DNA of 64,000 bases from Lysobacter auxotrophicus. GTDB lineage: Bacteria; Pseudomonadota; Gammaproteobacteria; Xanthomonadales; Xanthomonadaceae. Location: assembly GCF_027924565.1 (NCBI RefSeq), contig NZ_AP027041.1:1984001-2048000 (forward strand), written 5' to 3'. Both the position numbers and the translations under genes were made by a program. This document shows positions 1-64,000 of this stretch, piece by piece. The notes under the pieces are model-generated. The model was not told where the DNA came from. It saw only the letters and a list, made by a program, of their open reading frames with translations, and searched no databases. Position 1 is the first letter of the stretch; each line of letters starts with the position of its first letter.

Positions 1-639
1 CGACAACGCGGGCGACAGCTTCGCCTGCAGGTTCAGCAGGTGGCTGCGGCCGTCGTACCCGGACGGGTTGGTCGCGTTGGCGCGATGGTCGTTCGGGCCA
101 AAGACGCTTTCGACCTGGTCGACGACGCTGTACCAGAGCGTCACTTTTTCCGTCGGCTTAAGCTGCACGGATGCGGCATCGAACGTCTGCTCGTTCTGGC
201 GCCAGCCGACGCCGCCGACGAAGCGCTGGTTGTCCAGGTTGATGCGCTGCCTCCCGAGGATCACGGCCGCCTTCTCACGGTCGTAGCGGACGAGCGCCTG
301 GTTGAACGCGGTGCCGTCCGGGTCGGCGACGACGGCGTACGCGGTCTGGCCGTTGCGCGTGCTGTTGAATCGCTCCGGGCCGAGGTGGCTGACGTTGTCG
401 ACTTCGACCAGGCCCGACCAGCCGGCCACGCGCGCCGTGCGATAGGCGATGCGCGTGCGCAGCGTCTGCGCCTGCGCATTGCGCAGCGCGTTGTCGGGGG
501 CGACGTGCTCGAAGCGGTAGCGCGCGTCGAAGATGAACTTGTCGCCGGTGTCGGCTTCGGCCGCGCCCGCCGCCGAGACGGCGGCGAGCAGCGCGAAGGC
601 GAGCGGCGCGGGAGCGAAGCGGTGTACGTGTTGCGACAT
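1..639 (-). CDS. Alginate-export-family outer-membrane porin (partial, C-terminus beyond window)
   Basis: The 213 visible codons give an N-terminal signal peptide (A/L-rich, ending near AAGAAEA, residues 1-26) followed by alternating amphipathic strands such as FIFDARYRFEHV and ALVRYDREKAAVILGRQRI. This is the pattern of the AlgE-like 'alginate export' porin family, whose members form monomeric outer-membrane beta-barrels for anionic solutes. The C-terminal part lies beyond base 1. It sits 85 bp downstream of the CopD-like gene on the same strand, so both may be transcribed from the FNR-like box at 1250. In a nitrite-reduction locus a role in anion (nitrate/nitrite) passage is a reasonable inference, but the substrate cannot be read from sequence. 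Confidence 0.75.
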   Translation of the reverse strand, partial: MSQHVHRFAPAPLAFALLAAVSAAGAAEADTGDKFIFDARYRFEHVAPDNALRNAQAQTLRTRIAYRTARVAGWSGLVEVDNVSHLGPERFNSTRNGQTAYAVVADPDGTAFNQALVRYDREKAAVILGRQRINLDNQRFVGGVGWRQNEQTFDAASVQLKPTEKVTLWYSVVDQVESVFGPNDHRANATNPSGYDGRSHLLNLQAKLSPALS

Positions 640-724
640 GACGGGGCCTCATCAGGATGAAAGCGGGTTCCCGCGCACGAGCGCACCTCGCGCCGGCGCA
701 GTGGAGGAGAAAGGGAAGGGCGGA

Positions 725-1165
725 TCACCAGGCGAGATGGAATAGCGCCTTCGCCAGCAGGACGATTGCGACGACGTGCGCGAACACGCTCAGGTGCAGC
801 CGGCGCGACGTGCGTCCGGTCAGTCGGCCAAGGCGCCGCAGCCGCATCGCGCAGACGAAGTGCACGAACACGCTGGTCGCCAGCGCGATCTTGATGCACA
901 GCACGACGCCGAATGCCGAGCGCAGCGGATGCACGAGCAACGCGCGGTACTGCCAGGCCAGCGCAATGCCGGCGAGATAGAGCAGCGCCAGCACCCACGG
1001 CATCAGCTGTCGCGCGCGGTGGCCGATGGCGCGTTCGACCTCGGCCATCGCGGCCGGCGGCACCTTGCGTCGCACCGCGTGCATCACCAGCACTTCGAAG
1101 AACACCGTGCCGACGAAGACGAAGGCGCACAGCAGGTGGACGACCAGGATCAGGTAATACGGCAT
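725..1165 (-). CDS. CopD/HemJ-like four-helix membrane protein
   Basis: The 146-residue protein has four predicted membrane helices (about residues 3-25, 50-72, 82-104 and 122-142). Histidines lie in or near the helices (H9, H29, H49, and others in the later helices). The layout resembles CopD-type copper-resistance or HemJ-like b-haem membrane proteins, both of which place paired histidines in a four-helix bundle. It reads away from hemN, with an FNR-like box 85 bp upstream, and precedes the porin on the same strand. A part in copper or haem handling for denitrification is inferred from context only. Confidence 0.6.
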   Translation of the reverse strand: MPYYLILVVHLLCAFVFVGTVFFEVLVMHAVRRKVPPAAMAEVERAIGHRARQLMPWVLALLYLAGIALAWQYRALLVHPLRSAFGVVLCIKIALATSVFVHFVCAMRLRRLGRLTGRTSRRLHLSVFAHVVAIVLLAKALFHLAW

Positions 1166-1249
1166 CGCGCTTCCCCGTTGCGGTCGCGATGCGCCCGGCG
1201 GGCGCGTCCGCGATGGCCGCCAGCATCCGCTCGCCCTGTTCAGCCGGAC

Positions 1250-1263
1250 ATGATCCAGGTCAA
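1250..1263 (-). promoter_or_regulatory. FNR/DNR-type box for the CopD-like/porin unit
   Basis: ATGATCCAGGTCAA fits the TTGAT-N4-RTCAA half-site pattern with one mismatch. Its centre is about 91 bp from the start codon at 1165, which would leave a leader of about 50 nt if it acts as a class II site. The -10 region is not obvious. It is one of two boxes in the divergent hemN/CopD-like intergenic region. Confidence 0.45.
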
Positions 1264-1350
1264 GCCGGAGGCGAACTCCGGGAGATGCGCGCGCGGCGAG
1301 GCCTGTTTTGCGGCCCGGCGGCCGGCGGGGTACAACGCGACGCTTTCCCC

Positions 1351-1364
1351 TTGACTGAAATCAA
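1351..1364 (+). promoter_or_regulatory. FNR/DNR-type box at hemN
   Basis: TTGACTGAAATCAA is a strong match to the FNR consensus. Its centre (1357.5) is 40.5 bp before the hemN ATG. A TACGCT -10-like hexamer lies at 1386-1391, so the transcript may start at the ATG itself. No Shine-Dalgarno sequence is visible. Confidence 0.75.
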
Positions 1365-1397
1365 GGCGCGGTGCGTCGGCGCGGATACGCTGCGTCC

Positions 1398-2795
1398 ATG
1401 GCCACTTCGACCGTCCTCTTCGATCCGCAGCTGCTGGCCCGCTACGACCGCCCGGGGCCGCGCTACACCTCGTACCCGACCGCGCCGCAGTTCCGCGCGG
1501 ATTTCGGCCCGACGCTGTTGCGCGAGGCAGCCGCGCTCACCAACGGCGACCCGATCCCGCGCCCGCTGTCGCTGTACGTGCACGTGCCGTTCTGCACCAG
1601 CCCGTGCTTCTACTGCGGCTGCAACCGCATCATCACGCGCGACAAGGCGCGAGGCGGCGCGTACCTGACGCGGCTCTACCGCGAGATCGGCATGATGTCC
1701 GGCCTGTTCGACCGCGACCGCCAGGTGGTGCAGCTGCACTTCGGCGGCGGCACGCCGAACTTCCTCGGCGCCGATCAGATCGCCGAGGTCGTCGACGTCA
1801 TCGGCAACCACTTCGCCTACGCCGATGCGAACTCGCGCGAGCTGTCGATCGAGCTGGATCCGCGCTTCGTGAGTCCGGACGACATCCGCACGCTGGCGCA
1901 GGCGGGCTTCAACCGCGCGAGCCTGGGCGTGCAGGATTTCGACCCCGTCGTGCAGAAGGCGGTGAACCGCATCCAGAGCGTGGAGGAAACGCTCGCCATC
2001 ATCGACGCCTGCCGCACGCACGGCTTCCGCTCGGTGAACGTGGACCTGATCTACGGCCTGCCGCTGCAGACGCTGGACGGTTTCGACCGCACGCTGGACA
2101 TCGCGCTGCAGGCGCGACCGGACCGCTTCGCCATCTATTCCTACGCGCACCTGCCCAAGCTGTTCCGGCCGCAGCAGCAGATCCGCGCCGAGGACCTGCC
2201 GTCGCCGGAAGCGAAGCTGCAGCTGTTGCAGCGGGCGATCGAGCGCCTGGGCGCCGCCGGCTACGTCTACATCGGCATGGACCACTTCGCGCTGCCCGAG
2301 GACGACCTGGCGCGCGCGCAATCGCGCGGCGACCTGCATCGCAATTTCATGGGCTACACCACGTGCGCCGACAGCGACCTGATCGGCCTGGGCGTGAGCG
2401 CCATCAGCCACATCGGCCCGACGTTCAGCCAGAACCCGCGCGACCTGCCGAGCTGGGAACGCGCCATCGACGAAGGCCGGCTGCCGGTGTGGCGCGGCAT
2501 GAACATGGACGACGACGACCTGGTGCGGGCCGACGTGATCCAGCAGTTGATGTGCCTTGGCGAGATCGACGTAGCACAGACCGAGCGTCGGCACATGATG
2601 GACTTCCGCGACTATTTCGCACACTCTTGGCCGCAGTTGGAATCGCTGGAACGGGACGGCCTGGTGGAACTGTCTTCACGCGCCATACGGGCCACGCCCC
2701 GCGGACGCCTGCTGTTGCGGGTGCTGGCGGCGTGCTTCGACCGTTACCTGGTTCCGCAGGACGGAACCGTGACGCAGTTTTCCAGGACCGTGTGA
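1398..2795 (+). CDS. hemN: Oxygen-independent coproporphyrinogen III dehydrogenase HemN
   Basis: HemN is a cytoplasmic radical-SAM enzyme that oxidatively decarboxylates coproporphyrinogen III to protoporphyrinogen IX without O2. The 465-residue protein has the expected family length. It carries the [4Fe-4S]/SAM motif C66-x3-C70-x2-C73 followed by G-C75, the HemN N-terminal signature YTSYPTAPQF, and the glycine-rich FGGGTP segment. The ATG at 1398 is preferred over the longer frame from 1371 because homologous sequence begins at MATST and a regulatory box lies directly upstream. It is followed 19 bp later by the FNR-type regulator. It would supply haem for anaerobically made cytochromes. Confidence 0.96.
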   Translation: MATSTVLFDPQLLARYDRPGPRYTSYPTAPQFRADFGPTLLREAAALTNGDPIPRPLSLYVHVPFCTSPCFYCGCNRIITRDKARGGAYLTRLYREIGMMSGLFDRDRQVVQLHFGGGTPNFLGADQIAEVVDVIGNHFAYADANSRELSIELDPRFVSPDDIRTLAQAGFNRASLGVQDFDPVVQKAVNRIQSVEETLAIIDACRTHGFRSVNVDLIYGLPLQTLDGFDRTLDIALQARPDRFAIYSYAHLPKLFRPQQQIRAEDLPSPEAKLQLLQRAIERLGAAGYVYIGMDHFALPEDDLARAQSRGDLHRNFMGYTTCADSDLIGLGVSAISHIGPTFSQNPRDLPSWERAIDEGRLPVWRGMNMDDDDLVRADVIQQLMCLGEIDVAQTERRHMMDFRDYFAHSWPQLESLERDGLVELSSRAIRATPRGRLLLRVLAACFDRYLVPQDGTVTQFSRTV

Positions 2796-2814
2796 CGTCG
2801 CGATCGGGCAGGGC

Positions 2815-3570
2815 ATGAGTTCCGGGATCGTTTTTCCACGCACCGATTCATCGATCATCGCCGACGACGGCGACTCGCTGACCTTCTGTTCCACCTGCGC
2901 GTTCTCGCAGGCGTGCCTGTCCGAAGGCATGGACAAGAGCGCGCTGATGGACCTGCACGTGCTGGTCGAGCACGTCGGCCCGCTGCACGCGGGCGAACAC
3001 GTGTTCCGCGAAGGCGACGCGTTCGGCGCGATCGCCGCGGTGCGCGCAGGCACGGTGAAGACCTACATGCTCGATTCGGACGGACGCGAGCAGGTGCTCG
3101 GGTTCCATCTGCCGGGCGAGGTGATCGGGCTCAACGCCGTGCACGACGACCGCTATCCGTGCAACGCGGTGGCGCTCGACACGGTGATGCTGTGCCGGTT
3201 CTCGTTCCCGCGCATCGCGATGCTCGCCACGCGGCTGCCGAACCTGCAGCGTCACCTGTTCCGGCTGATGAGCCGCGACATCGGCGTGGCGTCGCTGTTC
3301 GCCGGCGATCATTCCGCCGACGAGCGCATGGCGGCCTTCCTGATCGGTTTCTCGCGCCGCCTCGCGCAGCGCGGGTTTTCGCCCAGGCGCTTCCAGCTCA
3401 CGATGTCGCGCACCGACATCGCCAACTACCTGCGCCAGGCGCCGGAAACCGTGAGCCGCGTGCTGCGCCGGTTCGAGCGCGACGGCCTGGTGTCCATCAA
3501 GCAGCGGGACGTCGAGATCCTCGACATGGCGCGGCTTGAGGCGATCGCGCTGACCGTGCTGCGGCACTGA
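2815..3570 (+). CDS. fnr: FNR/ANR-type oxygen-sensing transcription regulator
   Basis: This 251-residue CRP/FNR protein keeps the FNR cluster cysteines: C25-x2-C28-x5-C34 plus central C116, as in E. coli FNR (C20, C23, C29, C122). It should therefore bind an O2-labile [4Fe-4S] cluster. An effector beta-roll occupies roughly residues 45-150. The C-terminal helix-turn-helix contains PETVSRVLRRF, with the E-xx-SR residues that read TTGAT half-sites. It lies 19 bp after hemN, probably in the same transcript. The eight FNR-like boxes in the window are its natural targets. No separate haem-based NO sensor (DNR/NnrR) is encoded here. Confidence 0.93.
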   Translation: MSSGIVFPRTDSSIIADDGDSLTFCSTCAFSQACLSEGMDKSALMDLHVLVEHVGPLHAGEHVFREGDAFGAIAAVRAGTVKTYMLDSDGREQVLGFHLPGEVIGLNAVHDDRYPCNAVALDTVMLCRFSFPRIAMLATRLPNLQRHLFRLMSRDIGVASLFAGDHSADERMAAFLIGFSRRLAQRGFSPRRFQLTMSRTDIANYLRQAPETVSRVLRRFERDGLVSIKQRDVEILDMARLEAIALTVLRH

Positions 3571-3722
3571 CCCGGGTGCGGCCTCCGGCCTTGCCCGGGC
3601 TACAAAAGCGGCGGCTGACAGGGCGGTTGTAGCCCGGGTAAGCGAAGCGCACCCGGGGCCCATCAAGGTTTCCAGTCGACGCGACGTGGTCCCGGGTCCG
3701 GCCTCCGACCTTACCCGGGCTA
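3571..3722. repeat. Three copies of a CCCGGG-flanked dispersed repeat
   Basis: Copies lie at 3571-3602 and 3690-3722 (one orientation) and at 3630-3658 (opposite orientation). The core is TAGCCCGGGTAAGCGAAGC followed by GCACCCGGGG, so each copy can fold as a CCCGGG hairpin. Further copies are at 54971-54996 and 62108-62136. It follows the regulator stop directly and may help end transcription. This is a dispersed intergenic repeat, not a gene. Confidence 0.75.
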
Positions 3723-3777
3723 CGAAAGCGGCCGTCCCGCTCCGATTTCCGCCGACTGCGAAACATTCGCATTGCAC

Positions 3778-3791
3778 TTGACCTGTGTCAT
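3778..3791 (+). promoter_or_regulatory. FNR/DNR-type box at norZ
   Basis: TTGACCTGTGTCAT has dyad arms TTGAC/GTCA. Its centre is 62 bp before the norZ ATG. A class II start near 3826 leaves a leader of about 21 nt that contains the GGAG ribosome site. Confidence 0.7.
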
Positions 3792-3846
3792 GTCGTACGC
3801 GGGCACCCCGGCCCGAACATGCCTTCGTTTTCAACGGAGTGCTGAC

Positions 3847-6120
3847 ATGAATTCGACCCGAAAGTTGTGGGTGGGGCTGGCGACCCTGCTCATCGCTTCG
3901 TTCGCCGTCCTGCTATGGGTCGGCAGCGAAATCCACCGACAGTCGCCACCGATGCCCGAGCGGGTGGTCGGGCCGCATGACGAGCTGATCTTCACCCGCA
4001 GCGACATCGAAACCGGCCGCCAGGTGTGGCAGTCGATCGGTGGCCAGCAGCTGGGCTCCATCTGGGGCCACGGCGGCTACGTCGCACCGGACTGGAGCGC
4101 CGACTGGCTGCATCGCGAAGCCGAGGCCGTCATGGACGTCTGGGCGAAGCGCGAGGCGGGCGTCGACAGCTACAAGAAGCTGCCGGCCGACGTGCGCGCG
4201 TCGTATCAGGCCCGCGTGCAGGCGTTGATGCGGCCCAATACGTACGAGGAAGGCAGCGGCACGATCCGCCTGGATGCCGACCGCGTCGCGGCCATCGCCA
4301 ACGTCGCGCAGCACTACACCAGCCTGTTCGGCAACGATCCGGCGACCGCTGAACTGCGCGAAGCCTATGCGATGCGCAACGACACGGTTCCCGAGGCCGA
4401 ACATCGCCGCAAGCTGACCGCGTTCTACTGGTGGACCTCGTGGGCGGCGGTGACGCAGCGCCCGGGTTCGGACATCACCTACACGGCGAACTGGCCGGCG
4501 GACGAGCTGGTCGGCAACAAGCCCACCACCGGCGCGTTCGTGTGGACGGTCTTCAGCGTGCTGTTCCTGATCGCCGGCATCGCGCTGCTGGGCTGGCACT
4601 ACGCGGTGAACCACGGCGAGGAGATCGCGCCGAGCCTGCCCAGGACCGACCCGCTGGCGTCCATCAAGGTCACGCCGTCGATGAAGGCCACCGCCAAGTA
4701 CTTCTGGGTGGTGATCGCGCTGTTCCTCACGCAGATCCTGCTGGGCGCGATCACCGCCCACTACCAGGTCGAAGGCCAGCAGGCCTACGGCTTCGCGCTC
4801 GCCGACGTGCTGCCGTACGCATTGACGCGCACCTGGCACACGCAGCTGGCGGTGTTGTGGATCGCCACCGCGTGGCTCGGCATGGGCCTGTACATCGGGC
4901 CGGCGATTTCGGGCCATGAGCCGAAATTCCAGCGCCTGGGCGTCAACCTGCTGTGGGTGTGCCTGCTGGTCATCGTGGTCGGCGCATTCGCCGGACAGTG
5001 GCTCGCCGTGATGCAGAAGCTCGGGCTGGAACGCAATTTCTGGTTCGGCCACCAGGGCTGGGAATACGTCGACCTGGGCCGTTTCTGGCAGTGGTTCCTC
5101 TTCATCGGGCTCGGGCTGTGGCTGACGCTGGTGGGCCGCTCGCTGTGGCCGGCGATCCGCAATGGCGGCGAGTCGCGTTCCATCGTGGTCCTGCTGTTCC
5201 TGTCCACCGTCGCCATCGGCCTGTTCTACGCGGCCGGCCTGATGTGGGGCGAGCACACCTCGCTGTCGATGGTCGAGTACTGGCGCTGGTGGGTCGTGCA
5301 CCTGTGGGTGGAAGGCTTCTTCGAGGTCTTCGCGGTCGCGGTGATGTCCTTCCTGTTCACGCGCCTGGGCCTGCTGCAGGTGAAGACGGCGACCATCGCG
5401 GTGCTGTTCGCGACCATCGTCTTCATGGCCGGCGGCGTGCTCGGCACGCTGCACCATCTGTACTTCACCGGCACGCCGACGGCGGTCATCGCGCTGGGTG
5501 CGAGCTTCTCCGCGCTGGAAGTGGTGCCGCTGGCCTACGTCGGCTTCGAGGCCTACCACAGCTACAAGATGGGCAAGGCGACGCCGTGGATGCAGCGTTA
5601 CCGCTGGCCGATCATGTTCTTCATCGCGGTGGCGTTCTGGAACCTGGTGGGCGCCGGCCTGTTCGGCTTCCTGATCAACCCGCCGCTGTCGCTGTACTAC
5701 ATGCAGGGCCTGAACCTCACCGCGACGCACGGCCACACCGCGCTGTTCGGCGTGTACGGCATGCTCGGCATCGGCCTGATGCTGTTCTGCCTGCGCGGCC
5801 TGAAACCCGACGTCGAGTGGAACGAAAAGGTGCTGCGCACCAGCTTCTGGGCACTGAACATCGGCCTGAGCGGCATGGCCGCCTTCACGCTGCTTCCGCT
5901 GGGCATCCTGCAACTCAACGCCGCGCTCAAGCACGGTTACTGGTACGCGCGCTCGGCGGAGTTCATGCAGCAGCCGATCGTCGACCTGCTGGTGTGGATG
6001 CGCGTTCCGGCGGACACGATCTTCAGCGTCGGCGCCCTCGCGCTGGCCTGGTTCGTCTTCCGCCTCTGGGTGGCGCCGCGGCGAGTGGCGGCCAACGCGG
6101 CGGAGCCGGTCCGGGCCTGA
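3847..6120 (+). CDS. norZ: Quinol-dependent nitric oxide reductase NorZ (qNor)
   Basis: NorZ reduces two NO to N2O at a haem b3/FeB centre in the inner membrane, taking electrons directly from quinol. The 757-residue protein matches qNor length. It has one N-terminal helix (residues 10-30), a periplasmic domain like a fused NorC without haem c (about 40-230), then about 12 helices of the heme-copper superfamily core with membrane histidines, for example in WHTQLAVLW and LHHLYFTGTP. The start at 3847 follows GGAG and removes 25 non-homologous residues. It is monocistronic, with its own FNR-like box and a strong terminator at 6145. No norCB is present, so this is the NO sink for NirK. Confidence 0.96.
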   Translation: MNSTRKLWVGLATLLIASFAVLLWVGSEIHRQSPPMPERVVGPHDELIFTRSDIETGRQVWQSIGGQQLGSIWGHGGYVAPDWSADWLHREAEAVMDVWAKREAGVDSYKKLPADVRASYQARVQALMRPNTYEEGSGTIRLDADRVAAIANVAQHYTSLFGNDPATAELREAYAMRNDTVPEAEHRRKLTAFYWWTSWAAVTQRPGSDITYTANWPADELVGNKPTTGAFVWTVFSVLFLIAGIALLGWHYAVNHGEEIAPSLPRTDPLASIKVTPSMKATAKYFWVVIALFLTQILLGAITAHYQVEGQQAYGFALADVLPYALTRTWHTQLAVLWIATAWLGMGLYIGPAISGHEPKFQRLGVNLLWVCLLVIVVGAFAGQWLAVMQKLGLERNFWFGHQGWEYVDLGRFWQWFLFIGLGLWLTLVGRSLWPAIRNGGESRSIVVLLFLSTVAIGLFYAAGLMWGEHTSLSMVEYWRWWVVHLWVEGFFEVFAVAVMSFLFTRLGLLQVKTATIAVLFATIVFMAGGVLGTLHHLYFTGTPTAVIALGASFSALEVVPLAYVGFEAYHSYKMGKATPWMQRYRWPIMFFIAVAFWNLVGAGLFGFLINPPLSLYYMQGLNLTATHGHTALFGVYGMLGIGLMLFCLRGLKPDVEWNEKVLRTSFWALNIGLSGMAAFTLLPLGILQLNAALKHGYWYARSAEFMQQPIVDLLVWMRVPADTIFSVGALALAWFVFRLWVAPRRVAANAAEPVRA

Positions 6121-6144
6121 CCCCGGAAGGGTTTCATCGCTTTC

Positions 6145-6174
6145 GCCCGGCCGGGTTCGGCCGGGCTTTTTTTT
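6145..6174 (+). terminator. Rho-independent terminator after norZ
   Basis: A perfect 8-bp stem GCCCGGCC/GGCCGGGC with a 6-nt loop is followed by eight T residues (6167-6174). It lies 25 bp after the norZ stop. Confidence 0.93.
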
Positions 6175-6378
6175 GGGGGGGGCCTCTCCCGGCGGGAGAG
6201 TTGGGGTGAGGGGCAACGCAGGGACAGCGCCGCCCTGCCGTTGCATCGCCAAACCGCGCTGGTGCCTTTCGCGCGCCCAGGAGCAGGTGGCTCTCCAGCT
6301 TCCGCTGGAATGGCAAATACGTGACAGCCCGGATCCCGGCCTTCGCCGGGATGACGGTTCCTCCGATGACGCATCCGC
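6175..6378. repeat. Intergenic repeat remnants between norZ and nnrS
   Basis: No gene is seen. Positions 6182-6215 hold a CTCTCCCGGCGGGAGAG palindrome with adjoining GGGGTGAGGGGC. Positions 6321-6360 hold the motif GTGACAGCC..GGATCCCGGC..GCCGGGATGACGG, whose relatives recur at 61988-62335. Both look like dispersed palindromic repeats of high-GC Proteobacteria. Confidence 0.6.
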
Positions 6379-6392
6379 CTGATCTGCGTCAA
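6379..6392 (+). promoter_or_regulatory. FNR/DNR-type box at nnrS
   Basis: CTGATCTGCGTCAA differs from TTGAT-N4-GTCAA at one position. Its centre is exactly 41.5 bp before the A of the nnrS ATG. A GACACT -10-like hexamer lies at 6415-6420, so transcription may begin at the ATG. Confidence 0.65.
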
Positions 6393-6426
6393 GGCGAACG
6401 CGGATCGCCGCGCCGACACTCCCCCC

Positions 6427-7656
6427 ATGCTCCAGAAAACCGCCGACACCTCGCTGTCTCCCCGCCGGCTCGCGCATGCGCCGCACCGCCTGATGTTCTT
6501 CATCGGCGCGGGCAACGTGCTGCTGGCGATGCTCTGGTGGGCGCTGTGGCTGGTGTCCACGCGATGGCCCGATGCCTTCGCCCTGGCGCCGCCGCCGGTG
6601 CCGGCGGGCTGGCTGCACGCGTTCGTGATGCAGTACCTCGTGCTGCCGAGTTTCATCTTCGGCTTCCTGCTCACCACGTTTCCGCGCTGGATGGGGCTGC
6701 CGGACCTGTCTCGGTGGCATTACCTGCCGGTCGGCGCGGGGTTGATGGGCGGGCAACTGGCGACCCTGGTCGGCGCGTGCGGCTGGGAAGTCGGCTTCTT
6801 CGTCGGTCTGTTGATGGCCGCGGCGGGGTGGACCGCCGGCGTGGTGATCCTGGGTACTCAACTGACGAGGGAAAAAGGCACGACGTGGCACGCGCGCTCG
6901 TGCTTCGCCGCGCTGCTGCTGGGCTGGATCGGGCTGCTGTCGTTCGTCGCGTTCGTGCTTGGCGCCTCGCCGATGTGGGCGATGGCGAGCATCAAGCTCG
7001 GCACCGTCGGGCTGTTGCTGCCGGTGTACGTGACGGTCGCGCACCGGATGTTCCCGTTCTTCGCCGGCAACGCGGTGCCGGGCTACAAGCCGTGGCGCCC
7101 GATGGCGTGGCTGGCGATCGTGTGGGCGCTGCTGCTGGCGCACCTCGTGCTGGAACTCACGCACGCGTACGCGTGGCTGTGGCTCGCCGACGTCCCGCTG
7201 CTCGGCGCAAGCGCCTTCGCGCTGTGGCGCTGGTGGCCGCGCGGCCGCATGCCGGGGCTGCTGGCGGTGCTGTTCATCGGCACCGCATGGCTGCCGATCA
7301 CCTTCGCCCTGTATTCGGCGCAGAGCGTGCTGTACGCGACGACGGGCGTGTTCGAACTCGGGCGCGCGCCGGCGCACGCCATGTTCATCGGCTTCTTCGG
7401 CAGCCTGCTGGTGGCGATGGTCACGCGCGTGACGCAGGGGCACTCGGGCCGGCCGCTGGTGATGCCGCCGGTGGCGTGGTTCGCCTTCGTCGCGGTGCAG
7501 GGGGTGGCGGCGATGCGCGTCGTCGCCGAACTCGCGCCGGATGCCTACGCATGGCACGTCGCGGCGGCGATCGGCTGGCTCGTGGCCTTCGTCCCGTGGG
7601 TTGCGCGGCTGGGCCGCATCTACCTGGCGCCGCGCGCCGACGGCAAGCCGGGCTGA
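6427..7656 (+). CDS. nnrS: NnrS family haem/copper membrane protein
   Basis: NnrS proteins are polytopic haem- and copper-containing membrane proteins linked to tolerance of nitric oxide and to denitrification. The 409-residue protein has about 12 hydrophobic helices. It shows family-typical segments: APHRLMFFIGAGN near the N-terminus, TTFPRWM, VAHRMFPFFAGNAVPGY and PAHAMFIGFFGS. It heads an operon of nnrS, sirB2-like, a 43-aa ORF, DUF2249 and a membrane protein, with gaps of 10 bp or less and overlaps. There is no Shine-Dalgarno sequence in front of the ATG. An FNR-like box sits at -41.5. Confidence 0.93.
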   Translation: MLQKTADTSLSPRRLAHAPHRLMFFIGAGNVLLAMLWWALWLVSTRWPDAFALAPPPVPAGWLHAFVMQYLVLPSFIFGFLLTTFPRWMGLPDLSRWHYLPVGAGLMGGQLATLVGACGWEVGFFVGLLMAAAGWTAGVVILGTQLTREKGTTWHARSCFAALLLGWIGLLSFVAFVLGASPMWAMASIKLGTVGLLLPVYVTVAHRMFPFFAGNAVPGYKPWRPMAWLAIVWALLLAHLVLELTHAYAWLWLADVPLLGASAFALWRWWPRGRMPGLLAVLFIGTAWLPITFALYSAQSVLYATTGVFELGRAPAHAMFIGFFGSLLVAMVTRVTQGHSGRPLVMPPVAWFAFVAVQGVAAMRVVAELAPDAYAWHVAAAIGWLVAFVPWVARLGRIYLAPRADGKPG

Positions 7657-7666
7657 GGACGCTGCG

Positions 7667-8062
7667 ATGATCGAGTTCTATCCGCAGATCAAGCTGGTGC
7701 ACATCGCGGCGATCGCGTGCAGCGGCGCGCTGTTCTTCCTGCGCGGCGCCTCCGCGCTGGCGGGCATGCGCTGGCCGATGGCCGCGCCGGTGCGCTACCT
7801 CAGCTACACCATCGACACCGTGCTGCTCACCGCCGCGATGATGCTGCTGACCATCCTGCCGGGCGCGTTGTTCGCCAACGGCTGGCTGCTGGTGAAGGTG
7901 GCGCTGGTGGTCGCCTACGTCGTGCTCGGCATCCTCGCGATGCGGTCGCGGCGCACCGGTATGCGCGTCGCGATGTTCGTCCTGGCGTTGCTGACGTACG
8001 CGCAGATCTATGCGATCGCGCGTGCGCACCATCCGCTGGGCGCGCTGTATTTGTGGACATGA
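7667..8062 (+). CDS. SirB2-family small membrane protein
   Basis: The 131-residue protein has four helices. It shows the SirB2-family features of an N-terminal YPQIKLVHIAAIACSG segment, a central SYTIDTVLLTAAMML helix and WLLVKVALVVAYVVLGI. Biochemical function of the family is unknown; the name comes from a Salmonella invasion-regulation screen. It starts at the ATG 10 bp after nnrS; longer frames read into nnrS. Conserved histidines (H13, H122, H123) could bind a metal or haem, which is inference. Its position links it to NO/haem membrane chemistry rather than to virulence. Confidence 0.8.
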   Translation: MIEFYPQIKLVHIAAIACSGALFFLRGASALAGMRWPMAAPVRYLSYTIDTVLLTAAMMLLTILPGALFANGWLLVKVALVVAYVVLGILAMRSRRTGMRVAMFVLALLTYAQIYAIARAHHPLGALYLWT

Positions 8063-8071
8063 GAAACCGCC

Positions 8072-8203
8072 ATGGGCAACACGCTCGAACATTTCGATCC
8101 GGCGTCCGAGGGATTCGCACTAGTCGCCGAATCGCTGGAAGCCGCCGGCGTATCGCTTGAGCCGGCCACGCATCCCGACACCGACGACACATTGCCGGAT
8201 TGA
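8072..8203 (+). CDS. 43-residue acidic hypothetical protein
   Basis: A short frame of 43 codons, acidic and without helix-forming hydrophobic runs, starts 9 bp after the SirB2-like gene and stops 3 bp before the DUF2249 start. The tight fit inside the operon and the GC3-rich codons argue for a real gene. I do not recognise the family. It could be a small accessory to the following DUF2249 protein or a remnant of a longer gene. It is not cysteine-rich and has no export signal. Confidence 0.5.
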   Translation: MGNTLEHFDPASEGFALVAESLEAAGVSLEPATHPDTDDTLPD

Positions 8204-8206
8204 TGC

Positions 8207-8464
8207 ATGCGCGAGGCGACCGCCACGCTGGACCTGCGCCACCTGGCGCCGCCGGGACCGATGGAACGCATCCTCGCGGCCGTCGAGACGCTGGCGCCCG
8301 GCGACTACCTCGACGCACTGACGCCGCTGTATCCGTCGCCATTGCTGGCGATCCTGCAGGCGGACGGTTTCGACACGCAGGTCGTGGCGATCGATGACGG
8401 TTTCCGCGTGCGCATCGCCCGCGCGGCGTACGACGAACAGGGCAGGGGTTGCGGCGGCACGTGA
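8207..8464 (+). CDS. DUF2249 domain protein
   Basis: The 85-residue protein is a single DUF2249 domain. It has the ATLDLRHLAPPGPMERILAA opening (first strand and helix), a short GDYLDALTPLYPSPLLAIL middle and a closing beta strand. This compact TusA-like alpha/beta fold often occurs beside NO- and nitrite-related genes, alone or fused to haem or hemerythrin domains. Its molecular role is unknown. The ATG at 8207 lies 3 bp after the 43-aa ORF. Its stop overlaps the GTG of the next gene (GTGA), implying translational coupling. The C-terminus ends in GCGGT and carries one cysteine. Confidence 0.85.
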   Translation: MREATATLDLRHLAPPGPMERILAAVETLAPGDYLDALTPLYPSPLLAILQADGFDTQVVAIDDGFRVRIARAAYDEQGRGCGGT

Positions 8465-9720
8465 GCGGACTGGCCATCTCCGAGGCCCCGCCCGCGAACG
8501 TGCCGCTGCGTTTTCTGATCGCCTCCGTCCTGTGGGGCATCGTCGCCGGCGGCTGGATCGCGTGGCATGGCGACACGGGCCTGGCGTCGCGCTGGACGCC
8601 CGCGACGGTCGTGCTCGTGCATCTGCTGGTGCTCGGCGTGATCGGCAACGCGATGCTCGGCGCGCTCACGCAATTCCTGCCGGTCGCGGCGCGCAGCCGC
8701 CTGAGCTCGGCGCCCGCGGTGCCCGTGCTGCACGCGTGCTTCAACGTGGGCCTGGCGGTGTTCGCCTTCGCCATGACGACGATGGCGACCGCGCTGTTGC
8801 CGCTGGCAGCCGCGCTGCTCGGCGTTCCGCTGGTCGGGTTTGCCGGGATGGCGTGCCTTGCGTTGTGGCGCGGCGCGGGTGCGCGCTGGCTGCGCGGCGG
8901 CATCGGCATGTCGATGTGCGCGCTCGCGGTCACGGCGATGCTTGGCGTGGTCGCGCTGCTCACGCTCGCCGGGCGCTTGCCGTTCGATCTCGCCGCACTC
9001 GTCGATGTGCACGCGTCGGTCGGTACCGTCGGCGCGGTCCTCGTGCTGATCGCGGCGATAGGCGCGGTCACGCTGCCGATGTTGCAGGGCACGCGCAGCC
9101 CGGCGCCATGGTGGTTGCCGGCGTGGTCGTGCGCGATCGCACTGGGCCTGATCGCCGGCGCGTGGCAGCGCGCCCGCGGCTTTGGCGACGTGCTCATCGG
9201 GACCATCACGATCACGACCGGCGCGCTCGCCGGCGCATCGCTGTGGTTGCAGGCGCGGGCGCGGCTGCGGCGCAATCCGACGCTCGCGCGGTTCTGGACG
9301 CTAGGCATGTCGGCGCTGCTCGCTGCGGCCGCCTGCCTGACCTTGCCGCTTCCTCCGGACATCGATCGCGCGATGCTCGTCGGGACGCTCGCGCTGGCGA
9401 TCGGGTTCCCGTTCGTCGTCGTCGGCATGATGCTGGAGATCGTCGGCTTCCTCGCCTGGATCCACCTGCGCGGCATGGTGCCGCGCGGACGCCAGGTTCC
9501 CGGCGTCGGCAGGTTGATGCCCGAGGGCGACAAGCGCGTCGTGTTCGCCGCGCACGTGGTGTCGGCCGTGGCCGTATTGCTGGCGATGACCCTGCATGAG
9601 GGGCACGCCGCCGCCGGATTCGCGTACGCATCGGCATGGTTCGCCACGGCGATGGCGCTGGTGCGTTGCGGACTGCGCGTGCGACGCGAGCGAAAGACGC
9701 CGGGAAGCGCGCCGGCTTGA
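8461..9720 (+). CDS. Polytopic membrane protein resembling NnrS/heme-copper oxidase core
   Basis: The 419-residue protein has about 12 predicted helices. Two internal segments have the same design: HLLVLGVIGNAMLGALTQ with LP (residues 54-74) and HASVGTVGAVLVLI followed by LP (from residue 184). Each begins with histidine at a helix start and ends in a Gly-rich helix and LP. That layout recalls haem-ligating helices of NnrS and cbb3-type core subunits, so a b-haem protein is plausible but unproven. The GTG start is chosen because it overlaps the DUF2249 stop by 4 bp. Its own stop lies inside the FNR-like box of the ubiT operon. Confidence 0.7.
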   Translation: MSGLAISEAPPANVPLRFLIASVLWGIVAGGWIAWHGDTGLASRWTPATVVLVHLLVLGVIGNAMLGALTQFLPVAARSRLSSAPAVPVLHACFNVGLAVFAFAMTTMATALLPLAAALLGVPLVGFAGMACLALWRGAGARWLRGGIGMSMCALAVTAMLGVVALLTLAGRLPFDLAALVDVHASVGTVGAVLVLIAAIGAVTLPMLQGTRSPAPWWLPAWSCAIALGLIAGAWQRARGFGDVLIGTITITTGALAGASLWLQARARLRRNPTLARFWTLGMSALLAAAACLTLPLPPDIDRAMLVGTLALAIGFPFVVVGMMLEIVGFLAWIHLRGMVPRGRQVPGVGRLMPEGDKRVVFAAHVVSAVAVLLAMTLHEGHAAAGFAYASAWFATAMALVRCGLRVRRERKTPGSAPA

Positions 9721-9730
9721 CCTGCGTCAA
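9717..9730 (+). promoter_or_regulatory. Perfectly palindromic FNR/DNR box at ubiT-nadA-nadB
   Basis: TTGACCTGCGTCAA has perfect 5-bp arms. It overlaps the stop codon of the upstream gene (TGA 9718-9720). A TAGCAT -10-like hexamer lies at 9753-9758. A class II start near 9765 leaves a 23-nt leader with the GGGAAGG ribosome site of ubiT. Confidence 0.85.
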
Positions 9731-9787
9731 TGGCGCGGGAGGCGTGCGTCCCTAGCATCTGCCGTCGATCACACGGGAAGGGGCCAC

Positions 9788-10609
9788 ATGATCCGCATCG
9801 CCTCGGCGCCGCACGTAGCGCGTTTCGCGCTGCACGGCGCACGCATCGGCATCGACCGCGTCGACGACGCGATGATCGTGCTCCTCGCCGCGCGCCGGCG
9901 ACTGGTGGCCGCGGTGGCGCCGGCCAAGCGCGCGCTCAACGTCCCGGTTCGCGACATCGTGCGCGAAGCGCAGGTGCACGAACGCGCGCGTAGGCTCGCC
10001 GGCCGGCTCAATCTTCCGCTCGCGTCGGCGGATCACCTGATGCAAACGCTGGTCGGCGACGCCTGCCAGCAGCAGGCCAATGAGGGCGCGACGACACAAC
10101 CCGAACGCGCGCCGCGTTCGCCGCTGCGGCTGCTCCCGCCGCCGCGCTACTGGCGGCTGCCGCTGTCGCTGGTGCCGGCGTCCGTGCGCGACGCGATCGC
10201 CGTACGCGTGCTGTCCAGGGCCCTGGCCGATTCGCTCGATGCCGACGATCTCTCCGTCGTCGCGCATCGGCGACTCGGCATCGAGGTGACCGACCTGCAT
10301 CTGCGCTGGGTCCTCGAACTGCGCGACGGTCGGCTGCATCGGACGAGCGGGCCCGCCGAATCCATCGTGCACGGCACCGCGACCGACCTGCTGCTGCTCA
10401 GCAGCCGGCAGGAGGACGCGGACACGTTGTTCTTCCAGCGCCGGTTGAAGCTCACCGGCGACGTGGAACTCGGCCTGACCGTGCGCAACCTGCTCGACCG
10501 CCTGCCTTGGGACACGCTGCCGCTCGCGGTCCGCATCCCGTTGCATCGCGTCGCGCGCACGCTGCGCGACGCCCGTGCGGCGCACCTCGCGACAGGCGCC
10601 GCATCGTGA
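9788..10609 (+). CDS. ubiT: UbiT with N-terminal chorismate mutase (AroQ) domain
   Basis: The 273-residue protein is a fusion. Residues about 12-98 align with AroQ chorismate mutase. Against E. coli numbering R11, R28, K39, D48, R51, E52 and Q88 are present as R19, R36, K47, D56, R59, E60 and Q96; S84 is alanine. Residues about 115-260 form an SCP2 lipid-binding domain like UbiT, the accessory factor of O2-independent ubiquinone synthesis. UbiT itself normally has only the SCP2 part. It heads an operon with nadA and nadB (GTGA overlap), controlled by a perfect FNR-like box, and faces the ubiD-ubiU-ubiV operon. Whether the mutase domain is active, or acts as a lyase like PchB, is unknown. Confidence 0.85.
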   Translation: MIRIASAPHVARFALHGARIGIDRVDDAMIVLLAARRRLVAAVAPAKRALNVPVRDIVREAQVHERARRLAGRLNLPLASADHLMQTLVGDACQQQANEGATTQPERAPRSPLRLLPPPRYWRLPLSLVPASVRDAIAVRVLSRALADSLDADDLSVVAHRRLGIEVTDLHLRWVLELRDGRLHRTSGPAESIVHGTATDLLLLSSRQEDADTLFFQRRLKLTGDVELGLTVRNLLDRLPWDTLPLAVRIPLHRVARTLRDARAAHLATGAAS

Positions 10610-11628
10610 ACGCGTCCGACGCGATGCCGTACTGGCATCCGGACCTCGAAACGCGCCATGCGGCGCTGGTCGAAACCCTCGCGCCGCTGATGCCGTGCAT
10701 CGAGGTGACGATGCACCTGCCGTGGGTCGACGCGATCGCGCACCTGAAGAAATCGCGCGGCGCGGTGATCATGGCGCACAGCTACCAGTCGCCGGAAATC
10801 TTCCACGGCGTGGCCGACGTCACCGGCGATTCGCTGGCGCTCGCGCAGGCCGCGGCGACCTGCGACGCCGACACCATCGTGCTGTGCGGCGTCCATTTCA
10901 TGGCCGAAACGGCGAAGATCCTCGCGCCGCATCGCACCGTGCTGATTCCCGACCTGGAAGCCGGCTGCTCGCTCGCGGCGTCGATCACCGCCGACGACGT
11001 GCGTGCGCTGCGTGCGCGGCATCCGGGCGCGCCGGTGGTCACCTACGTCAACACGTCCGCCGCCGTGAAGGCCGAATCCGACGCGTGCTGCACCTCGGCC
11101 AACGCCGTGCAGGTGGTGCGCGCGATAGGCGCGGACAAGGTGATCTTCCTGCCGGACCGCTTCCTCGGCGCGCACGTCGCCTCGCAGGTGGACGACGTCG
11201 AGCTGGTGCTGTGGGACGGCCGCTGCGAAGTGCACGAGACCTTCACCGTGCAGCAGGCGCGGCACGCGCGCGAACGCTTCGACGCGGCGCTCGTCGCGCA
11301 TCCCGAATGCCCGCCGGACGTGCAGGCGGAAGCCGATTTTGTCGGTTCCACTACGGCGATGGGCGCATGGCTGGAGAAGGCCCGGCCGCAGCGCGTGGCG
11401 CTGATCACCGAATGCTCGATGGCCGACAACCTGCGCGTGCGCTTTCCCGACGTCGAGTTCATCAAGCCGTGCAATCTGTGCCCGCACATGAAGCGCATCA
11501 CGCTGCCGAGCATCCACGCGTGCCTGAAGGAACTGCGACACGAGGTGACGGTGCCGCCCGACGTGGCCGCCCGTGCACGCCGGGCGCTGCAACGCATGCT
11601 CGACATCGGCCGGGCGGAACGCGTGTGA
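10606..11628 (+). CDS. nadA: Quinolinate synthase NadA
   Basis: NadA condenses iminoaspartate with dihydroxyacetone phosphate to quinolinate, the second step of de novo NAD synthesis, using an O2-sensitive [4Fe-4S] cluster. The 340-residue protein has probable ligands C94 (VLCGVHFMAET), C207 (GRCEVHE) and C292 (NLCPHMK). It also has the MAHSYQ segment and an NTSAAVKAE substrate loop. The GTG start overlaps the ubiT stop (GTGA) and its own stop overlaps the nadB GTG, so ubiT-nadA-nadB are translationally coupled. The placement suggests anaerobic need for NAD. Whether other nadA copies exist in the genome cannot be seen. Confidence 0.95.
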   Translation: MNASDAMPYWHPDLETRHAALVETLAPLMPCIEVTMHLPWVDAIAHLKKSRGAVIMAHSYQSPEIFHGVADVTGDSLALAQAAATCDADTIVLCGVHFMAETAKILAPHRTVLIPDLEAGCSLAASITADDVRALRARHPGAPVVTYVNTSAAVKAESDACCTSANAVQVVRAIGADKVIFLPDRFLGAHVASQVDDVELVLWDGRCEVHETFTVQQARHARERFDAALVAHPECPPDVQAEADFVGSTTAMGAWLEKARPQRVALITECSMADNLRVRFPDVEFIKPCNLCPHMKRITLPSIHACLKELRHEVTVPPDVAARARRALQRMLDIGRAERV

Positions 11629-13058
11629 CGCGGCCCGCGACGCCGCCCGTCGTCGTGGTCGGCGCTGGCGTCGCGGGCCTGAGCGTCGCGCTGTCGGCGG
11701 CGCCGCGCGAGGTGGTCCTGCTCGACCCCGGCGAGGCGGGCAGCAGCCGGCTCGCGCAGGGCGGCATCGCCGCCGCGCTGGCGGCGGGCGACAGCGTGCG
11801 TGCGCACGTCGCCGACACCTTGCAGGCCGGCGCATTCCACAACGACGAAGCCCTCGCGTGGTCCGTCGTCGGTGCCGCGCCGGATGCCGTCGCGTGGCTG
11901 CAGATCATGGGCGTGGCGTTCGATCGCGACGATCACGGGCTGCAGCTCGGGCGCGAAGGCGGGCACGGCGCGCACCGCATCGTGCATGCCGGCGGCGATC
12001 GCACCGGCGAGCGTGTCGTCGCCGCACTGCAGGGCCGCGCCGCGCGCGCCGGGCACGTGGAATGGCGTACCGGCGTGCAGGTCGACGGGCTGCTGCTGCG
12101 CGGGCGCAACGTCGCCGGCGTGCAGGTGCGCAGCGCCGATGGGCGCGTGGAGACGATCGAAGCGGGTGCGGTCGTGCTCGCGACCGGCGGGCTCGGCGCG
12201 CTGTTCCAGCGCACTACGAATGCCGACACGACCAGCGGTTCCGGCCTGGCGCTCGCGATGGCGGCCGGCGCGCGCACGCGCGACCTGGAATTCGTGCAGT
12301 TCCATCCCACCGCGTTCGACGGCGATGCCGATGGCGACGGCGCGCGGCTGCCGCTGATCACCGAAGCGCTGCGTGGCGCGGGCGCAAGCTTGCTCGATCA
12401 CCGCAGTCGTTCGCTGATGCGCGGCCATCACCCGCTCGGCGACCTGGCACCGCGCGACGTGGTGTCGCGCCGCGTGTGGGATGCGCGCCGCGACGGGCCG
12501 GTGTGGGTCGATGCGACGGGGCTTCGCAGCGGCTGGGAACGGGCGTTCCCGACCGTCGTCGAGACCTGCCGCGCGCGCGGCGTGGACCCGCACACGCAGC
12601 CGATCCCGATCACCGCCGCCGCGCATTTCCACATGGGCGGCGTCGCGACCGATCCGCTCGGGCGCACGTCGCTGCCGAATCTCCATGCCGTCGGCGAAGT
12701 CGCCTGCAACGGGCTGCACGGCGCGAACCGGCTCGCAAGCAATTCGCTGCTGGAGGCCGTCGTGTGCGGGCGGTGGCTCGGCGCGCACCTGCGGCTGGCG
12801 CCGAGCCGCACGTCGCGCGATGCGTTCCGCACCGTGGAACTGGGCGACGGCCTGGAAGACGGCGCGCTCGCCGCATTGCGACGCCGCCTCTGGGACGCCG
12901 CGGGCCCCGTGCGCACGCGCGCGGCGTTGTCCGCCGCCGCGCGCGAGATGAAGGCGATGGCGGCGTCGGGCTGGCATGCGCGCGTGGCGCACGCGGTGCT
13001 GCATGCCGCGCTGCTGCGGCCGGCGAGCCTCGGCGCGCACTGGCGCGCGGACGCCTGA
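11625..13058 (+). CDS. nadB: L-aspartate oxidase NadB
   Basis: NadB is a FAD enzyme that oxidises L-aspartate to iminoaspartate with O2 or, without oxygen, fumarate as acceptor. The 477-residue protein has the FAD dinucleotide motif VVVGAGVAGL at residues 9-18, the AQGGIAAAL segment, AAHFHMGGVATD around the active site and GANRLASNSLLEA near the flavin. All are typical of the succinate dehydrogenase/fumarate reductase flavoprotein superfamily. The GTG start overlaps nadA by 4 bp. It ends 6 bp before the convergent ubiV stop. No terminator is visible in this short gap. Confidence 0.94.
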   Translation: MTRPATPPVVVVGAGVAGLSVALSAAPREVVLLDPGEAGSSRLAQGGIAAALAAGDSVRAHVADTLQAGAFHNDEALAWSVVGAAPDAVAWLQIMGVAFDRDDHGLQLGREGGHGAHRIVHAGGDRTGERVVAALQGRAARAGHVEWRTGVQVDGLLLRGRNVAGVQVRSADGRVETIEAGAVVLATGGLGALFQRTTNADTTSGSGLALAMAAGARTRDLEFVQFHPTAFDGDADGDGARLPLITEALRGAGASLLDHRSRSLMRGHHPLGDLAPRDVVSRRVWDARRDGPVWVDATGLRSGWERAFPTVVETCRARGVDPHTQPIPITAAAHFHMGGVATDPLGRTSLPNLHAVGEVACNGLHGANRLASNSLLEAVVCGRWLGAHLRLAPSRTSRDAFRTVELGDGLEDGALAALRRRLWDAAGPVRTRAALSAAAREMKAMAASGWHARVAHAVLHAALLRPASLGAHWRADA

Positions 13059-13064
13059 CGCGGG

Positions 13065-13946
13065 TCAGGCGCGCGCGGCCACGCCGCTCATTCCCGGATC
13101 GCCATGCCAGTAGCCGTTACGCTGCCCGATCGGCGCGACCGGCGTTTGCGCGGCGAGCGCTTCGACGAAATGTCCGATCACCGCCTGCATGCCGTCGGCC
13201 TGCGGATACAGCCGCAGCAGATCCACGCGCAGATCGCGCAAGGCGGGCAGTTCCGGGCTGAGGTCGGTGACTTCCTCGCCCTGCACCTGGATGCCGTTGA
13301 TGCGCAGGAACGGGCGGCCTTCGCGCGTGGACAGCGGCAGGCCGTCGGGATGTTCGATGCAGCGGAAGCCGCACTGGTCCTTGCCCACGTCCAGCGCACG
13401 CGCGGTGAAGCAGCGCGCCGAGTACGACAACGGCAGGCGGCCCCACGCGACGACTTCCACCTGCGGTCGCGCCACGCCCTCGGCATCGAGCGCGCACAGC
13501 AGTTCGTCGATGAGCACGCGCCCCTGTTCGACGCCCGGCACCCAGCGACGCAGGCCGTCGCGCATCAGCATCGCCAGCGCCGCGTGGTTGTAGACGTTGA
13601 GGCTCGGCCCGGCGACGAAGGGCACGCCGCGTTCGCGGCACAGCTGCACGGCGGACAGGTCGTTCGCTTCGATCCAGAAACGGCCGTGATCGACCAGTCG
13701 TTGCAGCGCGCCGAGTTCCGACTCGGCCTCGATCAACGCCAGCGACGACAGCACGACGCCGCGATCGGCCGCGGCGAGTTCCTCCGCGAGCGCGATCCAG
13801 TCGCGTGTGCGCAGCTCGCGCCGCTTGCTGCAGACGGTTTCGCCCAGGTAGATCGTGTGCAGCGGCCAATGCGCGGCTTCGCGATAGAAGGCCAGCGTGC
13901 GTTCGCGCGGCCAGAAATACTGCAGTGGGCCCAACGTCAGTTGCAT
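13065..13946 (-). CDS. ubiV: UbiV, O2-independent ubiquinone hydroxylation factor
   Basis: UbiV and UbiU are U32-peptidase-like Fe-S proteins that form the complex needed for O2-independent hydroxylation steps of ubiquinone synthesis, with prephenate known as hydroxyl donor in E. coli. The 293-residue protein has cysteines C39, C179, C192 and C196, which match the [4Fe-4S] ligands of E. coli UbiV (C39, C180, C193, C197) almost position for position. It also has the YLGETVCSKR segment. It is the last gene of the small protein-ubiD-ubiU-ubiV operon, 12 bp after ubiU. It converges on nadB. Confidence 0.95.
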   Translation of the reverse strand: MQLTLGPLQYFWPRERTLAFYREAAHWPLHTIYLGETVCSKRRELRTRDWIALAEELAAADRGVVLSSLALIEAESELGALQRLVDHGRFWIEANDLSAVQLCRERGVPFVAGPSLNVYNHAALAMLMRDGLRRWVPGVEQGRVLIDELLCALDAEGVARPQVEVVAWGRLPLSYSARCFTARALDVGKDQCGFRCIEHPDGLPLSTREGRPFLRINGIQVQGEEVTDLSPELPALRDLRVDLLRLYPQADGMQAVIGHFVEALAAQTPVAPIGQRNGYWHGDPGMSGVAARA

Positions 13947-13958
13947 GTCGATCGCACC

Positions 13959-14957
13959 TCAGTGCCACGCGCGGTGGTAGGGGCCGAGCGTGGTCTGGTG
14001 ACCTTCGGCGTGGGAGGACAACGTGGATTGCCACTGCGCCTGTGGCGTCCACTCGGCCGGCGCGTCGCGATGGCGATCCAGCGCCGCGCGCCAGGTGCGC
14101 GTGACGGCGTCGACGTACGCCGCGCCGCGCTGGCGGCCTTCGATCTTCAGCGCCGCGACGCCGGCCTGCGCGAGGCGCGGGATGAGTTCGAGCGTGTTGA
14201 GGCTGGTGGGTTCTTCCAGCGCGTGGAAGACCTCGCCGCCGACGCCGTAGCGGCCCTTGCAGACGGTCGGGTACGCGGCCGGTTCCTCCGGTTCGAAGCG
14301 GTCGATCAGCACGTCGTTGAGCCGCACGCTGCGCGTGCCGCCGGCGTGCTCTTCCCATCGCACGAACTTCGCCGGCGAACATACGCCGTGGCGGTTCGGC
14401 GAGGCGCCGGTAACGTAACTGGACAGCTGGCAGCGGCCTTCGACCATGATGCACAGGCTGCCGAACGCGAACACTTCCAGCGGGACCGGCGCGGTTTGGC
14501 AGAGGCGTTCGACCTGCTGCACGGACAGCACGCGCGGCAGCACCGCGCGCGCGATGCCGAAGCGTTCGTGCGCATAGCGCAGCGCCGGCGCGGTCGTCGC
14601 CGAGCCCTGCACGGACAGGTGCCGGGGCAGCGCAGGATGGTTGCGGCATGCGTAGTCGAGCACCGCCATTTCGGCGGCGATGATCGCGTCCACGCCCAGC
14701 TCCGCCGCGGTGTCCACCGCGCGATGCCAGTGCGACAGGCGTGCGCTGTCGGGGTAGGTGTTCAGGGCGACGTAGACGCTGCGCCCGCGTGCCCGCGCAT
14801 ACGCGATGCCCTGGCGGATTTCCGCGTCGCTGAAGTTCAGGCCGGGGAATGCGCGGGCGTTGGTCTGGTCGCGGAAGCCGAGATAGACCGCGTCGGCGCC
14901 GGCATCGATGGCCGCGCATAACGCCGGCAGGTTGCCGGCGGGGCAGACGAGTTGCAT
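13959..14957 (-). CDS. ubiU: UbiU, O2-independent ubiquinone hydroxylation factor
   Basis: The 332-residue U32-family protein partners UbiV. Cluster cysteines C169, C176, C193 and C233 coincide with E. coli UbiU (C169, C176, C193, C232). The N-terminal MQLVCPAGNLPAL and the FGSLCIMVEGRC segment are family hallmarks. The ATG at 14957 gives the standard length; a much longer frame upstream overlaps ubiD and is rejected. It lies 35 bp after ubiD and 12 bp before ubiV on the same strand. Function is cytoplasmic, in the same pathway as the divergent ubiT. Confidence 0.96.
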   Translation of the reverse strand: MQLVCPAGNLPALCAAIDAGADAVYLGFRDQTNARAFPGLNFSDAEIRQGIAYARARGRSVYVALNTYPDSARLSHWHRAVDTAAELGVDAIIAAEMAVLDYACRNHPALPRHLSVQGSATTAPALRYAHERFGIARAVLPRVLSVQQVERLCQTAPVPLEVFAFGSLCIMVEGRCQLSSYVTGASPNRHGVCSPAKFVRWEEHAGGTRSVRLNDVLIDRFEPEEPAAYPTVCKGRYGVGGEVFHALEEPTSLNTLELIPRLAQAGVAALKIEGRQRGAAYVDAVTRTWRAALDRHRDAPAEWTPQAQWQSTLSSHAEGHQTTLGPYHRAWH

Positions 14958-14992
14958 GTGAACTCCAGTAGCGGGAAGAGGGAAGCGGCGCG

Positions 14993-16504
14993 TCACGACA
15001 GCGCCGCATCGCCCCCGTAATCGCCCTCGTCGCTGCGCGCGCGGCCGATCCGCTCCCAGATCGCATCGACGCGGCGCTCCACGCGCGGATCCAGCGTGAT
15101 CGGCCGGCCCCATTCGCGATCGCTTTCGCCGGCCCACTTGCGCGTGGCGTCCAGCCCGAGTTTGGAACCCAGGCCCGAACTCGGGCTGGCGAAATCCAGG
15201 TAGTCGATGGGCGTGTTCTCGATCAGCACGCTGTCGCGCGCCGGGTCCACGCGCGTGGAGATCGCCCAGATCACCGCGCCCCAGTCGCGCACGTCGATGT
15301 CCTCGTCGGTCACGATCACGAACTTGGTGTACGTGAACTGGCGCAGGTACGACCACACGCCGAGCATCACGCGCCGCGCGTGGCCCGCGTACTGCTTGCG
15401 GATGCTGACCACCGCGACGCGGTACGAGCAGGCTTCCGGCGGCAGGTAGAAGTCGACGATCTCCGGGAACACGCGCCGCAGGATCGGCACAAAGATGTCG
15501 TTCAGCGCCATCGACAGCACCGAGGGTTCGTCGAACGGCGCGCGCCCCATGTAGCTGCCGTGGTAGATCGCGTTGCGCCGCAGCCGCATGCGTTCGACCG
15601 TCAGCACGGGGAACGGCGCCTGCACGTTGTAGTAGCCGGTGTGGTCGCCGAAGGGGCCTTCCAGCGCGGTGTCGCCGGGGTGGATGAAGCCTTCCAGCAG
15701 GATTTCCGCACCGGCGGGCGCGTCGAGCCCGGTCAGGTCGCTGTGCCACAGGCGCGTGCGTGCGCCGCGCAGCAGGCCGGCGAATTCGTATTCGGAGAGC
15801 GTGTCCGGCACCGGCGCGACCGCGGCGAGCATCGTCGCGGGGTCGGCGCCGATCGCCACCAGCACCGGGAAGGGGCGATCCGGATGCATCGCCTGCCAGC
15901 TCGCATGATCCTGCGCGCCGCCGCGGTGCGCGAGCCAGCGCATGATCACGCGGTTCCGCGCGATCGGCTGCTGCCGGTAGATCGCGACGTTCTGACGCTC
16001 CTGCCGCGTGCCGCGCGTGATCACCAGGCCGAAGGTGATCAGGCGATCCACGTCCTCCGGCCAGCAGCGCTGGATGGGCAGCCGCCGCAGGTCGATGTCG
16101 GCGCCTTCGAGCACTTCTTCGTTGAAGGGCGCATCGTGCTCGCGTTTCGGCGCCACGTGCGCGAGCTGGGCCAGTTCCGGCCAGGTGGCGAGCGCGCCGC
16201 GCAGGCTCGACGGCCAGCGCGGTTCCTTGATCGCCGCCAGCAGTTCACCGAGTTCGCGCAGCGACGCGACCGGACGGTCGCCCATCGCCAGTTCGATGCG
16301 CGAGCGGTGCCCGAACAGGTTGCCCAGCAGCGCGTGCGTCGAGCCGGTGGCGTTGTGCATCAGCAGCGCCGGGCCCTGCGCGCGCAGGGCACGCAGGCTC
16401 AGCGCGGTGCTTTCCAGTTCCGGGTCGATGGGCGCATCGATCTCGAGCAGTTGCCCGCGTGCGCGCAGGCGCTCCAGGAACTGGCGCAGGTCGTGGAAAC
16501 TCAT
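14993..16504 (-). CDS. ubiD: UbiD-type 3-polyprenyl-4-hydroxybenzoate decarboxylase
   Basis: UbiD removes the ring carboxylate of polyprenyl-hydroxybenzoate with prenylated FMN made by UbiX. The 503-residue protein is close to E. coli UbiD (497). It has [19 protein letters not shown] at the start, the [15 protein letters not shown] prFMN region and the [11 protein letters not shown] active-site segment carrying the E and D residues of the family. The ATG at 16504 starts the homologous sequence; the frame is open to 16606 but that part overlaps the small gene. It sits in an FNR-box-controlled operon with ubiU and ubiV, so a second ubiD may exist for aerobic growth. Confidence 0.94.
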
Positions 16505-16520
16505 CGGCGTGCCGCGGCGA

Positions 16521-16784
16521 TCAGCCGCAACCGCAACCGCCGCAGCATCCGCCGCTGGAATGCGGATCGTCGCGATCGTCCAGCGACGCGCGCCTTGGCG
16601 CCGCATCCACGCCCAGGCCGCCGAGGATCGCGATGACTTCCAGCTCGTCCAGGATGGTCGATACGCTCAGTTGCCCGCCGTCGTCCCCGATGCGGACTTC
16701 GGCATCGGGGTCGAATTCGCGCAGTGCGCGGGTGAGTTGCCCTTCGCGCTCGGTGAGCGGTTGCGGGTTGTGCACGGCGATCAT
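16521..16784 (-). CDS. Small protein with Cys-rich C-terminal tail, first gene of the ubiD-ubiU-ubiV operon
   Basis: The 87-residue protein has a folded part (about residues 10-62, beta-alpha pattern) and a tail GGCCGGCGCG at the C-terminus. It aligns with the 77-residue protein at 22240: [11 protein letters not shown] against ALRDVDPAALV, then GDDGGQLSV against DTDGDALRV, and both end in CCGGC. The two are paralogs of a family I do not recognise. The tail could hold copper or an Fe-S precursor, which is inference. The start codon lies 59 bp from an FNR-like box with a TAGCCT -10-like element at 16814-16819. It ends 16 bp before ubiD. Confidence 0.75.
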
Positions 16785-16842
16785 CGTCGGGGTTCTCTGC
16801 AGGTCGGGTGCTCAGGCTAGGGCCCGACCCGCGTGCCTGCCC

Positions 16843-16856
16843 TTGACCGAAGTCAA
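16843..16856 (-). promoter_or_regulatory. Perfectly palindromic FNR/DNR box for the ubiD-ubiU-ubiV operon
   Basis: TTGACCGAAGTCAA has perfect 5-bp arms. It lies between the copper-receptor stop and the small-protein start. Its class II start would be near 16808, leaving a 24-nt leader on the minus strand. Confidence 0.85.
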
Positions 16857-16876
16857 GGGCGATGCACTTGGCGCGC

Positions 16877-18961
16877 TCAGAACCTGTAGTTGAGCTTCAC
16901 CCACGCGCTGCGGCCGGGCTCGTTGATGCGCACCGGATCGGCGGGGTAGCCGAAGGCGCTGTTGCCGGCGAGGTTGAGGTGCTCGGCGTAGGTGCGGTCG
17001 AACACGTTGTCGATGCCGGCGGCGAGCTGCAGCGTCTGCGTGAAGCGGTAGCCGCCGTTGAGCGAGAACACCGCGAAGCCCGGCGTTGGCGCGAGGTCCT
17101 GGCCGACGACGTTGCCGTAACCGGGGCTCACGCGATCCTGCGAGGCCGCCACGCGGAGCAGGGCGCCGACCGACCAGCGCTTGTTGTCGTAGGCCGCGTT
17201 GAGGCGCGCTTCCAGCGGCGGCGTCTGCGGCATCGCGCCGACGTGGTCGATGTCGCCCCACGCATAAGCGAGGCTGCCGCCGAGCTTCCATTCGCCGGTC
17301 GGGCGGAACTCGACGCCGACTTCGCCGCCGTGCGTGCGCGCATCGACATTGGTGGCGCGCGTGGTCGCGCCCATCATCCCTTCGGAATACTCGAACAGGA
17401 TGTAGTCCTGGATGCGTCCGGCGTACAGCGACGCCCACGCGTCCCAGCGGCCTTCGCGGTAATGCATGCCGATGTCCAGTTGCGTGGTGCGCTCGGGTTC
17501 GATGCCGGCGAAGGCGTTGACCGAACCGGCAGGCCCCAGCGTCGGGGAGAACAGCTCCCAGTAGTCGGGCATGCGCTGGACGTGGCCGAGGCCGAGGTGC
17601 CACATCGTCGCCGAACCTTCCGGCTGGATTTCCCAGCGCACCAGGCCCGAGGGCAACGTCTCGCGGCGCGTCGTGCCCTGCGTCGGATTCGGCCGCGGCA
17701 TCATGCTGCCGGTCGTGGCGCGTTCGTCCTGCACGGACGCACGATCGATGCGAAGCCCGCCGACGAGCCGCTGCCGCGGCGCGAGGTTCCAGCCCAGTTC
17801 GGCGAACACGCCGAGGTTGTCCGAACGCGCGTCGGTCGTCCACGGCTGCGCGAGGTACGCATCGCGGCCCATCGCGTTGCGCTTGCGATGGCGGTTGTCG
17901 CGCGCGTCCAGGCCGGCGTCGAGGTTCCACCCGTCGGTGCTCCACGCGAACGCGAGGCGCCCGCCCTGCGTGCGCTGCGCGACGTTGCTCGCCATCGGCA
18001 TCGGCATGCTGCTGCCGGCGTCGGGCGCGCGCAGCGTGTAGTTGTCCATGACGTGGTCGACGTCGTTGTAGTACAGCCGCGCTTCGACCTTGTCGAAGGC
18101 GCCGTCGAAATTGCGCCGTTCCGCGCGCAGGCCGTAACTAGTGCGTTCGAACTGCGAGCCGTCCATGCCGCGGCCGGCGTAGCGCGCCTCGCCGTCGCCG
18201 CGGCCGGCGCTCGCTTCGACCAGCGAATCGGCATCGGGCGTCCAGCCGAAGGCGACGTCGGCGTTCCACTTCTTCCATGCCGACGGCACGACGTTGCCGT
18301 CGCCGTCGTCGTAGTCGTCGGACTGCGAGCGGTTCGCGGTGACGCGCGCATACGCGCTGGCGTTGCCGAACGCGGTATCGACCACCTGGTCGTCGCGTCC
18401 GAAGCTGCCGAAGGTGGCACTCGCATTGAGCTGCATGCCGGGCGCATCGAAGAAGGGGATGTCGCGTTCGAACCGCACCGTGCCGGCCGAGGCGCCCGGG
18501 CCCCACAGCACGGTCTGCGGCCCCTTGACGACTTCCAGGCGGTCGTAGGTTTCCGGCGACACGTACGACAGCGAGTTGTCCATGCGGGCCGGGCACGCGC
18601 CCTGCATGTGGCCGCCGTCGGTCATCAGGTTCAGGCGCGAACCGAACATGCCGCGAAGCACGGGGTCGCCATTGGTGCCGCCGCTGCGGATCAGCGAGAA
18701 CCCCGGCACCGTCTTGAGGTAGTCGGCGCCGTCGCTCGCGGGCACCGGCTGGCGCGGCAGCTTGGTGTCGGTGACGAAGGTCATCGCGAGCGTGGGCGTC
18801 ACGTCGGTCACGACCAGCGTGTCGAGCGTGACCACGCCGTCGTGGTGCGCCGCGCCGTCGGCCGCCGCGCAGGTGCCCGCGATCAGCAGCGACAGGGCGA
18901 CGCACAGCGGGCGTGCGGCGGGGATGCGATCGCGAGGGCGGAACGCGGGAAGGCGGGTCAT
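16877..18961 (-). CDS. TonB-dependent copper receptor (OprC/NosA type)
   Basis: The 694-residue outer-membrane receptor has a signal peptide (ending near TCAAADG), a plug domain (about 50-170) and a 22-strand barrel ending in LNYRF. Met/His/Cys-rich plug and loop segments ([24 protein letters not shown]) resemble OprC/NosA copper receptors, which bring copper ions across the outer membrane with TonB energy. It is divergent from nirK and has an FNR-like box about 100 bp upstream. Supply of copper to NirK, azurin and perhaps N2O reductase is the likely role. The ATG at 18961 is preferred; a GTG three codons upstream is possible. Confidence 0.87.
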
Positions 18962-19054
18962 GGGAGTCACCGGGATCGTTTCGGGGAATTCGCCGGCGAC
19001 CCGCGCCGGGTCGCCTGTTGCAGCGAAGTCTCCGCGCGCGGCAAGGCTTCAAAA

Positions 19055-19068
19055 ATGATCCGGATCAA
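19055..19068 (-). promoter_or_regulatory. FNR/DNR-type box for the copper receptor
   Basis: ATGATCCGGATCAA fits TTGAT-N4-ATCAA with one mismatch. It lies 94 bp from the receptor ATG, on the receptor side of the nirK/receptor intergenic region. Confidence 0.6.
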
Positions 19069-19104
19069 ATGGCGCGAAAGCCGATGAACAGGGACAAGTG
19101 CGGC

Positions 19105-19118
19105 TTGACTTACATCAA
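19105..19118 (+). promoter_or_regulatory. FNR/DNR-type box at nirK
   Basis: TTGACTTACATCAA is a strong consensus match. Its centre is 77 bp before the nirK ATG. A class II start near 19153 gives a leader of about 36 nt. Confidence 0.8.
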
Positions 19119-19188
19119 GGCGACCGTGCGGTGGCGTAGCGCAATGTGCACGCAACGGCCGAAAGGCCATTCGCAAGGCAAGCAACCC

Positions 19189-20253
19189 ATGATTCGTGCA
19201 ACGCAAAAGGGGAAGGTGCTGCATTACGCACTGGTATGCGCGCTCGGCATCGGCGCACCGGCGGCGCTGGCCGCCAACCACAACGACGCCCCGCAGCTCG
19301 ACACCATCCAGGCCGTGCTGACCGCACCGCCGCTGGTGCCGCCGCCGACCAACCGCAACAAGCCGGCGAAGGTCGTCGTGGACCTGGAAGTCATCGAGAA
19401 GGACATGCGCCTGGCCGATGGCGTGACCTACAACTTCTGGACCTTCGGCGGCAGCGTGCCGGGCAGCTTCATCCGCGTGCGCCAGGGCGACACGGTGGAG
19501 TTCACGCTCAAGAACGCGCACGACTCGCACATGCCGCACAACATCGACCTGCATGCGGTGAGCGGGCAGGGCGGCGGCGCCGAGGCGACGTTCACGCTGC
19601 CGGGCCACAAGACGAAGTTCACCTTCAAGGCGCTCAATCCCGGCCTGTACGTCTACCACTGCGCGATGCCGCCGGTGGGCATGCATATCGCCAACGGCAT
19701 GTACGGCCTGATCCTGGTCGAGCCGCCCGAGGGCCTGCCGAAGGTGGACAAGGAGTTCTACGTGATGCAGGGCGACTTCTACACCGAAGGCAAGCACGGC
19801 GATCCGGGCCTGCAGCCCTTCAGCCTGGAAAAGGCCATCGACGAGCATCCGACCTACGTGGTGTTCAACGGTTCGGAAGGCGCGCTGACCGGCGACAACG
19901 CGTTGACGGCGAAGGCGGGCGAGACCATCCGCATGTACGTCGGCAATGGCGGCCCGAACCTGGTGTCCAGCTTCCACGTGATCGGCGAGATCTTCGACAA
20001 GGTCTACACCGAGGGCGGTTCGAAGTACCAGGAGAACGTGCAGACCACGCTCGTGCCCGCCGGCGGTTCGGCGATCGTCGAGTTCAAGGCCGACGTGCCG
20101 GGCAACTTCGTGCTGGTGGACCACAGCATCTTCCGCACGTTCCACAAGGGCACGCTGGGCATCCTCAAGGTGGACGGCGAGAAGAACCCGTCGATCTACA
20201 GCGGCCAGCAGTCCGAAGCCGAATACGCGGCGCCGGCGAAGGCCGGTCACTGA
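19189..20253 (+). CDS. nirK: Copper-containing nitrite reductase NirK
   Basis: NirK reduces nitrite to NO in the periplasm. The 354-residue precursor has a signal peptide (residues 1-29, ending APAALAA) and two cupredoxin domains. Type 1 copper ligands are H117, C158, H166 and M171. Type 2 ligands are H122, H157 and the later VDHSIFR histidine. The catalytic Asp is D120 (PHNIDLH) and the catalytic His lies in SSFHVIGE. The ATG at 19189 gives a normal signal peptide; longer starts add an unlikely charged extension. It leads a unit with nirV, an SCO protein, azurin and a small Cys-tailed protein. An FNR-like box lies upstream. Confidence 0.97.
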
Positions 20254-20290
20254 GGCCGGACGCGGTCCGGTCGGGAGGAGGGCAGTCGCC

Positions 20291-21079
20291 ATGTTCGCCA
20301 CGTCCATCATCGCGGCTGCCCTGCTCGAAGGCGCGCTGCTGGCGGCTCCCGCGCCAGCAGCGCCAGCGGCGGAACCGGTCGCATTCGTCGCCATACCCGC
20401 CGGCGAAATCCGCTCCACCGTGCGCTACGAAGGCGACGACGGAGCGCGGCGGATCGCGACATTCGAACTCTCGACGCGTGCGGTCACGGTGCGCGAGTTC
20501 GAACGGTTCGTGCAGGCGCACCCGCAGTGGAAGCGCGGCAACGCGCCGATGCTGCTCGCCGATTCGGCGTACCTCGCGAACTGGGCCGATGCCGACCGCG
20601 CCGGCGATGCCGTCGACGCGAACGCGCCTGTCACGCACGTCAGCTGGTTCGCCGCCGATGCGTATTGCAAGTCGATCCACGCGCGACTGCCCGACTGGAG
20701 CGAGTGGGAATACGTGGCCGCCGCCGACGCCACCCGACGCGATGCACGCAGCGATTCCGCCTGGCGCGCACGCACCTTCGACGACGGCACGCCGCGCGCG
20801 ATGGACGCACGCCCCGGCGCCATCGCCAACGCCTACGGCGTGCACGGCCTGCACGGCGCGGCGTGGGAATGGGTCGGCGACTACGCGACGCTGCTGGGCG
20901 ATGCCGACAAGCGCGGCTCGGACGACGGCGATCGCCTGCAGTTCTGCGGTGCCACCGGCCTGTCGTTCGCCAATCGCGACGACTACGCCATCCTCAAGCG
21001 GGTCGCGCTGCTGTCGGCGATGGAACCGCGCAGCACGCTCGGCAACCTGGGCTTCCGTTGTGCACGGAGTTCACCATGA
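20291..21079 (+). CDS. nirV: NirV, FGE-sulfatase-domain protein of nirK loci
   Basis: The 262-residue protein has an N-terminal signal or anchor segment and a single formylglycine-generating-enzyme (SUMF1-type) fold: IPAGEIRSTV, VTVREFERFV, VTHVSWFAADAYC, RLPDWSEWEYVAA, GLHGAAWEWVGD and a terminal LGNLGFRCAR. This is the NirV type that follows nirK in many denitrifiers. The FGE catalytic cysteine pair is not complete, so it probably does not make formylglycine; its role in NirK activity is unclear. The stop overlaps the next ATG (ATGA). Confidence 0.9.
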   Translation: MFATSIIAAALLEGALLAAPAPAAPAAEPVAFVAIPAGEIRSTVRYEGDDGARRIATFELSTRAVTVREFERFVQAHPQWKRGNAPMLLADSAYLANWADADRAGDAVDANAPVTHVSWFAADAYCKSIHARLPDWSEWEYVAAADATRRDARSDSAWRARTFDDGTPRAMDARPGAIANAYGVHGLHGAAWEWVGDYATLLGDADKRGSDDGDRLQFCGATGLSFANRDDYAILKRVALLSAMEPRSTLGNLGFRCARSSP

Positions 21080-21675
21080 AACGACTGATCAAACCGCTCC
21101 ACGTCGTCGCGCTGATGCTCGCCATGAGCCTGCCCGCGATGGCGAACGACGCGCCGCTTCCCGGCGACTCGGTCTACCAGGTCCAGGCGCATGCCGTGGA
21201 CCAGCAGGGACGTCCGCTCGAATGGAACGCCCTGCGTGGACGGCCGACCATCGTGTCGATGTTCTACGCCAACTGCCACCTGATGTGTCCGCTGATCATC
21301 GCCAGCGGCAAGGCGCTGCAGGCCCGGCTGGAACCGGCGCAACGCGACGCGCTCGAATTCGCCGTCATCAGCATCGACCCGGCGCGCGACACGCCCGCGG
21401 CGTTGCAGGAAGTGGCGCAGGCGCATCGCCTCGATGCTGGCCACTGGCGCCTGCTGCGCCCCGACGACGCCGACGTCCGCACGCTCGCCGCGGCGCTGAA
21501 CATCCGCTATCGCGCGCAGCCCGACGGCACCTTCAACCACACCAGCGTCCTGATCCTGCTCGACCGCGACGGCCGCATCGTCGCGCGCAGCGAGGTGACC
21601 GGCCTGCAACCCGATGCGCGGTTCGTCGCGGCGGTGCGCGAGCACCTGTCCGGCGCGACGGGTGCCGCGCGTTGA
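21076..21675 (+). CDS. SCO1/SenC family copper-binding thioredoxin-like protein
   Basis: SCO proteins deliver or reduce copper for periplasmic cuproenzymes. The 199-residue protein has a signal peptide (1-24), then a thioredoxin-like fold with C67-x3-C71 (NCHLMCP) and a downstream histidine in FNHTSVLILLD, the three copper ligands of the family. It overlaps nirV by 4 bp and is 43 bp ahead of azurin. In this setting it probably metallates NirK or azurin rather than cytochrome oxidase. Confidence 0.92.
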   Translation: MKRLIKPLHVVALMLAMSLPAMANDAPLPGDSVYQVQAHAVDQQGRPLEWNALRGRPTIVSMFYANCHLMCPLIIASGKALQARLEPAQRDALEFAVISIDPARDTPAALQEVAQAHRLDAGHWRLLRPDDADVRTLAAALNIRYRAQPDGTFNHTSVLILLDRDGRIVARSEVTGLQPDARFVAAVREHLSGATGAAR

Positions 21676-21718
21676 ACCTTCCCGTCTTTCCAACCACACG
21701 TTCCACTCAGGAGTCACC

Positions 21719-22177
21719 ATGAAGATCCTCACCCGTTCGCTCCTCATCGCCGGCCTGCTCGGCGCCGCCGGCTTCGCCCAGGCCGCCGGAAACTGCACCG
21801 TCGCGCTCAAGGGCGACGACGCGATGAAGTTCGACCTGAAGGAAGCCACGGTGTCCGCCGCGTGCCCGACCATCACCGTCGAGCTGACCCACACCGGGAA
21901 GATGCCGGCCGCCGCGATGGGCCACAACGTCGTCATCGCCGCGACCAAGGACATGGACGCGGTGGCGCGCGAGGGCATCAAGGCGGGCGTCGCCGGCAAC
22001 TACGTCAACAAGGCCGATGCGCGCGTGATCGCCGCCACCACGCTGGTCGGCGGTGGACAGAAAACCAAGGTCACCTTCCCCGGCAAGAAGCTCACCGCCG
22101 GCGGCGACTACACCTTCTTCTGCAGCTTCCCCGGCCATTCGATGCTCATGAAGGGCAAGCTGGTCGTCACCAGGTAA
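21719..22177 (+). CDS. azu: Azurin
   Basis: Azurin is a periplasmic type-1 blue-copper protein that carries electrons to nitrite reductase. The 152-residue precursor has a signal peptide ending FAQAA (about residue 22) and mature sequence from AGNCTVALKG. Copper ligands are H69 (MGHNVVI), C135, H140 and M144 (CSFPGHSMLM). The structural disulfide cysteines C26 and C49 are present. The ATG at 21719 follows CAGGAG. It is the probable electron donor to the NirK encoded upstream. Confidence 0.96.
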   Translation: MKILTRSLLIAGLLGAAGFAQAAGNCTVALKGDDAMKFDLKEATVSAACPTITVELTHTGKMPAAAMGHNVVIAATKDMDAVAREGIKAGVAGNYVNKADARVIAATTLVGGGQKTKVTFPGKKLTAGGDYTFFCSFPGHSMLMKGKLVVTR

Positions 22178-22239
22178 CGCGTCCCGGGGCCGCCTGCACG
22201 CCGGGCGGCCCCTTTCTTCATGCAACGCAGGAGTACCGC

Positions 22240-22473
22240 ATGGAATTCAACGTGACCGTCGATCTGGGCCATGCCGATCTGCAGCGGATCGATGAAGCCC
22301 TCCGCGACGTGGACCCGGCCGCGCTGGTCGACACCGATGGCGACGCGCTGCGCGTGGCGGGCGCCTTCGACATCGTGACCTTGCTGACGACGCTGCGCGG
22401 CGCGGGGTGCGAGCTGACCGCGCACGACATCCAGCGCCTGCCGTCGGTGTGCTGCGGCGGCTGCAGCGGGTAG
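22240..22473 (+). CDS. Small protein with Cys-rich C-terminal tail, last gene of the nirK cluster
   Basis: The 77-residue protein starts with a beta-strand MEFNVTVDLG and shows a beta-alpha-beta-alpha pattern (residues 1-65) like a ferredoxin-like heavy-metal-associated domain. It ends SVCCGGCSG, with another cysteine at C57. It is a paralog of the 87-residue protein at 16521. The ATG follows GCAGGAGT. Its place after azurin and near copper-handling genes suggests a metallochaperone, which is inference; no known family name is assigned. Confidence 0.75.
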   Translation: MEFNVTVDLGHADLQRIDEALRDVDPAALVDTDGDALRVAGAFDIVTLLTTLRGAGCELTAHDIQRLPSVCCGGCSG

Positions 22474-22559
22474 ACGCGGCCTCGCGGCGCGCATTCACCG
22501 GTTCGGCACCGCGGCTTGGTTAGCGTGGGGATCACGCAACCCGACTCGGAGACCGCACG

Positions 22560-23042
22560 ATGGATGAGCGCCAGTTCGAAGCGAAACTGTGGGATCACCT
22601 GGAATCGGACCGCACGATCATGCTGGGCCTGGTCGGCGACACCGCGGGGCATTCGCGGCCGATGACCGCACTGCTGGACAAGCAGACGCCCGGCGTCGTG
22701 TGGTTCTTCACCGCCACCGACAACGTCCTCGCGCAGCAGGCCGCCGCGCCGACGGCCGCGTTCGGCGCGTTCTCGTCGAAGGGGCACGACCTGTTCGCCA
22801 CGCTGAGCGGAACCGTGCAGACGGTGCTCGACCGCGAAGTGATCGACCGCCTGTGGAATCCCTTCATCGCCGCGTGGTACCCGGACGGCAAGGACGACCC
22901 GAAGCTCATCCTGCTGCGCTTCGTCCCCGACGAAGCGGAGATCTGGTTGAACGAGCACAGCCTCGTGGCCGGCCTGAAGATCCTGATGGGCCGCGACCCC
23001 AAGAAGGACTACGCCGACAAGGTCGCCAAGGTCGACCTCTAA
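22560..23042 (+). CDS. Pyridoxamine 5'-phosphate oxidase-like general stress protein
   Basis: The 160-residue protein has the split-barrel flavin-binding fold of the GSP26/PNPOx-like group. It has the family-typical SRPMTALL and WFFTATDN strands, the FASSxG-like AFGAFSSKGHD and the strongly conserved WNPFIAAWYPDGKDDPKL segment. These proteins bind FMN or F420 and are induced by general stress; substrates are mostly unknown. It is separated from the neighbours by about 90 and 125 bp and appears to be a single gene. Confidence 0.88.
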   Translation: MDERQFEAKLWDHLESDRTIMLGLVGDTAGHSRPMTALLDKQTPGVVWFFTATDNVLAQQAAAPTAAFGAFSSKGHDLFATLSGTVQTVLDREVIDRLWNPFIAAWYPDGKDDPKLILLRFVPDEAEIWLNEHSLVAGLKILMGRDPKKDYADKVAKVDL

Positions 23043-23168
23043 CCGGCAGGCGGCGCATCGCATCGCCCAGCATGCGTGGTGCGGTGCGCCTTCACCGGCG
23101 CGGTATCGCATTCATGGCAGGATCGCAGCGCCGGGCGAACGTGCGCCGGCGATCCAGGAAACCCGGGC

Positions 23169-25972
23169 GTGGGAAAGCCAAGGATTCGCGTACACAACAT
23201 CGGTTTCGGGCTCGCGCTGCTGGTGATCCTGCTGCTGCTGGCGCAGGCGCGGCGCACGCAGGAAGACCTGCTGCGATCCAACCAGGCCTTCGCGCGCAGC
23301 GCTGAAGTGCTCACTGTGCTGCAGGACACGCTGTCGGCGTTGCAGGACGTCGAGACCGGCATGCGCGGTTATGTGATCACCGGCACGGAATCGTTCCTGG
23401 AGCCGTATCGCGAAGGCACCCGCCGGCTGGCGCTCGAACGCTCGCGGCTGCGGCAACTCATCGGCAACCAGCGCAACAGCGCGTGGTGGGCGCGCGCCGA
23501 CCGCGCGATCGACGAACGCGTGCGGCTGGCCGAGGTCAACGTTGAACTGCGACGCCACGACGGCCTGGAAGCGGCAACGCAGAGCGTCGCGCAGGCCGGC
23601 GGCAAGGAGGCGATGGATCGCGTCCGTGCGCTGCTGGGCGAGCTGGAAGCCGCCGAGCGCGAACGCCTCTACCTGGAAGGCCGGGCCGTCGAGCGCCGCG
23701 TCGCGGCGTTCCGGCAATGGACCATGTGGGGCACGGCGGTCGCGCTTGCGCTGCTGGTCGCGGCGCTGGTGTCGGTGCATCGCAGCGTCACCCAGCGTCG
23801 GCAGGCGCTGCGGCTCGCGCGCGCGGGCGAGTCGCGGCAACGCGCGATCCTGGAAGCCATCCCCGACCTGCTCTGGCAGTTCGACGCGCAGGGCAACCCG
23901 CGCCTGCTGTCCAGCGACTACGGCGCGACGCTGCCGCCGGCGCTGCTCATCGCCATCCGCAATGCGCTGCCCGACGTGCGCAGCGACACGGCCGTGCGCA
24001 CGCTCACCGCGCAGGAAGCCAGCGGCCAGATCTTCGAAGCGCGGCTGGTGGCGATCGACGACGGCCACCTGGCGATCGTGCGCGAAGTCACCGAGTTCAT
24101 CGTCCAGGAGCGTGCGCTGCGCGACCAGCACGATTTCCTGCGCGCGATCGTCGACGCCGACGAAAGCCTGGTCTGCGTGCGCAGCGCGGGCGGCCGCTTC
24201 ACGCTGTGCAACATCGCGTTCGCAGCGACCATGGACCTCACGCCCTCGCAGGTCGAGGGGCGCCGGCCCTCGGACCTCGCGGGCCACCGCATCATCGAGC
24301 CGCTGCTGCATGCCGACGACGCGTTGCTGCAGGGCGAGGACGAATGGCGCGCGGACCGCGTGCGCATCGTGGATGCGCGCGATCGCGAGCGCTGGATGCA
24401 GGTGCTCAAGCGCCCGCTGGTGCGTTCCGACGGCCAGCGCCAGGTGCTCACCGTGGTGGTCGACGTGTCCGCGCAGCAGCGCATGGAACGCATGAAGGAC
24501 GAGTTCATCTCGACCATCAGCCACGAACTGCGCACGCCGCTGACCTCGATCCGCGGCGCGCTCGGGCTGGTCGTCGGCGGGGCGGGTACCGAGCTGCCGG
24601 ATTCGCTGCGGCCGCTGCTGGAGATCGCGCACAAGAACACCGAGCGCCTCGTGCGGCTGATCAACGACATCCTCGACATCGAGAAACTGCAGTGGGGCGG
24701 GCTGCCCCTGCAGTCGCACCGGCTGCCGCTGCGTGCGCTGGTGGCGCAGTCGGTGGACCAGATCGCGGCCTACGCGCGCGAGTTCGAAGTCGCCGTCGAG
24801 TTCCGTCCCGGCGACGACGGCGTGGTGGAGGTCGACGTGGACCGCTTCGCGCAGGTGATGGCGAACCTGCTGTCGAACGCGATCAAGCATTCGCATGCCG
24901 GCGGCACGGTCGAGGTGTCGGTCACGCGGCGCGAGGGCGGGCTGCAGGTGGACGTGCAGGACCACGGCGAGGGCATCCCGGAGAGTTTCCGCCCACGCGT
25001 GTTCGAGCGCTTCGCGCAGGCCGACGCGTCCGACGTGCGCCGTCGCGGCGGCTCCGGCCTCGGCCTGGCGATCACCCAGTCGCTGGTGGAGAAGATGGCC
25101 GGACGCATCGGCTTCGACACCGTGACGGGCGAGGGCACGCGCTTCTTCGTCTGGCTGCCCGAGGCGATGCGCCTGAACGATGCCGCGCACGACGAGGTCG
25201 CCGACGATCTGACGCCCTACGTCGTGCTGCTGCAGGACGAGGCGGCGATGGCGGACGAACTCGGCCGCGTGCTCGGCGAGCGCGGCTACCGCACGCTCAT
25301 CGCGACCGACATCGCGCAGGCGCGGGGCCTGCTCGAATCGCCGAATGCGAAGGCGCTGGCGATCGACCTCGCCTCGGCCGGCACCTCGGCGCGCGGCGTG
25401 CTGCGCGAACTGCGATCGCAGCCGCGATTCCGCTCGCTCCCGGTGCTGCTGCTGGGGATCCGGCCGCCGTCGGTCGACAGCGACGGCCTGCGCGGCGGTG
25501 CGGTCGGCGTGGTCGACTGGCTCGGCAAGCCGCTGGATCCGGAGCTGGTGGCCGATACGGTGCGATCGACGCTGCGCGATCCGTCGCGGCGCTTCGACGT
25601 GCTGCACGTGGAGGACGACGAGGACGTCCGCGAGCTGCTGCGCAACCTGCTCGACGGCCACGGCGTGGACCTGCACGCCGCCGGCTCGCTGGCGCAGGCG
25701 CGCGAGCAGTTGGGCCAGCGCCGGCACGATCTGGTGATCCTCGACCTGATGCTGCCCGACGGCGACGGTTCGGAGCTGCTGGCCGAACTCGCACAGGCAC
25801 GCCCGCCCACGCCGGTGATCATTTTTTCCGCACAGGACGGGGGCCTGGCCGAGAGCCGGGCCGTACTGCGCAGGCTGGTCAAATCACGCCACCATGCCCG
25901 CGACCTTGCGACCCTGATCCTGGAGACCCTGCGTCACTGGCCGGCCGGCGACGCGCAGCAAGAGGAGACCGG

Positions 25973-25976
<4 letters not shown>
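23169..25976 (+). CDS. CHASE3-PAS hybrid sensor histidine kinase with two receiver domains
   Basis: The 935-residue protein has an N-terminal helix (8-24), a periplasmic CHASE3 domain (about 25-180, with DVETGMRGYVITG), a second helix (about 185-205), a PAS region, HisKA with the phospho-histidine in TISHELRTPL, and HATPase with NLLSNAIKHS and GSGLGLAI. Two receivers follow. The first is poorly conserved (its acidic pocket reads LLQDEAA). The second is canonical, with HVEDDED and ILDLMLPDGDG. The GTG at 23169 starts just before the first helix. Its stop overlaps the response-regulator ATG (ATGA). It heads a five-gene operon. Confidence 0.88.
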
Positions 25977-26352
<376 letters not shown>

Positions 26353-26356
<4 letters not shown>

Positions 26357-27525
26357 CGCTGCGCACGGCGGTGCGCCTTTCGATGCTGGTGTTGGCGGCG
26401 ACCGCCGGCGCAGCGCACGCGCAGACGGTGGCGCAGGCGCAGGCACTGGTCGACGTCCGCGATTACGCCGCCGCCACGCGCGTGCTCGAACAACGCCTGC
26501 AGATCGCACCCGACGATGCGGATGCCACGTTCCTGCTCGCGCGCACGCATGCATGGAACGGCGAGCCGGCGCGCGCGTTGCCGCTGTACGAACGCCTGCT
26601 CGCGCGCGAACCCGACAACGCCGACTTTCTGCTCGGGTACGGACAGGCGCTCACCTGGGCGGGGCGTCAGGCCGAGGCCATCGACGTGCTGACGCGCGCG
26701 CAGCGACTGGCTCCCACTTACGCCGACATCGGCACCGCGCTGGCGCAGGCACGCGCCGCGCAGGCGCCGGCGGCGGCGCCCGATCCGCTGATGCCATCGC
26801 CGACCGACGCGCCGCGGCCGGCCGTCGTGCAGACGGTCGAGCGGCGGCGCACCGTGTCGTTCTCCGCGCGCCACGACTGGCTGGATGGTGCGTACGACGA
26901 TTGGACCGGCGTGCGACTCGACGCATCGCGCACGCAGCGCGGCGCGTTGGGCGGCTATGCGGCGCTCACCGGCGACCGCCGTTTCGCGCTGGACGATGCC
27001 GGGATCGAAGCAGGCCTGCTGGTGCCGATGGGCGAGACCTGGCTGCTGCAGCCCGAAGTCGGCGTCGTGCCGGATGCCGATTTCCTCCCGCGCTACTACG
27101 CTGACCTGCGCGTGCAGCACACCTTCACGCACGGCTGGATCGGCAGCGCGAGCCTTCGCACCAGCGATTACCCCGACACGCGCGTGGACCGGCTCGCGGT
27201 GAGCGTGGAGCGCTACTGGAGCGCCTGGCGCGCGGCGTACACGTTCAACCTCACGCGCCTGCGCGACACGCATTCGCCCGGCCACGACGTGCGCCTCGCG
27301 CGCGCGTACGGCGACGGCAGCGAGGTCGGCGTGCAGCTCGTCTTCGGCCGGGAAGCCGCGATCGTCGAGTCCGGCGTCGTCGCCAGCGACGTGAGCGGCG
27401 CGCTGCTGTTCGGCCGCCACGTGTTCGCGCAGCGCTGGTCGTGGCTGTGGAACGTGGGCGTGATCGACCAGGGCGACCTGTACACGCGGCGCGGCATCGG
27501 CATCGGCCTGGAACGGCGCTTCTAA
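26353..27525 (+). CDS. YaiO-type outer-membrane beta-barrel with TPR region
   Basis: The 390-residue protein has a signal peptide (1-24, ending AAHAQ), TPR-like helices with repeats of the LLARTHAWNGEPARALPLYE type (about 30-135), a proline/alanine linker and a C-terminal barrel ending in LERRF. This is the YaiO family layout, with members next to exopolysaccharide synthesis genes. TPR-plus-barrel proteins commonly handle polysaccharide export. The GTG start overlaps the response regulator (GTGA). It ends 13 bp before the HEAT-repeat gene. Confidence 0.82.
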
Positions 27526-27538
27526 GGAGGGAAGGCGG

Positions 27539-28627
27539 ATGGAGTGGACCGGCTGGCTACCCGTCGATCCGCTGTTGCGACTGGCCAGCCTGATCGCCTC
27601 GCTGCTGGCGGCGGTGACCGTGCTCGTGCTGCTGCAGGTGCTGGTGCTGTCGACGCTCGCCACGCGCCAGCGGCGGGAGCGCGAGGCGTTCGATCACCAA
27701 TGGCGCCCGCACATGGCGCGCGCGAGCCTGGACACCGATGCGCCCTGCGACCTTCCGCCGCCGCACGGACGCAGGCGCCTGTGGTGGCTGATGCTGTGGA
27801 ACAAGCTGCAGCGCAAGCTGCGCGGCGAATCGACCGCGCGCCTGAACCGCCTGCTGCTCGGCAACGCGCTCGACGGTTACGCGCTGCGCCTGCTGCGGTT
27901 CCCCGGCGTGCGCAATCGCCTCGTCGCACTGGAAACGCTGCGCCATCTCGGCGATCCCGCGCACTGGGACGCGGTCGAACCGCTGGCACGCGGCCGTAAT
28001 CCGTTCGTCGCCTTCGCCGCGGCGCAGGCGTTGATCGCGATGGATCCCGCGCGCGGCACGCGCACGGTGCTGCCCATCGCGCTGGAAGGCGAGCACTGGG
28101 GCGGCCAGCGTCTGGTCGCGCTGTGCCGGCAGGCCGGGCGCGACGCGGTCACCGACACGCTGCTTCAATCGCTCGAACGCGCCGACGCCGGTGCATTGAG
28201 CCGGCTCGCGCCGCTGCTCGCGTTCGCCGATCCCGCGCGCGCCGCGCCATGGGCCCGGGAGCGTGCGCTGCGCGACACCGACGCGCGCAATCGCCAGTCG
28301 GCGCTGAAGGCATTGGGCGAACTCGGCGACCCGCGCGACAAGCCGCTGATCGTCCGCTCGCTGCACGACGAAGATCCCGCCGTGCGCCTTGCAGCAGCGC
28401 AGGCGCTTCGCACGTCGGCCGATCTTTCCGACGTGGACGTGCTGCTCGCTGCGCTGTCGGATCGCAGCTGGTGGGTGCGCCGGCAGGCGGCGGACACGCT
28501 CGCCGCGCTGCCGCGCATGGACGATGCCGCGCTGCTGTCGCTGCTGCCGCGCGTGGACGACCGCTACGGGCGCGAAGCGCTGGAACGCGCACGCGCCGAG
28601 CGCGGCATGCGGGGAGGGCGCGCGTGA
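27539..28627 (+). CDS. Membrane-anchored HEAT-repeat protein
   Basis: The 362-residue protein has one N-terminal helix (residues 12-38), a basic juxtamembrane stretch and HEAT/PBS-lyase-type repeats (about 100-350), with units such as NRQSALKALGELGDPRDK and DEDPAVRLAAAQALR. Such repeats are protein scaffolds. The ATG at 27539 follows AAGGAGG. The stop overlaps the glycosyltransferase GTG. It probably holds the synthase complex together or links it to the regulator; this is inference. Confidence 0.82.
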   Translation: MEWTGWLPVDPLLRLASLIASLLAAVTVLVLLQVLVLSTLATRQRREREAFDHQWRPHMARASLDTDAPCDLPPPHGRRRLWWLMLWNKLQRKLRGESTARLNRLLLGNALDGYALRLLRFPGVRNRLVALETLRHLGDPAHWDAVEPLARGRNPFVAFAAAQALIAMDPARGTRTVLPIALEGEHWGGQRLVALCRQAGRDAVTDTLLQSLERADAGALSRLAPLLAFADPARAAPWARERALRDTDARNRQSALKALGELGDPRDKPLIVRSLHDEDPAVRLAAAQALRTSADLSDVDVLLAALSDRSWWVRRQAADTLAALPRMDDAALLSLLPRVDDRYGREALERARAERGMRGGRA

Positions 28628-30027
28628 CCGCGGACATCCTCTTTGGGGTGCAGCTGTTCTTCATCGGTTACTTCGTGCTGCTCAACGGCGGGTACCTGGC
28701 GCTCAACGTGCTGTCGATGCTCAGCCTGCGCAGCTACATGCGCCAGCGCGCGGAGTACGGCACGGACGCGCCGTACCTCGGCATCGAGCCGGCGATCTCG
28801 CTGCTCGTGCCCGGCTACAACGAGGAGGCGACCATCCGCACCTCGGTGCGTTCGATGCTGCAACTGCAGTACCCGGACTTCGAAGTGGTGGTCATCAACG
28901 ACGGCTCGAAGGACCGCACGCTGGAGGTGCTCATCGAGGAATTCGAGCTGGTGCCGCACCCGGAAGTCGTGCGACGCGCGGTCCCGCACAAGCCGATCCG
29001 CGGCGTGTACCGCTCGCTGCGCTACGGCAACCTGCGCGTGATCGACAAGGAGAACGGCGGCAAGGCCGACGCGCTCAACGTCGGCATCAACGTCGCGCGC
29101 AACGCGCTGTTCTGCGCGGTCGATGCCGATTCGATCCTGCAGCGCGACAGCCTGCTGCGCATCGTGCAGCCCTTCATCGAGGACGAGCGCACCGTCGCCG
29201 CGGGCGGCACCGTGCGCATCGCCAACGGGTCGGAAGTGCGCGGCGGGTTCCTGGTGAAATCCGGCCTGCCGCGCAGCCTGCTGGTGCGCATGCAGATCAT
29301 CGAATACCTGCGCGCGTTCCTGTTCGGGCGACTGGGCTGGTCGCCGCTCAATGGCGTGCTGATCATCTCCGGCGCGTTCGGCCTGTTCGACCGCGCGCGC
29401 GTGGAAGCCGTCGGCGGGTACCGCACCGACACGGTCGGCGAGGACATGGAGCTGGTCGTGCGACTGCATCGCTGGCATAGGCGCAAGCGCATCGCGTACC
29501 GCATCCGGTACCTGCCCGATCCGATCTGCTGGACCGAAGCGCCGGAAGACCTCGGGACGCTCGGCCGCCAGCGTTCGCGCTGGCAGCGCGGGCTCGCCGA
29601 AAGCCTGATGTTCCATCCGCCATGGCGCTTCGGCTTGCGCGCCGGCGCGGCGGGCTGGCTCGCGTGGCCGTTCATGGCGCTGTTCGAGTGGGTCGGGCCG
29701 CTGATCGAACTGAGCGGCTACGTCTTCATGATCGTGGGCTTCGCGATGGGCTGGGTGTCGCCGGTGGCGTTCACCGTGTTCATCGCCGTCGCGCTCGGGA
29801 TGGGGATCCTGCTGTCGGTCAACGGATTGCTGCTGGAGACGCTGTCGTTCCGCGTCTACAACCGCAGCCGCGACATGCTGTCGCTGTTCGCGATGGCGGT
29901 GCTGGAGAACTTCGGTTACCGGCAGCTCAACACGCTGTGGCGATGCCGGGGCATGTGGCAATGGATGTCGCGCCGCAAGCACCAGTGGGGCGCGATGAAG
30001 CGCAGCGGGCAGTGGGGGCAGATGTAG
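28624..30027 (+). CDS. Processive family-2 glycosyltransferase (membrane polysaccharide synthase)
   Basis: The 467-residue protein has an N-terminal helix (8-30), a GT-A catalytic domain and four or more C-terminal helices, like BcsA/PgaC/HasA-type synthases. Motifs present are VINDGSKDRT (nucleotide binding), AVDADSIL (DxD), TVGEDMEL (catalytic acidic pair) and QRSRWQRG (the Q/RxxRW motif of processive enzymes). The GTG overlaps the HEAT gene by 4 bp. It should polymerise and export a polysaccharide across the inner membrane; the sugar cannot be told from sequence. Confidence 0.88.
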   Translation: MTADILFGVQLFFIGYFVLLNGGYLALNVLSMLSLRSYMRQRAEYGTDAPYLGIEPAISLLVPGYNEEATIRTSVRSMLQLQYPDFEVVVINDGSKDRTLEVLIEEFELVPHPEVVRRAVPHKPIRGVYRSLRYGNLRVIDKENGGKADALNVGINVARNALFCAVDADSILQRDSLLRIVQPFIEDERTVAAGGTVRIANGSEVRGGFLVKSGLPRSLLVRMQIIEYLRAFLFGRLGWSPLNGVLIISGAFGLFDRARVEAVGGYRTDTVGEDMELVVRLHRWHRRKRIAYRIRYLPDPICWTEAPEDLGTLGRQRSRWQRGLAESLMFHPPWRFGLRAGAAGWLAWPFMALFEWVGPLIELSGYVFMIVGFAMGWVSPVAFTVFIAVALGMGILLSVNGLLLETLSFRVYNRSRDMLSLFAMAVLENFGYRQLNTLWRCRGMWQWMSRRKHQWGAMKRSGQWGQM

Positions 30028-30170
30028 CGCGCGCCTGACGTGCGGATCATCCGCACGCATCGGATGACTGCTGATCCGGGATGGCCGATCGCGATGCCGT
30101 GCATCGCGGCGAGGGCGGAGCGTTGCCGAAATGCGCATGCGTCGGACAGGAGTGCACACGCCTTCTTGCA
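30028..30170. other. Intergenic region upstream of the siderophore operon
   Basis: No gene is seen. GCGGATCATCCGCACGCATCGGATGAC at 30041-30067 contains a short dyad (GCGGATcATCCGC) that could end the glycosyltransferase transcript, but it lacks a T tract. Confidence 0.35.
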
Positions 30171-30191
30171 AAATGAGAATTATTCGCATTT
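30171..30191 (+). promoter_or_regulatory. Fur box for the siderophore receptor operon
   Basis: AAATGAGAATTATTCGCATTT is an inverted repeat (AAATG-GAAT/ATTC-CATTT) that fits the Fur consensus well and stands out as an AT-rich island. It lies 117 bp before the receptor ATG. Repression under iron sufficiency is expected. Confidence 0.85.
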
Positions 30192-30307
30192 AATTATGAA
30201 CAGGCAGGGGCCTTCCCGGACTTGCGCGCAGGCCCGCTTTCCGGGCCGCACGCAGCGCGACGGAGCAGGCGAAACCCGCTCATTCCGTCCGCATCCAGAC
30301 ACCCCAC

Positions 30308-32470
30308 ATGCACGCCATCGGCTCCGTTCGCACGACCCGTTTCGATTCCCGCCGCCCGTTCGTCTCGCCCAACCGCCTCGGACTCGCGGTGTTCCTCGCG
30401 CTGCTGGGCAGCAGCGGCGGCGCGTTCGCGGCCGACGACGCCAGCGCGACCGACCTCGACGCGGTCCTCGTCGTCGCCCAGCGCGCCGAGCGCGTCAGCA
30501 ACGGCGCGACCAACCTAGACCTGACCATCAAGGACACCCCGCAGTCGATCAGCATCATCGACAGCACGCAGATGCAGGCCTTCGGCACCACCAGCCTCAA
30601 CGACGCGCTGCGCATGGCCACCGGCATCCAGGTGGACGAGTGGGAAACCAACCGCACCACGTTCACCTCGCGCGGTTTCGACATCGAGAACACGCAGGTG
30701 GACGGCGTCGGCCTGCCCAACGACTGGGGCATCGTGACCGGCGCCATGGACATGGCCGGCTACGAGAAGCTGGAAGTCATCCGCGGCGCGAACGGCCTGC
30801 TCACCGGCGTGGGCAACGCGGCCGGCACGATCAACTACGTGCGCAAGCGTCCGACCAACGATGCGCAGGGCTCGCTCGGCGTGAGCTACGGCTCGTGGGA
30901 TACGGTGCGCGCGGAGGTCGATTACTCCACGCCGTTCACCGCCGACGGCCGCTGGGCGGGGCGTTTCGTCGGCGCGCACCAGGAAGGCGATTCCTGGCTG
31001 CGCGACAAGCAGGACGAGCGCGATTTCCTTTACGGCGTGGTCGACGGCCAGATCGGCGACAACGGCACGCTGACCTTCGGCTACTCGTGGCAGAAGGCCC
31101 AGACCGACGGCAACATGTGGGGCGCGCTCGCCTTCATGTACAGCGACGGCACCCAGGCGCAATGGCCGCGCAGCGCATCGACCACGCAGGACTGGACCTT
31201 CTGGGACACCACCCACCAGAACGCGTTCGTCGAGTACGCGCACCAGTTCGGCCCGGACTGGCAGCTCAAGCTGTCGTACGACTACCGCAACACCGAGAAC
31301 GCCGACAAGCTGTTCTACGCGACCGATTACGCCGCCACGGGCCTGGAGCCCGGCACGAACCTCGGCCTGTACGGGTACGCCTGGCGCGGCGACGACGAAA
31401 TGACCTCGCACCTGGGCACCGCAACGCTCAACGGCCGCTTCCCGATGTGGGGCCGCGAACACGAGGCGGTGCTCGGCATCGGCTGGGCGAAGAGCGAGGC
31501 GGAGAACCGCGAGTTCGACGCCGACATCTACGACAACGGCATGTTCGGCTACATCCCGATGCCGGCCTTCCCGTGGGGCGGGGACGTGGTCCCCGAGCCG
31601 GTGTGGGGCGACCGCTCGGTCTACAGCGTGCTCGACCAGCGCCTCAAGCGCGCGTTCGGCGCGACGCGACTGGCACTGACCGATCGCTTCAAGGCGGTGC
31701 TTGGTTTCAATTTCGCCGAGTACCACCGCGAGGGCGTGAACTACGGCGTCGTGTTCGACCAGACCGAAAGCCACACCAGTCCCTACGCCGGCCTGACCTA
31801 CGACTTCAACGAACACGTGCTCGGCTACGTGAGCTATTCGGACATCTACCATCCGCAGAGCCAGTCCGACGCCGACGGCCGTTACCTCGATCCCACCAAG
31901 GGCACGAACTACGAACTGGGCGTCAAGGCCGACTGGCTCGACAAGCGCCTGCTGACGACGTTCGCCGTGTTCCAGGCCAGGCAGGACAACCTCGCCACCG
32001 GCGCCGGCTACAACCAGAACGGCCAGTACTACTACACGGGCGTCGACGTCGAATCCAAAGGCGTGGAGTTCGAGGTCACCGGCAAGGTGTCGGAGACCGT
32101 GGACCTCGTCTTCGGCGCCACGGCGCTGAAGCTCACCGGCCAGGACGGCGACGACACCTACAACTGGGTGCCGCGCCGCACCGCCAACCTGATGGTGATG
32201 GCGCGCCTGCCGGGCTACACGGCGCTGTCGTACGGCCTGGGCGGCCGCTGGCAGAGCGAGATCTCGAACGTGGAAAGCAACGGCTTCACCGTGCGCCAGG
32301 GCAGCTACGCCGTGCTCAACGGCTTCGTGGCGTGGGACTTCGTGCCCAACGCGACGCTGCGCCTGAACGTCAACAACCTCACCGACGAGAAGTACATCAA
32401 CACGCTTCGCTACAGCGGCTTCTACGGCGCGCCGGCGAACTACATGCTGAGCCTGAACTGGCGGTTCTGA
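30308..32470 (+). CDS. TonB-dependent ferric-siderophore receptor
   Basis: The 720-residue outer-membrane receptor has a signal peptide (ending near GGAFAADD), a plug with the siderophore-receptor signature DTPQSISIIDSTQMQAFG, then GFDIENTQVDGVGLPN and VRKRPTN, and a barrel ending LSLNWRF. It resembles the FhuE/FpvA/PupB group for hydroxamate or mixed siderophores. It heads a four-gene unit with DUF3649, PepSY and DUF3325 proteins and is preceded by a Fur box. No siderophore synthesis genes are in the window, so it may serve xenosiderophores. Confidence 0.93.
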   Translation: MHAIGSVRTTRFDSRRPFVSPNRLGLAVFLALLGSSGGAFAADDASATDLDAVLVVAQRAERVSNGATNLDLTIKDTPQSISIIDSTQMQAFGTTSLNDALRMATGIQVDEWETNRTTFTSRGFDIENTQVDGVGLPNDWGIVTGAMDMAGYEKLEVIRGANGLLTGVGNAAGTINYVRKRPTNDAQGSLGVSYGSWDTVRAEVDYSTPFTADGRWAGRFVGAHQEGDSWLRDKQDERDFLYGVVDGQIGDNGTLTFGYSWQKAQTDGNMWGALAFMYSDGTQAQWPRSASTTQDWTFWDTTHQNAFVEYAHQFGPDWQLKLSYDYRNTENADKLFYATDYAATGLEPGTNLGLYGYAWRGDDEMTSHLGTATLNGRFPMWGREHEAVLGIGWAKSEAENREFDADIYDNGMFGYIPMPAFPWGGDVVPEPVWGDRSVYSVLDQRLKRAFGATRLALTDRFKAVLGFNFAEYHREGVNYGVVFDQTESHTSPYAGLTYDFNEHVLGYVSYSDIYHPQSQSDADGRYLDPTKGTNYELGVKADWLDKRLLTTFAVFQARQDNLATGAGYNQNGQYYYTGVDVESKGVEFEVTGKVSETVDLVFGATALKLTGQDGDDTYNWVPRRTANLMVMARLPGYTALSYGLGGRWQSEISNVESNGFTVRQGSYAVLNGFVAWDFVPNATLRLNVNNLTDEKYINTLRYSGFYGAPANYMLSLNWRF

Positions 32471-32513
32471 CCGCCAGCCCGACGGACCCGCCAGGCAACG
32501 AGGTCACCCCGCC

Positions 32514-32828
32514 ATGTCCACGACCACCGCATCGTCATTCATCACCGCGCCGCGGCTGCGTGTCGCATCGCGCGTCGCCGCCGCCGTGCTCGGCGGTTAC
32601 GCCTTCGCCTGGGGCGTGGTGGCGCTGACCACCGCGGTGCTGTTCGCGCTCGAACTGGACTTCCACGACGCCGAGTTCGCCGGCGCCGTGGCGGGCCTGC
32701 TCGCGTACCTGGCGGTGTTTTTGTGGGCGATCGCGGCGCGGCGGCTCGCGGTGGTGTGGTCGGTGCTGCTCGCCGGCGGCGCGCTGATGACCGGCGCGGC
32801 TTCGCTCGTGCAGTCGGCGCTGGTCTGA
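32514..32828 (+). CDS. DUF3649 small membrane protein of iron-uptake operon
   Basis: The 104-residue protein has three predicted helices (about 20-45, 55-73 and 78-100). The SRVAAAVLGGYAFAWG opening is typical of DUF3649, found between siderophore receptors and PepSY-type reductases. Its function is unproven; a part in iron release or reductase assembly is suggested by context. It lies 43 bp after the receptor and 12 bp before the PepSY gene. Confidence 0.75.
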   Translation: MSTTTASSFITAPRLRVASRVAAAVLGGYAFAWGVVALTTAVLFALELDFHDAEFAGAVAGLLAYLAVFLWAIAARRLAVVWSVLLAGGALMTGAASLVQSALV

Positions 32829-32840
32829 GGAGGAATCGCC

Positions 32841-34505
32841 ATGCTCAACAGTTTCCGGCAATCGATGGCGTGGCTGCACACCTGGTTCGGCCTGGTGCTC
32901 GGCTTCGTGCTGATGGCGGCGTTCTTCTTCGGCGCCTTGTCGGTGTTCGATCGCGAGATCGACCGCTGGTCGATTCCCGCCACGCGCTTGCACCCGCAGC
33001 CGATGCCGTCGTTCGAGAACGTCATCCGCCCCGCGTTCGAACGCATGCAGCCCACGCCCGACGCCGTGGACGCCATGCGTCCGCGCGTGGACGGGCCGAT
33101 GCCGAAGCGCTTCGACACGGTGATGAGCTGGAGCGCCTACACGACGCATCGCGATCCGGTGCTGGCGCTGTACAGCGGCTTCCAAGTGCCGGGCGCGAAG
33201 GATCCGGAAGAGGCGATCTGGGCCTACGCCACGATCGATCCGCGCGATGGCCGCGTGCTGCCGAACGACCAGCTCAAGCTCGGCAGCGAGTTCTTCTATC
33301 CGATGCATTACAGCCTGACGCTGGACTGGAAGAACCTGGGCTTGTGGATCGTCGGATTCTCCGCGCTGGTGATGCTGGCCGCGCTGGTCAGCGGCGTGGT
33401 GATGCACCGCAGGATCTTCCGCGAGTTCTTCACCTTCCGCCCCGACAAGGCGCGCCTGCGCAGCGTGCTCGACCTGCACAACCTCACCGGCGTGGTGGCG
33501 CTGCCGTTCCATTTCTTCTTCGCGTTCACCGGCCTGGTGATCTTCGCCGGCACGTACTACTTCCCGGTCGGCCACACGCAGTTGCACGACCTGCACGAGA
33601 TGCACGCAAAGGTCGAGGCGATGGAAACCGGGCTGCCGCACGAACGCGCCGGCGTCGCGGCGGGCCTGGCCTCGGTCGATGAGATGGTCGCGCAGGCGCA
33701 GCGCCGCTGGAAGGCGAAGGACAAGGCGGGCGATGTCGGCTTCCTCGTGCTGCAGCACGTCGGGGATGCGAACGGCTACGTCAGCGTGTATCGCGCCGGC
33801 ACCGATCGCATCGCGCTGGTCGGCGACGGCATCCACTTCAAGGCATCGACGGGCGAACTGATCCGCGAGGATCCGCCGGCGACCGCGCTCGGCCGCACGA
33901 ACGAGTTTCTGACGGGCCTGCACCTGCAGCATTTCCGCCACTGGCTGCTGCGCTGGTTGTACGTGCTCGGCGGGCTCGCCGGTGCGGTGTGCATCGCCAC
34001 CGGCTTCGTGTTCTTCGTCGAGAAACGCAAGCGCCAACACGCGCAGCAGGGCAGCCAGGGCGCGCGCATCGTCGACGCGCTCGCCGTGACCACCGTCACC
34101 GGCATGGTGCTGGCGGCGCTGGGCATCCTCGTGGCGAACCGCCTGCTGCCCGAAGCGCTTCCCGGTCGCGGCGATTTCGAACGCTATGCGTTCTGGGGAA
34201 CCTGGGCGCTCGCGCTGGTGCACGCCGGGCTGCGCAGCGCGCCGGTCGCGCAGGGCCGGGCGAATCCTGCCTGGCGCGAGCAATGCTGGGCGATCGCCGT
34301 ACTAGCCGTGGCCGCCGTCGCGTTGAACTGGATCACCACCGGCGACCACCTGCTGAAGACGTTGCCGGCGGGCTACTGGCCGGTCGCGGGCGTGGATCTG
34401 TTCCTGCTCTTCGGCGCCACGGTCGCGGTCGTCGCCGCAAGCAGGCTTTCCAGTCGTGCCGCCGCGACGCAGCCGCGCGTCGAACCGGAGGCCGCCCATG
34501 TCTGA
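32841..34505 (+). CDS. PepSY-associated membrane protein (putative ferric-siderophore reductase)
   Basis: The 554-residue protein has four main helices (about 12-32, 170-195, 215-240 and 360-385), plus more near the C-terminus. Two large periplasmic PepSY-type regions lie between them. It has family-typical RQSMAWLHTWFGLVLG at the start, LDLHNLTGVVALPFH with helix histidines, and HLQHFRHWLLRWLY. Related proteins with bis-haem helices reduce ferric siderophores in the periplasm (FsrB/PiuB group). The ATG follows TGAGGAGG. It overlaps the DUF3325 gene by 8 bp. Confidence 0.87.
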   Translation: MLNSFRQSMAWLHTWFGLVLGFVLMAAFFFGALSVFDREIDRWSIPATRLHPQPMPSFENVIRPAFERMQPTPDAVDAMRPRVDGPMPKRFDTVMSWSAYTTHRDPVLALYSGFQVPGAKDPEEAIWAYATIDPRDGRVLPNDQLKLGSEFFYPMHYSLTLDWKNLGLWIVGFSALVMLAALVSGVVMHRRIFREFFTFRPDKARLRSVLDLHNLTGVVALPFHFFFAFTGLVIFAGTYYFPVGHTQLHDLHEMHAKVEAMETGLPHERAGVAAGLASVDEMVAQAQRRWKAKDKAGDVGFLVLQHVGDANGYVSVYRAGTDRIALVGDGIHFKASTGELIREDPPATALGRTNEFLTGLHLQHFRHWLLRWLYVLGGLAGAVCIATGFVFFVEKRKRQHAQQGSQGARIVDALAVTTVTGMVLAALGILVANRLLPEALPGRGDFERYAFWGTWALALVHAGLRSAPVAQGRANPAWREQCWAIAVLAVAAVALNWITTGDHLLKTLPAGYWPVAGVDLFLLFGATVAVVAASRLSSRAAATQPRVEPEAAHV

Positions 34506-34836
34506 GGCCACGCTGTCGGCCGGCCTCTTGCTGGCCGCGTTCGTCGCGGGCATCGCCGGCATGGGATGGCTTGCGCTGTCGATGCCGGTGCACGCGCAGC
34601 AGGCGTGGGGCGAGGCGCTGTCGTCGCGCACCGCGCGCGTATTGCGATGCCTCGGCGCGTCGAGCCTGTTCGCCGCATTGCTGCTGTGCCTGGCGGTGGA
34701 TCACGCGTCGATGGCGTCGCTGGTGTGGGTGATGACGCTGGCGGCTTCGGCGCTCGTCGTCGCGTTCGCGTTGTCGTCCCGGCCTACGTGGCTGCGGGCG
34801 CTCGCCCCATGGGTACGCAGCCGACATCGCGCGTGA
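34498..34836 (+). CDS. DUF3325 small membrane protein
   Basis: The 112-residue protein has three helices with short basic loops and the DUF3325 layout (LAAFVAGIAGMGWLALSM, RVLRCLGASSLFAALLLCL and a third helix ending ALSSRPTWL). Members always sit next to PepSY-type iron reductase genes; function is unknown. The start overlaps the PepSY stop. The operon probably ends here, since the next gene begins 92 bp later with a different theme. Confidence 0.75.
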   Translation: MSEATLSAGLLLAAFVAGIAGMGWLALSMPVHAQQAWGEALSSRTARVLRCLGASSLFAALLLCLAVDHASMASLVWVMTLAASALVVAFALSSRPTWLRALAPWVRSRHRA

Positions 34837-34928
34837 GCGCGGCGTGACGAAGCCCGGCCGGATCCCGTAAATGGCGCGTGCATGCGCTGTGGTATCGTCC
34901 GGGATCTTTTCTCAGGGGCATGCCATCC

Positions 34929-35783
34929 ATGGATCTGCATGAGCTTTTCGTCGCCGACAAGGCGGCGATCCGGGCGGGCTGGGTGCAGGAACTGCAACGC
35001 AGTTCGGGCAATCTGGCAGGACGCGTCACCCAAGGCGAACTGATGAAGCGCGCCGACGAGATGAGCGAGCTGCTCGTCCAGGCGCTGGGCGCATCGCGCG
35101 ACGGAACGATCGAGTCGGTCGACTTCGCCGTGCTGGACCGCTTCTTCGACGAGTTCGCACGCGACCGCGTCGAGCAGGGTTTCAGTTCCGAAGAGACGGC
35201 GACGTTCGTCTTCTCCCTCAAGCGCCCGCTGTTCCAGCGCATCCAGGAACGCTTCTCCAATGACGCCGGCCAGCTGGCGGCGTTGTCGTGGCAGGCCACC
35301 GAGCTGGTCGACCGCCTGGGCCTGCGCGCCGTCGGCGCGTTCCAGCGCATGCGCGAAGCCGTGATCGAGCGCCAGCAGCACGAACTGCTGGAACTTTCCA
35401 CGCCCGTGGTGAAGCTGTGGAAGGACGTGCTCGCGCTGCCGATCATCGGCACGCTCGACAGCAACCGCACGCAGATCATGATGGAGACGCTGCTCACGCG
35501 CATCGCCGAGACCGAAGCGGCCATCGCGATCATCGACATCACCGGCGTGCCGACGGTCGACACGCTTGTCGCGCAGCACCTGATCAAGACCGTCACGGCG
35601 ATCCGCCTGATGGGCGCGGACTGCATCATCAGCGGCGTGCGCCCGCAGATCGCGCAGACCATCGTCCACCTGGGCGTGGATCTGGGCGAAGTGACCACCA
35701 AGGCGAACCTGGCCGATGCGCTGGCGCTGGCGCTCAAGCGCACGGGCGTGCGCACCAGCGACGCGGCCGGGAGCACGAACTGA
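34929..35783 (+). CDS. rsbR: RsbR-type stressosome protein (RsbRD N-terminal + STAS)
   Basis: The 284-residue protein has an all-helical N-terminal sensor region (about 1-150, RsbRD type: LFVADKAAIRAGWVQEL) and a C-terminal STAS domain (about 160-275). The STAS part has DITGVPTVDTLVAQHL and GVRPQIAQTI, where the phosphorylatable Thr residues of B. subtilis RsbR lie. RsbR and RsbS build the stressosome, which holds RsbT until stress. The ATG at 34929 is chosen for its spacing from CAGGGG; an in-frame ATG three codons earlier is possible. It is the first gene of a six-gene unit. Confidence 0.88.
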   Translation: MDLHELFVADKAAIRAGWVQELQRSSGNLAGRVTQGELMKRADEMSELLVQALGASRDGTIESVDFAVLDRFFDEFARDRVEQGFSSEETATFVFSLKRPLFQRIQERFSNDAGQLAALSWQATELVDRLGLRAVGAFQRMREAVIERQQHELLELSTPVVKLWKDVLALPIIGTLDSNRTQIMMETLLTRIAETEAAIAIIDITGVPTVDTLVAQHLIKTVTAIRLMGADCIISGVRPQIAQTIVHLGVDLGEVTTKANLADALALALKRTGVRTSDAAGSTN

Positions 35784-35784
35784 C

Positions 35785-36147
35785 ATGGACAGGATCCCCA
35801 TCCTCCGCATGGGGGACGTCCTGCTCGTCACGATCCAGGTGGACCTGCACGACCAGGTCGCGATGCAGCTGCAGAACGACCTGACCACGCAGATCCAGCG
35901 CGTCGGCGCGAAGGGCGTGCTGATCGACATCTCCGCGCTGGAGATGGTCGACTCCTTCATCGGCCGCCTCATCGCCGATACCTCGTCGATGTCCAAGGTG
36001 CTCGATGCCGAGACCGTCGTAGTCGGCATGCGCCCGGCGGTGGCGATCACGCTGGTGGAGCTGGGCGTGGCCATGCCAGGCGTGCGCACCGCGCTGAACG
36101 TCGAGAAGGGAATGGCGCTGCTCGCGCGTTCCCGGCTCGAGGACTGA
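35785..36147 (+). CDS. rsbS: RsbS-type STAS protein
   Basis: The 120-residue protein is a lone STAS domain. ALEMVDSFIGRLIADT contains S57, which matches the RsbS serine (S59 in B. subtilis) phosphorylated by RsbT. It lies 1 bp after rsbR and 3 bp before rsbT, so it is translated with them. It forms the stressosome core with RsbR. Confidence 0.92.
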   Translation: MDRIPILRMGDVLLVTIQVDLHDQVAMQLQNDLTTQIQRVGAKGVLIDISALEMVDSFIGRLIADTSSMSKVLDAETVVVGMRPAVAITLVELGVAMPGVRTALNVEKGMALLARSRLED

Positions 36148-36150
36148 GCC

Positions 36151-36549
36151 ATGGCCGACACGGGCGTGATGCCCCTGCGCAGCGAACAGGACATCGTGTC
36201 CGCGCGGCAGGCGGTGCGTAAGTGGTGCGTGGAGCAGGGCTTCTCGCTGGTGGACCAGACCAAGATGGTCACGGCCGCCAGCGAACTCGCGCGCAACACG
36301 CTGATCTACGGCGGCGGTGGCGAGATGCGCTGGTCGGCAGGCGCCGACGGCGCCCGTCGCGTGCTCACGCTGACCTTCGCCGACGAAGGGCCGGGCATCC
36401 CGGACCTGGAGCTGGCGATGACCGATCGCTGGACCTCCGGCAACGGCCTGGGCCTGGGACTGTCGGGCGCGAAGCGCCTCGTGCAGGACTTCGCCATCGA
36501 CAGTGCGCCCGGCGCGGGTACCCGCGTCACCATCACCCGATGGAAGTGA
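36151..36549 (+). CDS. rsbT: RsbT-type serine/threonine kinase
   Basis: The 132-residue GHKL kinase has the N-box AASELARNTLIYGG, the G1 box DEGPGIPD and the G2-like NGLGLGLSGAKR. RsbT phosphorylates RsbS and RsbR and, when set free by stress, activates a downstream partner. No RsbU phosphatase is encoded next to it; the partner may be the following fusion protein or the kinase after that. It overlaps the next gene by 10 bp. Confidence 0.92.
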   Translation: MADTGVMPLRSEQDIVSARQAVRKWCVEQGFSLVDQTKMVTAASELARNTLIYGGGGEMRWSAGADGARRVLTLTFADEGPGIPDLELAMTDRWTSGNGLGLGLSGAKRLVQDFAIDSAPGAGTRVTITRWK

Positions 36550-37532
36550 TCCGCGACAGCGGTTCGTGGCGTCACACCGAGGTGGACGATGCGACCCAGG
36601 TCGGCGCCGCGCGACGCCAGGTCGCGCTGGTGTGCGAGGAGGCGGGCATCGCGGAAGACCTCGCGGCGAAGGCGAGCCTCGCCGCGGTCGAACTGGCCAC
36701 CAACCTGCACAAGCACGCGCGCCGCGGGCGGCTGTTCGTCCGTGCAACGCCGGCGCAGGGGAAGGGCGACCGGGCGATCGACGTGGTCTCCGTCGACCAC
36801 GGCCCCGGCATGGACCTGCAGCGCTGTTTCGCCGACGGCTTCTCCACCTCGCAGACCTCCGGCTCCGGCCTGGGCGCGCTGCGGCGGCTGGCGTCGCTGT
36901 TCGATGCGTACTCCGACGCGGCCGGCAGCGTGATCTTCGCCCGCGTGGGCAAGGCCGCGACGCCGGTGGAATACGGCTCGCTCGCGATCCCGCTTCGCGG
37001 CGAACTCCTCAGCGGCGATCAGTGGACGCTGGTGGCCGACGTCGCCGGCTGGTCGCTGGTGATGGCCGATGGCCTCGGGCACGGCCCGCTGGCGCATGCG
37101 GCCTCGGCGGCGACCGTCGGGCTGCGCGAGCTGCGCGGCTCGCCCGCACAGTTGCTCGCGCGCGCCCACGAGGCCAGCCGCAGCACGCGCGGCAGCGCGG
37201 CCGCGGTCCTGCGTCGCAACGACACCGACGCCTCGTTCGACTTCGCCTCGGTCGGCAACCTGCAATGCGTGATCGACCGCCGCGACGACGTGCAGACGCT
37301 GGTCAGCCAGAACGGCACCGTCGGCGGGGCGTTCCCGTCCGTGCGCGAGACGCGCGTGCCCGGCGGCGAGCGCAGCCTGTCGATCCTGCACACCGACGGG
37401 CTGTCCACGCGCTGGTCGCTGGAGCGCTACCCCGGCCTGCGCACGCGCCACCCGCAGGTGGTGTGCGGCGTCCTGTTCCGCGATTGCTATCGTGGCCGGG
37501 ACGACGCCACCATCGTAGCCATCCGGAGTTGA
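36540..37532 (+). CDS. RsbW-like ATPase fused to RsbX-like PP2C phosphatase
   Basis: The 330-residue protein has an N-terminal GHKL ATPase domain (about 1-135: AAVELATNLHKHA, DHGPGMD, GSGLGALRR). Its C-terminal SpoIIE/RsbX-type PP2C domain (about 140-330) has metal-binding acidic residues in VMADGLGHG, HTDGLS and RDDATIVAI. RsbX resets the stressosome by dephosphorylating RsbS and RsbR. The extra ATPase domain suggests partner-switching control. It starts inside rsbT (10-bp overlap) and ends 3 bp before a histidine kinase. Confidence 0.88.
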   Translation: MEVIRDSGSWRHTEVDDATQVGAARRQVALVCEEAGIAEDLAAKASLAAVELATNLHKHARRGRLFVRATPAQGKGDRAIDVVSVDHGPGMDLQRCFADGFSTSQTSGSGLGALRRLASLFDAYSDAAGSVIFARVGKAATPVEYGSLAIPLRGELLSGDQWTLVADVAGWSLVMADGLGHGPLAHAASAATVGLRELRGSPAQLLARAHEASRSTRGSAAAVLRRNDTDASFDFASVGNLQCVIDRRDDVQTLVSQNGTVGGAFPSVRETRVPGGERSLSILHTDGLSTRWSLERYPGLRTRHPQVVCGVLFRDCYRGRDDATIVAIRS

Positions 37533-37535
37533 CCG

Positions 37536-38393
37536 ATGACCGGCCCCGAACAGGATCTTCAAGCCGCGCAGCGTGAGATCGAGCTGCTGCGCGAGGAACT
37601 GGCCGAGACCAACCAGGGCGTGCTGGCCCTGTACGCCGAGCTCGACGACAAGGCCGAGGAGCTGCGCCAGGTCTCGGAGCTGAAGAGCCGCTTCCTGTCG
37701 TACATGAGCCACGAATTCCGCACGCCGCTGGTCTCGATCCAGAGCATGGCGCGGCTGCTGCTGGAGCGTTACGACGGCCCGCTGTCGGAAGAACAGGAAA
37801 AGCAGGTCGCCTTCATCCAGGCGTCCTCGCAGGAAATGAGCGAGATGGTCGACGACCTGCTGGACCTGGCGAAGGTCGAGGCCGGCAAGATCACCATTTC
37901 CTCCGACTGGTTCGAGCTGATCGACCTGTTCGCCGCGCTGCGCGGCATGTTCAAGCCGATCATGACCTCCGACGCGGTGGACGTCGTGTTCGAGGAACCC
38001 GTCGGCGTGCCGCCGCTGTTCTCCGACAACCAGAAGGTCGCGCAGATCCTGCGCAACTTCATTTCCAACGCGCTCAAGTTCACCCAGCAGGGGGCCGTCA
38101 CGATTTCGGCACGGCCCGAGCCCGAAAATCACGTGCGCCTGTCGGTGACGGACACCGGCATCGGCATCGCCGAAAGCGACCTGCCGCACCTGTTCGACGA
38201 GTTCACCCAGGTGCGCTCGCTGCGGACCCCGGCATGGCGCGGCACCGGGCTGGGGCTTTCGGTGTGCCGGCGCTTCGCGGAGCTGCTAGGCGGCCGGGTC
38301 GAGGTGCGCAGCAAGGTGGGGGAGGGGTCGACGTTCTCGGTGATCCTGCCCATCCAACGTCCGCCTGAAGCGACGCAGGAGGTCGCAAGTTGA
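37536..38393 (+). CDS. Soluble histidine kinase of the stressosome operon
   Basis: The 285-residue protein starts with a coiled coil (about 5-50), then HisKA with the phospho-histidine in YMSHEFRTPL and a HATPase domain with NFISNALKFT, DTGIGI and GTGLGLSV. It has no membrane helix or sensor domain, so its input is probably protein contact with stressosome parts, perhaps RsbT. Its stop overlaps the next ATG by 1 bp. This follows the Vibrio-type arrangement in which a stressosome operon feeds a two-component pair. Confidence 0.9.
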   Translation: MTGPEQDLQAAQREIELLREELAETNQGVLALYAELDDKAEELRQVSELKSRFLSYMSHEFRTPLVSIQSMARLLLERYDGPLSEEQEKQVAFIQASSQEMSEMVDDLLDLAKVEAGKITISSDWFELIDLFAALRGMFKPIMTSDAVDVVFEEPVGVPPLFSDNQKVAQILRNFISNALKFTQQGAVTISARPEPENHVRLSVTDTGIGIAESDLPHLFDEFTQVRSLRTPAWRGTGLGLSVCRRFAELLGGRVEVRSKVGEGSTFSVILPIQRPPEATQEVAS

Positions 38394-40264
38394 TGGTCAT
38401 CGCCACCGCGCTCGAGCGTCCCGTCCTGCTGGTGGACGACACCAATGCCACGCGCTACGCCACGCGCCGCATGCTGACCGCGCACGGCCTGAAGGTGATC
38501 GAGGCAACGACCGGCGAGGAAGCGCTGCAGCTCGCCGCCGCGTGCGACGCCGTGGTGCTCGACGTCAACCTGCCCGACATGGACGGCTTCGAGGTCTGCC
38601 GCAAGCTGCGCGAAGACCCCGCGACGCTGTCGGTGCCCGTGCTGCACCTGAGCGCGCAGCACATGCAGGACGCCGACAAGGTCAGCGGCCTGGATGCCGG
38701 CGCCGACGCGTACCTGACCCATCCGGTCGGCGCCGACGTGCTGGTGGCGACCATCAACGCGCTGGTGCGCGCACGCAAGGCCGAACGCGCGCAGCAGGGC
38801 CTGCGGCTGCAGCTGGAATCGGTGATCGACAGCGCGCCGGTGCCGATCGGCGTGTTCGACCTCGCCGGCCGGCTGATGCGCAGCAACGACGGATTCCGCG
38901 CCTACCTGCCCGGACTGGCCGATGCGCCGCAGGCGCTGCCGCTGTTCCTGCGCGATGCCTTCATCCGCGTGGTCGGCGGCGAACACGTGCTGTCGGGCAC
39001 GACGATGCTCGACGACGAAACCCCTTCGCCGCGCTTCGTCGAATGGCGCGTGGCGCGCGTGGAGGACGACGGCCTGGTGGTCGTGCTGTCCGATCGCACG
39101 CTGGAACACAACTTCGCCACCGAACGCGAGCGGTTGCTCTCGCGCGAGCGTTCCGCGCGTTCGGAAGCCGAGTCCGCCTACCAGGCGAAGGACGCGTTCC
39201 TCGCGCTGGTGTCGCACGAACTGCGCAATCCGCTGAACACCATTTCCATGTGGTCGGCGATGCTGCGCCGCCCCGACGCGCTGCCGCTGCTGGAGCAGGG
39301 CCTGGCCACCATCGAGCGCAGCGCGCAGCTGCAGGCGCGCCTGCTCGGCGACCTGCTGGATGCGTCGCGTGCCAGCGCCGGCAAGCTCGACATCGTGCGT
39401 ACGCCCATGGACTTCAGCGCGGTCGTGCGCGATGCGCTCGCCTCCGCCGACGAGCTCGCGCAGGGCCGGCAGATCACGTTCGACGTCGAACTGTCCCCGG
39501 AGGCGCCGATGCTCGGCGACCCGGCGCGACTGCACCAGGTCGTGTGGAACCTGCTGAGCAACGCGATCAAGTTTTCCGAACCCGGCAGCCGCGTGGCCGT
39601 GCAGTTGCACGGCGATGCGGACGGCCTGCGGCTCACGGTGTCGGACACCGGCATCGGGTTCGAGCCCGAGGATGCGACCTCGCTGTTCGAACGGTTCCGG
39701 CAGGCTTCGAGCGCACGCACGACCAAGTCCGGCGGCCTTGGCCTGGGTTTGGCGATCGTGCGCGACATCGTGATGCTGCACGGTGGCGAAGTGAGTGGCG
39801 AAAGTCCCGGGCCGGGTCGCGGTGCGGCGTTCACGGTGCGGCTGCCCCTCGCCGAGCCCGGCCGCATGCCGGCGAGCGATCTGGGCGTCATGGCCTCGCA
39901 GCGCGTGCTGCTGGTGGAAGACGACACCGAAGCGCGCCGCCTGATGAAACTGACGCTGGAAGAACACGGCGCCAAGGTGCGCGAAGCCGGTTCGGCGGAA
40001 CTCGCGCAGGTGCTGCTGGCCGCGGAAACCTTCGACCTGATCGTGTCCGATGTCGGGCTGCCGGGCATGGACGGCATCGAACTGATGCGCCGCATCCGCG
40101 CCCAGGCCGGCCCCAACCAGCGCACGCCCGCGCTGGCCGTCACCGCCTACGCGCGCGACCTGGACGTCGCGAGCGTCCACGCCGTCGGCTTCGACGCGCA
40201 CGTGTCCAAGCCCGTGGACATGACCGGGCTGCTCGGGCAGATCGCGAGCCTGATCAGCCGCTGA
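38393..40264 (+). CDS. REC-PAS-HisKA-HATPase-REC hybrid histidine kinase
   Basis: The 623-residue cytoplasmic protein begins with a receiver (VLLVDDTNATR, VVLDVNLPDMDG). In its C-terminal part the usual KP lysine is replaced (LTHPVGAD). A PAS domain (about 140-240), HisKA (LVSHELRNPL), HATPase (NLLSNAIKFS, GLGLGLAI) and a complete C-terminal receiver (LLVEDDTE, IVSDVGLPGMDG, HVSKPVD) follow. The ATG at 38393 overlaps the previous stop; a TTG one codon earlier also fits. It is probably the terminal relay of the stressosome module. The output protein is not in the window. Confidence 0.9.
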   Translation: MVIATALERPVLLVDDTNATRYATRRMLTAHGLKVIEATTGEEALQLAAACDAVVLDVNLPDMDGFEVCRKLREDPATLSVPVLHLSAQHMQDADKVSGLDAGADAYLTHPVGADVLVATINALVRARKAERAQQGLRLQLESVIDSAPVPIGVFDLAGRLMRSNDGFRAYLPGLADAPQALPLFLRDAFIRVVGGEHVLSGTTMLDDETPSPRFVEWRVARVEDDGLVVVLSDRTLEHNFATERERLLSRERSARSEAESAYQAKDAFLALVSHELRNPLNTISMWSAMLRRPDALPLLEQGLATIERSAQLQARLLGDLLDASRASAGKLDIVRTPMDFSAVVRDALASADELAQGRQITFDVELSPEAPMLGDPARLHQVVWNLLSNAIKFSEPGSRVAVQLHGDADGLRLTVSDTGIGFEPEDATSLFERFRQASSARTTKSGGLGLGLAIVRDIVMLHGGEVSGESPGPGRGAAFTVRLPLAEPGRMPASDLGVMASQRVLLVEDDTEARRLMKLTLEEHGAKVREAGSAELAQVLLAAETFDLIVSDVGLPGMDGIELMRRIRAQAGPNQRTPALAVTAYARDLDVASVHAVGFDAHVSKPVDMTGLLGQIASLISR

Positions 40265-40297
40265 TGCGGTGGCGGTCGGCGATGCCGATCGCCGCGG

Positions 40298-40672
40298 CTA
40301 TCGGCTCTGCGCGATCATCAGCACGTAGCCGTCGGGATCGAGCAGGCGGAACTCGCCGGCTGGCATGTAGAACGGCCGTTTGATCGGACCGGGCCGATGC
40401 CCCAGCGCATCGAGCGCGGCACGCGCCTGCTCGACGTCGTCGCAATACAGGTAGAACAGCACCGCCTGCAGGCCGGCATCCACCGGCCCGTCGGCGCGCC
40501 CCACCATGAGGTGGGCGCTGCCGCTTTCCAGCCACGCCCAGATGCGGCCGTCGCCGCCTTCGCCGGCGACGCTGTTGCCGACGGTGAACCCCAGGTCCGC
40601 ATAGAAGCGGATGCTTCGCTCGACGTCGGCGACATGCGCGAAGGCGACGAGCTGCGTGGTGATCGGTTTCAT
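40298..40672 (-). CDS. VOC (glyoxalase/bleomycin-resistance-like) family protein
   Basis: The 124-residue protein has two beta-alpha-beta-beta-beta modules of the vicinal oxygen chelate fold, with VADVERSIRFYADLGF at the start and FRLLDPDGYVLMIAQ at the end. Candidate metal ligands include H in the second strand area and the terminal E in AGEFRLLDPDG. Substrate is unknown. The ATG at 40672 starts the homology; the frame extends 22 codons upstream without similarity. It stands alone between two convergent units. Confidence 0.85.
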   Translation of the reverse strand: MKPITTQLVAFAHVADVERSIRFYADLGFTVGNSVAGEGGDGRIWAWLESGSAHLMVGRADGPVDAGLQAVLFYLYCDDVEQARAALDALGHRPGPIKRPFYMPAGEFRLLDPDGYVLMIAQSR

Positions 40673-40766
40673 GCGGACGTCCCGGCCGAATAGTGGGTGA
40701 TCGTCGCGATGATCGTCGTTCGCGCCGGAGGCGGGCAAGCAACCTCGAACGGTTGCCCGCGGTCGC

Positions 40767-42248
40767 TCACGTCACCACTTCGAGATCCGAAAGTCGCCAC
40801 TGCTTGTCGAAGAACGCCTTCGTCGGGCCGTAGGCGCGGAACATGAGTTCGAATCCGCGCTGCGGATCGGTCGGCACCCAGTTGGACTCCTTGCCGGCGG
40901 GCGCTTTCGGCCCGAAGTAGAGATCGACCGAACCGTCGTCGTTCTTCTGCACCTCGCTCGCGTTGGACGCGCGGCTGGCGCGATCCATGTTGCGAATCAG
41001 CGCGTGCGTCTGGCGGTCGTATGCAGTGACCGACCAGTACTGCTCGACGGGTGCATTCGCCGGCACATGCAGGCGGTAGGTCTTGCCGCCGTCCAGTTCG
41101 CGGCCATCCTTGTCCTTCGTCGCGATCAGGTAGAACTGGCCGCTGCCCAGTCGCTTGATCCCGATGTAGCCGTAGGTGTACGTGAGCCCGCGATGATCGA
41201 CCGGATAGTGGTCCGCCTCGTTGAACTCGGCCTGCGCGGCCTTCACCAGGTCCGGATGCGTGGGGTACATCCAGTGCGTGCCGTCGTAGAAGACGGGCAT
41301 GCCCGCGTCATATTGCGCGGCGAGGTAGCGCTGCGCCTCGCGGATGCCGGCATCAAGCGCTTGCGTGGTCCGTGCATCGGGCGCGAAGGGCTTTCCTTTC
41401 TCGATGCCCAGCGTCCTGAGCATGTCGATCATCGCGCGATCGCGGTCGAACCACGGCTCCGCCTGGACGATCCGGTCGAGGTGTTCGTAGAAGCTCGCGT
41501 CGTACTTGATGGTCGAATCGAACACCACGTCCTTGACGTCGGTGAAGACCGTCTCGGGCGGGCTGGCGGCCTGCGACAGGGGATACACGCGTACCTTCCT
41601 GCCGTATGCGATGGAGGCGGCCACGTCCGCGTCGGAATGGCTCTTCAGGTTCGAGCGGAACAGCGCATAGGTACCGAACGTTCCCGGTCGCAGCGGTGTG
41701 TAGCCGGCGGGCACGTCACCTTGGAAACCGGGCGGCAGCATCACGAATTTGACGCCCTGTCCCTTGTCGACGCCCAACAACCCCGCGTCCTCCAGCGGCG
41801 CCTGCCACAGGTTGACGATGTTCGCGTTGAGCGATCCCTCCGGTCCCGCGGGCGGTACCTCGATCACGATGGGTCCGACGTCCTTCGTGTTGAGGAAGGA
41901 CATGAAGTAGATCGTGTCCGGGTTCGGGGTGAGGGTCTGGTTGTGCCAGTCCAGCGGGCGGCCCCAGAAGATCACCTGGTTCACCTTGCCCGGTGTCTGC
42001 GTCAGCATCTGCTGCAACATCAGGTCGTAGTTGACGGCCGACATGCCCCAGATCGCCGCTTCCGTCGCCCGACGTTCGATCGCGCGCGTCATCACGTCGC
42101 CGGCGTCACCGGGCGTTGCCGCCGGTGCGGCCGCGGTCGTGTCCGGTGCGGGATTCGCCGCGGGCTGCTCAGCCGGGCGCTGGCATCCGCCGACCATGCC
42201 GACCGCAATCATCATCGCGGCTACGTTGCACACTCCGATCGCACGCAT
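40767..42248 (-). CDS. DUF1254/DUF1214 domain lipoprotein
   Basis: The 493-residue protein has a lipoprotein signal with lipobox VGGC (Cys22), a low-complexity Pro/Ala/Thr linker (25-50), a DUF1254 domain (about 55-190: WGMSAVNYDLMLQQM, NPDTIYFMSFLN) and a C-terminal DUF1214 domain (about 370-480, with YRLHVPANAPVEQYWSVTAYD). The family is widespread and periplasmic, and its function is unknown. It is likely anchored in the outer membrane. No operon partner is evident. Confidence 0.88.
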   Translation of the reverse strand: MRAIGVCNVAAMMIAVGMVGGCQRPAEQPAANPAPDTTAAAPAATPGDAGDVMTRAIERRATEAAIWGMSAVNYDLMLQQMLTQTPGKVNQVIFWGRPLDWHNQTLTPNPDTIYFMSFLNTKDVGPIVIEVPPAGPEGSLNANIVNLWQAPLEDAGLLGVDKGQGVKFVMLPPGFQGDVPAGYTPLRPGTFGTYALFRSNLKSHSDADVAASIAYGRKVRVYPLSQAASPPETVFTDVKDVVFDSTIKYDASFYEHLDRIVQAEPWFDRDRAMIDMLRTLGIEKGKPFAPDARTTQALDAGIREAQRYLAAQYDAGMPVFYDGTHWMYPTHPDLVKAAQAEFNEADHYPVDHRGLTYTYGYIGIKRLGSGQFYLIATKDKDGRELDGGKTYRLHVPANAPVEQYWSVTAYDRQTHALIRNMDRASRASNASEVQKNDDGSVDLYFGPKAPAGKESNWVPTDPQRGFELMFRAYGPTKAFFDKQWRLSDLEVVT

Positions 42249-42336
42249 GCTGCACTCCGTGGCTGAGGTCGGTGCGTACAGGATGCGTGCAGGGTCAGTG
42301 AACGCCGTGTCTACTCAACGTTGCAACGCCAACAAC

Positions 42337-43788
42337 CTAGAGAATCACCCCGCGCGAGCCCTGCGCGGCGCGTGGCGTCCGGAACGGCATCGTCGACCAG
42401 AGGTCCGCGATGCGCTTCACGGCCTCGATCAACTCGTCTTCCGGTCGCACGTAGGGGATGCGCAGCCACTGGTCGTTGCCGCCTTCCACGCTGAACATCG
42501 GTCCGGGCGGGACGTGGACGCCGACGGCCTCCAGGTTCGCCGCGAGCTGCGTGGCGCTGCCGTGCGGCAACTGCAGCCACAGCGTCATGCCTCCGTCGGG
42601 CAGGCGGAAACGCCAATCCGGGAGTCGTTCGGCGATGGCGTGGGCGAGGGCGTCGCGGCGTCGGCGGAGTTGTTCGCGACGCAGGGCGATGACCTCGCCG
42701 TCGTCCAGCAATTCGGTCACCACCAACTGGTCGAAGAGCGCCGTGCCGAGGTCGAGCTGCAACCTGGCCTGGATGAGCCGATCGACCAGATCGTGCGGCG
42801 CACGGATCCATCCGACGCGCAATCCGCTCCATAGCAGCTTCGAGACGCTGCCGATGGTGATGGCGCCGGGTGCGTGCGCGGCGAAGGGCAGGGGCATGCC
42901 GGCGTCCGTCAACGCGATGGCCTGCAGCGATTCGTCCACGATCGGGATCGTGCGCGTCGCATGCAGTGCGGCGGCGTAGCGTTCGCGCTGGTCGTCGCGC
43001 ATCAGCAGGCCGGTGGGATTCTGGAAGTCGGGGATCAGATGGGCCAGGTGCGGCCGCGTTTGCCGGAGCGTGGCTTCGATGCCGCCCAGGTCCCAGCCTT
43101 CCTCGCCGAGCACGTCGCCCATCGGCGATGCGACCAGGCGCGCGCCACCCAGGCGCAGCGCTTCGATCGCGTTGGGGTAGACCGGCGATTCGATCATCAC
43201 CCGGTCGCCGAATCGCGACAGTGCCCGCGCGACGACGGCCGTAGCCGCGAGTGCGCCGGAGGTGACCATGATCTGTTCGGGATCGGTCGGCAGGCCACGC
43301 CGCGCGTACATCCGGGCGATCAGGTCGCGCAGGGTCGGCAGTCCGGTGGGGCGATGGCCGTCGCTTCCGAGGTAGCTGGGAAGCCGTTCGAGCGCGCGTT
43401 CGTACGCCGGGGCGATGCCGGCAATGGCGGACGTCGAGGCGCAGTTGAGGTCGATGGCGCCGTCGGGCGCATGGCCGCTTGCGACCGAGCGCAGCGCATG
43501 TTCGTGCGCGCGCCGATGCTCTTCGGGAACGGCGGCGAACGTGCCCGCACCCTGGCGCGCGGTCGCGAATCCCGCGGCGACCAGATCGGCGTAAGCGCGC
43601 GTCACCGTATTGCGCGAAACCGCGAGCGCCTGCGACACGGCGCGCTCGCTGGGCAGGCGCGTGCCCAGCGGAATGCGGCCGTCTCCGATGAGTTCCTGCA
43701 GCGCCTGCCGAAGCCCGCGGTACGCCGGCTTGCGCGGGAACTGGACGATCAGGGTGGCCAGGTGTTCTGGCGTGAGCGAGCGGTTCAT
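42337..43788 (-). CDS. MocR-type regulator (GntR HTH fused to aminotransferase fold)
   Basis: The 483-residue protein has an N-terminal winged HTH of GntR type (about 10-75: LPSERAVSQALAVSRNTVTR) and a class-I aminotransferase-like domain (about 110-470), with PLP lysine in GSVSKLLWSG. MocR proteins use PLP as effector. It is divergent from the yczE-like gene, the same pairing as yczR-yczE in Bacillus, so it probably regulates that gene. The ATG at 43788 is used; the frame is open six codons further. Confidence 0.9.
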   Translation of the reverse strand: MNRSLTPEHLATLIVQFPRKPAYRGLRQALQELIGDGRIPLGTRLPSERAVSQALAVSRNTVTRAYADLVAAGFATARQGAGTFAAVPEEHRRAHEHALRSVASGHAPDGAIDLNCASTSAIAGIAPAYERALERLPSYLGSDGHRPTGLPTLRDLIARMYARRGLPTDPEQIMVTSGALAATAVVARALSRFGDRVMIESPVYPNAIEALRLGGARLVASPMGDVLGEEGWDLGGIEATLRQTRPHLAHLIPDFQNPTGLLMRDDQRERYAAALHATRTIPIVDESLQAIALTDAGMPLPFAAHAPGAITIGSVSKLLWSGLRVGWIRAPHDLVDRLIQARLQLDLGTALFDQLVVTELLDDGEVIALRREQLRRRRDALAHAIAERLPDWRFRLPDGGMTLWLQLPHGSATQLAANLEAVGVHVPPGPMFSVEGGNDQWLRIPYVRPEDELIEAVKRIADLWSTMPFRTPRAAQGSRGVIL

Positions 43789-43849
43789 GAGGCCACTATG
43801 GCGCAACTGGATCTAGGGAGTAGTGCCAATCGTGCAGATACTGGCGCCC

Positions 43850-44518
43850 ATGAATCCGAACACCTCGCCCTTCGGCGTGGCCAACCTCGGCCCGCTCGCC
43901 CAACTGCGCGCCGGCCGCCTGACCGAACGTCTCGTGCGCCTGCTGGGTGGCCTGTGGCTGTACGGGGTGTCCAACGCGCTGCTGATGCAGAGCGCGCTTG
44001 GTGGTTCGCCGTGGGTCGTCTTCCATGAGGGTGCGGCCCGGCATCTGGAGATTTCACTCGGCGCGGTGATGGTGCTGGTCGCCGTGGCGGTGTTGCTGCT
44101 CTGGATCCCGCTGCGGCAGATGCCCGGCCTGGGAACCATCGCCAACACGCTGCTGCTCGGGCCGTTTACCGACCTCAATCTCCGGTTGCTGGAAGCGCCC
44201 GAGGCGTTGCCCCTGCGTTGGGCGTACCTGATCGGCGGCGTGGTGGCCTGCGGGATGGCCACTGCGCTTTACGTCGGTGCGCAACTGGGTCCCGGGCCGC
44301 GCGATGGCCTGATGACCGGCTTCGCGCGTCGCACCGGGCGTTCGATCCAGCGCGTGCGCACCTGCATCGAGATCGTGGTGCTCGCGATGGGTGTCGTGCT
44401 GGGCGGCACCGTGGGCATCGGCACGCTCGTGTTCGCGCTATGCGTGGGGCCTGTCACGCAGTTCTTCATGCGCTATCTGGTGCTGCGACTGGACGCGCCG
44501 GGCGATTCGATGAAGTAG
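43850..44518 (+). CDS. YczE/YitT-like membrane protein
   Basis: The 222-residue protein has five predicted helices, with YczE-type features: RLVRLLGGLWLYGVSNALLM, a GPRDGLMTGFARRTG loop and a final helix with GTVGIGTLVFALCVGPVTQFF. The family is of unknown transport or permease function. It faces a MocR regulator across 61 bp, which should hold the operator. The ATG at 43850 is chosen since sequence similarity begins there; a GTG nine codons earlier is open. Confidence 0.83.
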   Translation: MNPNTSPFGVANLGPLAQLRAGRLTERLVRLLGGLWLYGVSNALLMQSALGGSPWVVFHEGAARHLEISLGAVMVLVAVAVLLLWIPLRQMPGLGTIANTLLLGPFTDLNLRLLEAPEALPLRWAYLIGGVVACGMATALYVGAQLGPGPRDGLMTGFARRTGRSIQRVRTCIEIVVLAMGVVLGGTVGIGTLVFALCVGPVTQFFMRYLVLRLDAPGDSMK

Positions 44519-44591
44519 GCGTTGGCCGCCGCGTCGGGCTCGGCATCTTCAGGCGTTATGCGCCTTCTTCAATGCAACCCCAGGAGCTTGC

Positions 44592-45368
44592 ATGTCTCTT
44601 TTTCGTGGCGCGATGTTCGCGCTACTGATGGCTGTTGCGCCCGCCCTGCAGGCCACGAACGCGGCGCAAGCTGCGGTCGCCATCGAACGACCCGCCGACG
44701 TCGAGATCCGCGAAGTGGGCGAGGGCGTGTGGGTCCACACCTCGTACTACACCTATCCCGATGGCACGCGTTACCCCGCCAATGGACTCATCGTCCGTGA
44801 GGGCGACGGCCTTGTTCTCGTGGACACGGCATGGGGCGAGCTGGCCACGCTTGCGTTGCTCGACCGGATAGAAGCGAAGATCCAGCTTCCGGTGCGCCGC
44901 GCCGTGGTGTCCCATGCGCACGGTGATCGTCTTGCGGGCGCTGACGTCCTCGAAGCGCGAGGCATCGAGGTCTACGCGATGCCGCTGACTCAGCGACGGG
45001 CCATCGCGGAGGGCATGCCGGTTCCCGACCACACACTGGGCGAACTGGACACGCCAGGAGCCACCGTTCGATTCGGCCCCGTCGAACTCTTCCATCCCGG
45101 GCCGGGCCACGCACCGGACAACCTCATGGCGTGGGTTCCCTCCCAACGCGTGCTGTTCGGCGGATGCGCCGTGCGCGCGGCGGCTTCGAACTCACTCGGG
45201 AGCATCGCAGACGCAAACCTGACGGAGTGGCCCAAGGCCATCCGCCAGGCGCGCGCTCGATACGCAACGGCGAAGCTCGTCATTCCCGGGCACGGGGACG
45301 CAGGCGGGCCCGAATTGCTGGATCACACGCTGGCGCTGCTCGAAAAAATGCCTGAAACGGGGCCGTGA
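44592..45368 (+). CDS. Subclass B1 metallo-beta-lactamase, VIM-like
   Basis: The 258-residue periplasmic protein has a signal peptide (ending near ATNAAQA). All six zinc ligands of subclass B1 enzymes are present: H108, H110 and D112 (SHAHGDRLAG), H173 (GPGHAPDN), C192 (LFGGCAV) and H234 (IPGHGDAGG). RFGPVELFHPG, ADANLTEWP and VIPGHG strongly recall VIM-type enzymes. Family members hydrolyse beta-lactams, including carbapenems, with two zinc ions. No integron, IS element or cassette flanks it and base composition is like the neighbours, so it looks chromosomal. Activity and spectrum are not known from sequence. Confidence 0.9.
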   Translation: MSLFRGAMFALLMAVAPALQATNAAQAAVAIERPADVEIREVGEGVWVHTSYYTYPDGTRYPANGLIVREGDGLVLVDTAWGELATLALLDRIEAKIQLPVRRAVVSHAHGDRLAGADVLEARGIEVYAMPLTQRRAIAEGMPVPDHTLGELDTPGATVRFGPVELFHPGPGHAPDNLMAWVPSQRVLFGGCAVRAAASNSLGSIADANLTEWPKAIRQARARYATAKLVIPGHGDAGGPELLDHTLALLEKMPETGP

Positions 45369-45425
45369 GCCGCCAACGCAGCAGTGGCATCCGGACATGC
45401 AATCCCGGATGCCACCGTCCGCGGA

Positions 45426-46187
45426 CTACTTGGCCTTCTTCACCGGCGACACCGGGCCCACGGCAGTCGATCCGATACCGTCGAGCAGGGCGTCCTGCTC
45501 CTTCCAGTAGGCGTCGAAGTTGACGCCGCCGGTTCGACCGTAGAGCTGCTCCGGCGTGACGGCGTCGGCGATCATGTACGCGCCGGTGTTGGTGCCGATG
45601 TCGGGGAGAAAGATGCCGTTGAGCGGTTTGCCCGCGATTTCGATCATCTGGTTGCGGTAACCCAGGCGACTTCCGGTCATGTCGCGCGCGAACGCCCGCA
45701 TCAGGCCTTCAACGCGCGGTTTGGCGATCTCGTCGCCGAAACGCGTGTAGAAGTCCTCGCCCAGCGCGAGCGCCCTCTGCTGCTCCTGCGAGGTCATCAG
45801 CGACCACATCTTCTCGCGGATCAGGAGCAACGTCCGGTTGCCGCGTTCGGCCGCGAGGTCGGCCCAGACGTACGCCTGCGCGCGATCCTCCGGCACGCCG
45901 GCGCCGTGCCAGTACATCAGGCTCAGATAGTGCTGCGAGTACTTGTCCGCATAGCGCGCGGCCGTCGTGAAATGCGCGACCGCGTCGTCGCCATCGCCTC
46001 GCAAGTAGGACTTCAGGCCGAACACGCGCTGGAGTTCGTTCGGCTTGTCCTTCGACGCCATGACCACGGCGTCGAGTTCCATCAGGTTCTTGTCGCTGAG
46101 ACGAAGATCCTGTCGTTGACCACTGTGTGCACCCGCCGCACCCACCACAAGCAACATCGCCAGAACCAGCACGTTTCCATGGATCAT
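45426..46187 (-). CDS. Exported Sel1-repeat-like protein
   Basis: The 253-residue protein has a signal peptide (about 1-21). A short tandem-helix region (about 60-125: YADKYSQHYLSLMYWHGAGVP, EDRAQAYVWADLAAE) matches Sel1/TPR-like repeats. The C-terminal 120 residues have no recognised domain and contain GGVNFDAYWKEQDALLDGI. The ATG at 46187 is preferred because AGGGAG lies 9 bp upstream, and the extra residues of the longer frame are non-homologous in character. Function is unknown; Sel1 proteins are usually adaptors. Confidence 0.7.
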   Translation of the reverse strand: MIHGNVLVLAMLLVVGAAGAHSGQRQDLRLSDKNLMELDAVVMASKDKPNELQRVFGLKSYLRGDGDDAVAHFTTAARYADKYSQHYLSLMYWHGAGVPEDRAQAYVWADLAAERGNRTLLLIREKMWSLMTSQEQQRALALGEDFYTRFGDEIAKPRVEGLMRAFARDMTGSRLGYRNQMIEIAGKPLNGIFLPDIGTNTGAYMIADAVTPEQLYGRTGGVNFDAYWKEQDALLDGIGSTAVGPVSPVKKAK

Positions 46188-46493
46188 CACTGCCATCTCC
46201 CTGTGCACGATGAATGGTGTCGTTCTCCCCGGTCCTGTGCTCCGGCAACCACCACGTAAGCGACAGGTCCGCGCCGACGCTACCGCCTTCCCGGGCATGC
46301 TGCAAATCCGGCTGAATGGCTGCAGGGACGCGGCGTTACGCGGCCGCTACGTGGTTCGTACGCGCGCTCGCTTGGGAGTCTTACCTGTTCGACTCGTCCT
46401 CGCCCGCACTTCGATGAACGGGCGCTTTTCACATTGGCGCCACGAACCTGAGCTTTTCATTGGCTCCCGGTACCCGGACGACCGGAGTGGGCA
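46188..46493. other. Intergenic region between Sel1-like gene and autotransporter
   Basis: 306 bp without a supported gene. It should hold the divergent promoters of both neighbours. I see no clear operator, repeat or hairpin with a T tract. Confidence 0.4.
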
Positions 46494-49400
46494 ATGGAAG
46501 GCCACCGCAGGGACGCACGCGTTCTGCCGCGCGCATCGCGACTGTCGCGCATCATCCGCTCGCTGCTGATCGCGCAATGCCTCGCGCCATGCGCTGCCAT
46601 CGCGCAGGACATCGGCCCCGGCGCGGTCACGGCGCCGTTGAATGTCACCACCGGCACGCCGCGCGTCGTCGGCGGCACCACCGTGACGGCTAGCGGCGGG
46701 ACGCACGCCGTCAATGTGACCGGCGGATCGCTGCTGATCGACATGCAGGCGGGACCCTCGCCGGGCGCGACGGTGTTCCGTGCGGTCAACGGCAACGGGT
46801 TGTTCGCCAACGGCGGCACGGTCTCGGTGCCGAACGGGGTGAACGTCTTCACCGTCGGCGGCCATGCGGTGATCGCCAACGGCGCTGCGTCGTCGATCAC
46901 GCTGACGGCCGGGCAACTGGGCACCACGGGCGTGGGCGCCGGGCTCGTCGCCCTTACCGGTGCGCGCATCAGCGCCACATCCACGACGATCGAAAACACC
47001 GCCACCGCAACGACGACGATCTCGAACGGCCACGGCGTCATCGCCGACTCGGGCGGGCAGGTCACGCTGGGCTCGGGCAATCGCATCACGACCGGTGGCT
47101 TCAATGCCGTGGCGCTCGGCGCATCCGGCGCAGGCAGCCTGGTGCAGCAGACGGCGGCCACGACGCTACCGATCGCGATGAACGGCCGCGGTTCGCTGGG
47201 CATCTACGTGCACGACGGCGGGCAGGTGCAGACGGTCGCGAACACGCAGTTCGCGATGAACGCGACCAACAGCGTCGGCGTCACCGTGGACAACACCACG
47301 GTGGCCGCCGGCACGATCGGTAGCGGGCTGACCCTCAACTTCGCCGCCGCGCCGGTGTCCGGCCAGGCGGGCGGCACCGGCGTTGCGGCGTTCAACAACG
47401 GCAGCATCAGCCTGGACACGCTGAAGATCACCGGCCCCGGCGCGGCCGCCGGCGCGTGGGCACGCGCGGGCAGCACGATCACGCTGACCGGCGCGAGCAA
47501 CCTGCAGATCCACTCCGCGTTCAACCCGACGTACTACACCTTGCAGACGGCGTCCCTGGCCACCGTCAACGGTCCGAGCGGGAGCATCTTCGGCGTCACC
47601 GGCGGCACGCCGATGGCGGGACTGAAAACCGATGGCGGGCGCATCGTCAGCACCGGCACCACCATCGACGTCACGTCGCCGGCGGGCTACGGCGCGTGGA
47701 CGAGCATCAACGCCGGCGGGCCCGGCACGATCGATTTGACGAACAACACCATCACCACCAGCGGCGCGAATTCCTCGGCGTTGTTCGCCGGTTCCAACGG
47801 CATCATCACCGGCCGTTCGTCGCGACTGACCACCAACGGAGGAGGCGGCTCGGCGCTGCAGGTCTATACCTTTACCGGCGCGGGCTCCATCGACCTCACC
47901 GACAGCACGGTCGTCGCGACCGGCGCCGATACGCTGGGCCTGTATTCGGCGAACTACACCACGGGCACGATCAATCGCATCGACCTGAGCGGCGGCAGCC
48001 TGAGCAGCGAAGACGCGGCGATCGCCGGCACCGGGCCGGCGGATGTCTTCGTCGACAGCGGTGCGACCGTCACCAGCCCGACGTGGATGATGTACGCGCT
48101 CACCTCGGCCACGCGCGCGCCGGCACAGGCCACCGTGCTGCAGGTGTTCGCCGATGACGCGCAACTGCAGGGCGATGCCGGTGGCGACACGCGCAGCGTC
48201 TCCAATCTGCAACTGGCCAACGCCTCGCAGTGGACGGGGGGTGCGTACTACCTCACCAACGCCGGCGTGGACGCGACGAGCTTGTGGACGATGACGAAGG
48301 ACTCGCTGCTGACCGCGCGTCTTACCAACGCCGGCCGCATCGCGTTCACCGCGCCCCAGGACGGCGATTTCAAGGAACTGTGGACGCGCGAGTACGTCGC
48401 TGCCGGCGGCACGCTCGCGATGAACACCTACCTCGGCACCGACAACTCGCCGTCCGACCTGCTGGTGCTCTACAACGGCGGCAGCGGCACGGGGCAGGGT
48501 TTGCTGGAAGTGGCCAATGCCGGCGGCCCCGGCGACCTCACCGCCGGCAACGGCATCCTGCTGGTGCAGGCGGTCGAAGGCGCGACCACCGCGACGAACC
48601 TGTTCGCGCTGGCGTCGCGCGTGATCGCCGGGCCATACGAGTACACGCTGGAACGTGGCAGCGTCGATGCGGATTCGCCGGACAACTGGTACCTGCGCTC
48701 GTCGCTGGACTGCAGCGATCCCGGCGCGCCGACCCCGCCTTGTCCCGCACCGGACCCCGATCCGCCGCCGGATCCGGAGCCCGATCCGCCGGCACCGCCG
48801 CCACCGACGCCGGATCCCCCGCCGGATCCGCCGCCGATTCCCGATCCCCCGGAACCGGCGCCCGAACCGCCGTTGCCGCCACCGCCGCCGTTGCCGCCGC
48901 CGATTCCGGCGTACCGCGCCGAGGTCTCGCTGTATGGCGCGCTCGCGCCCACCGCGCTCCAGTACGGCAAGTCGTTGCTGGACACGCTGCACGAGCGCGT
49001 GGGCGAACAGGAGCAACTGCGCGGGCGTGCCGACCTCGACGAAGCCGATCGTATCGACGGCTTCTGGGGGCGGCTGATGTACATCGACGGCGAGAAGGAT
49101 CCCGAAGGGCAGGGCATCTACGATCGCGGGCCCGGTTACGACTACCAGTTCGCCGCGGTGCAGTTGGGCATGGACCTGCGCCGCCACGAGGACGACGACG
49201 GCCACCGCACGCACGCCGGCGTGTACGGGGCCATCGGCCTGGCCGAGACGCAGGTGGAGCACGTGTTCCGGAACTTCGCCGGCGACATCCGCATCGACGG
49301 CTACACGCTGGGCGGCTACTGGACGCGCTACAGCGAACGCGAGGCGTACGTCGACGCCGTGCTGCAGGCGACCTGGTACGACGCGCGGGCCAACAGCGCG

Positions 49401-49904
49401 GGCCACGACCTCAAGCTGGAAACCGACGGTTGGGGACTGGCCGCGTCGATCGAGGGCGGGTGGCCGTTCCGCCCGCGCGAGGACTGGACGCTCGAGCCGC
49501 AGGGACAACTGATCTACGGCTGGCTAGATCTGGATGATTCCTCCGACCTCGCCGCCAACGTGCGCTTCGAAGACACCGAGTCGCTGATCGGCCGCTTGAG
49601 TCTGCGGCTGTCGAAGGACTGGTCGCGCACGCCGGAACCGGCGCGCGAACTCGACCGCACCGGTTGGCTGCGCCTGAGCGCGTGGTGGGATTTCCAGGGC
49701 GACGCGACGACCGAGTTCTCCTCGCGCAACGGCTACATCCCGTTCCACAGCGACATGGGCGGCGGCTGGTGGGAGATCGAGGCCGGCTTCACCGGCGACA
49801 TGGACCGCAACCGCTTCGTCTACGCGAACCTCGGTTACCAGCAGGGCTTCGACGACGATCGTCGATCGTGGGAGGCGAACCTCGGGTTCCGTGCGAACTG
49901 GTAG
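46494..49904 (+). CDS. Type V autotransporter with beta-helix passenger
   Basis: The 1136-residue protein has an extended signal region (ending near PCAAIAQD, residue 38) and a long Gly/Thr/Asn-rich passenger (about 40-740), with pertactin-like strand repeats such as TGANSSALFAGSNGIITG. A linker of about 55 residues is almost only Pro, Asp and Glu (about 748-802), followed by a C-terminal autotransporter barrel (about 830-1136) ending in FRANW. It should expose or release its passenger at the cell surface. Adhesion is typical, but nothing shows the ligand. No catalytic motif was seen in the passenger. Confidence 0.9.
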   Translation: MEGHRRDARVLPRASRLSRIIRSLLIAQCLAPCAAIAQDIGPGAVTAPLNVTTGTPRVVGGTTVTASGGTHAVNVTGGSLLIDMQAGPSPGATVFRAVNGNGLFANGGTVSVPNGVNVFTVGGHAVIANGAASSITLTAGQLGTTGVGAGLVALTGARISATSTTIENTATATTTISNGHGVIADSGGQVTLGSGNRITTGGFNAVALGASGAGSLVQQTAATTLPIAMNGRGSLGIYVHDGGQVQTVANTQFAMNATNSVGVTVDNTTVAAGTIGSGLTLNFAAAPVSGQAGGTGVAAFNNGSISLDTLKITGPGAAAGAWARAGSTITLTGASNLQIHSAFNPTYYTLQTASLATVNGPSGSIFGVTGGTPMAGLKTDGGRIVSTGTTIDVTSPAGYGAWTSINAGGPGTIDLTNNTITTSGANSSALFAGSNGIITGRSSRLTTNGGGGSALQVYTFTGAGSIDLTDSTVVATGADTLGLYSANYTTGTINRIDLSGGSLSSEDAAIAGTGPADVFVDSGATVTSPTWMMYALTSATRAPAQATVLQVFADDAQLQGDAGGDTRSVSNLQLANASQWTGGAYYLTNAGVDATSLWTMTKDSLLTARLTNAGRIAFTAPQDGDFKELWTREYVAAGGTLAMNTYLGTDNSPSDLLVLYNGGSGTGQGLLEVANAGGPGDLTAGNGILLVQAVEGATTATNLFALASRVIAGPYEYTLERGSVDADSPDNWYLRSSLDCSDPGAPTPPCPAPDPDPPPDPEPDPPAPPPPTPDPPPDPPPIPDPPEPAPEPPLPPPPPLPPPIPAYRAEVSLYGALAPTALQYGKSLLDTLHERVGEQEQLRGRADLDEADRIDGFWGRLMYIDGEKDPEGQGIYDRGPGYDYQFAAVQLGMDLRRHEDDDGHRTHAGVYGAIGLAETQVEHVFRNFAGDIRIDGYTLGGYWTRYSEREAYVDAVLQATWYDARANSAGHDLKLETDGWGLAASIEGGWPFRPREDWTLEPQGQLIYGWLDLDDSSDLAANVRFEDTESLIGRLSLRLSKDWSRTPEPARELDRTGWLRLSAWWDFQGDATTEFSSRNGYIPFHSDMGGGWWEIEAGFTGDMDRNRFVYANLGYQQGFDDDRRSWEANLGFRANW

Positions 49905-50017
49905 CGGACGGGCTTTCGTCCGCGGTGGTGAATCCGCGTGCGAATACACGCCCCTAACGGCTGACGGCATACAACGCAGTGCAGCAGAAAGCGGGCCGAA
50001 GCCCTTGGGAGCGCGAC

Positions 50018-50443
50018 ATGGTGGTGGGCCACATCCGCATGCATCCGCGGCCAGTCGGGCGTTTTCACGCGTTTGCCCTGGCCGCGATGGTGCCCTTGTT
50101 CCTCGGCGCCTGGCTGTGCGATTTCGCCTACTGGTCGAGCCATCAGATCGAGTGGAGCAATTTCGCGTCCTGGCTGACGGCCGGCGGCCTCGTGTTCGGT
50201 GCCGTGGCGTTGCTGTGCGCGCTGGTGGACATCGCCCGCGCAGGCGCGCGAGGCGCGTCGCTGACCTTGGCGATGCTTCTGCTGGCGACGTGGGTGCTGG
50301 GTTTCATCAACGCGCTCGTGCATGCGCGCGATGCCTGGGCCGTGATGCCCACCGGGCTCATCCTGTCGGTCATCGTCGCGCTGCTGGCGTGCGCGTCCGC
50401 GTTGGTTGGCTTCACGCACCTTCGCGCAGGAGCCATGTCATGA
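50018..50443 (+). CDS. DUF2231-type membrane protein
   Basis: The 141-residue protein has four helices. It starts HIRMHPRPVGRFHAFALAAMVPLFLGAW with paired histidines and has a DFAYWSS motif, like DUF2231 proteins, whose biochemical role is not known. The ATG at 50018 is placed after GGGAG. The stop overlaps the ATG of the following dehydrogenase-like lipoprotein (ATGA), so the two are coupled; DUF2231 proteins often accompany sorbosone-dehydrogenase-like genes. It may supply an electron path or membrane anchor, which is inference. Confidence 0.83.
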   Translation: MVVGHIRMHPRPVGRFHAFALAAMVPLFLGAWLCDFAYWSSHQIEWSNFASWLTAGGLVFGAVALLCALVDIARAGARGASLTLAMLLLATWVLGFINALVHARDAWAVMPTGLILSVIVALLACASALVGFTHLRAGAMS

Positions 50444-51753
50444 CGCGGACCGGAATGCGATGTGCGCTCGCGATCGCGGTGGCCTGGTCGCTGGCAGGTT
50501 GCAGCGGCGGCGACGCACCGGACCTGGCGCAGTTTGGCGCGAACCCCAAGCTCCCCGACCAGGAGCGCGGGATGCTGCCCAACATGACCATCGCAGAACC
50601 TGCGCCGTGGGGCGACAAGCGCCCGACCGTCCCGCCGGGTTATGCCATCAGTGCGATCGCGACGGGGCTGGGCATCCCGCGCCAGACACTGGTGTTGCCC
50701 AACGGCGACATCCTCGTCGCCGAAGGTCGTGGCGGCAGCGCGCCCAAGCTCAAGCCGAAGGATGTCGTCGCCAGCAGGATCAAGGCCAAGGGCACCACCG
50801 CGGTGGCCGGCGGCAACCGGCTGACGCTCCTGCGCGATGCCGACGGCGATGGCACGTACGAATTCAAAACTGTCTTCGCCGACAAATTGAATGCCCCATA
50901 CGGCCTGGCGCTCGTCGGGCAGGCGCTGTACGTCGCCAACCAGGACGCGCTGGTGCGCTTTGACTATCGCGATGGCCAGACCCGCGCCGCCGCCGCGCCC
51001 ACCGTGGTCACGGCGCTGCCCGCGGCGATCAACCACCACTGGACGAAATCACTCGCCGCCGATGCGGACGGGCGATACCTCTACGTCGGCATCGGCTCCA
51101 ACAGCAACATCACCGAACGCGGCATGACGGCGGAAGTCGACCGGGCGCAGGTCTGGCAGATCGACCCCGCCACCGGCATGCACAAGCCTTACGCCACCGG
51201 ACTGCGCAATCCCACCGCGCTGGCGATCCAACCGGGCACCGGGCGACTGTGGGCCGTCGTGAACGAGCGCGACGAACTGGGCCCGAACCTGGTGCCCGAT
51301 TACCTGACCTCCGTACGCGAGGGCGGCTTCTATGGCTGGCCGTACAGCTACTGGGGAAAGAACGTGGATCCGCGCGTGATGCCGCAGGATCCGCAGAAGG
51401 TGGCCGCGGCGATCGTGCCCGACTACAGTCTCGGCTCGCACGTGGCAGCGCTCGGCCTTGCCTTCTCGTCGCCCGCGATGGGCGCAAAGTTCGCCGATGG
51501 CGTATTCGTCGGCGAGCACGGAAGCTGGAACCGCAGTCCGCCGGTCGGCTACAAGGTCGTGTTCGTTCCGTTTCGCGATGGTCGGCCCGCAGGCGATCCG
51601 GTCGACTTCGTTGCGGGATTTCGTGGCGACGACGGGAAAACCCGAGGCCGTCCGGTCGGCGTGAGCGTCGACCCGCGTGGCGCACTCATCGTCGCGGACG
51701 ACCTGTCGAACACCATCTGGCGCGTGACGCGCGCGGCGAACGCAACGCGCTGA
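50440..51753 (+). CDS. Sorbosone dehydrogenase-like (PQQ sugar dehydrogenase fold) lipoprotein
   Basis: The 437-residue protein has a lipobox LAGC (Cys20) and a six-bladed beta-propeller of the soluble glucose/sorbosone dehydrogenase family. Typical segments are LPNGDILVAEG, INHHWTKSLAADADGRYLYVGIGSNSN and GLRNPTALAIQP, then GGFYGWPYSYWG and VGEHGSWNRSPPVGYKV. These enzymes oxidise sugars or aldehydes with PQQ, but many relatives lack proven activity. It is coupled to the DUF2231 gene by a 4-bp overlap and is periplasmic. Confidence 0.88.
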   Translation: MTRTGMRCALAIAVAWSLAGCSGGDAPDLAQFGANPKLPDQERGMLPNMTIAEPAPWGDKRPTVPPGYAISAIATGLGIPRQTLVLPNGDILVAEGRGGSAPKLKPKDVVASRIKAKGTTAVAGGNRLTLLRDADGDGTYEFKTVFADKLNAPYGLALVGQALYVANQDALVRFDYRDGQTRAAAAPTVVTALPAAINHHWTKSLAADADGRYLYVGIGSNSNITERGMTAEVDRAQVWQIDPATGMHKPYATGLRNPTALAIQPGTGRLWAVVNERDELGPNLVPDYLTSVREGGFYGWPYSYWGKNVDPRVMPQDPQKVAAAIVPDYSLGSHVAALGLAFSSPAMGAKFADGVFVGEHGSWNRSPPVGYKVVFVPFRDGRPAGDPVDFVAGFRGDDGKTRGRPVGVSVDPRGALIVADDLSNTIWRVTRAANATR

Positions 51754-51852
51754 GGCGAGAGTCGCCCGCGCTTTGGGAACCCGTGTAGCCGACGCTCAGG
51801 CTTGGAGATCGTGCAGGAAGGAGCGGGGCGATGTGGCAGGGCCCTCGCTCCG

Positions 51853-52317
51853 TCAGTTCGACGCAGGTCCTGCTTTTACCTTCTCGACCCTGTAACTCAT
51901 CAGCCCCCACGCCTCCCCAGCGGAGGTGTCGGACCATTGATACGTCCACGATTGCAGCCAGCCACCGCCGGTATGTTCAATCGTGATCGTCTCACCGGGG
52001 CTTCCACCCGTCGGAAGCGGCACCGCGGGCTTGTTGATCGACGGCGCGCTCATCGCCCCGCTGGATTCGCTTACCGACGTCCGGGTGATGGTGATCCGGT
52101 CTCCTGCGGCAAAGTAAGCGGCGACTCCGGGCGCACTCGGCGCATCCAGCTGTCGAAGCCACTGGTTTACCTGTAGACCATCGCGCGATCCTCCGGTGAC
52201 CACCGCGGTCGCGGTCTGTGCGGAAGTGAATCGCTCTGCTGCGACTGCGCTATCGATCCCGAAGGAAAGCAGGAGGACAACAAACACGAAAGCAAACTTC
52301 AGGCGCACGTGCTCCAT
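51853..52317 (-). CDS. Exported hypothetical protein
   Basis: The 154-residue protein has a clear signal peptide (1-27: hydrophobic FAFVFVVLLLSFGI, ending AVAAE) and a mature part rich in Thr, Ser and Gly with beta-strand character (ITITRTSV, ETITIEHTGGGW). No domain is recognised. Codon use is less GC-biased than in the genes to the left. It is convergent with the dehydrogenase gene and lies at the left edge of the repeat/small-ORF region. Confidence 0.65.
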   Translation of the reverse strand: MEHVRLKFAFVFVVLLLSFGIDSAVAAERFTSAQTATAVVTGGSRDGLQVNQWLRQLDAPSAPGVAAYFAAGDRITITRTSVSESSGAMSAPSINKPAVPLPTGGSPGETITIEHTGGGWLQSWTYQWSDTSAGEAWGLMSYRVEKVKAGPASN

Positions 52318-52443
52318 GCAATCACCTGTCTGTGGGCGACATCAATGTCGCGATGGGAACCTACACCCATCAAGTATCGGGAGCTTTGCATTGGAAGTCG
52401 TATCGAGGAACGGAAGCACGGCTCATCGAACGGGCAGCTTCCA

Positions 52444-52530
52444 CGTCCTGTTCTGGTCGTCAGTCGGCAACTGCCGGACCGGGGCGCGGTCGCAGGTGCT
52501 AATGTCGGCTTTCGGCCTTAGCGGACATTC
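52444..52530 (+). repeat. Double-hairpin repeat, copy 1 (degenerate)
   Basis: The second hairpin is clear: TAATGTCGGCT..AGCGGACATT at 52499-52529. The first is degenerate. It ends 2 bp before the start codon of the next ORF. Confidence 0.65.
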
Positions 52531-52531
52531 G

Positions 52532-52831
52532 ATGGTGGACGGATTTGCTGAGGTGGTTGTCGAGATGGCGTTGCTCGCTACCGTTACGCAACGACGGTCC
52601 GATTATCGACCTAACCACAAGCATCCCCTGACGGGCGAGTTCTTTCTCGGAGGAATCGTCTTCGACACTGGCCACATCGATCCCGGACAAACGGCCCTGG
52701 CAAGGGTTCGCCTGATAACGCGACTTGAGGATCTGGACGCATTGCTGCAGTTCGGATCCTGGTCGATCTGGGAAGGCCCGAACCATGTGGGGCATGCGAG
52801 GATCATCGAGCTGATTAGCCGCAAGCCGTGA
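52532..52831 (+). CDS. Small protein with EF-Tu-like beta-barrel features
   Basis: The 99-residue frame reads AEVVVEMALLATVTQRRSDY, then HPLTGEFFLGGIVFDTG and LARVRLITRL. This recalls domain-2/3-like barrels found in small stand-alone relatives of elongation factor Tu (DUF-type 'translation factor-like' proteins). It has no GTPase part. It starts right after repeat copy 1 and ends 26 bp before copy 2. Function is unknown; base composition is less GC-rich than in flanking genes. Confidence 0.65.
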   Translation: MVDGFAEVVVEMALLATVTQRRSDYRPNHKHPLTGEFFLGGIVFDTGHIDPGQTALARVRLITRLEDLDALLQFGSWSIWEGPNHVGHARIIELISRKP

Positions 52832-52856
52832 ACGGGATCATGGGGCGTGGCCGCGC

Positions 52857-52943
52857 ATGTCCGCTTCTGGCCGATAGCGGACCTGATCCGGGTGGGCACT
52901 GGCCGGCGGTGCTAATGTCCGTGTCCGACCCGAAGGGGACATC
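52857..52943 (+). repeat. Double-hairpin repeat, copy 2
   Basis: Hairpin 1 is GTCCGCTtctggccgatAGCGGAC (52859-52882) in sequence parts; hairpin 2 follows after GGCGGTGCTAATGTCC, near 52907-52943. The two hairpins share GTCCGCT/AGCGGAC-type arms. Confidence 0.85.
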
Positions 52944-52986
52944 AGTCCCTCGGCTGAGTCGGGCGCGGCCACAGGCTCTAGCGGGG

Positions 52987-53211
52987 ATGGGAATGCCAAC
53001 ACAAGTAGCCCTAGAAGACGACGAAGCCTTGGTGCTGTTCGAATTGCTTGCCTCGGGCCGGCTTACGGAAAGCATCGACATACCAGAGCGAAACGCTCTC
53101 TGGGCACTAGAAACGGCTTTGCAAAGGCAGCTTGCGGCGCCTTTCTCGTCGGACTACGCAGCACAGCTAGAGCTGGCAAGGACTTCATTAGTAGCTCGTC
53201 TCGGCGACTGA
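52987..53211 (+). CDS. Small hypothetical protein (EALVLFELL type)
   Basis: The 74-residue protein is mainly helical and acidic, with EDDEALVLFELLASG, NALWALETALQRQL and PFSSDYAAQLELAR segments. I recall similar 70-90 residue hypothetical proteins in many bacteria, often in variable regions, but no function is established. It begins 44 bp after repeat copy 2 and ends 3 bp before copy 3. An in-frame ATG two codons later is also possible. Confidence 0.65.
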   Translation: MGMPTQVALEDDEALVLFELLASGRLTESIDIPERNALWALETALQRQLAAPFSSDYAAQLELARTSLVARLGD

Positions 53212-53213
53212 TG

Positions 53214-53306
53214 CTGAAAGTCGTCGGCGCTGGCCGATAGCAGGCGTTCGGCCGATCGAAGCGGGCTCGGCGGTGCTAATGTCCGCTTTCGACCCAAAGC
53301 GGACAT
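53214..53306 (+). repeat. Double-hairpin repeat, copy 3
   Basis: Hairpin 2 is near perfect: ATGTCCGCTT..AAAGCGGACAT at 53279-53306. The left hairpin is diverged (TGGCCGATAGCAGG). Confidence 0.85.
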
Positions 53307-53321
53307 GGAAGGGCGGAATCC

Positions 53322-53711
53322 GTGAAGGCGAGAACGTGGTGGGGTGTAGGTGCAATGGTGGGCGTGCTTCTCGTCGGAGGCGAGGCGTCCGGCGCGTTCG
53401 GACTCGATGCGATCCTGCCCCCAGCGGCACGGATTGGCATGGTCACTTACGTGTCGGGGTTGGTTGGCGCCTACGTCGCGCGAGAACGATTCTGGTGGCC
53501 CGCGTTGACGGTCCTTGCTGTCGTCTGGATTGCCGTGGCTTCCATGCTTCTCGCAATAGTTGATGCGATGGGAGGCATGACGGCCGGAGAGATGCTGCTC
53601 TACAACCTCTTCGGGATGGTTGTGTCCGCCGTGGGCGTGCTGGCGGGGGTTGGGTCAGGAACCCTGCTTGCACGAAGGGGCGATCAGTTATGTCCCGCTT
53701 CTGGTCGATAG
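53322..53711 (+). CDS. Small hypothetical membrane protein
   Basis: The 129-residue protein has about four hydrophobic segments (residues 7-25, 36-52, 60-84 and 95-118) and short loops. The GTG start lies 16 bp after repeat copy 3. The end runs into copy 4 (TYPICAL tail CPASGR is repeat-derived), so the original C-terminus may have been shorter. No family is recognised. Confidence 0.6.
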   Translation: MKARTWWGVGAMVGVLLVGGEASGAFGLDAILPPAARIGMVTYVSGLVGAYVARERFWWPALTVLAVVWIAVASMLLAIVDAMGGMTAGEMLLYNLFGMVVSAVGVLAGVGSGTLLARRGDQLCPASGR

Positions 53712-53775
53712 CGGACATCCGGCCGCGCAGCCCGAAAGCGGCGCTAACGTCCGCTTTCGACCCGAAGCGGACGTG
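53690..53775 (+). repeat. Double-hairpin repeat, copy 4
   Basis: Hairpin 1 is TGTCCCGCTT..AGCGGACAT (53690-53717); hairpin 2 is ACGTCCGCTT..AAGCGGACGT (53747-53774). It overlaps the end of the upstream ORF and is followed by no plus-strand ORF. Confidence 0.85.
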
Positions 53776-53931
53776 TCGGGCCCAAGGCACAAGCAACGCC
53801 CCAAGGCAATGTTCGCCGTGCGCACCGTCCACGCATTTGGCGTCAAAGACGACGGCGCGAACGTAAAGGATCGCATCGCGCCTCAACGCCACGTCGACGC
53901 ACGCCAACGCGGCGGGCCGCCTGCTTGCGCA

Positions 53932-54813
53932 TCACGGCACGAAAGCCGCGCGCACGCAGCCGTCTTCCTTCTTCTTGAACATCTCGTAGCCGCGCACGGC
54001 TTCTTCCAGGGGCATGCGGTGCGTCATCAGGAAGCGCGTCGCCAATTCGCCACTGGCAGCGAGTTCGAGCAGGCGCGGCACGTACCTTTGACCGTGCTGC
54101 TGCGCAGTCCGCACGGTGAGTCCCTTGTTCATGATCACGCCGACGGGAAACTTGTCCATCAACCCGTACACCCCAAGGATCGATAGCACGCCGCCTTTGC
54201 GGCAGGCCTGTATCGCCTCACGCAGCGCCTGGCCACGATCGGTGGCGATGTGCAGTGCCTGCTTCGCCCGATCCATCGCATGCAGCAGCCCTTCACCGTG
54301 CGCCTCCATGCCGACGGCGTCGATACACGCGTCGGGGCCGCGACCGCCCGTCATTTCGCGCAGTACATCCGGAACGCTGTCGACCGCGCTGTAGTCGACG
54401 ATCTCCGAGCCCACCACGTCGCGCGCCAGCGCCAGGCGTTCGGGCAAGCGGTCGATGCCGATTACGCGTTCGGCGCCGAGGATGCGTGCGCTCAACTGCG
54501 CCATCAGGCCGACGCCGCCGCATCCCCACACCGCGACCGTGTCGCCCGGCGAGATGTCGCAGAAGTCCGCGCCCATGAAACCGGTCGGACCTGCATCGGA
54601 CAGGAACAACGCATCGTCGTCGTCGACCGATTCGGGCACTTCGAAACAACCGATGTCCGCATGCGGCACGCGGATATACGTGGCATGCGAATCCAAGAAG
54701 CCAACGAAGGACAAGGGCCTGGTTTGCATTCGATTTGCGTCACTGCAGTCCCTTAGTCTCAGAGGCCTCGATGAGGGCATGCCGCGGAAGGAAGATTGCC
54801 GGTTGTCGTTCAT
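53932..54813 (-). pseudogene. 5'-truncated zinc-type alcohol/formaldehyde dehydrogenase
   Basis: From about residue 38 the frame matches medium-chain Zn-dependent dehydrogenases of the glutathione-independent formaldehyde dehydrogenase type. It has HATYIRVPHADIGCFEVP, LSDAGPTGFMGADFCDI, the NAD motif VWGCGGVGLMA and GRGPDACIDAVGMEAHGEG. The catalytic-domain N-terminus (about 120 residues with the catalytic and structural zinc ligands) is missing. The first 37 residues have no similarity, and no other frame upstream supplies the missing part. It is therefore a remnant without activity. It is embedded between repeat copies 4 and 5. Confidence 0.82.
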
Positions 54814-55263
54814 GGGCTATCTGCGCCCCGAAGATGATTCCATGGACGGGTTTCTGCCCGAAGAAATGGCCAAGGAAGGGTTTCGGATGATCTTTTGCTT
54901 TGAAGGCGGTCTGGCTGTAAAGGTCTATGCGGCTTCAGCCCAGTTTTCGGTCGGGGGGGGCTTAGCCAACAGCCCGGGTAAGCGAAGTGCCCCGAGTCCT
55001 CGTCGCGTGTCCAGTGCTGTTGCCTACCCACGGTCCAAGCGGACGTTCAAGGGGCTTGTGCGCTCGTCCGGCCGCGTTTCGACGCGAAGGACATGGTGTT
55101 CCTGCTCGTCAGCGCCATGAATCTTGTCGCTGCAATATTTCTGGCAAGGGCTACGCGCGCGCAAGGAGGAAGCCCCATCGGCTTGTGGCCTGCGCTCGGC
55201 CCTTGTGTCCGAAGGGCTTTGGCGTTCTCACAGCAGGGCAAGGCAACTTTAGGAACCCGGACC
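54814..55263. other. Intergenic region with a dispersed repeat
   Basis: No supported gene. A CCCGGG-type repeat copy (AGCCCGGGTAAGCGAAGTGC) lies at 54971-54996, next to a run of G (54953-54960). The rest is probably debris from the truncated dehydrogenase event. Confidence 0.5.
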
Positions 55264-55352
55264 AGCGTCCGCTGGTCGCCGATAGCGGACGGGGAGGCGG
55301 GGCGAGTCGCTGGGCCGGCGCTAATATCCGCTTTCGACCCAAAAGGGGGCAC
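55264..55352 (+). repeat. Double-hairpin repeat, copy 5
   Basis: Hairpin 1 is AGCGTCCGCTGG..GATAGCGGAC (55264-55290). Hairpin 2, TAATATCCGCTT..AAAAGGGGGC (55322-55350), has a weakened right arm. Confidence 0.8.
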
Positions 55353-55386
55353 GCGGGTGGCGGGTCAAATCAGGACGGGCTCAGCG

Positions 55387-55731
55387 ATGGCCGTTATCGA
55401 CACATTGATGGAAACTGCCGTAGCGGACACGGACCTGCTCAGGAGACTTGATGCGCAGGGAGATCGGTTTCACATCGCGCGCGACGTAGAATTCCTACTT
55501 CGCGCCCCGTCCGCTGAGAAGGCAACCAAGGTTGCCAGTTTCATCAACGACTATCAGTACGGGATCGCAACCGCCCAAGGCTTGGATGATGCGCCGAGCG
55601 TTCTGCTGATTGTTCATATGCGCATCGAGCAGCATGGGCTCCGGTCCGTATCAGGATTCATGGCATGCGTATGCGCGTTGTTCGGACTGGACTACGACGG
55701 GTGGGGGTGCGTCGTTCAGACGCGAAAGTGA
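55387..55731 (+). CDS. RraB-family (ribonuclease E inhibitor B-like) protein
   Basis: The 114-residue protein shows RraB/DUF695-type signatures: IARDVEFLLRAPSAEKATKVA at the front, a MRIEQHGLRSVSGFMACV helix and the terminal GLDYDGWGC. RraB binds and inhibits RNase E in E. coli. Here the domain is somewhat short and acts alone, so a role in RNA decay is only suggested. It starts 35 bp after repeat copy 5 and ends 21 bp before copy 6. Confidence 0.75.
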   Translation: MAVIDTLMETAVADTDLLRRLDAQGDRFHIARDVEFLLRAPSAEKATKVASFINDYQYGIATAQGLDDAPSVLLIVHMRIEQHGLRSVSGFMACVCALFGLDYDGWGCVVQTRK

Positions 55732-55751
55732 CCGCAGTCGCGACGTCATCA

Positions 55752-55836
55752 GGTGTCGCTTGTGGCCCATAGAGGACGTTGGGCTCTCGCCCGGTTCCAC
55801 GATGCAAATGTCCGACCCCGACCGGAAGTGGACGTC
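55752..55836 (+). repeat. Double-hairpin repeat, copy 6 (diverged)
   Basis: GTGTCGCTTGTGGCCCATAG at 55752-55771 and AAATGTCCGACC..GGAAGTGGACGT at 55806-55834 keep the layout with several changes in both hairpins. Confidence 0.65.
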
Positions 55837-55874
55837 GCTCCGGCCCGATGCAGGGTCAGGCTCAAGGAGGATTC

Positions 55875-56294
55875 GTGCGACAGCAGATCGTGTGGTGTGC
55901 GCTGGTAGCGGTTCTTGTCTCGCCCAGTCTGGGAGCGGCGCAGCCAGATAAAGGCCTTGCCGCAGGAAAGGCGGTTCCGTACATCTTCCAAGTCTGGGAT
56001 CAGTTCGTGATTTCGAACGCCGCGGCTACGGTGTGCGAGCCTGCCGATGCGTCATCCAGGAAATCGCATGCCGCGAACTTCGCGTTGGTCAGCGCGCATG
56101 TGCGAGCACGCATAAAGGCGGCGAGCCCGCGCAAATCGGACGACGAGATCAACCGCTTCCTTGGCGGCCGGGAAGCTGCGCTTGCGCGGGTGTCGACCCA
56201 GGCTGCCAAGCAGAAAGGCTGCAACGACCCCGAAATACAGCAGCTCGTGCGGCGCTACCAGACGCAACTTCGTTGGCGCCCGACCGGCACCTGA
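55875..56294 (+). CDS. Exported hypothetical protein
   Basis: The 139-residue protein has a signal peptide (1-23: IVWCALVAVLVSPSLGAAQ) and a helical mature part with two cysteines, in TVCEPADA and KGCNDPEI, likely disulfide-bonded. The GTG start is supported by a strong AAGGAGG at 55864-55870. It follows repeat copy 6 by 39 bp. I do not recognise the family; the C-terminal DPEIQQLVRRYQTQL looks like a helix. Confidence 0.7.
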   Translation: MRQQIVWCALVAVLVSPSLGAAQPDKGLAAGKAVPYIFQVWDQFVISNAAATVCEPADASSRKSHAANFALVSAHVRARIKAASPRKSDDEINRFLGGREAALARVSTQAAKQKGCNDPEIQQLVRRYQTQLRWRPTGT

Positions 56295-56370
56295 CGTCGC
56301 ATGAAGGACCGCTCCTTGCGCGAGCGGACATGGCAAGACCCAATAGCCGCAGCGAGGGAATTGGATTACC

Positions 56371-57027
56371 TTGAACCGTCAATCCCCGACGCGCGCCCGC
56401 CGCCCCGGCGCGCGCACCCTGGTCGTCCTGCTGCTCCTCGTCGCCAGCCAGCTCGTCCTGTGGCCGACGCTCGAATGGTTACAGCGGCCGATTGCCGATC
56501 GCCCCCTGTCCATCAGCCCGGCAGGCTCGCTCGAAACCGACGCGCGGATCCATGTGCAACAGCGTTACCGACTTTCGCTGGACTTGCCCAACAAGGACGC
56601 GCAGGGCAGGGCGATGAACCGTGAGGCACTTGGCGGCCGTCAGTATCCACGTGTGGACGGGGCGTCGATACCGATCGAGTGGGCGCTCGCGGATAGTCGC
56701 TCCGGTCAGGTCATCGCCGGCGGCACCGTCGACACACGCAATGCATCGCAGTGGGGAGGCGGCGTGGCGACACGCCACATCGCCTTCGTGGACGTGCCCC
56801 CGGGCCGCTACCGGCTGTCGGTACGCGTGCTGCGCAACGTAATCGAGCTTCAGGGCATCACGGGTCGGGTGAGGCTAGGCCTGCCGGGCGGAAAGATTTC
56901 CGCGGGATGGACGTCGACCCTGCTTTTCTGGGGACCGATCGCGAGCGTGCTGCTGGTGTGGCCCGCCATCGGGGTGCTGATCATCGTGTTTCTCTGGAAG
57001 CGTTCGGGGCACAGGCGTCGCGAGTAA
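56371..57027 (+). CDS. Membrane-anchored hypothetical protein
   Basis: The 218-residue protein has an N-terminal helix (about 15-35), a beta-rich periplasmic middle (about 45-170, with YRLSLDLPNKDAQGRAM and a VPPGRYRLSVRVLRN strand pair typical of Ig-like or carboxypeptidase-regulatory folds) and a C-terminal helix (about 182-207). The TTG start has GAGGGAA 10 bp upstream; no better start is seen. Family is unknown. Its GC bias returns to genome normal, so it marks the right edge of the repeat region. Confidence 0.6.
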   Translation: MNRQSPTRARRPGARTLVVLLLLVASQLVLWPTLEWLQRPIADRPLSISPAGSLETDARIHVQQRYRLSLDLPNKDAQGRAMNREALGGRQYPRVDGASIPIEWALADSRSGQVIAGGTVDTRNASQWGGGVATRHIAFVDVPPGRYRLSVRVLRNVIELQGITGRVRLGLPGGKISAGWTSTLLFWGPIASVLLVWPAIGVLIIVFLWKRSGHRRRE

Positions 57028-57153
57028 CGGTAAGGATGCCCCGTCGATTGCGCGGCTTTGCAGGTCGAAGCGGGCATTCGCGCAACGCGATGGTGCCGGC
57101 CAGCTACGTTGCCGACGCGACTGCCTCCTCCCGCGCAGCGGCGAAACGACTGA

Positions 57154-58341
57154 CTACCGCCCGCGACGCAGCGCGATGGTTTCCCACGTCGCGACGATCA
57201 CCAGCACCAGCGTCGTGGCCGCGCCGATCGCGAGCGGCGAGAGCAGGTGGGCGAACGCGAACGGGAACAGCGCGCCGAGCAGGGCGACGCCCGCGCAGTG
57301 CGACAGCGGCGGGGTGCGACGGTCGTTGCAGACCCATTTGAACAACGCCACGCCGAGCAGGTAGAGCATCGGGCCGCCGATCATCGCGACGATCTCCGCC
57401 TTGCCGCTTCCGCGAAAATGGTCGGGATGCGCGAGCGTCAGTTCGTCGGCCACGGCGCACACGATGATCCCCGCGACAATGAGCAGGTGCAGGTACGTGT
57501 AGGCCAGCCGCGCCTGTCGACCGGGGTCGTCGGAATGCGATATGCGATGGCTCGCGCGCTCGGCGCCGGTGTCGAAATAGATCCACCACATCGCCACGCT
57601 GCCGAGGAACGCCACGCCGAAGGCCATGAAGGTCGGCGCGCTCCACGCCTGCCCGGCGAACGTCGCGCCGGTCACCAGGATCGACTCGCCCAGCGCGATG
57701 ATCACGAACAGCGCGCAGCGCTCGGCGAGGTGGTGGCCGTCGACGTCCCAGTCGGTCGTGTTCGACCGGCCCAGGCGCGGCACGTAGAAATACAGCGCCG
57801 GCGCGAGGTATTCGATCGCGACGGCCGCGACCCACCAGGCCACGCGCGCCGGACCGTCGGCGAGCCCGCCCATCACCCAGCACACGCCAGACGCCGCCAG
57901 CCAGAGCGCGATGCGCACGAAGTTCTCGTGGAGCACGCGATGCCGGCCGCGCGTGACGACCGCGACGAAGACGGTGCGGCCCACCTGCATCGTCGCGAAC
58001 ACCACGCCGAACAGCACTCCGCGATCGGCGAACGCCTGCGGGATGGACGAGGACAACAGCAGGCCGCCGAGCATCAGCGCGAACAGCATGACCCGCACCG
58101 GCGGGCGATCCGGGTCGAGCCAGTTGGTGACCCACGAGGTGAAGATCCACAGCCACCACACCGCCAGGAACAGCAGCAGCGTCTGCAGCGCGCCGCGCAC
58201 GGTGAGGTGTTCCAGCAGCGTGTGCGAGAGCTGGGTGACGGCGAAGACGAACACCAGGTCGAAGAACAGTTCGACCATCGCCACGCGACTGCTGTCGGCA
58301 GTGGCGCGCTGGCGCAGCAGGGAAGGGCGCAGGTCGGTCAT
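57154..58341 (-). CDS. ltrA: Low temperature requirement protein A (LtrA) family
   Basis: The 395-residue protein has about ten membrane helices, with LtrA signatures: VAMVELFFDLVFVFAVTQLS, LWIFTSWVTNW and HHLAERCALFVIIALGESIL. LtrA was named in Listeria for growth at low temperature; its biochemical role is unknown. The ATG at 58341 is used; the open frame further upstream lacks similarity. The following intergenic region holds a perfect inverted repeat at 58413. Confidence 0.9.
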   Translation of the reverse strand: MTDLRPSLLRQRATADSSRVAMVELFFDLVFVFAVTQLSHTLLEHLTVRGALQTLLLFLAVWWLWIFTSWVTNWLDPDRPPVRVMLFALMLGGLLLSSSIPQAFADRGVLFGVVFATMQVGRTVFVAVVTRGRHRVLHENFVRIALWLAASGVCWVMGGLADGPARVAWWVAAVAIEYLAPALYFYVPRLGRSNTTDWDVDGHHLAERCALFVIIALGESILVTGATFAGQAWSAPTFMAFGVAFLGSVAMWWIYFDTGAERASHRISHSDDPGRQARLAYTYLHLLIVAGIIVCAVADELTLAHPDHFRGSGKAEIVAMIGGPMLYLLGVALFKWVCNDRRTPPLSHCAGVALLGALFPFAFAHLLSPLAIGAATTLVLVIVATWETIALRRGR

Positions 58342-58650
58342 GGACTCGGGCGATAGCAGGTTCCGTGCCGCTAGATTACGCGCGCCGCGTGCCGCCGCCC
58401 GCCTCATACATGGGTATGGAGTCATACCTACGTGTTATCGCCTCCGGCCGCACGCGCTGGTTACATGGCGACGACCGGCCGATCGCGCTGCGACCCGTCG
58501 GTCGGCCGCCCCGACATTCCGATACGAAGGGCGGCGATTCCGGACACATCCCGGATACACGGCCCCTCCAGGCTGCACACACACGGCGCCGCGTCGCGCC
58601 GGGGCACGCGAAGTCCGGCGGCCTGGGCATCCACAGACACGGAGATCACC
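58342..58650. other. Divergent promoter region between ltrA and the hydrolase
   Basis: 309 bp without a supported gene. Besides the inverted repeat at 58413-58428 no repeat or RNA is apparent. It should carry the divergent promoters of both neighbours. Confidence 0.45.
58413..58428. promoter_or_regulatory. Perfect inverted repeat, possible operator
   Basis: GGTATGGAGTCATACC has 6-bp perfect arms with a 4-bp spacer. It is AT-richer than its surroundings and lies 72 bp from the ltrA start. The binding protein is unknown. Confidence 0.4.
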
Positions 58651-59703
58651 ATGGACCAGCACGAAACCCGATCGTTCGATCCGCTCCGCCGCAGGATGCT
58701 GACGACCGCCGCACTGGGCGTGGCGATGGCGCCACTCGCCACGCTGCGCAACGCGCGCGCCGCCACGGCAGCGCCTGCCGTTACGCCGCGCCGCGCACTG
58801 GCGACTTCGTTCGCGCCGCTGAAGCGCATCCGCGCCGGCCTGCTGGACGTGGAATACGCCGAAGCCGGGCCGGCGAAGGGCCCGCCGGTGATCCTGCTGC
58901 ACGGCTGGCCCTACGACATCCACAGCTATGTCGAAGTCGCGCCGTTGCTGGCGAACCTTGGCTATCGCGTGATCGTGCCGTTCCTGCGCGGCTATGGCGG
59001 CACGCGTTTCGTTTCGTCCGACACGCTGCGCAACGGGCAGCCCACCGCGCTCGCCGAAGACGTCGTGCAGTTCATGGACGCACTGCGCCTGCGCAGCGCG
59101 GTGATCGGCGGTTTCGACTGGGGCGCACGCTCGGCCGACATCGTCGCCGCGTTGTGGCCCCAACGCGTCAAGGCGCTGGTGTCCGTCAGCGGCTACCTCA
59201 TCGGCAGCCAGGCAGCAGGCGAAGTGCCGCTTCCGCCGGAGGCGGAGCTGCAATGGTGGTACCAGTTCTACTTCGCGACCGAGCGCGGTCGTGCGGGCTA
59301 CGACAGGAACCGGCACGACTTCGCCAGACTCATCTGGAAACTCGCCTCGCCGAAGTGGGCGTTCGACGATGCGACCTTCGACCGCAGCGCGGCGTCGTTC
59401 GTGAACGACGACCACGTCGACATCGTCGTCCACAACTACCGCTGGCGCCTGGGCCTGGCGCACGGCGAGGCGAAGTACGACGCGCTGGAAAGCCGCCTCG
59501 CGCAGTTCCCGTCGATCGGCGTGCCAAGCATCACCATGGAAGGCGACGCCAACGGCGCGCCGCATCCGCAGCCGGACGCGTACGCGAAGCGCTTCACCGG
59601 CAAGTACGAGCACCGCCTGATCACCGGCGGCATCGGCCACAACCTGCCGCAGGAAGATCCGCACGCGTTCGCGCAGGCGATCGTCGATGCGGATCGCCTC
59701 TGA
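58651..59703 (+). CDS. Tat-exported alpha/beta hydrolase, epoxide-hydrolase-like
   Basis: The 350-residue protein has a twin-arginine signal (RRRMLTTAALG, residues about 12-22). Its alpha/beta hydrolase domain has the HGWPYD oxyanion motif, the nucleophile elbow GGFDWGARSA with Asp (as in epoxide and haloalkane hydrolases) and a final GGIGHNLPQE histidine. It should be periplasmic. It stands 18 bp ahead of a cytochrome P460 gene. The ATG at 58651 places the signal peptide at the N-terminus. Confidence 0.85.
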   Translation: MDQHETRSFDPLRRRMLTTAALGVAMAPLATLRNARAATAAPAVTPRRALATSFAPLKRIRAGLLDVEYAEAGPAKGPPVILLHGWPYDIHSYVEVAPLLANLGYRVIVPFLRGYGGTRFVSSDTLRNGQPTALAEDVVQFMDALRLRSAVIGGFDWGARSADIVAALWPQRVKALVSVSGYLIGSQAAGEVPLPPEAELQWWYQFYFATERGRAGYDRNRHDFARLIWKLASPKWAFDDATFDRSAASFVNDDHVDIVVHNYRWRLGLAHGEAKYDALESRLAQFPSIGVPSITMEGDANGAPHPQPDAYAKRFTGKYEHRLITGGIGHNLPQEDPHAFAQAIVDADRL

Positions 59704-59721
59704 GCGACGGAGACCCTTGCC

Positions 59722-60228
59722 ATGAAGATCCGCTGGGTGGTGCTCCCGATCGCGCTGCTCGTGCTGGGCCTGATCGCCCTCACGGCCGCCGACGACGCGA
59801 AAGCCGGCAAGCCCGCGTCCCCGGTCTATGGCGTCACCGTGCCCGACGGCTACCGCCGCTGGCAGTTCATCGCCTCCGCGCGCGAAGCCGCGCCGTTCGA
59901 CGAGTTGCGCGTGGTGCTCGGCAACGCGATCGCGGTGCGCGCGTATCGCAAGGGCACGTTGCCGTTCCCAGATGGCAGCGTGCTGGTGAAGCTGGCCTGG
60001 AAGGAAGTGCAGTCGCCCGATTTCGCCTCGGCGACGATCCCCGGCGCGGCCACCAGCGTGCAGGTGATGGTGAAGGATTCGAAGAAGTACGCCGCCAGCG
60101 GCGGCTGGGGTTTCGGCCGCTTCATCGGCGGCGTGCCGACGGATGAAGCGCAGCACCGCACCTGTTTCGCATGCCACCGGGCGCGCGTCGCGGATCGCGA
60201 TTTCGTGTTCACCCGCATCGCCCCGTAG
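59722..60228 (+). CDS. Cytochrome P460 family haem protein
   Basis: The 168-residue protein has a signal anchor (1-24), a beta-rich core with YGVTVPDGYRRWQFIASA and KGTLPFPDGSVLVKLAWK, and a C-terminal haem c motif C148-x2-C151-H152. P460 proteins carry a Lys-crosslinked haem and oxidise hydroxylamine or convert NO; the crosslinking lysine cannot be confirmed here. Its genome context is a hydrolase and an SDR, not the nitrogen cluster 40 kb away. Confidence 0.88.
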   Translation: MKIRWVVLPIALLVLGLIALTAADDAKAGKPASPVYGVTVPDGYRRWQFIASAREAAPFDELRVVLGNAIAVRAYRKGTLPFPDGSVLVKLAWKEVQSPDFASATIPGAATSVQVMVKDSKKYAASGGWGFGRFIGGVPTDEAQHRTCFACHRARVADRDFVFTRIAP

Positions 60229-60244
60229 GCGAGGAGACGACGAC

Positions 60245-61075
60245 ATGACGCAACGATGGCTCATCACCGGAAGCTCGCGCGGCCTGGGTCGCGCCCTGAC
60301 GCGCGCCGCGCTCGACGCCGGGCATCGCGTGATCGCCACCGCACGCGATCCGTCGCAGCTGCAGGACCTGGTCCAACGCCATGGCGACCGCGTACGCGCG
60401 GTGGCGCTCGACGTCACCGATCCGGCGGCGGCCGGGCACGCGGTGCAGGTCGCGGTGGAGGCATTCGGCGGACTCGACGTGCTGGTGAACAACGCCGGCT
60501 ACGGCAACGTGAACTCGGTCGAGGACACCACGCTCGAGGACTTCCGCCGCCAGATCGAGACCAACCTGTTCGGCACGATCATCATGACCAAGGCGGCGAT
60601 ACCGGTCATGCGCGGGCAACGCAGCGGCCACATCATCCAGTTCTCGTCCGTCGGCGGCCGCGTCGGCGCACCCGGTCGCGCGCCGTACTCGGCCGCGAAG
60701 TGGGGCGTGGAAGGGTTTTCGGAAGTGCTCGCGCAGGAGATGGCGCTGGTCGGCGTACGCGTGACGATCATCGAACCGGGCGGGTTCCGCACCGATTTCG
60801 CGGGCGCCTCGACCTCGCTCGCCGAAGGCGGGCCCGAATACGACGCCGTCGTCGGCAAGGCGGCCCGCATGCAGCGCGAGTACGACGGACGCCAGCCGGG
60901 CGATCCGGCGCGTGCGGCGCGCGCGATCCTCGACGTCGCCGCGCTGGAGGCGCCGCCGTTGCGGCTGGCGCTGGGCAGCGACGCGGTGGCCGCGATCGAA
61001 CGCGTCGACCGCGCGCGCCTGGACGAGCTGGCGCGTTGGCGCGAGCTCAGCGTGTCGACCGACTTTCCCGCCTGA
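60245..61075 (+). CDS. Short-chain dehydrogenase/reductase (SDR)
   Basis: The 276-residue protein is a classical SDR: nucleotide motif TGSSRGLG (residues 8-15), NNAG (about 84), and active-site Y-x3-K in YSAAKWG. The start ATG at 60245 follows GAGGAGAC. It is cytoplasmic and NAD(P)-dependent; substrate is unknown. It follows the P460 gene by 16 bp, probably as part of the same unit, and is 52 bp ahead of another hydrolase. Confidence 0.93.
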   Translation: MTQRWLITGSSRGLGRALTRAALDAGHRVIATARDPSQLQDLVQRHGDRVRAVALDVTDPAAAGHAVQVAVEAFGGLDVLVNNAGYGNVNSVEDTTLEDFRRQIETNLFGTIIMTKAAIPVMRGQRSGHIIQFSSVGGRVGAPGRAPYSAAKWGVEGFSEVLAQEMALVGVRVTIIEPGGFRTDFAGASTSLAEGGPEYDAVVGKAARMQREYDGRQPGDPARAARAILDVAALEAPPLRLALGSDAVAAIERVDRARLDELARWRELSVSTDFPA

Positions 61076-61127
61076 CGCCGCACACCACGACCCACCCCAC
61101 GACTCACCCCTCGAGAAGGAAAACTCC

Positions 61128-61904
61128 ATGAAACACCTGCTGCTTGCGATGGCACTTGGCGCTGCGTCGCTGACCGCCGCCGACGCGTCCGCCCAGACCG
61201 CCAAGCCCACCGTCGTGCTGGTGCACGGCGCCTTCGCCGATGCGTCCAGCTGGAACGGCGTCATCCGCATCCTCGAACAGGACGGCTACCCGGTCGTCGC
61301 CGTCGCCAACCCGCTGCGCAGCGTCGCCAGCGATGGCGCGTACGTCGGCGATCTCGTCTCGAGCCTCGGCCAGCCGGTGGTGCTGGTCGGCCACTCGTAC
61401 GGCGGCAGCGTCATCACCGAAGCCGCGCGCGACAAATCGAACGTGAAGGCGCTGGTCTACGTCGCCGCGTTCGCGCCGGAGGCAGGCGAAACCGCGGCCG
61501 GGCTGTCGGGCAAGTTCCCGGGCAGCACGCTCGGTCCGGCCATCGCGCCGCCGGTGAAGCTCGCCTCCGGCGGCAACGACCTGTACATCCAGCAAGACAA
61601 GTTCCACCACCAGTTCGCGGCCGACGTGCCGAAGGCCGAGGCCGCGCTGATGGCCGCCACGCAGCGTCCCATCACCGAAGCCGCGCTCAACGAGAAGTCG
61701 GGCGCTCCGACCTGGACGAGCATCCCGTCGTGGTTCGTCTACGGCGACAAGGACCTGAACATCCCGCCGAAGGCGCTGGCGTTCATGGCCGAACGCGCGA
61801 AGTCGCGCAACACCGAAGTCGTCCCCGGTGCCTCGCACGTGGTGATGGTGTCGCACCCGGACGTGGTGGCCCGGCAGATCGAGCGCGCTGCGGAAGCGAA
61901 GTAA
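61128..61904 (+). CDS. Exported alpha/beta hydrolase (serine nucleophile)
   Basis: The 258-residue protein has a signal peptide (ending ADASAQ, residue 23), HGAFADASSW (oxyanion motif), nucleophile elbow GHSYGGS, a catalytic Asp in VYGDKDLNIP and histidine in GASHVVMVSHP. This is the salicylate-esterase/pyrethroid-hydrolase-like group of small lipid or ester hydrolases. It is the last gene of the hydrolase-P460-SDR group and is followed by a terminator 30 bp downstream. Confidence 0.9.
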   Translation: MKHLLLAMALGAASLTAADASAQTAKPTVVLVHGAFADASSWNGVIRILEQDGYPVVAVANPLRSVASDGAYVGDLVSSLGQPVVLVGHSYGGSVITEAARDKSNVKALVYVAAFAPEAGETAAGLSGKFPGSTLGPAIAPPVKLASGGNDLYIQQDKFHHQFAADVPKAEAALMAATQRPITEAALNEKSGAPTWTSIPSWFVYGDKDLNIPPKALAFMAERAKSRNTEVVPGASHVVMVSHPDVVARQIERAAEAK

Positions 61905-61934
61905 CCCTCCCCCCGAACTTCGCTTCCCACCGTT

Positions 61935-61964
61935 GCCCCGGGCCTTGCGCCCGGGGCTTTTTTT
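61935..61964 (+). terminator. Rho-independent terminator
   Basis: A 9-bp stem GCCCCGGGC/GCCCGGGGC with a 5-nt loop is followed by seven T residues (61958-61964), after the hydrolase gene. Confidence 0.95.
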
Positions 61965-62373
61965 GCGGGATCGGTGCGGTGGTGGCGGGCGGATGCCGTG
62001 ACAGCCTGGATCCCGGCCTTCGCCGGATGACGGTGCCTTTCGCCGGAATGACGGTTTTTTTGACGGGAATGACGGTCCGTTTCGCTTGGATGCCGGTTTT
62101 GCTGTTGTAGCCCGGGTAAGCGAAGCGCACCCGGGGCATCGCAATGGATGCGGAGTCCGCCGAAAAGCGAATATGGGTTCCAGCTTTCGCTGGAATGACG
62201 GTGAGTAGGCGGATGCCGTGACAGCCTGGGTCCCGGCCTTCGCCGGGATGACGGTTTGAAGCTGACGGTGAGTGGGCGGATGCCGTGACAGCCTGGGTCC
62301 CGGCCTTCGCCGGGATGACGGTTTGGAGCTGACGGTGGGCCGATGCCGTGACAGCCTGCGACAGCGACCGCGA
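61965..62373. repeat. Intergenic block of GGATCCCGGC-type repeats
   Basis: A 67-bp unit occurs twice in tandem (62201-62267 and 62268-62334), differing at few positions, with a partial third copy (62335-62363) and an earlier degenerate one (61988-62035). Each contains GTGACAGCCTGG, TCCCGGCCTTCGCCGGGATGA. Between them are a CCCGGG repeat (62108-62136) and GGAATGACGGT-type fragments (62035-62100 and 62180-62200). No gene is seen. Confidence 0.8.
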
Positions 62374-63282
62374 CTACCGCGGTCGCTGCAGGAATTGCGT
62401 CACCAGTTCGGCGACATCGTCGGGATACTGATGGTGCGGCGCATGCCCGGTGCGGGAGTAGAAGACGAACGTGGCGTCGCGCATCTTGCCGATCAGCGGA
62501 AACCAGTTCTGGCCCGCCGTGCTGGTGTCGTGGTCGCCGGCGACGACCAGGATCGGCAGCTCGACCTTCGTCAGCTTTTCCCTGCGTCCGCCGGCGTCTT
62601 CGTGGAAGGCGCCGGCGGCCTTGAAATAGCGCTCAAACTGCGCCGGCTGCGAGGGAATGCGGGCATCCACGTCGGGCCGCTCGCGGATGCGCTCGCGCGA
62701 TTCGCGCGCGCGGTCGCGGCTGAGCGCGGAGTCGGGTTCGAAGAACAGGACTTCCTCGTCGGCAAGATCATTGACGGGCTTGAGCGCGTGCTCCAGGAAC
62801 GCCGGCTGCAACGGGATGTCGTTCTTCCCCGGGGGGTTCGTCGCCAGCAGTACGACGCGGTCCACGCGTGCGGGCCGGTCGATCAGATACGCCTGCGCGA
62901 GCAAACCGCCCCACGACCAGCCGAGCAGATCGAACCTCTTCAGCCCCAGCGCGTCGGCGAAGCCGTCGAGTGAGGCGACGCCCTGTTCCATCGTCTCGGG
63001 CTGCGTGCCCTGCGAATACCCGACGCCGGGCAGTTCGAACAGGATGACCGTCCGCTGTTTCGCCAGTGCATCCACGAACTTCGGATCCCAGGTGTCGAGC
63101 GTGCCGCGGAAGCGGTTCACCAGCACGATCGGCGCGCCGCTGCCGAGCTTGCGGTAGGCGATGCGATCGGCGCCCACCTGCACGGTGTGCGTTTCCGCCG
63201 TCGACGAGCCGCCGGCGGCGATGGCGTCGGGGGCCAGCAACGTGCCGGCGAGCAGCAGCGGGAGAAGCAAAGTCGTACGCAT
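62374..63282 (-). CDS. Exported alpha/beta hydrolase
   Basis: The 302-residue protein has a signal peptide (1-23: LLLPLLLAGTLLAPDAIAAG), nucleophile elbow GWSWGG, a catalytic Asp in VVAGDHDTS and histidine in TGHAPHHQYP. The PIVLVNRFRGTLDTWD segment replaces the usual HG oxyanion motif (N-R in place of H-G), so substrate handling may differ. It lies 36 bp downstream of the SMP-30-like gene on the same strand, and they may be one unit. Confidence 0.87.
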   Translation of the reverse strand: MRTTLLLPLLLAGTLLAPDAIAAGGSSTAETHTVQVGADRIAYRKLGSGAPIVLVNRFRGTLDTWDPKFVDALAKQRTVILFELPGVGYSQGTQPETMEQGVASLDGFADALGLKRFDLLGWSWGGLLAQAYLIDRPARVDRVVLLATNPPGKNDIPLQPAFLEHALKPVNDLADEEVLFFEPDSALSRDRARESRERIRERPDVDARIPSQPAQFERYFKAAGAFHEDAGGRREKLTKVELPILVVAGDHDTSTAGQNWFPLIGKMRDATFVFYSRTGHAPHHQYPDDVAELVTQFLQRPR

Positions 63283-63318
63283 GGAGTCACCTCGAAGATG
63301 CGCTCGCGCGCGATGGAG

Positions 63319-64000
63319 TCAGGGCGTGTCGATCGACGGGATGTCGAACTGCGCGAGGTTCCAGCGCGTGACCTTCTCCTCCCATTCGTCGCCTTCGCGC
63401 GGCGTGAGTGGAAGCGCCAGGTTCGCCACGATCATCCGCTTGCCCTGCACGGCGGTCGCGGCGGGGAAGAGCAGGCCCAGCGGAGCGCCATCGGCACCGA
63501 TGCCATCGAAGTGGCCCGCGCGCGCACGGACCAGGCCGTTGGCGTCCAGCGCGACCACGTTGTCGACCTGGTTGGACGCGGCCCACAGCAGGCCGTCGTG
63601 CAGAAGCAGGCCGTCCGCGCCGTAGACGCCTTCGGCGAGCACTTCGGGCTTTCCGCCGGCCAGCGGCATCCGCAGCACGCGGCCGTCGCCGGCGTTGTTC
63701 ACGTACAGCAGCGCGGCCGATTCATCGATCGCGATGCCGTTGGCACCGAACGGCAACGCGCCGGTCGTCGCCAGCAGGGGATCGCGCACCAGCACGTCGA
63801 CCTTGCACGGTCGGCATGCGGTCGCGTTGGCGATCCGGTAGATCGCGCCCTGGAACGAGTCCGACACATACGCGTTGCCTTCGGTGTCGAAGGCGAGCCC
63901 GTTGATGGCGGGGAAGCCCGCCGAGCCGTAGGCGATCCGGTCCTGGCTGCCATCGGGATTGGCGACGAGTCGATCGCCGGGCGCCGGTGGCGTCAGCGCG
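63319..64000 (-). CDS. SMP-30/gluconolactonase-like beta-propeller protein (partial, N-terminus beyond window)
   Basis: 227 codons are visible to the stop at 63319. Propeller blades repeat the NGLAFDTEGNAYVSDSFQG, then ANGIAIDESAALLYVNNAG and ADGLLLHDGLLWAASN pattern of SMP-30/LRE calcium-dependent lactonases. The protein start and any signal peptide lie past base 64000. A Cys-x-x-Cys (TACRPCKV) loop is present. Substrate is unknown. It is transcribed toward the hydrolase at 62374. Confidence 0.82.
   Translation of the reverse strand, partial: ALTPPAPGDRLVANPDGSQDRIAYGSAGFPAINGLAFDTEGNAYVSDSFQGAIYRIANATACRPCKVDVLVRDPLLATTGALPFGANGIAIDESAALLYVNNAGDGRVLRMPLAGGKPEVLAEGVYGADGLLLHDGLLWAASNQVDNVVALDANGLVRARAGHFDGIGADGAPLGLLFPAATAVQGKRMIVANLALPLTPREGDEWEEKVTRWNLAQFDIPSIDTP

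Follow-up and report, generated by a model that had tools for sequence, protein, structure and literature searches.

A chorismate mutase domain fused to UbiT in Lysobacter auxotrophicus and its relatives: a putative source of prephenate for oxygen-independent ubiquinone hydroxylation

In Lysobacter auxotrophicus one gene joins an AroQ-type chorismate mutase (CM) domain to UbiT, the lipid-binding factor of the O2-independent ubiquinone pathway. Judging from sequence comparisons, we consider it fairly probable that the fused domain is a working chorismate mutase which supplies prephenate, the reported oxygen donor, to UbiU and UbiV (UbiUV). The CM domain would convert chorismate to prephenate, the ubiquinone precursors would be held by the SCP2 domain of UbiT, and UbiU-UbiV would hydroxylate them when oxygen is absent, with prephenate as the oxygen donor; the prephenate source would thus follow ubiT expression, separately from PheA. 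The CM joined to UbiT is conserved in this clade and very probably active. Since AroQ mutases are dimers sharing active sites, CM-UbiT would probably form a dimer, each subunit adding a lipid-carrier arm. That the domain is catalytic, that its product reaches UbiUV and that the protein dimerises are properties that we infer.

The hydroxyl of anaerobic ubiquinone comes from prephenate in E. coli, according to a review (PMC11574389, citing Ferizhendi et al., PNAS 2024), which adds that catalysis of the reaction by U32 oxidases is still to be shown directly. Prephenate had been raised as a possible donor in 2023 (PMC10470549), and the U32 proteins TrhP and RlhA are described as prephenate-dependent (PMC6599085). 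In the literature searched, which covered few subscription papers and no bioRxiv preprints, we found no description of a UbiT-chorismate mutase fusion; it may be in print elsewhere. The portions available to us of PMC6747719, PMC11707229 and PMC13386864 do not mention one. The first-pass annotation of this DNA had allowed for the fusion being already characterised, and no paper on it was met in that literature. If the proposed function is true, the carrier protein of the anaerobic ubiquinone pathway has become fused in evolution to a supply of the reported oxygen donor, and a chorismate mutase has been retained outside amino-acid synthesis. The case that prephenate is the UbiUV donor would then gain independent backing from genomes, and a ready-made system would be at hand for reconstituting U32 hydroxylases in vitro.

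The CM-UbiT protein

The gene lies in the window, i.e., the whole stretch of 64,000 nucleotides of contig NZ_AP027041.1 that was analysed (Table 1). That an AroQ domain is joined to the SCP2 domain of UbiT, as the first-pass annotation had read it, was confirmed by Pfam, NCBIfam, phmmer and AlphaFold2/Foldseek. Both domains pass their cut-offs, and the Pfam SCP2 match covers residues 147-237. Residues 10-86 of E. coli CM (1ECM) were aligned to residues 18-94 of CM-UbiT (phmmer, E 6.9e-5). The AlphaFold2 model has a mean pLDDT of 68, with block means of 75-91 for residues 31-100 and 61-65 for residues 11-30; it superimposes on 1ecm_A with a TM score of 0.88 by target length and an rmsd of 1.0 Å (Foldseek E 3.0e-3), and its best Foldseek hit is UbiJ-SCP2 (E 4.1e-6). 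The closest named relative found, from Lysobacter soli, is 96% identical.

Table 1. Features of the CM-UbiT locus (window positions)
Feature	Position	Strand	Remarks
Nitric oxide reductase, NorB-type, single chain	3847..6120	+	Pfam PF22085 and PF00115
NnrS	6427..7656	+	Pfam PF05940, 207.1 bits
423-aa protein immediately 5' of ubiT	8449..9720	+	matches neither Pfam (E up to 0.001) nor NCBIfam (E up to 1e-10)
FNR/ANR-like box TTGACCTGCGTCAA	9717..9730	+	57 bp before the CM-UbiT ATG; pattern match
Likely ribosome-binding site AAGGGG	9778..9783	+	inferred from sequence
CM-UbiT fusion gene	9788..10609	+	single ORF from ATG, 273 aa (window translation); Pfam CM_2 and SCP2, NCBIfam UbiT
AroQ chorismate mutase domain, residues 19-96	9842..10075	+	CM_2 (PF01817) 49.9 bits, curated Pfam cut-off 27; gapless 1ECM alignment; fold match
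UbiT (SCP2) domain, residues 127-242	10166..10513	+	NCBIfam equivalog NF047962 120.3 bits, cut-off 46.9
nadA, quinolinate synthase	10606..11628	+	GTG start overlaps ubiT stop
nadB, L-aspartate oxidase-like	11625..13058	+	444.5 bits, just below TIGR00551 cut-off 452.75
ubiV	13065..13946	-	NF047965 343.8 bits, cut-off 275
ubiU	13959..14957	-	NF047963 526 bits, cut-off 440
ubiD-type decarboxylase	14993..16606	-	TIGR00148 463.7 bits, cut-off 244.85

E. coli UbiT (YhbT), which acts in the O2-independent ubiquinone pathway, belongs to the same SCP2/UbiT equivalog family and is likewise encoded beside ubiU and ubiV (PMC6747719). However, it has 174 aa, mostly SCP2, against the 273 of CM-UbiT, and the available part of that paper mentions no chorismate mutase domain. 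The AroQ domain of E. coli PheA (1ECM) has the same fold and shares seven of eight active-site residues with CM-UbiT, which differs in having Ala at S84; PheA joins its CM to prephenate dehydratase, whereas here the partner is a lipid-binding quinone factor. A UbiT-UbiU fusion of Zymomonas mobilis is likewise a natural UbiT fusion that points to a shared pathway function (PMC6747719), yet there the carrier is joined to the hydroxylase and in CM-UbiT to the would-be donor-making enzyme.

Distribution of the fusion and conservation of the active site

UbiT was matched in 78 of the 395 genomes sampled in the family Xanthomonadaceae and in 80 of the 299 sampled in the order, 20 of the latter being from the family; it exceeded the family cut-off in 99 of 369 genomes sampled in the class. 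All 78 loci of the family were examined, and 72 have CM and UbiT in one open frame. The other six genomes are G327 and G306 (CM just upstream, other frame), G281 and G151 (N run or contig end at the locus), G323, where CM and UbiT are separate genes, and G104, which has lost the CM. Among the 60 UbiT-positive genomes of the order outside the family, 45 loci were examined and 22 were fused: 17/20 in f12 (the exceptions being G547, G593 and G611), 4/4 in f3 and 1/1 in f2, with none of 20 in f7, f8, f9 and f11. In the remaining 15 genomes the open frames measure 166-250 aa. Outside the order, none of the 38 loci examined (of 96 over the cut-off; the 30 best-scoring and eight more, mostly picked for long frames) was fused, which makes 0/58 for the examined loci outside the fused families. 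No other N-terminal domain was found in nine long UbiT frames, eight from outside the order (L056, L059, L060, L076, L178, L179, L180, L182) and L016; these gave SCP2 and, in four, sub-threshold MDMPI_C matches, all overlapping SCP2. Among loci of named organisms, some identical to genomes with G handles, 9 of 23 were fused. The fusion is thus common in this clade and conserved with ubiUV nearby (UbiU or UbiV lies within 54 of 65 fused loci longer than 6 kb), and not peculiar to one genome, which the first-pass annotation had suggested checking among UbiT homologs.

In a tree of UbiT domains, whose inner branches have weak support, all 94 fused sequences fall on one side of a split supported at 0.98, and the same side holds the split, lost and undetermined sequences and two unfused ones from f11. 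With all fused sequences on one side, the fusion is likely to have arisen once and to have been lost in some lineages. The CM tree groups 93 UbiT CMs with the two separate CMs described below, at a low support of 0.22.

We aligned 93 unique fusions to E. coli CM; the set excludes a duplicate of the window gene (L025), a partial sequence (L103), a sequence that the domain search had misplaced (L054) and eight duplicates. Seven of the active-site positions named in the first-pass annotation, R11, R28, K39, D48, R51, E52 and Q88, are treated here as the catalytic ones of AroQ. R11, R28, R51 and E52 are identical in all 93 fusions, K39 and D48 are conserved in 92 each and Q88 in 89; all seven are intact in 88, the exceptions being L027, L113, L126, L127 and L134. 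These columns have a mean conservation of 0.99 (column median 0.58), a value that none of 100000 random seven-column sets reached. The window protein itself keeps all seven, with Ala in place of S84; this reading by the first-pass annotation was upheld on the 1ECM alignment. Ser is replaced at the S84 position in 92/93 fusions (Ala 80, Gly 9, Cys 3, Ser 1). PheA of the same genome has Cys there, so Ser84 is not strictly required. Median dN/dS was 0.20 for CM and 0.19 for SCP2 (48 pairs, non-independent as sequences are shared). These comparisons support purifying selection on the catalytic residues of the CM domain.

Predicted activity of the CM domain and the use of its product

An AroQ domain might also be a pyruvate lyase, PchB-like or UbiC-like, making 4-hydroxybenzoate or salicylate, and PchB had been named as the earlier alternative. 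PchB (2h9d, isochorismate pyruvate lyase) does have the AroQ fold in common with CM-UbiT, and no UbiC match was found in the L. auxotrophicus genome (searched as a single contig of 4.16 Mb). However, D48 and E52, which the UbiT fusions keep, are replaced in PchB by Ala and Val. Over the eight active-site positions the sequence is RRKARVFE in four PchB-like proteins from the same order and RRKDRE-Ala-Q in the usual fusion; for the one at L217 the top PDB matches are PchB structures, with Ala/Val aligned at 48/52. Position 48 is not Asp in PheA of L. auxotrophicus (Arg) and in two TyrA-CM proteins (Val). As some PheA/TyrA mutases also lack Asp48, the distinction from lyases rests on E52 and Q88. 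The NCBIfam isochorismate-lyase model scores the CM domain lower than the CM model does (14.8 vs 42.2 bits), both below cut-offs. The genome also has one match to a XanB2-type chorismatase, a candidate source of 4-hydroxybenzoate, and 317/395 genomes of the family have no UbiT match, so that their ubiquinone cannot depend on a UbiT-fused domain; a need of the CM domain for 4-hydroxybenzoate was rejected on both counts. From these residues and scores a mutase is favoured, and lyase activity appears very improbable. Stand-alone PchB-like AroQ proteins were also seen in five UbiT-positive genomes (L217:5134-5586, L200:7604-8071, L201:986-1318, L215:5084-5593, L216:3581-3988).

In the L. auxotrophicus genome CM_2 matches two proteins, PheA and CM-UbiT, and PF01136 (U32) also matches two, UbiU and UbiV. 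Prephenate dehydratase (PDT) gave no match in 10 of the 78 UbiT-positive family genomes (G003, G055, G083, G109, G213, G076, G147, G107, G306, G354). These PheA-less genomes are at least 99% complete in nine cases and 89% in G306, and they span four genera, each of which also has PheA-positive members. All ten have chorismate synthase, and none has a CM_2 match besides the CM at ubiT, which shares one frame with UbiT in nine and in G306 directly precedes UbiT in a different frame. Alignment of the nine, with G306 left out for its two frames, showed intact catalytic residues in each. With regard to such lineages without phenylalanine synthesis, we lean slightly towards the UbiT-fused CM being the sole mutase, its product going to O2-independent ubiquinone hydroxylation and not to amino acids. 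The TyrA probe PF02153 gave no match in four of the ten and, in the other six, weak ones (22-30 bits), of which some exceed the Pfam cut-off; it is a poor probe here, since it found no match in six of eight searched genomes with intact PheA. Near-cut-off PF02153 matches of L. auxotrophicus and G083 were rejected as TyrA, for they best fit 2-hydroxy-3-oxopropionate reductase/HIBADH models (below the cut-offs of these), and those of G003 and G109, which by eye look like other dehydrogenases, were not counted.

Some genomes bear on whether the two domains must be one chain. In Pseudoxanthomonas sangjuensis (G323, L189) ubiT is without CM, and a CM gene (CM_2 44.5 bits) with a UbiT-like tail, seen by eye, adjoins ubiV. 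G611 has an unfused UbiT beside ubiUV and, ~35 kb away, a lone CM that follows the 423-aa gene, in the place taken by ubiT in the window. Both separate CMs keep the R, R, K, D, R, E and Q residues. The only other separate gene of the UbiT type among those inspected is in G405, of the same genus as G611, which has a lone CM (L229:9549-11141) with Arg at K39 (by eye) and no UbiT match. The first-pass annotation had the donor made on site by one protein; the linkage of CM to UbiUV agrees with this. As CM and UbiT come from separate genes in two genomes, their union in a single polypeptide is not strictly required. G593 and G104 have lost the CM domain yet keep UbiT, UbiU and UbiV, and there the domain is dispensable. 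In G547 the CM is a remnant and ubiUV was not found within ~100 kb around ubiT; a co-loss of CM and UbiUV is not claimed for this genome.

A domain that is no longer catalytic, and serves UbiT as a dimerisation or chorismate-sensing module, would agree with the replacement of S84, with G593 and G104, and with the lack of CM in each of the 58 UbiT loci examined beyond the fused families. Nevertheless, few columns are as conserved as those of the charged catalytic side chains, for which a pure dimer module would have no need, and the separate CM genes of G323 and G611 keep them as well; we regard loss of catalysis as quite unlikely. Another explanation accepts a working mutase and assigns its prephenate mainly to tyrosine (TyrA), phenylalanine or tRNA cmo5U (CmoA), the link to UbiT being mostly one of low-oxygen expression. 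Prephenate is indeed a shared metabolite of which CmoA is also a consumer (PMC6599085). In G081, moreover, PheA is broken over three frames (L198:7650-8258, G081:C3), the UbiT-fused CM is kept and TyrA has a full-length match (NF006457, 472 bits), and thus the UbiT CM could feed tyrosine synthesis there. Yet, of the 18 UbiT-lacking genomes of the order that were searched with CM_2, 17 have a PheA-like CM (77-83 bits) and the remaining one, G002, has no UbiT, PDT or CM_2 match; separate CMs of the UbiT type were confined, among those inspected, to the three genomes named above. This explanation also does not account for the place of the CM on UbiT, and it seems rather unlikely to us. The role given to the domain by the first-pass annotation, supply of prephenate to UbiUV, would fit its catalytic residues, the ubiUV linkage and the ten genomes in which it is the sole CM_2 match, and is partly supported by them.

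Genes and sites around ubiT

The genes ubiV, ubiU and ubiD sit 2.5-6 kb downstream of CM-UbiT. FNR is reported to regulate ubiT (PMC11707229). When the 350 nt upstream of the CM domain were scanned in 94 fused loci, 15 had the FNR-like pattern TTGAN-N4-NTCAA, with ~2.8 expected from the loci's own background, and the other 79 had none. A TyrA-like protein with a C-terminal CM, the reverse of the E. coli TyrA order, was also observed in two genomes, G222 and G321 (L202:4552-5616, L203:4231-5316), where it ends 89 and 93 bp before ubiU; a TyrA-CM/ubiU operon is not claimed, because an FNR-like site (by eye) lies between them.

The 423-aa protein that precedes ubiT in the window is present in 34 of 65 fused loci longer than 6 kb. 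NadA occurs in 45 of these 65, as compared to 0 of 41 unfused loci longer than 4 kb, and nadA-nadB directly after CM-UbiT is an unexplained link of NAD synthesis to anaerobic ubiquinone genes.
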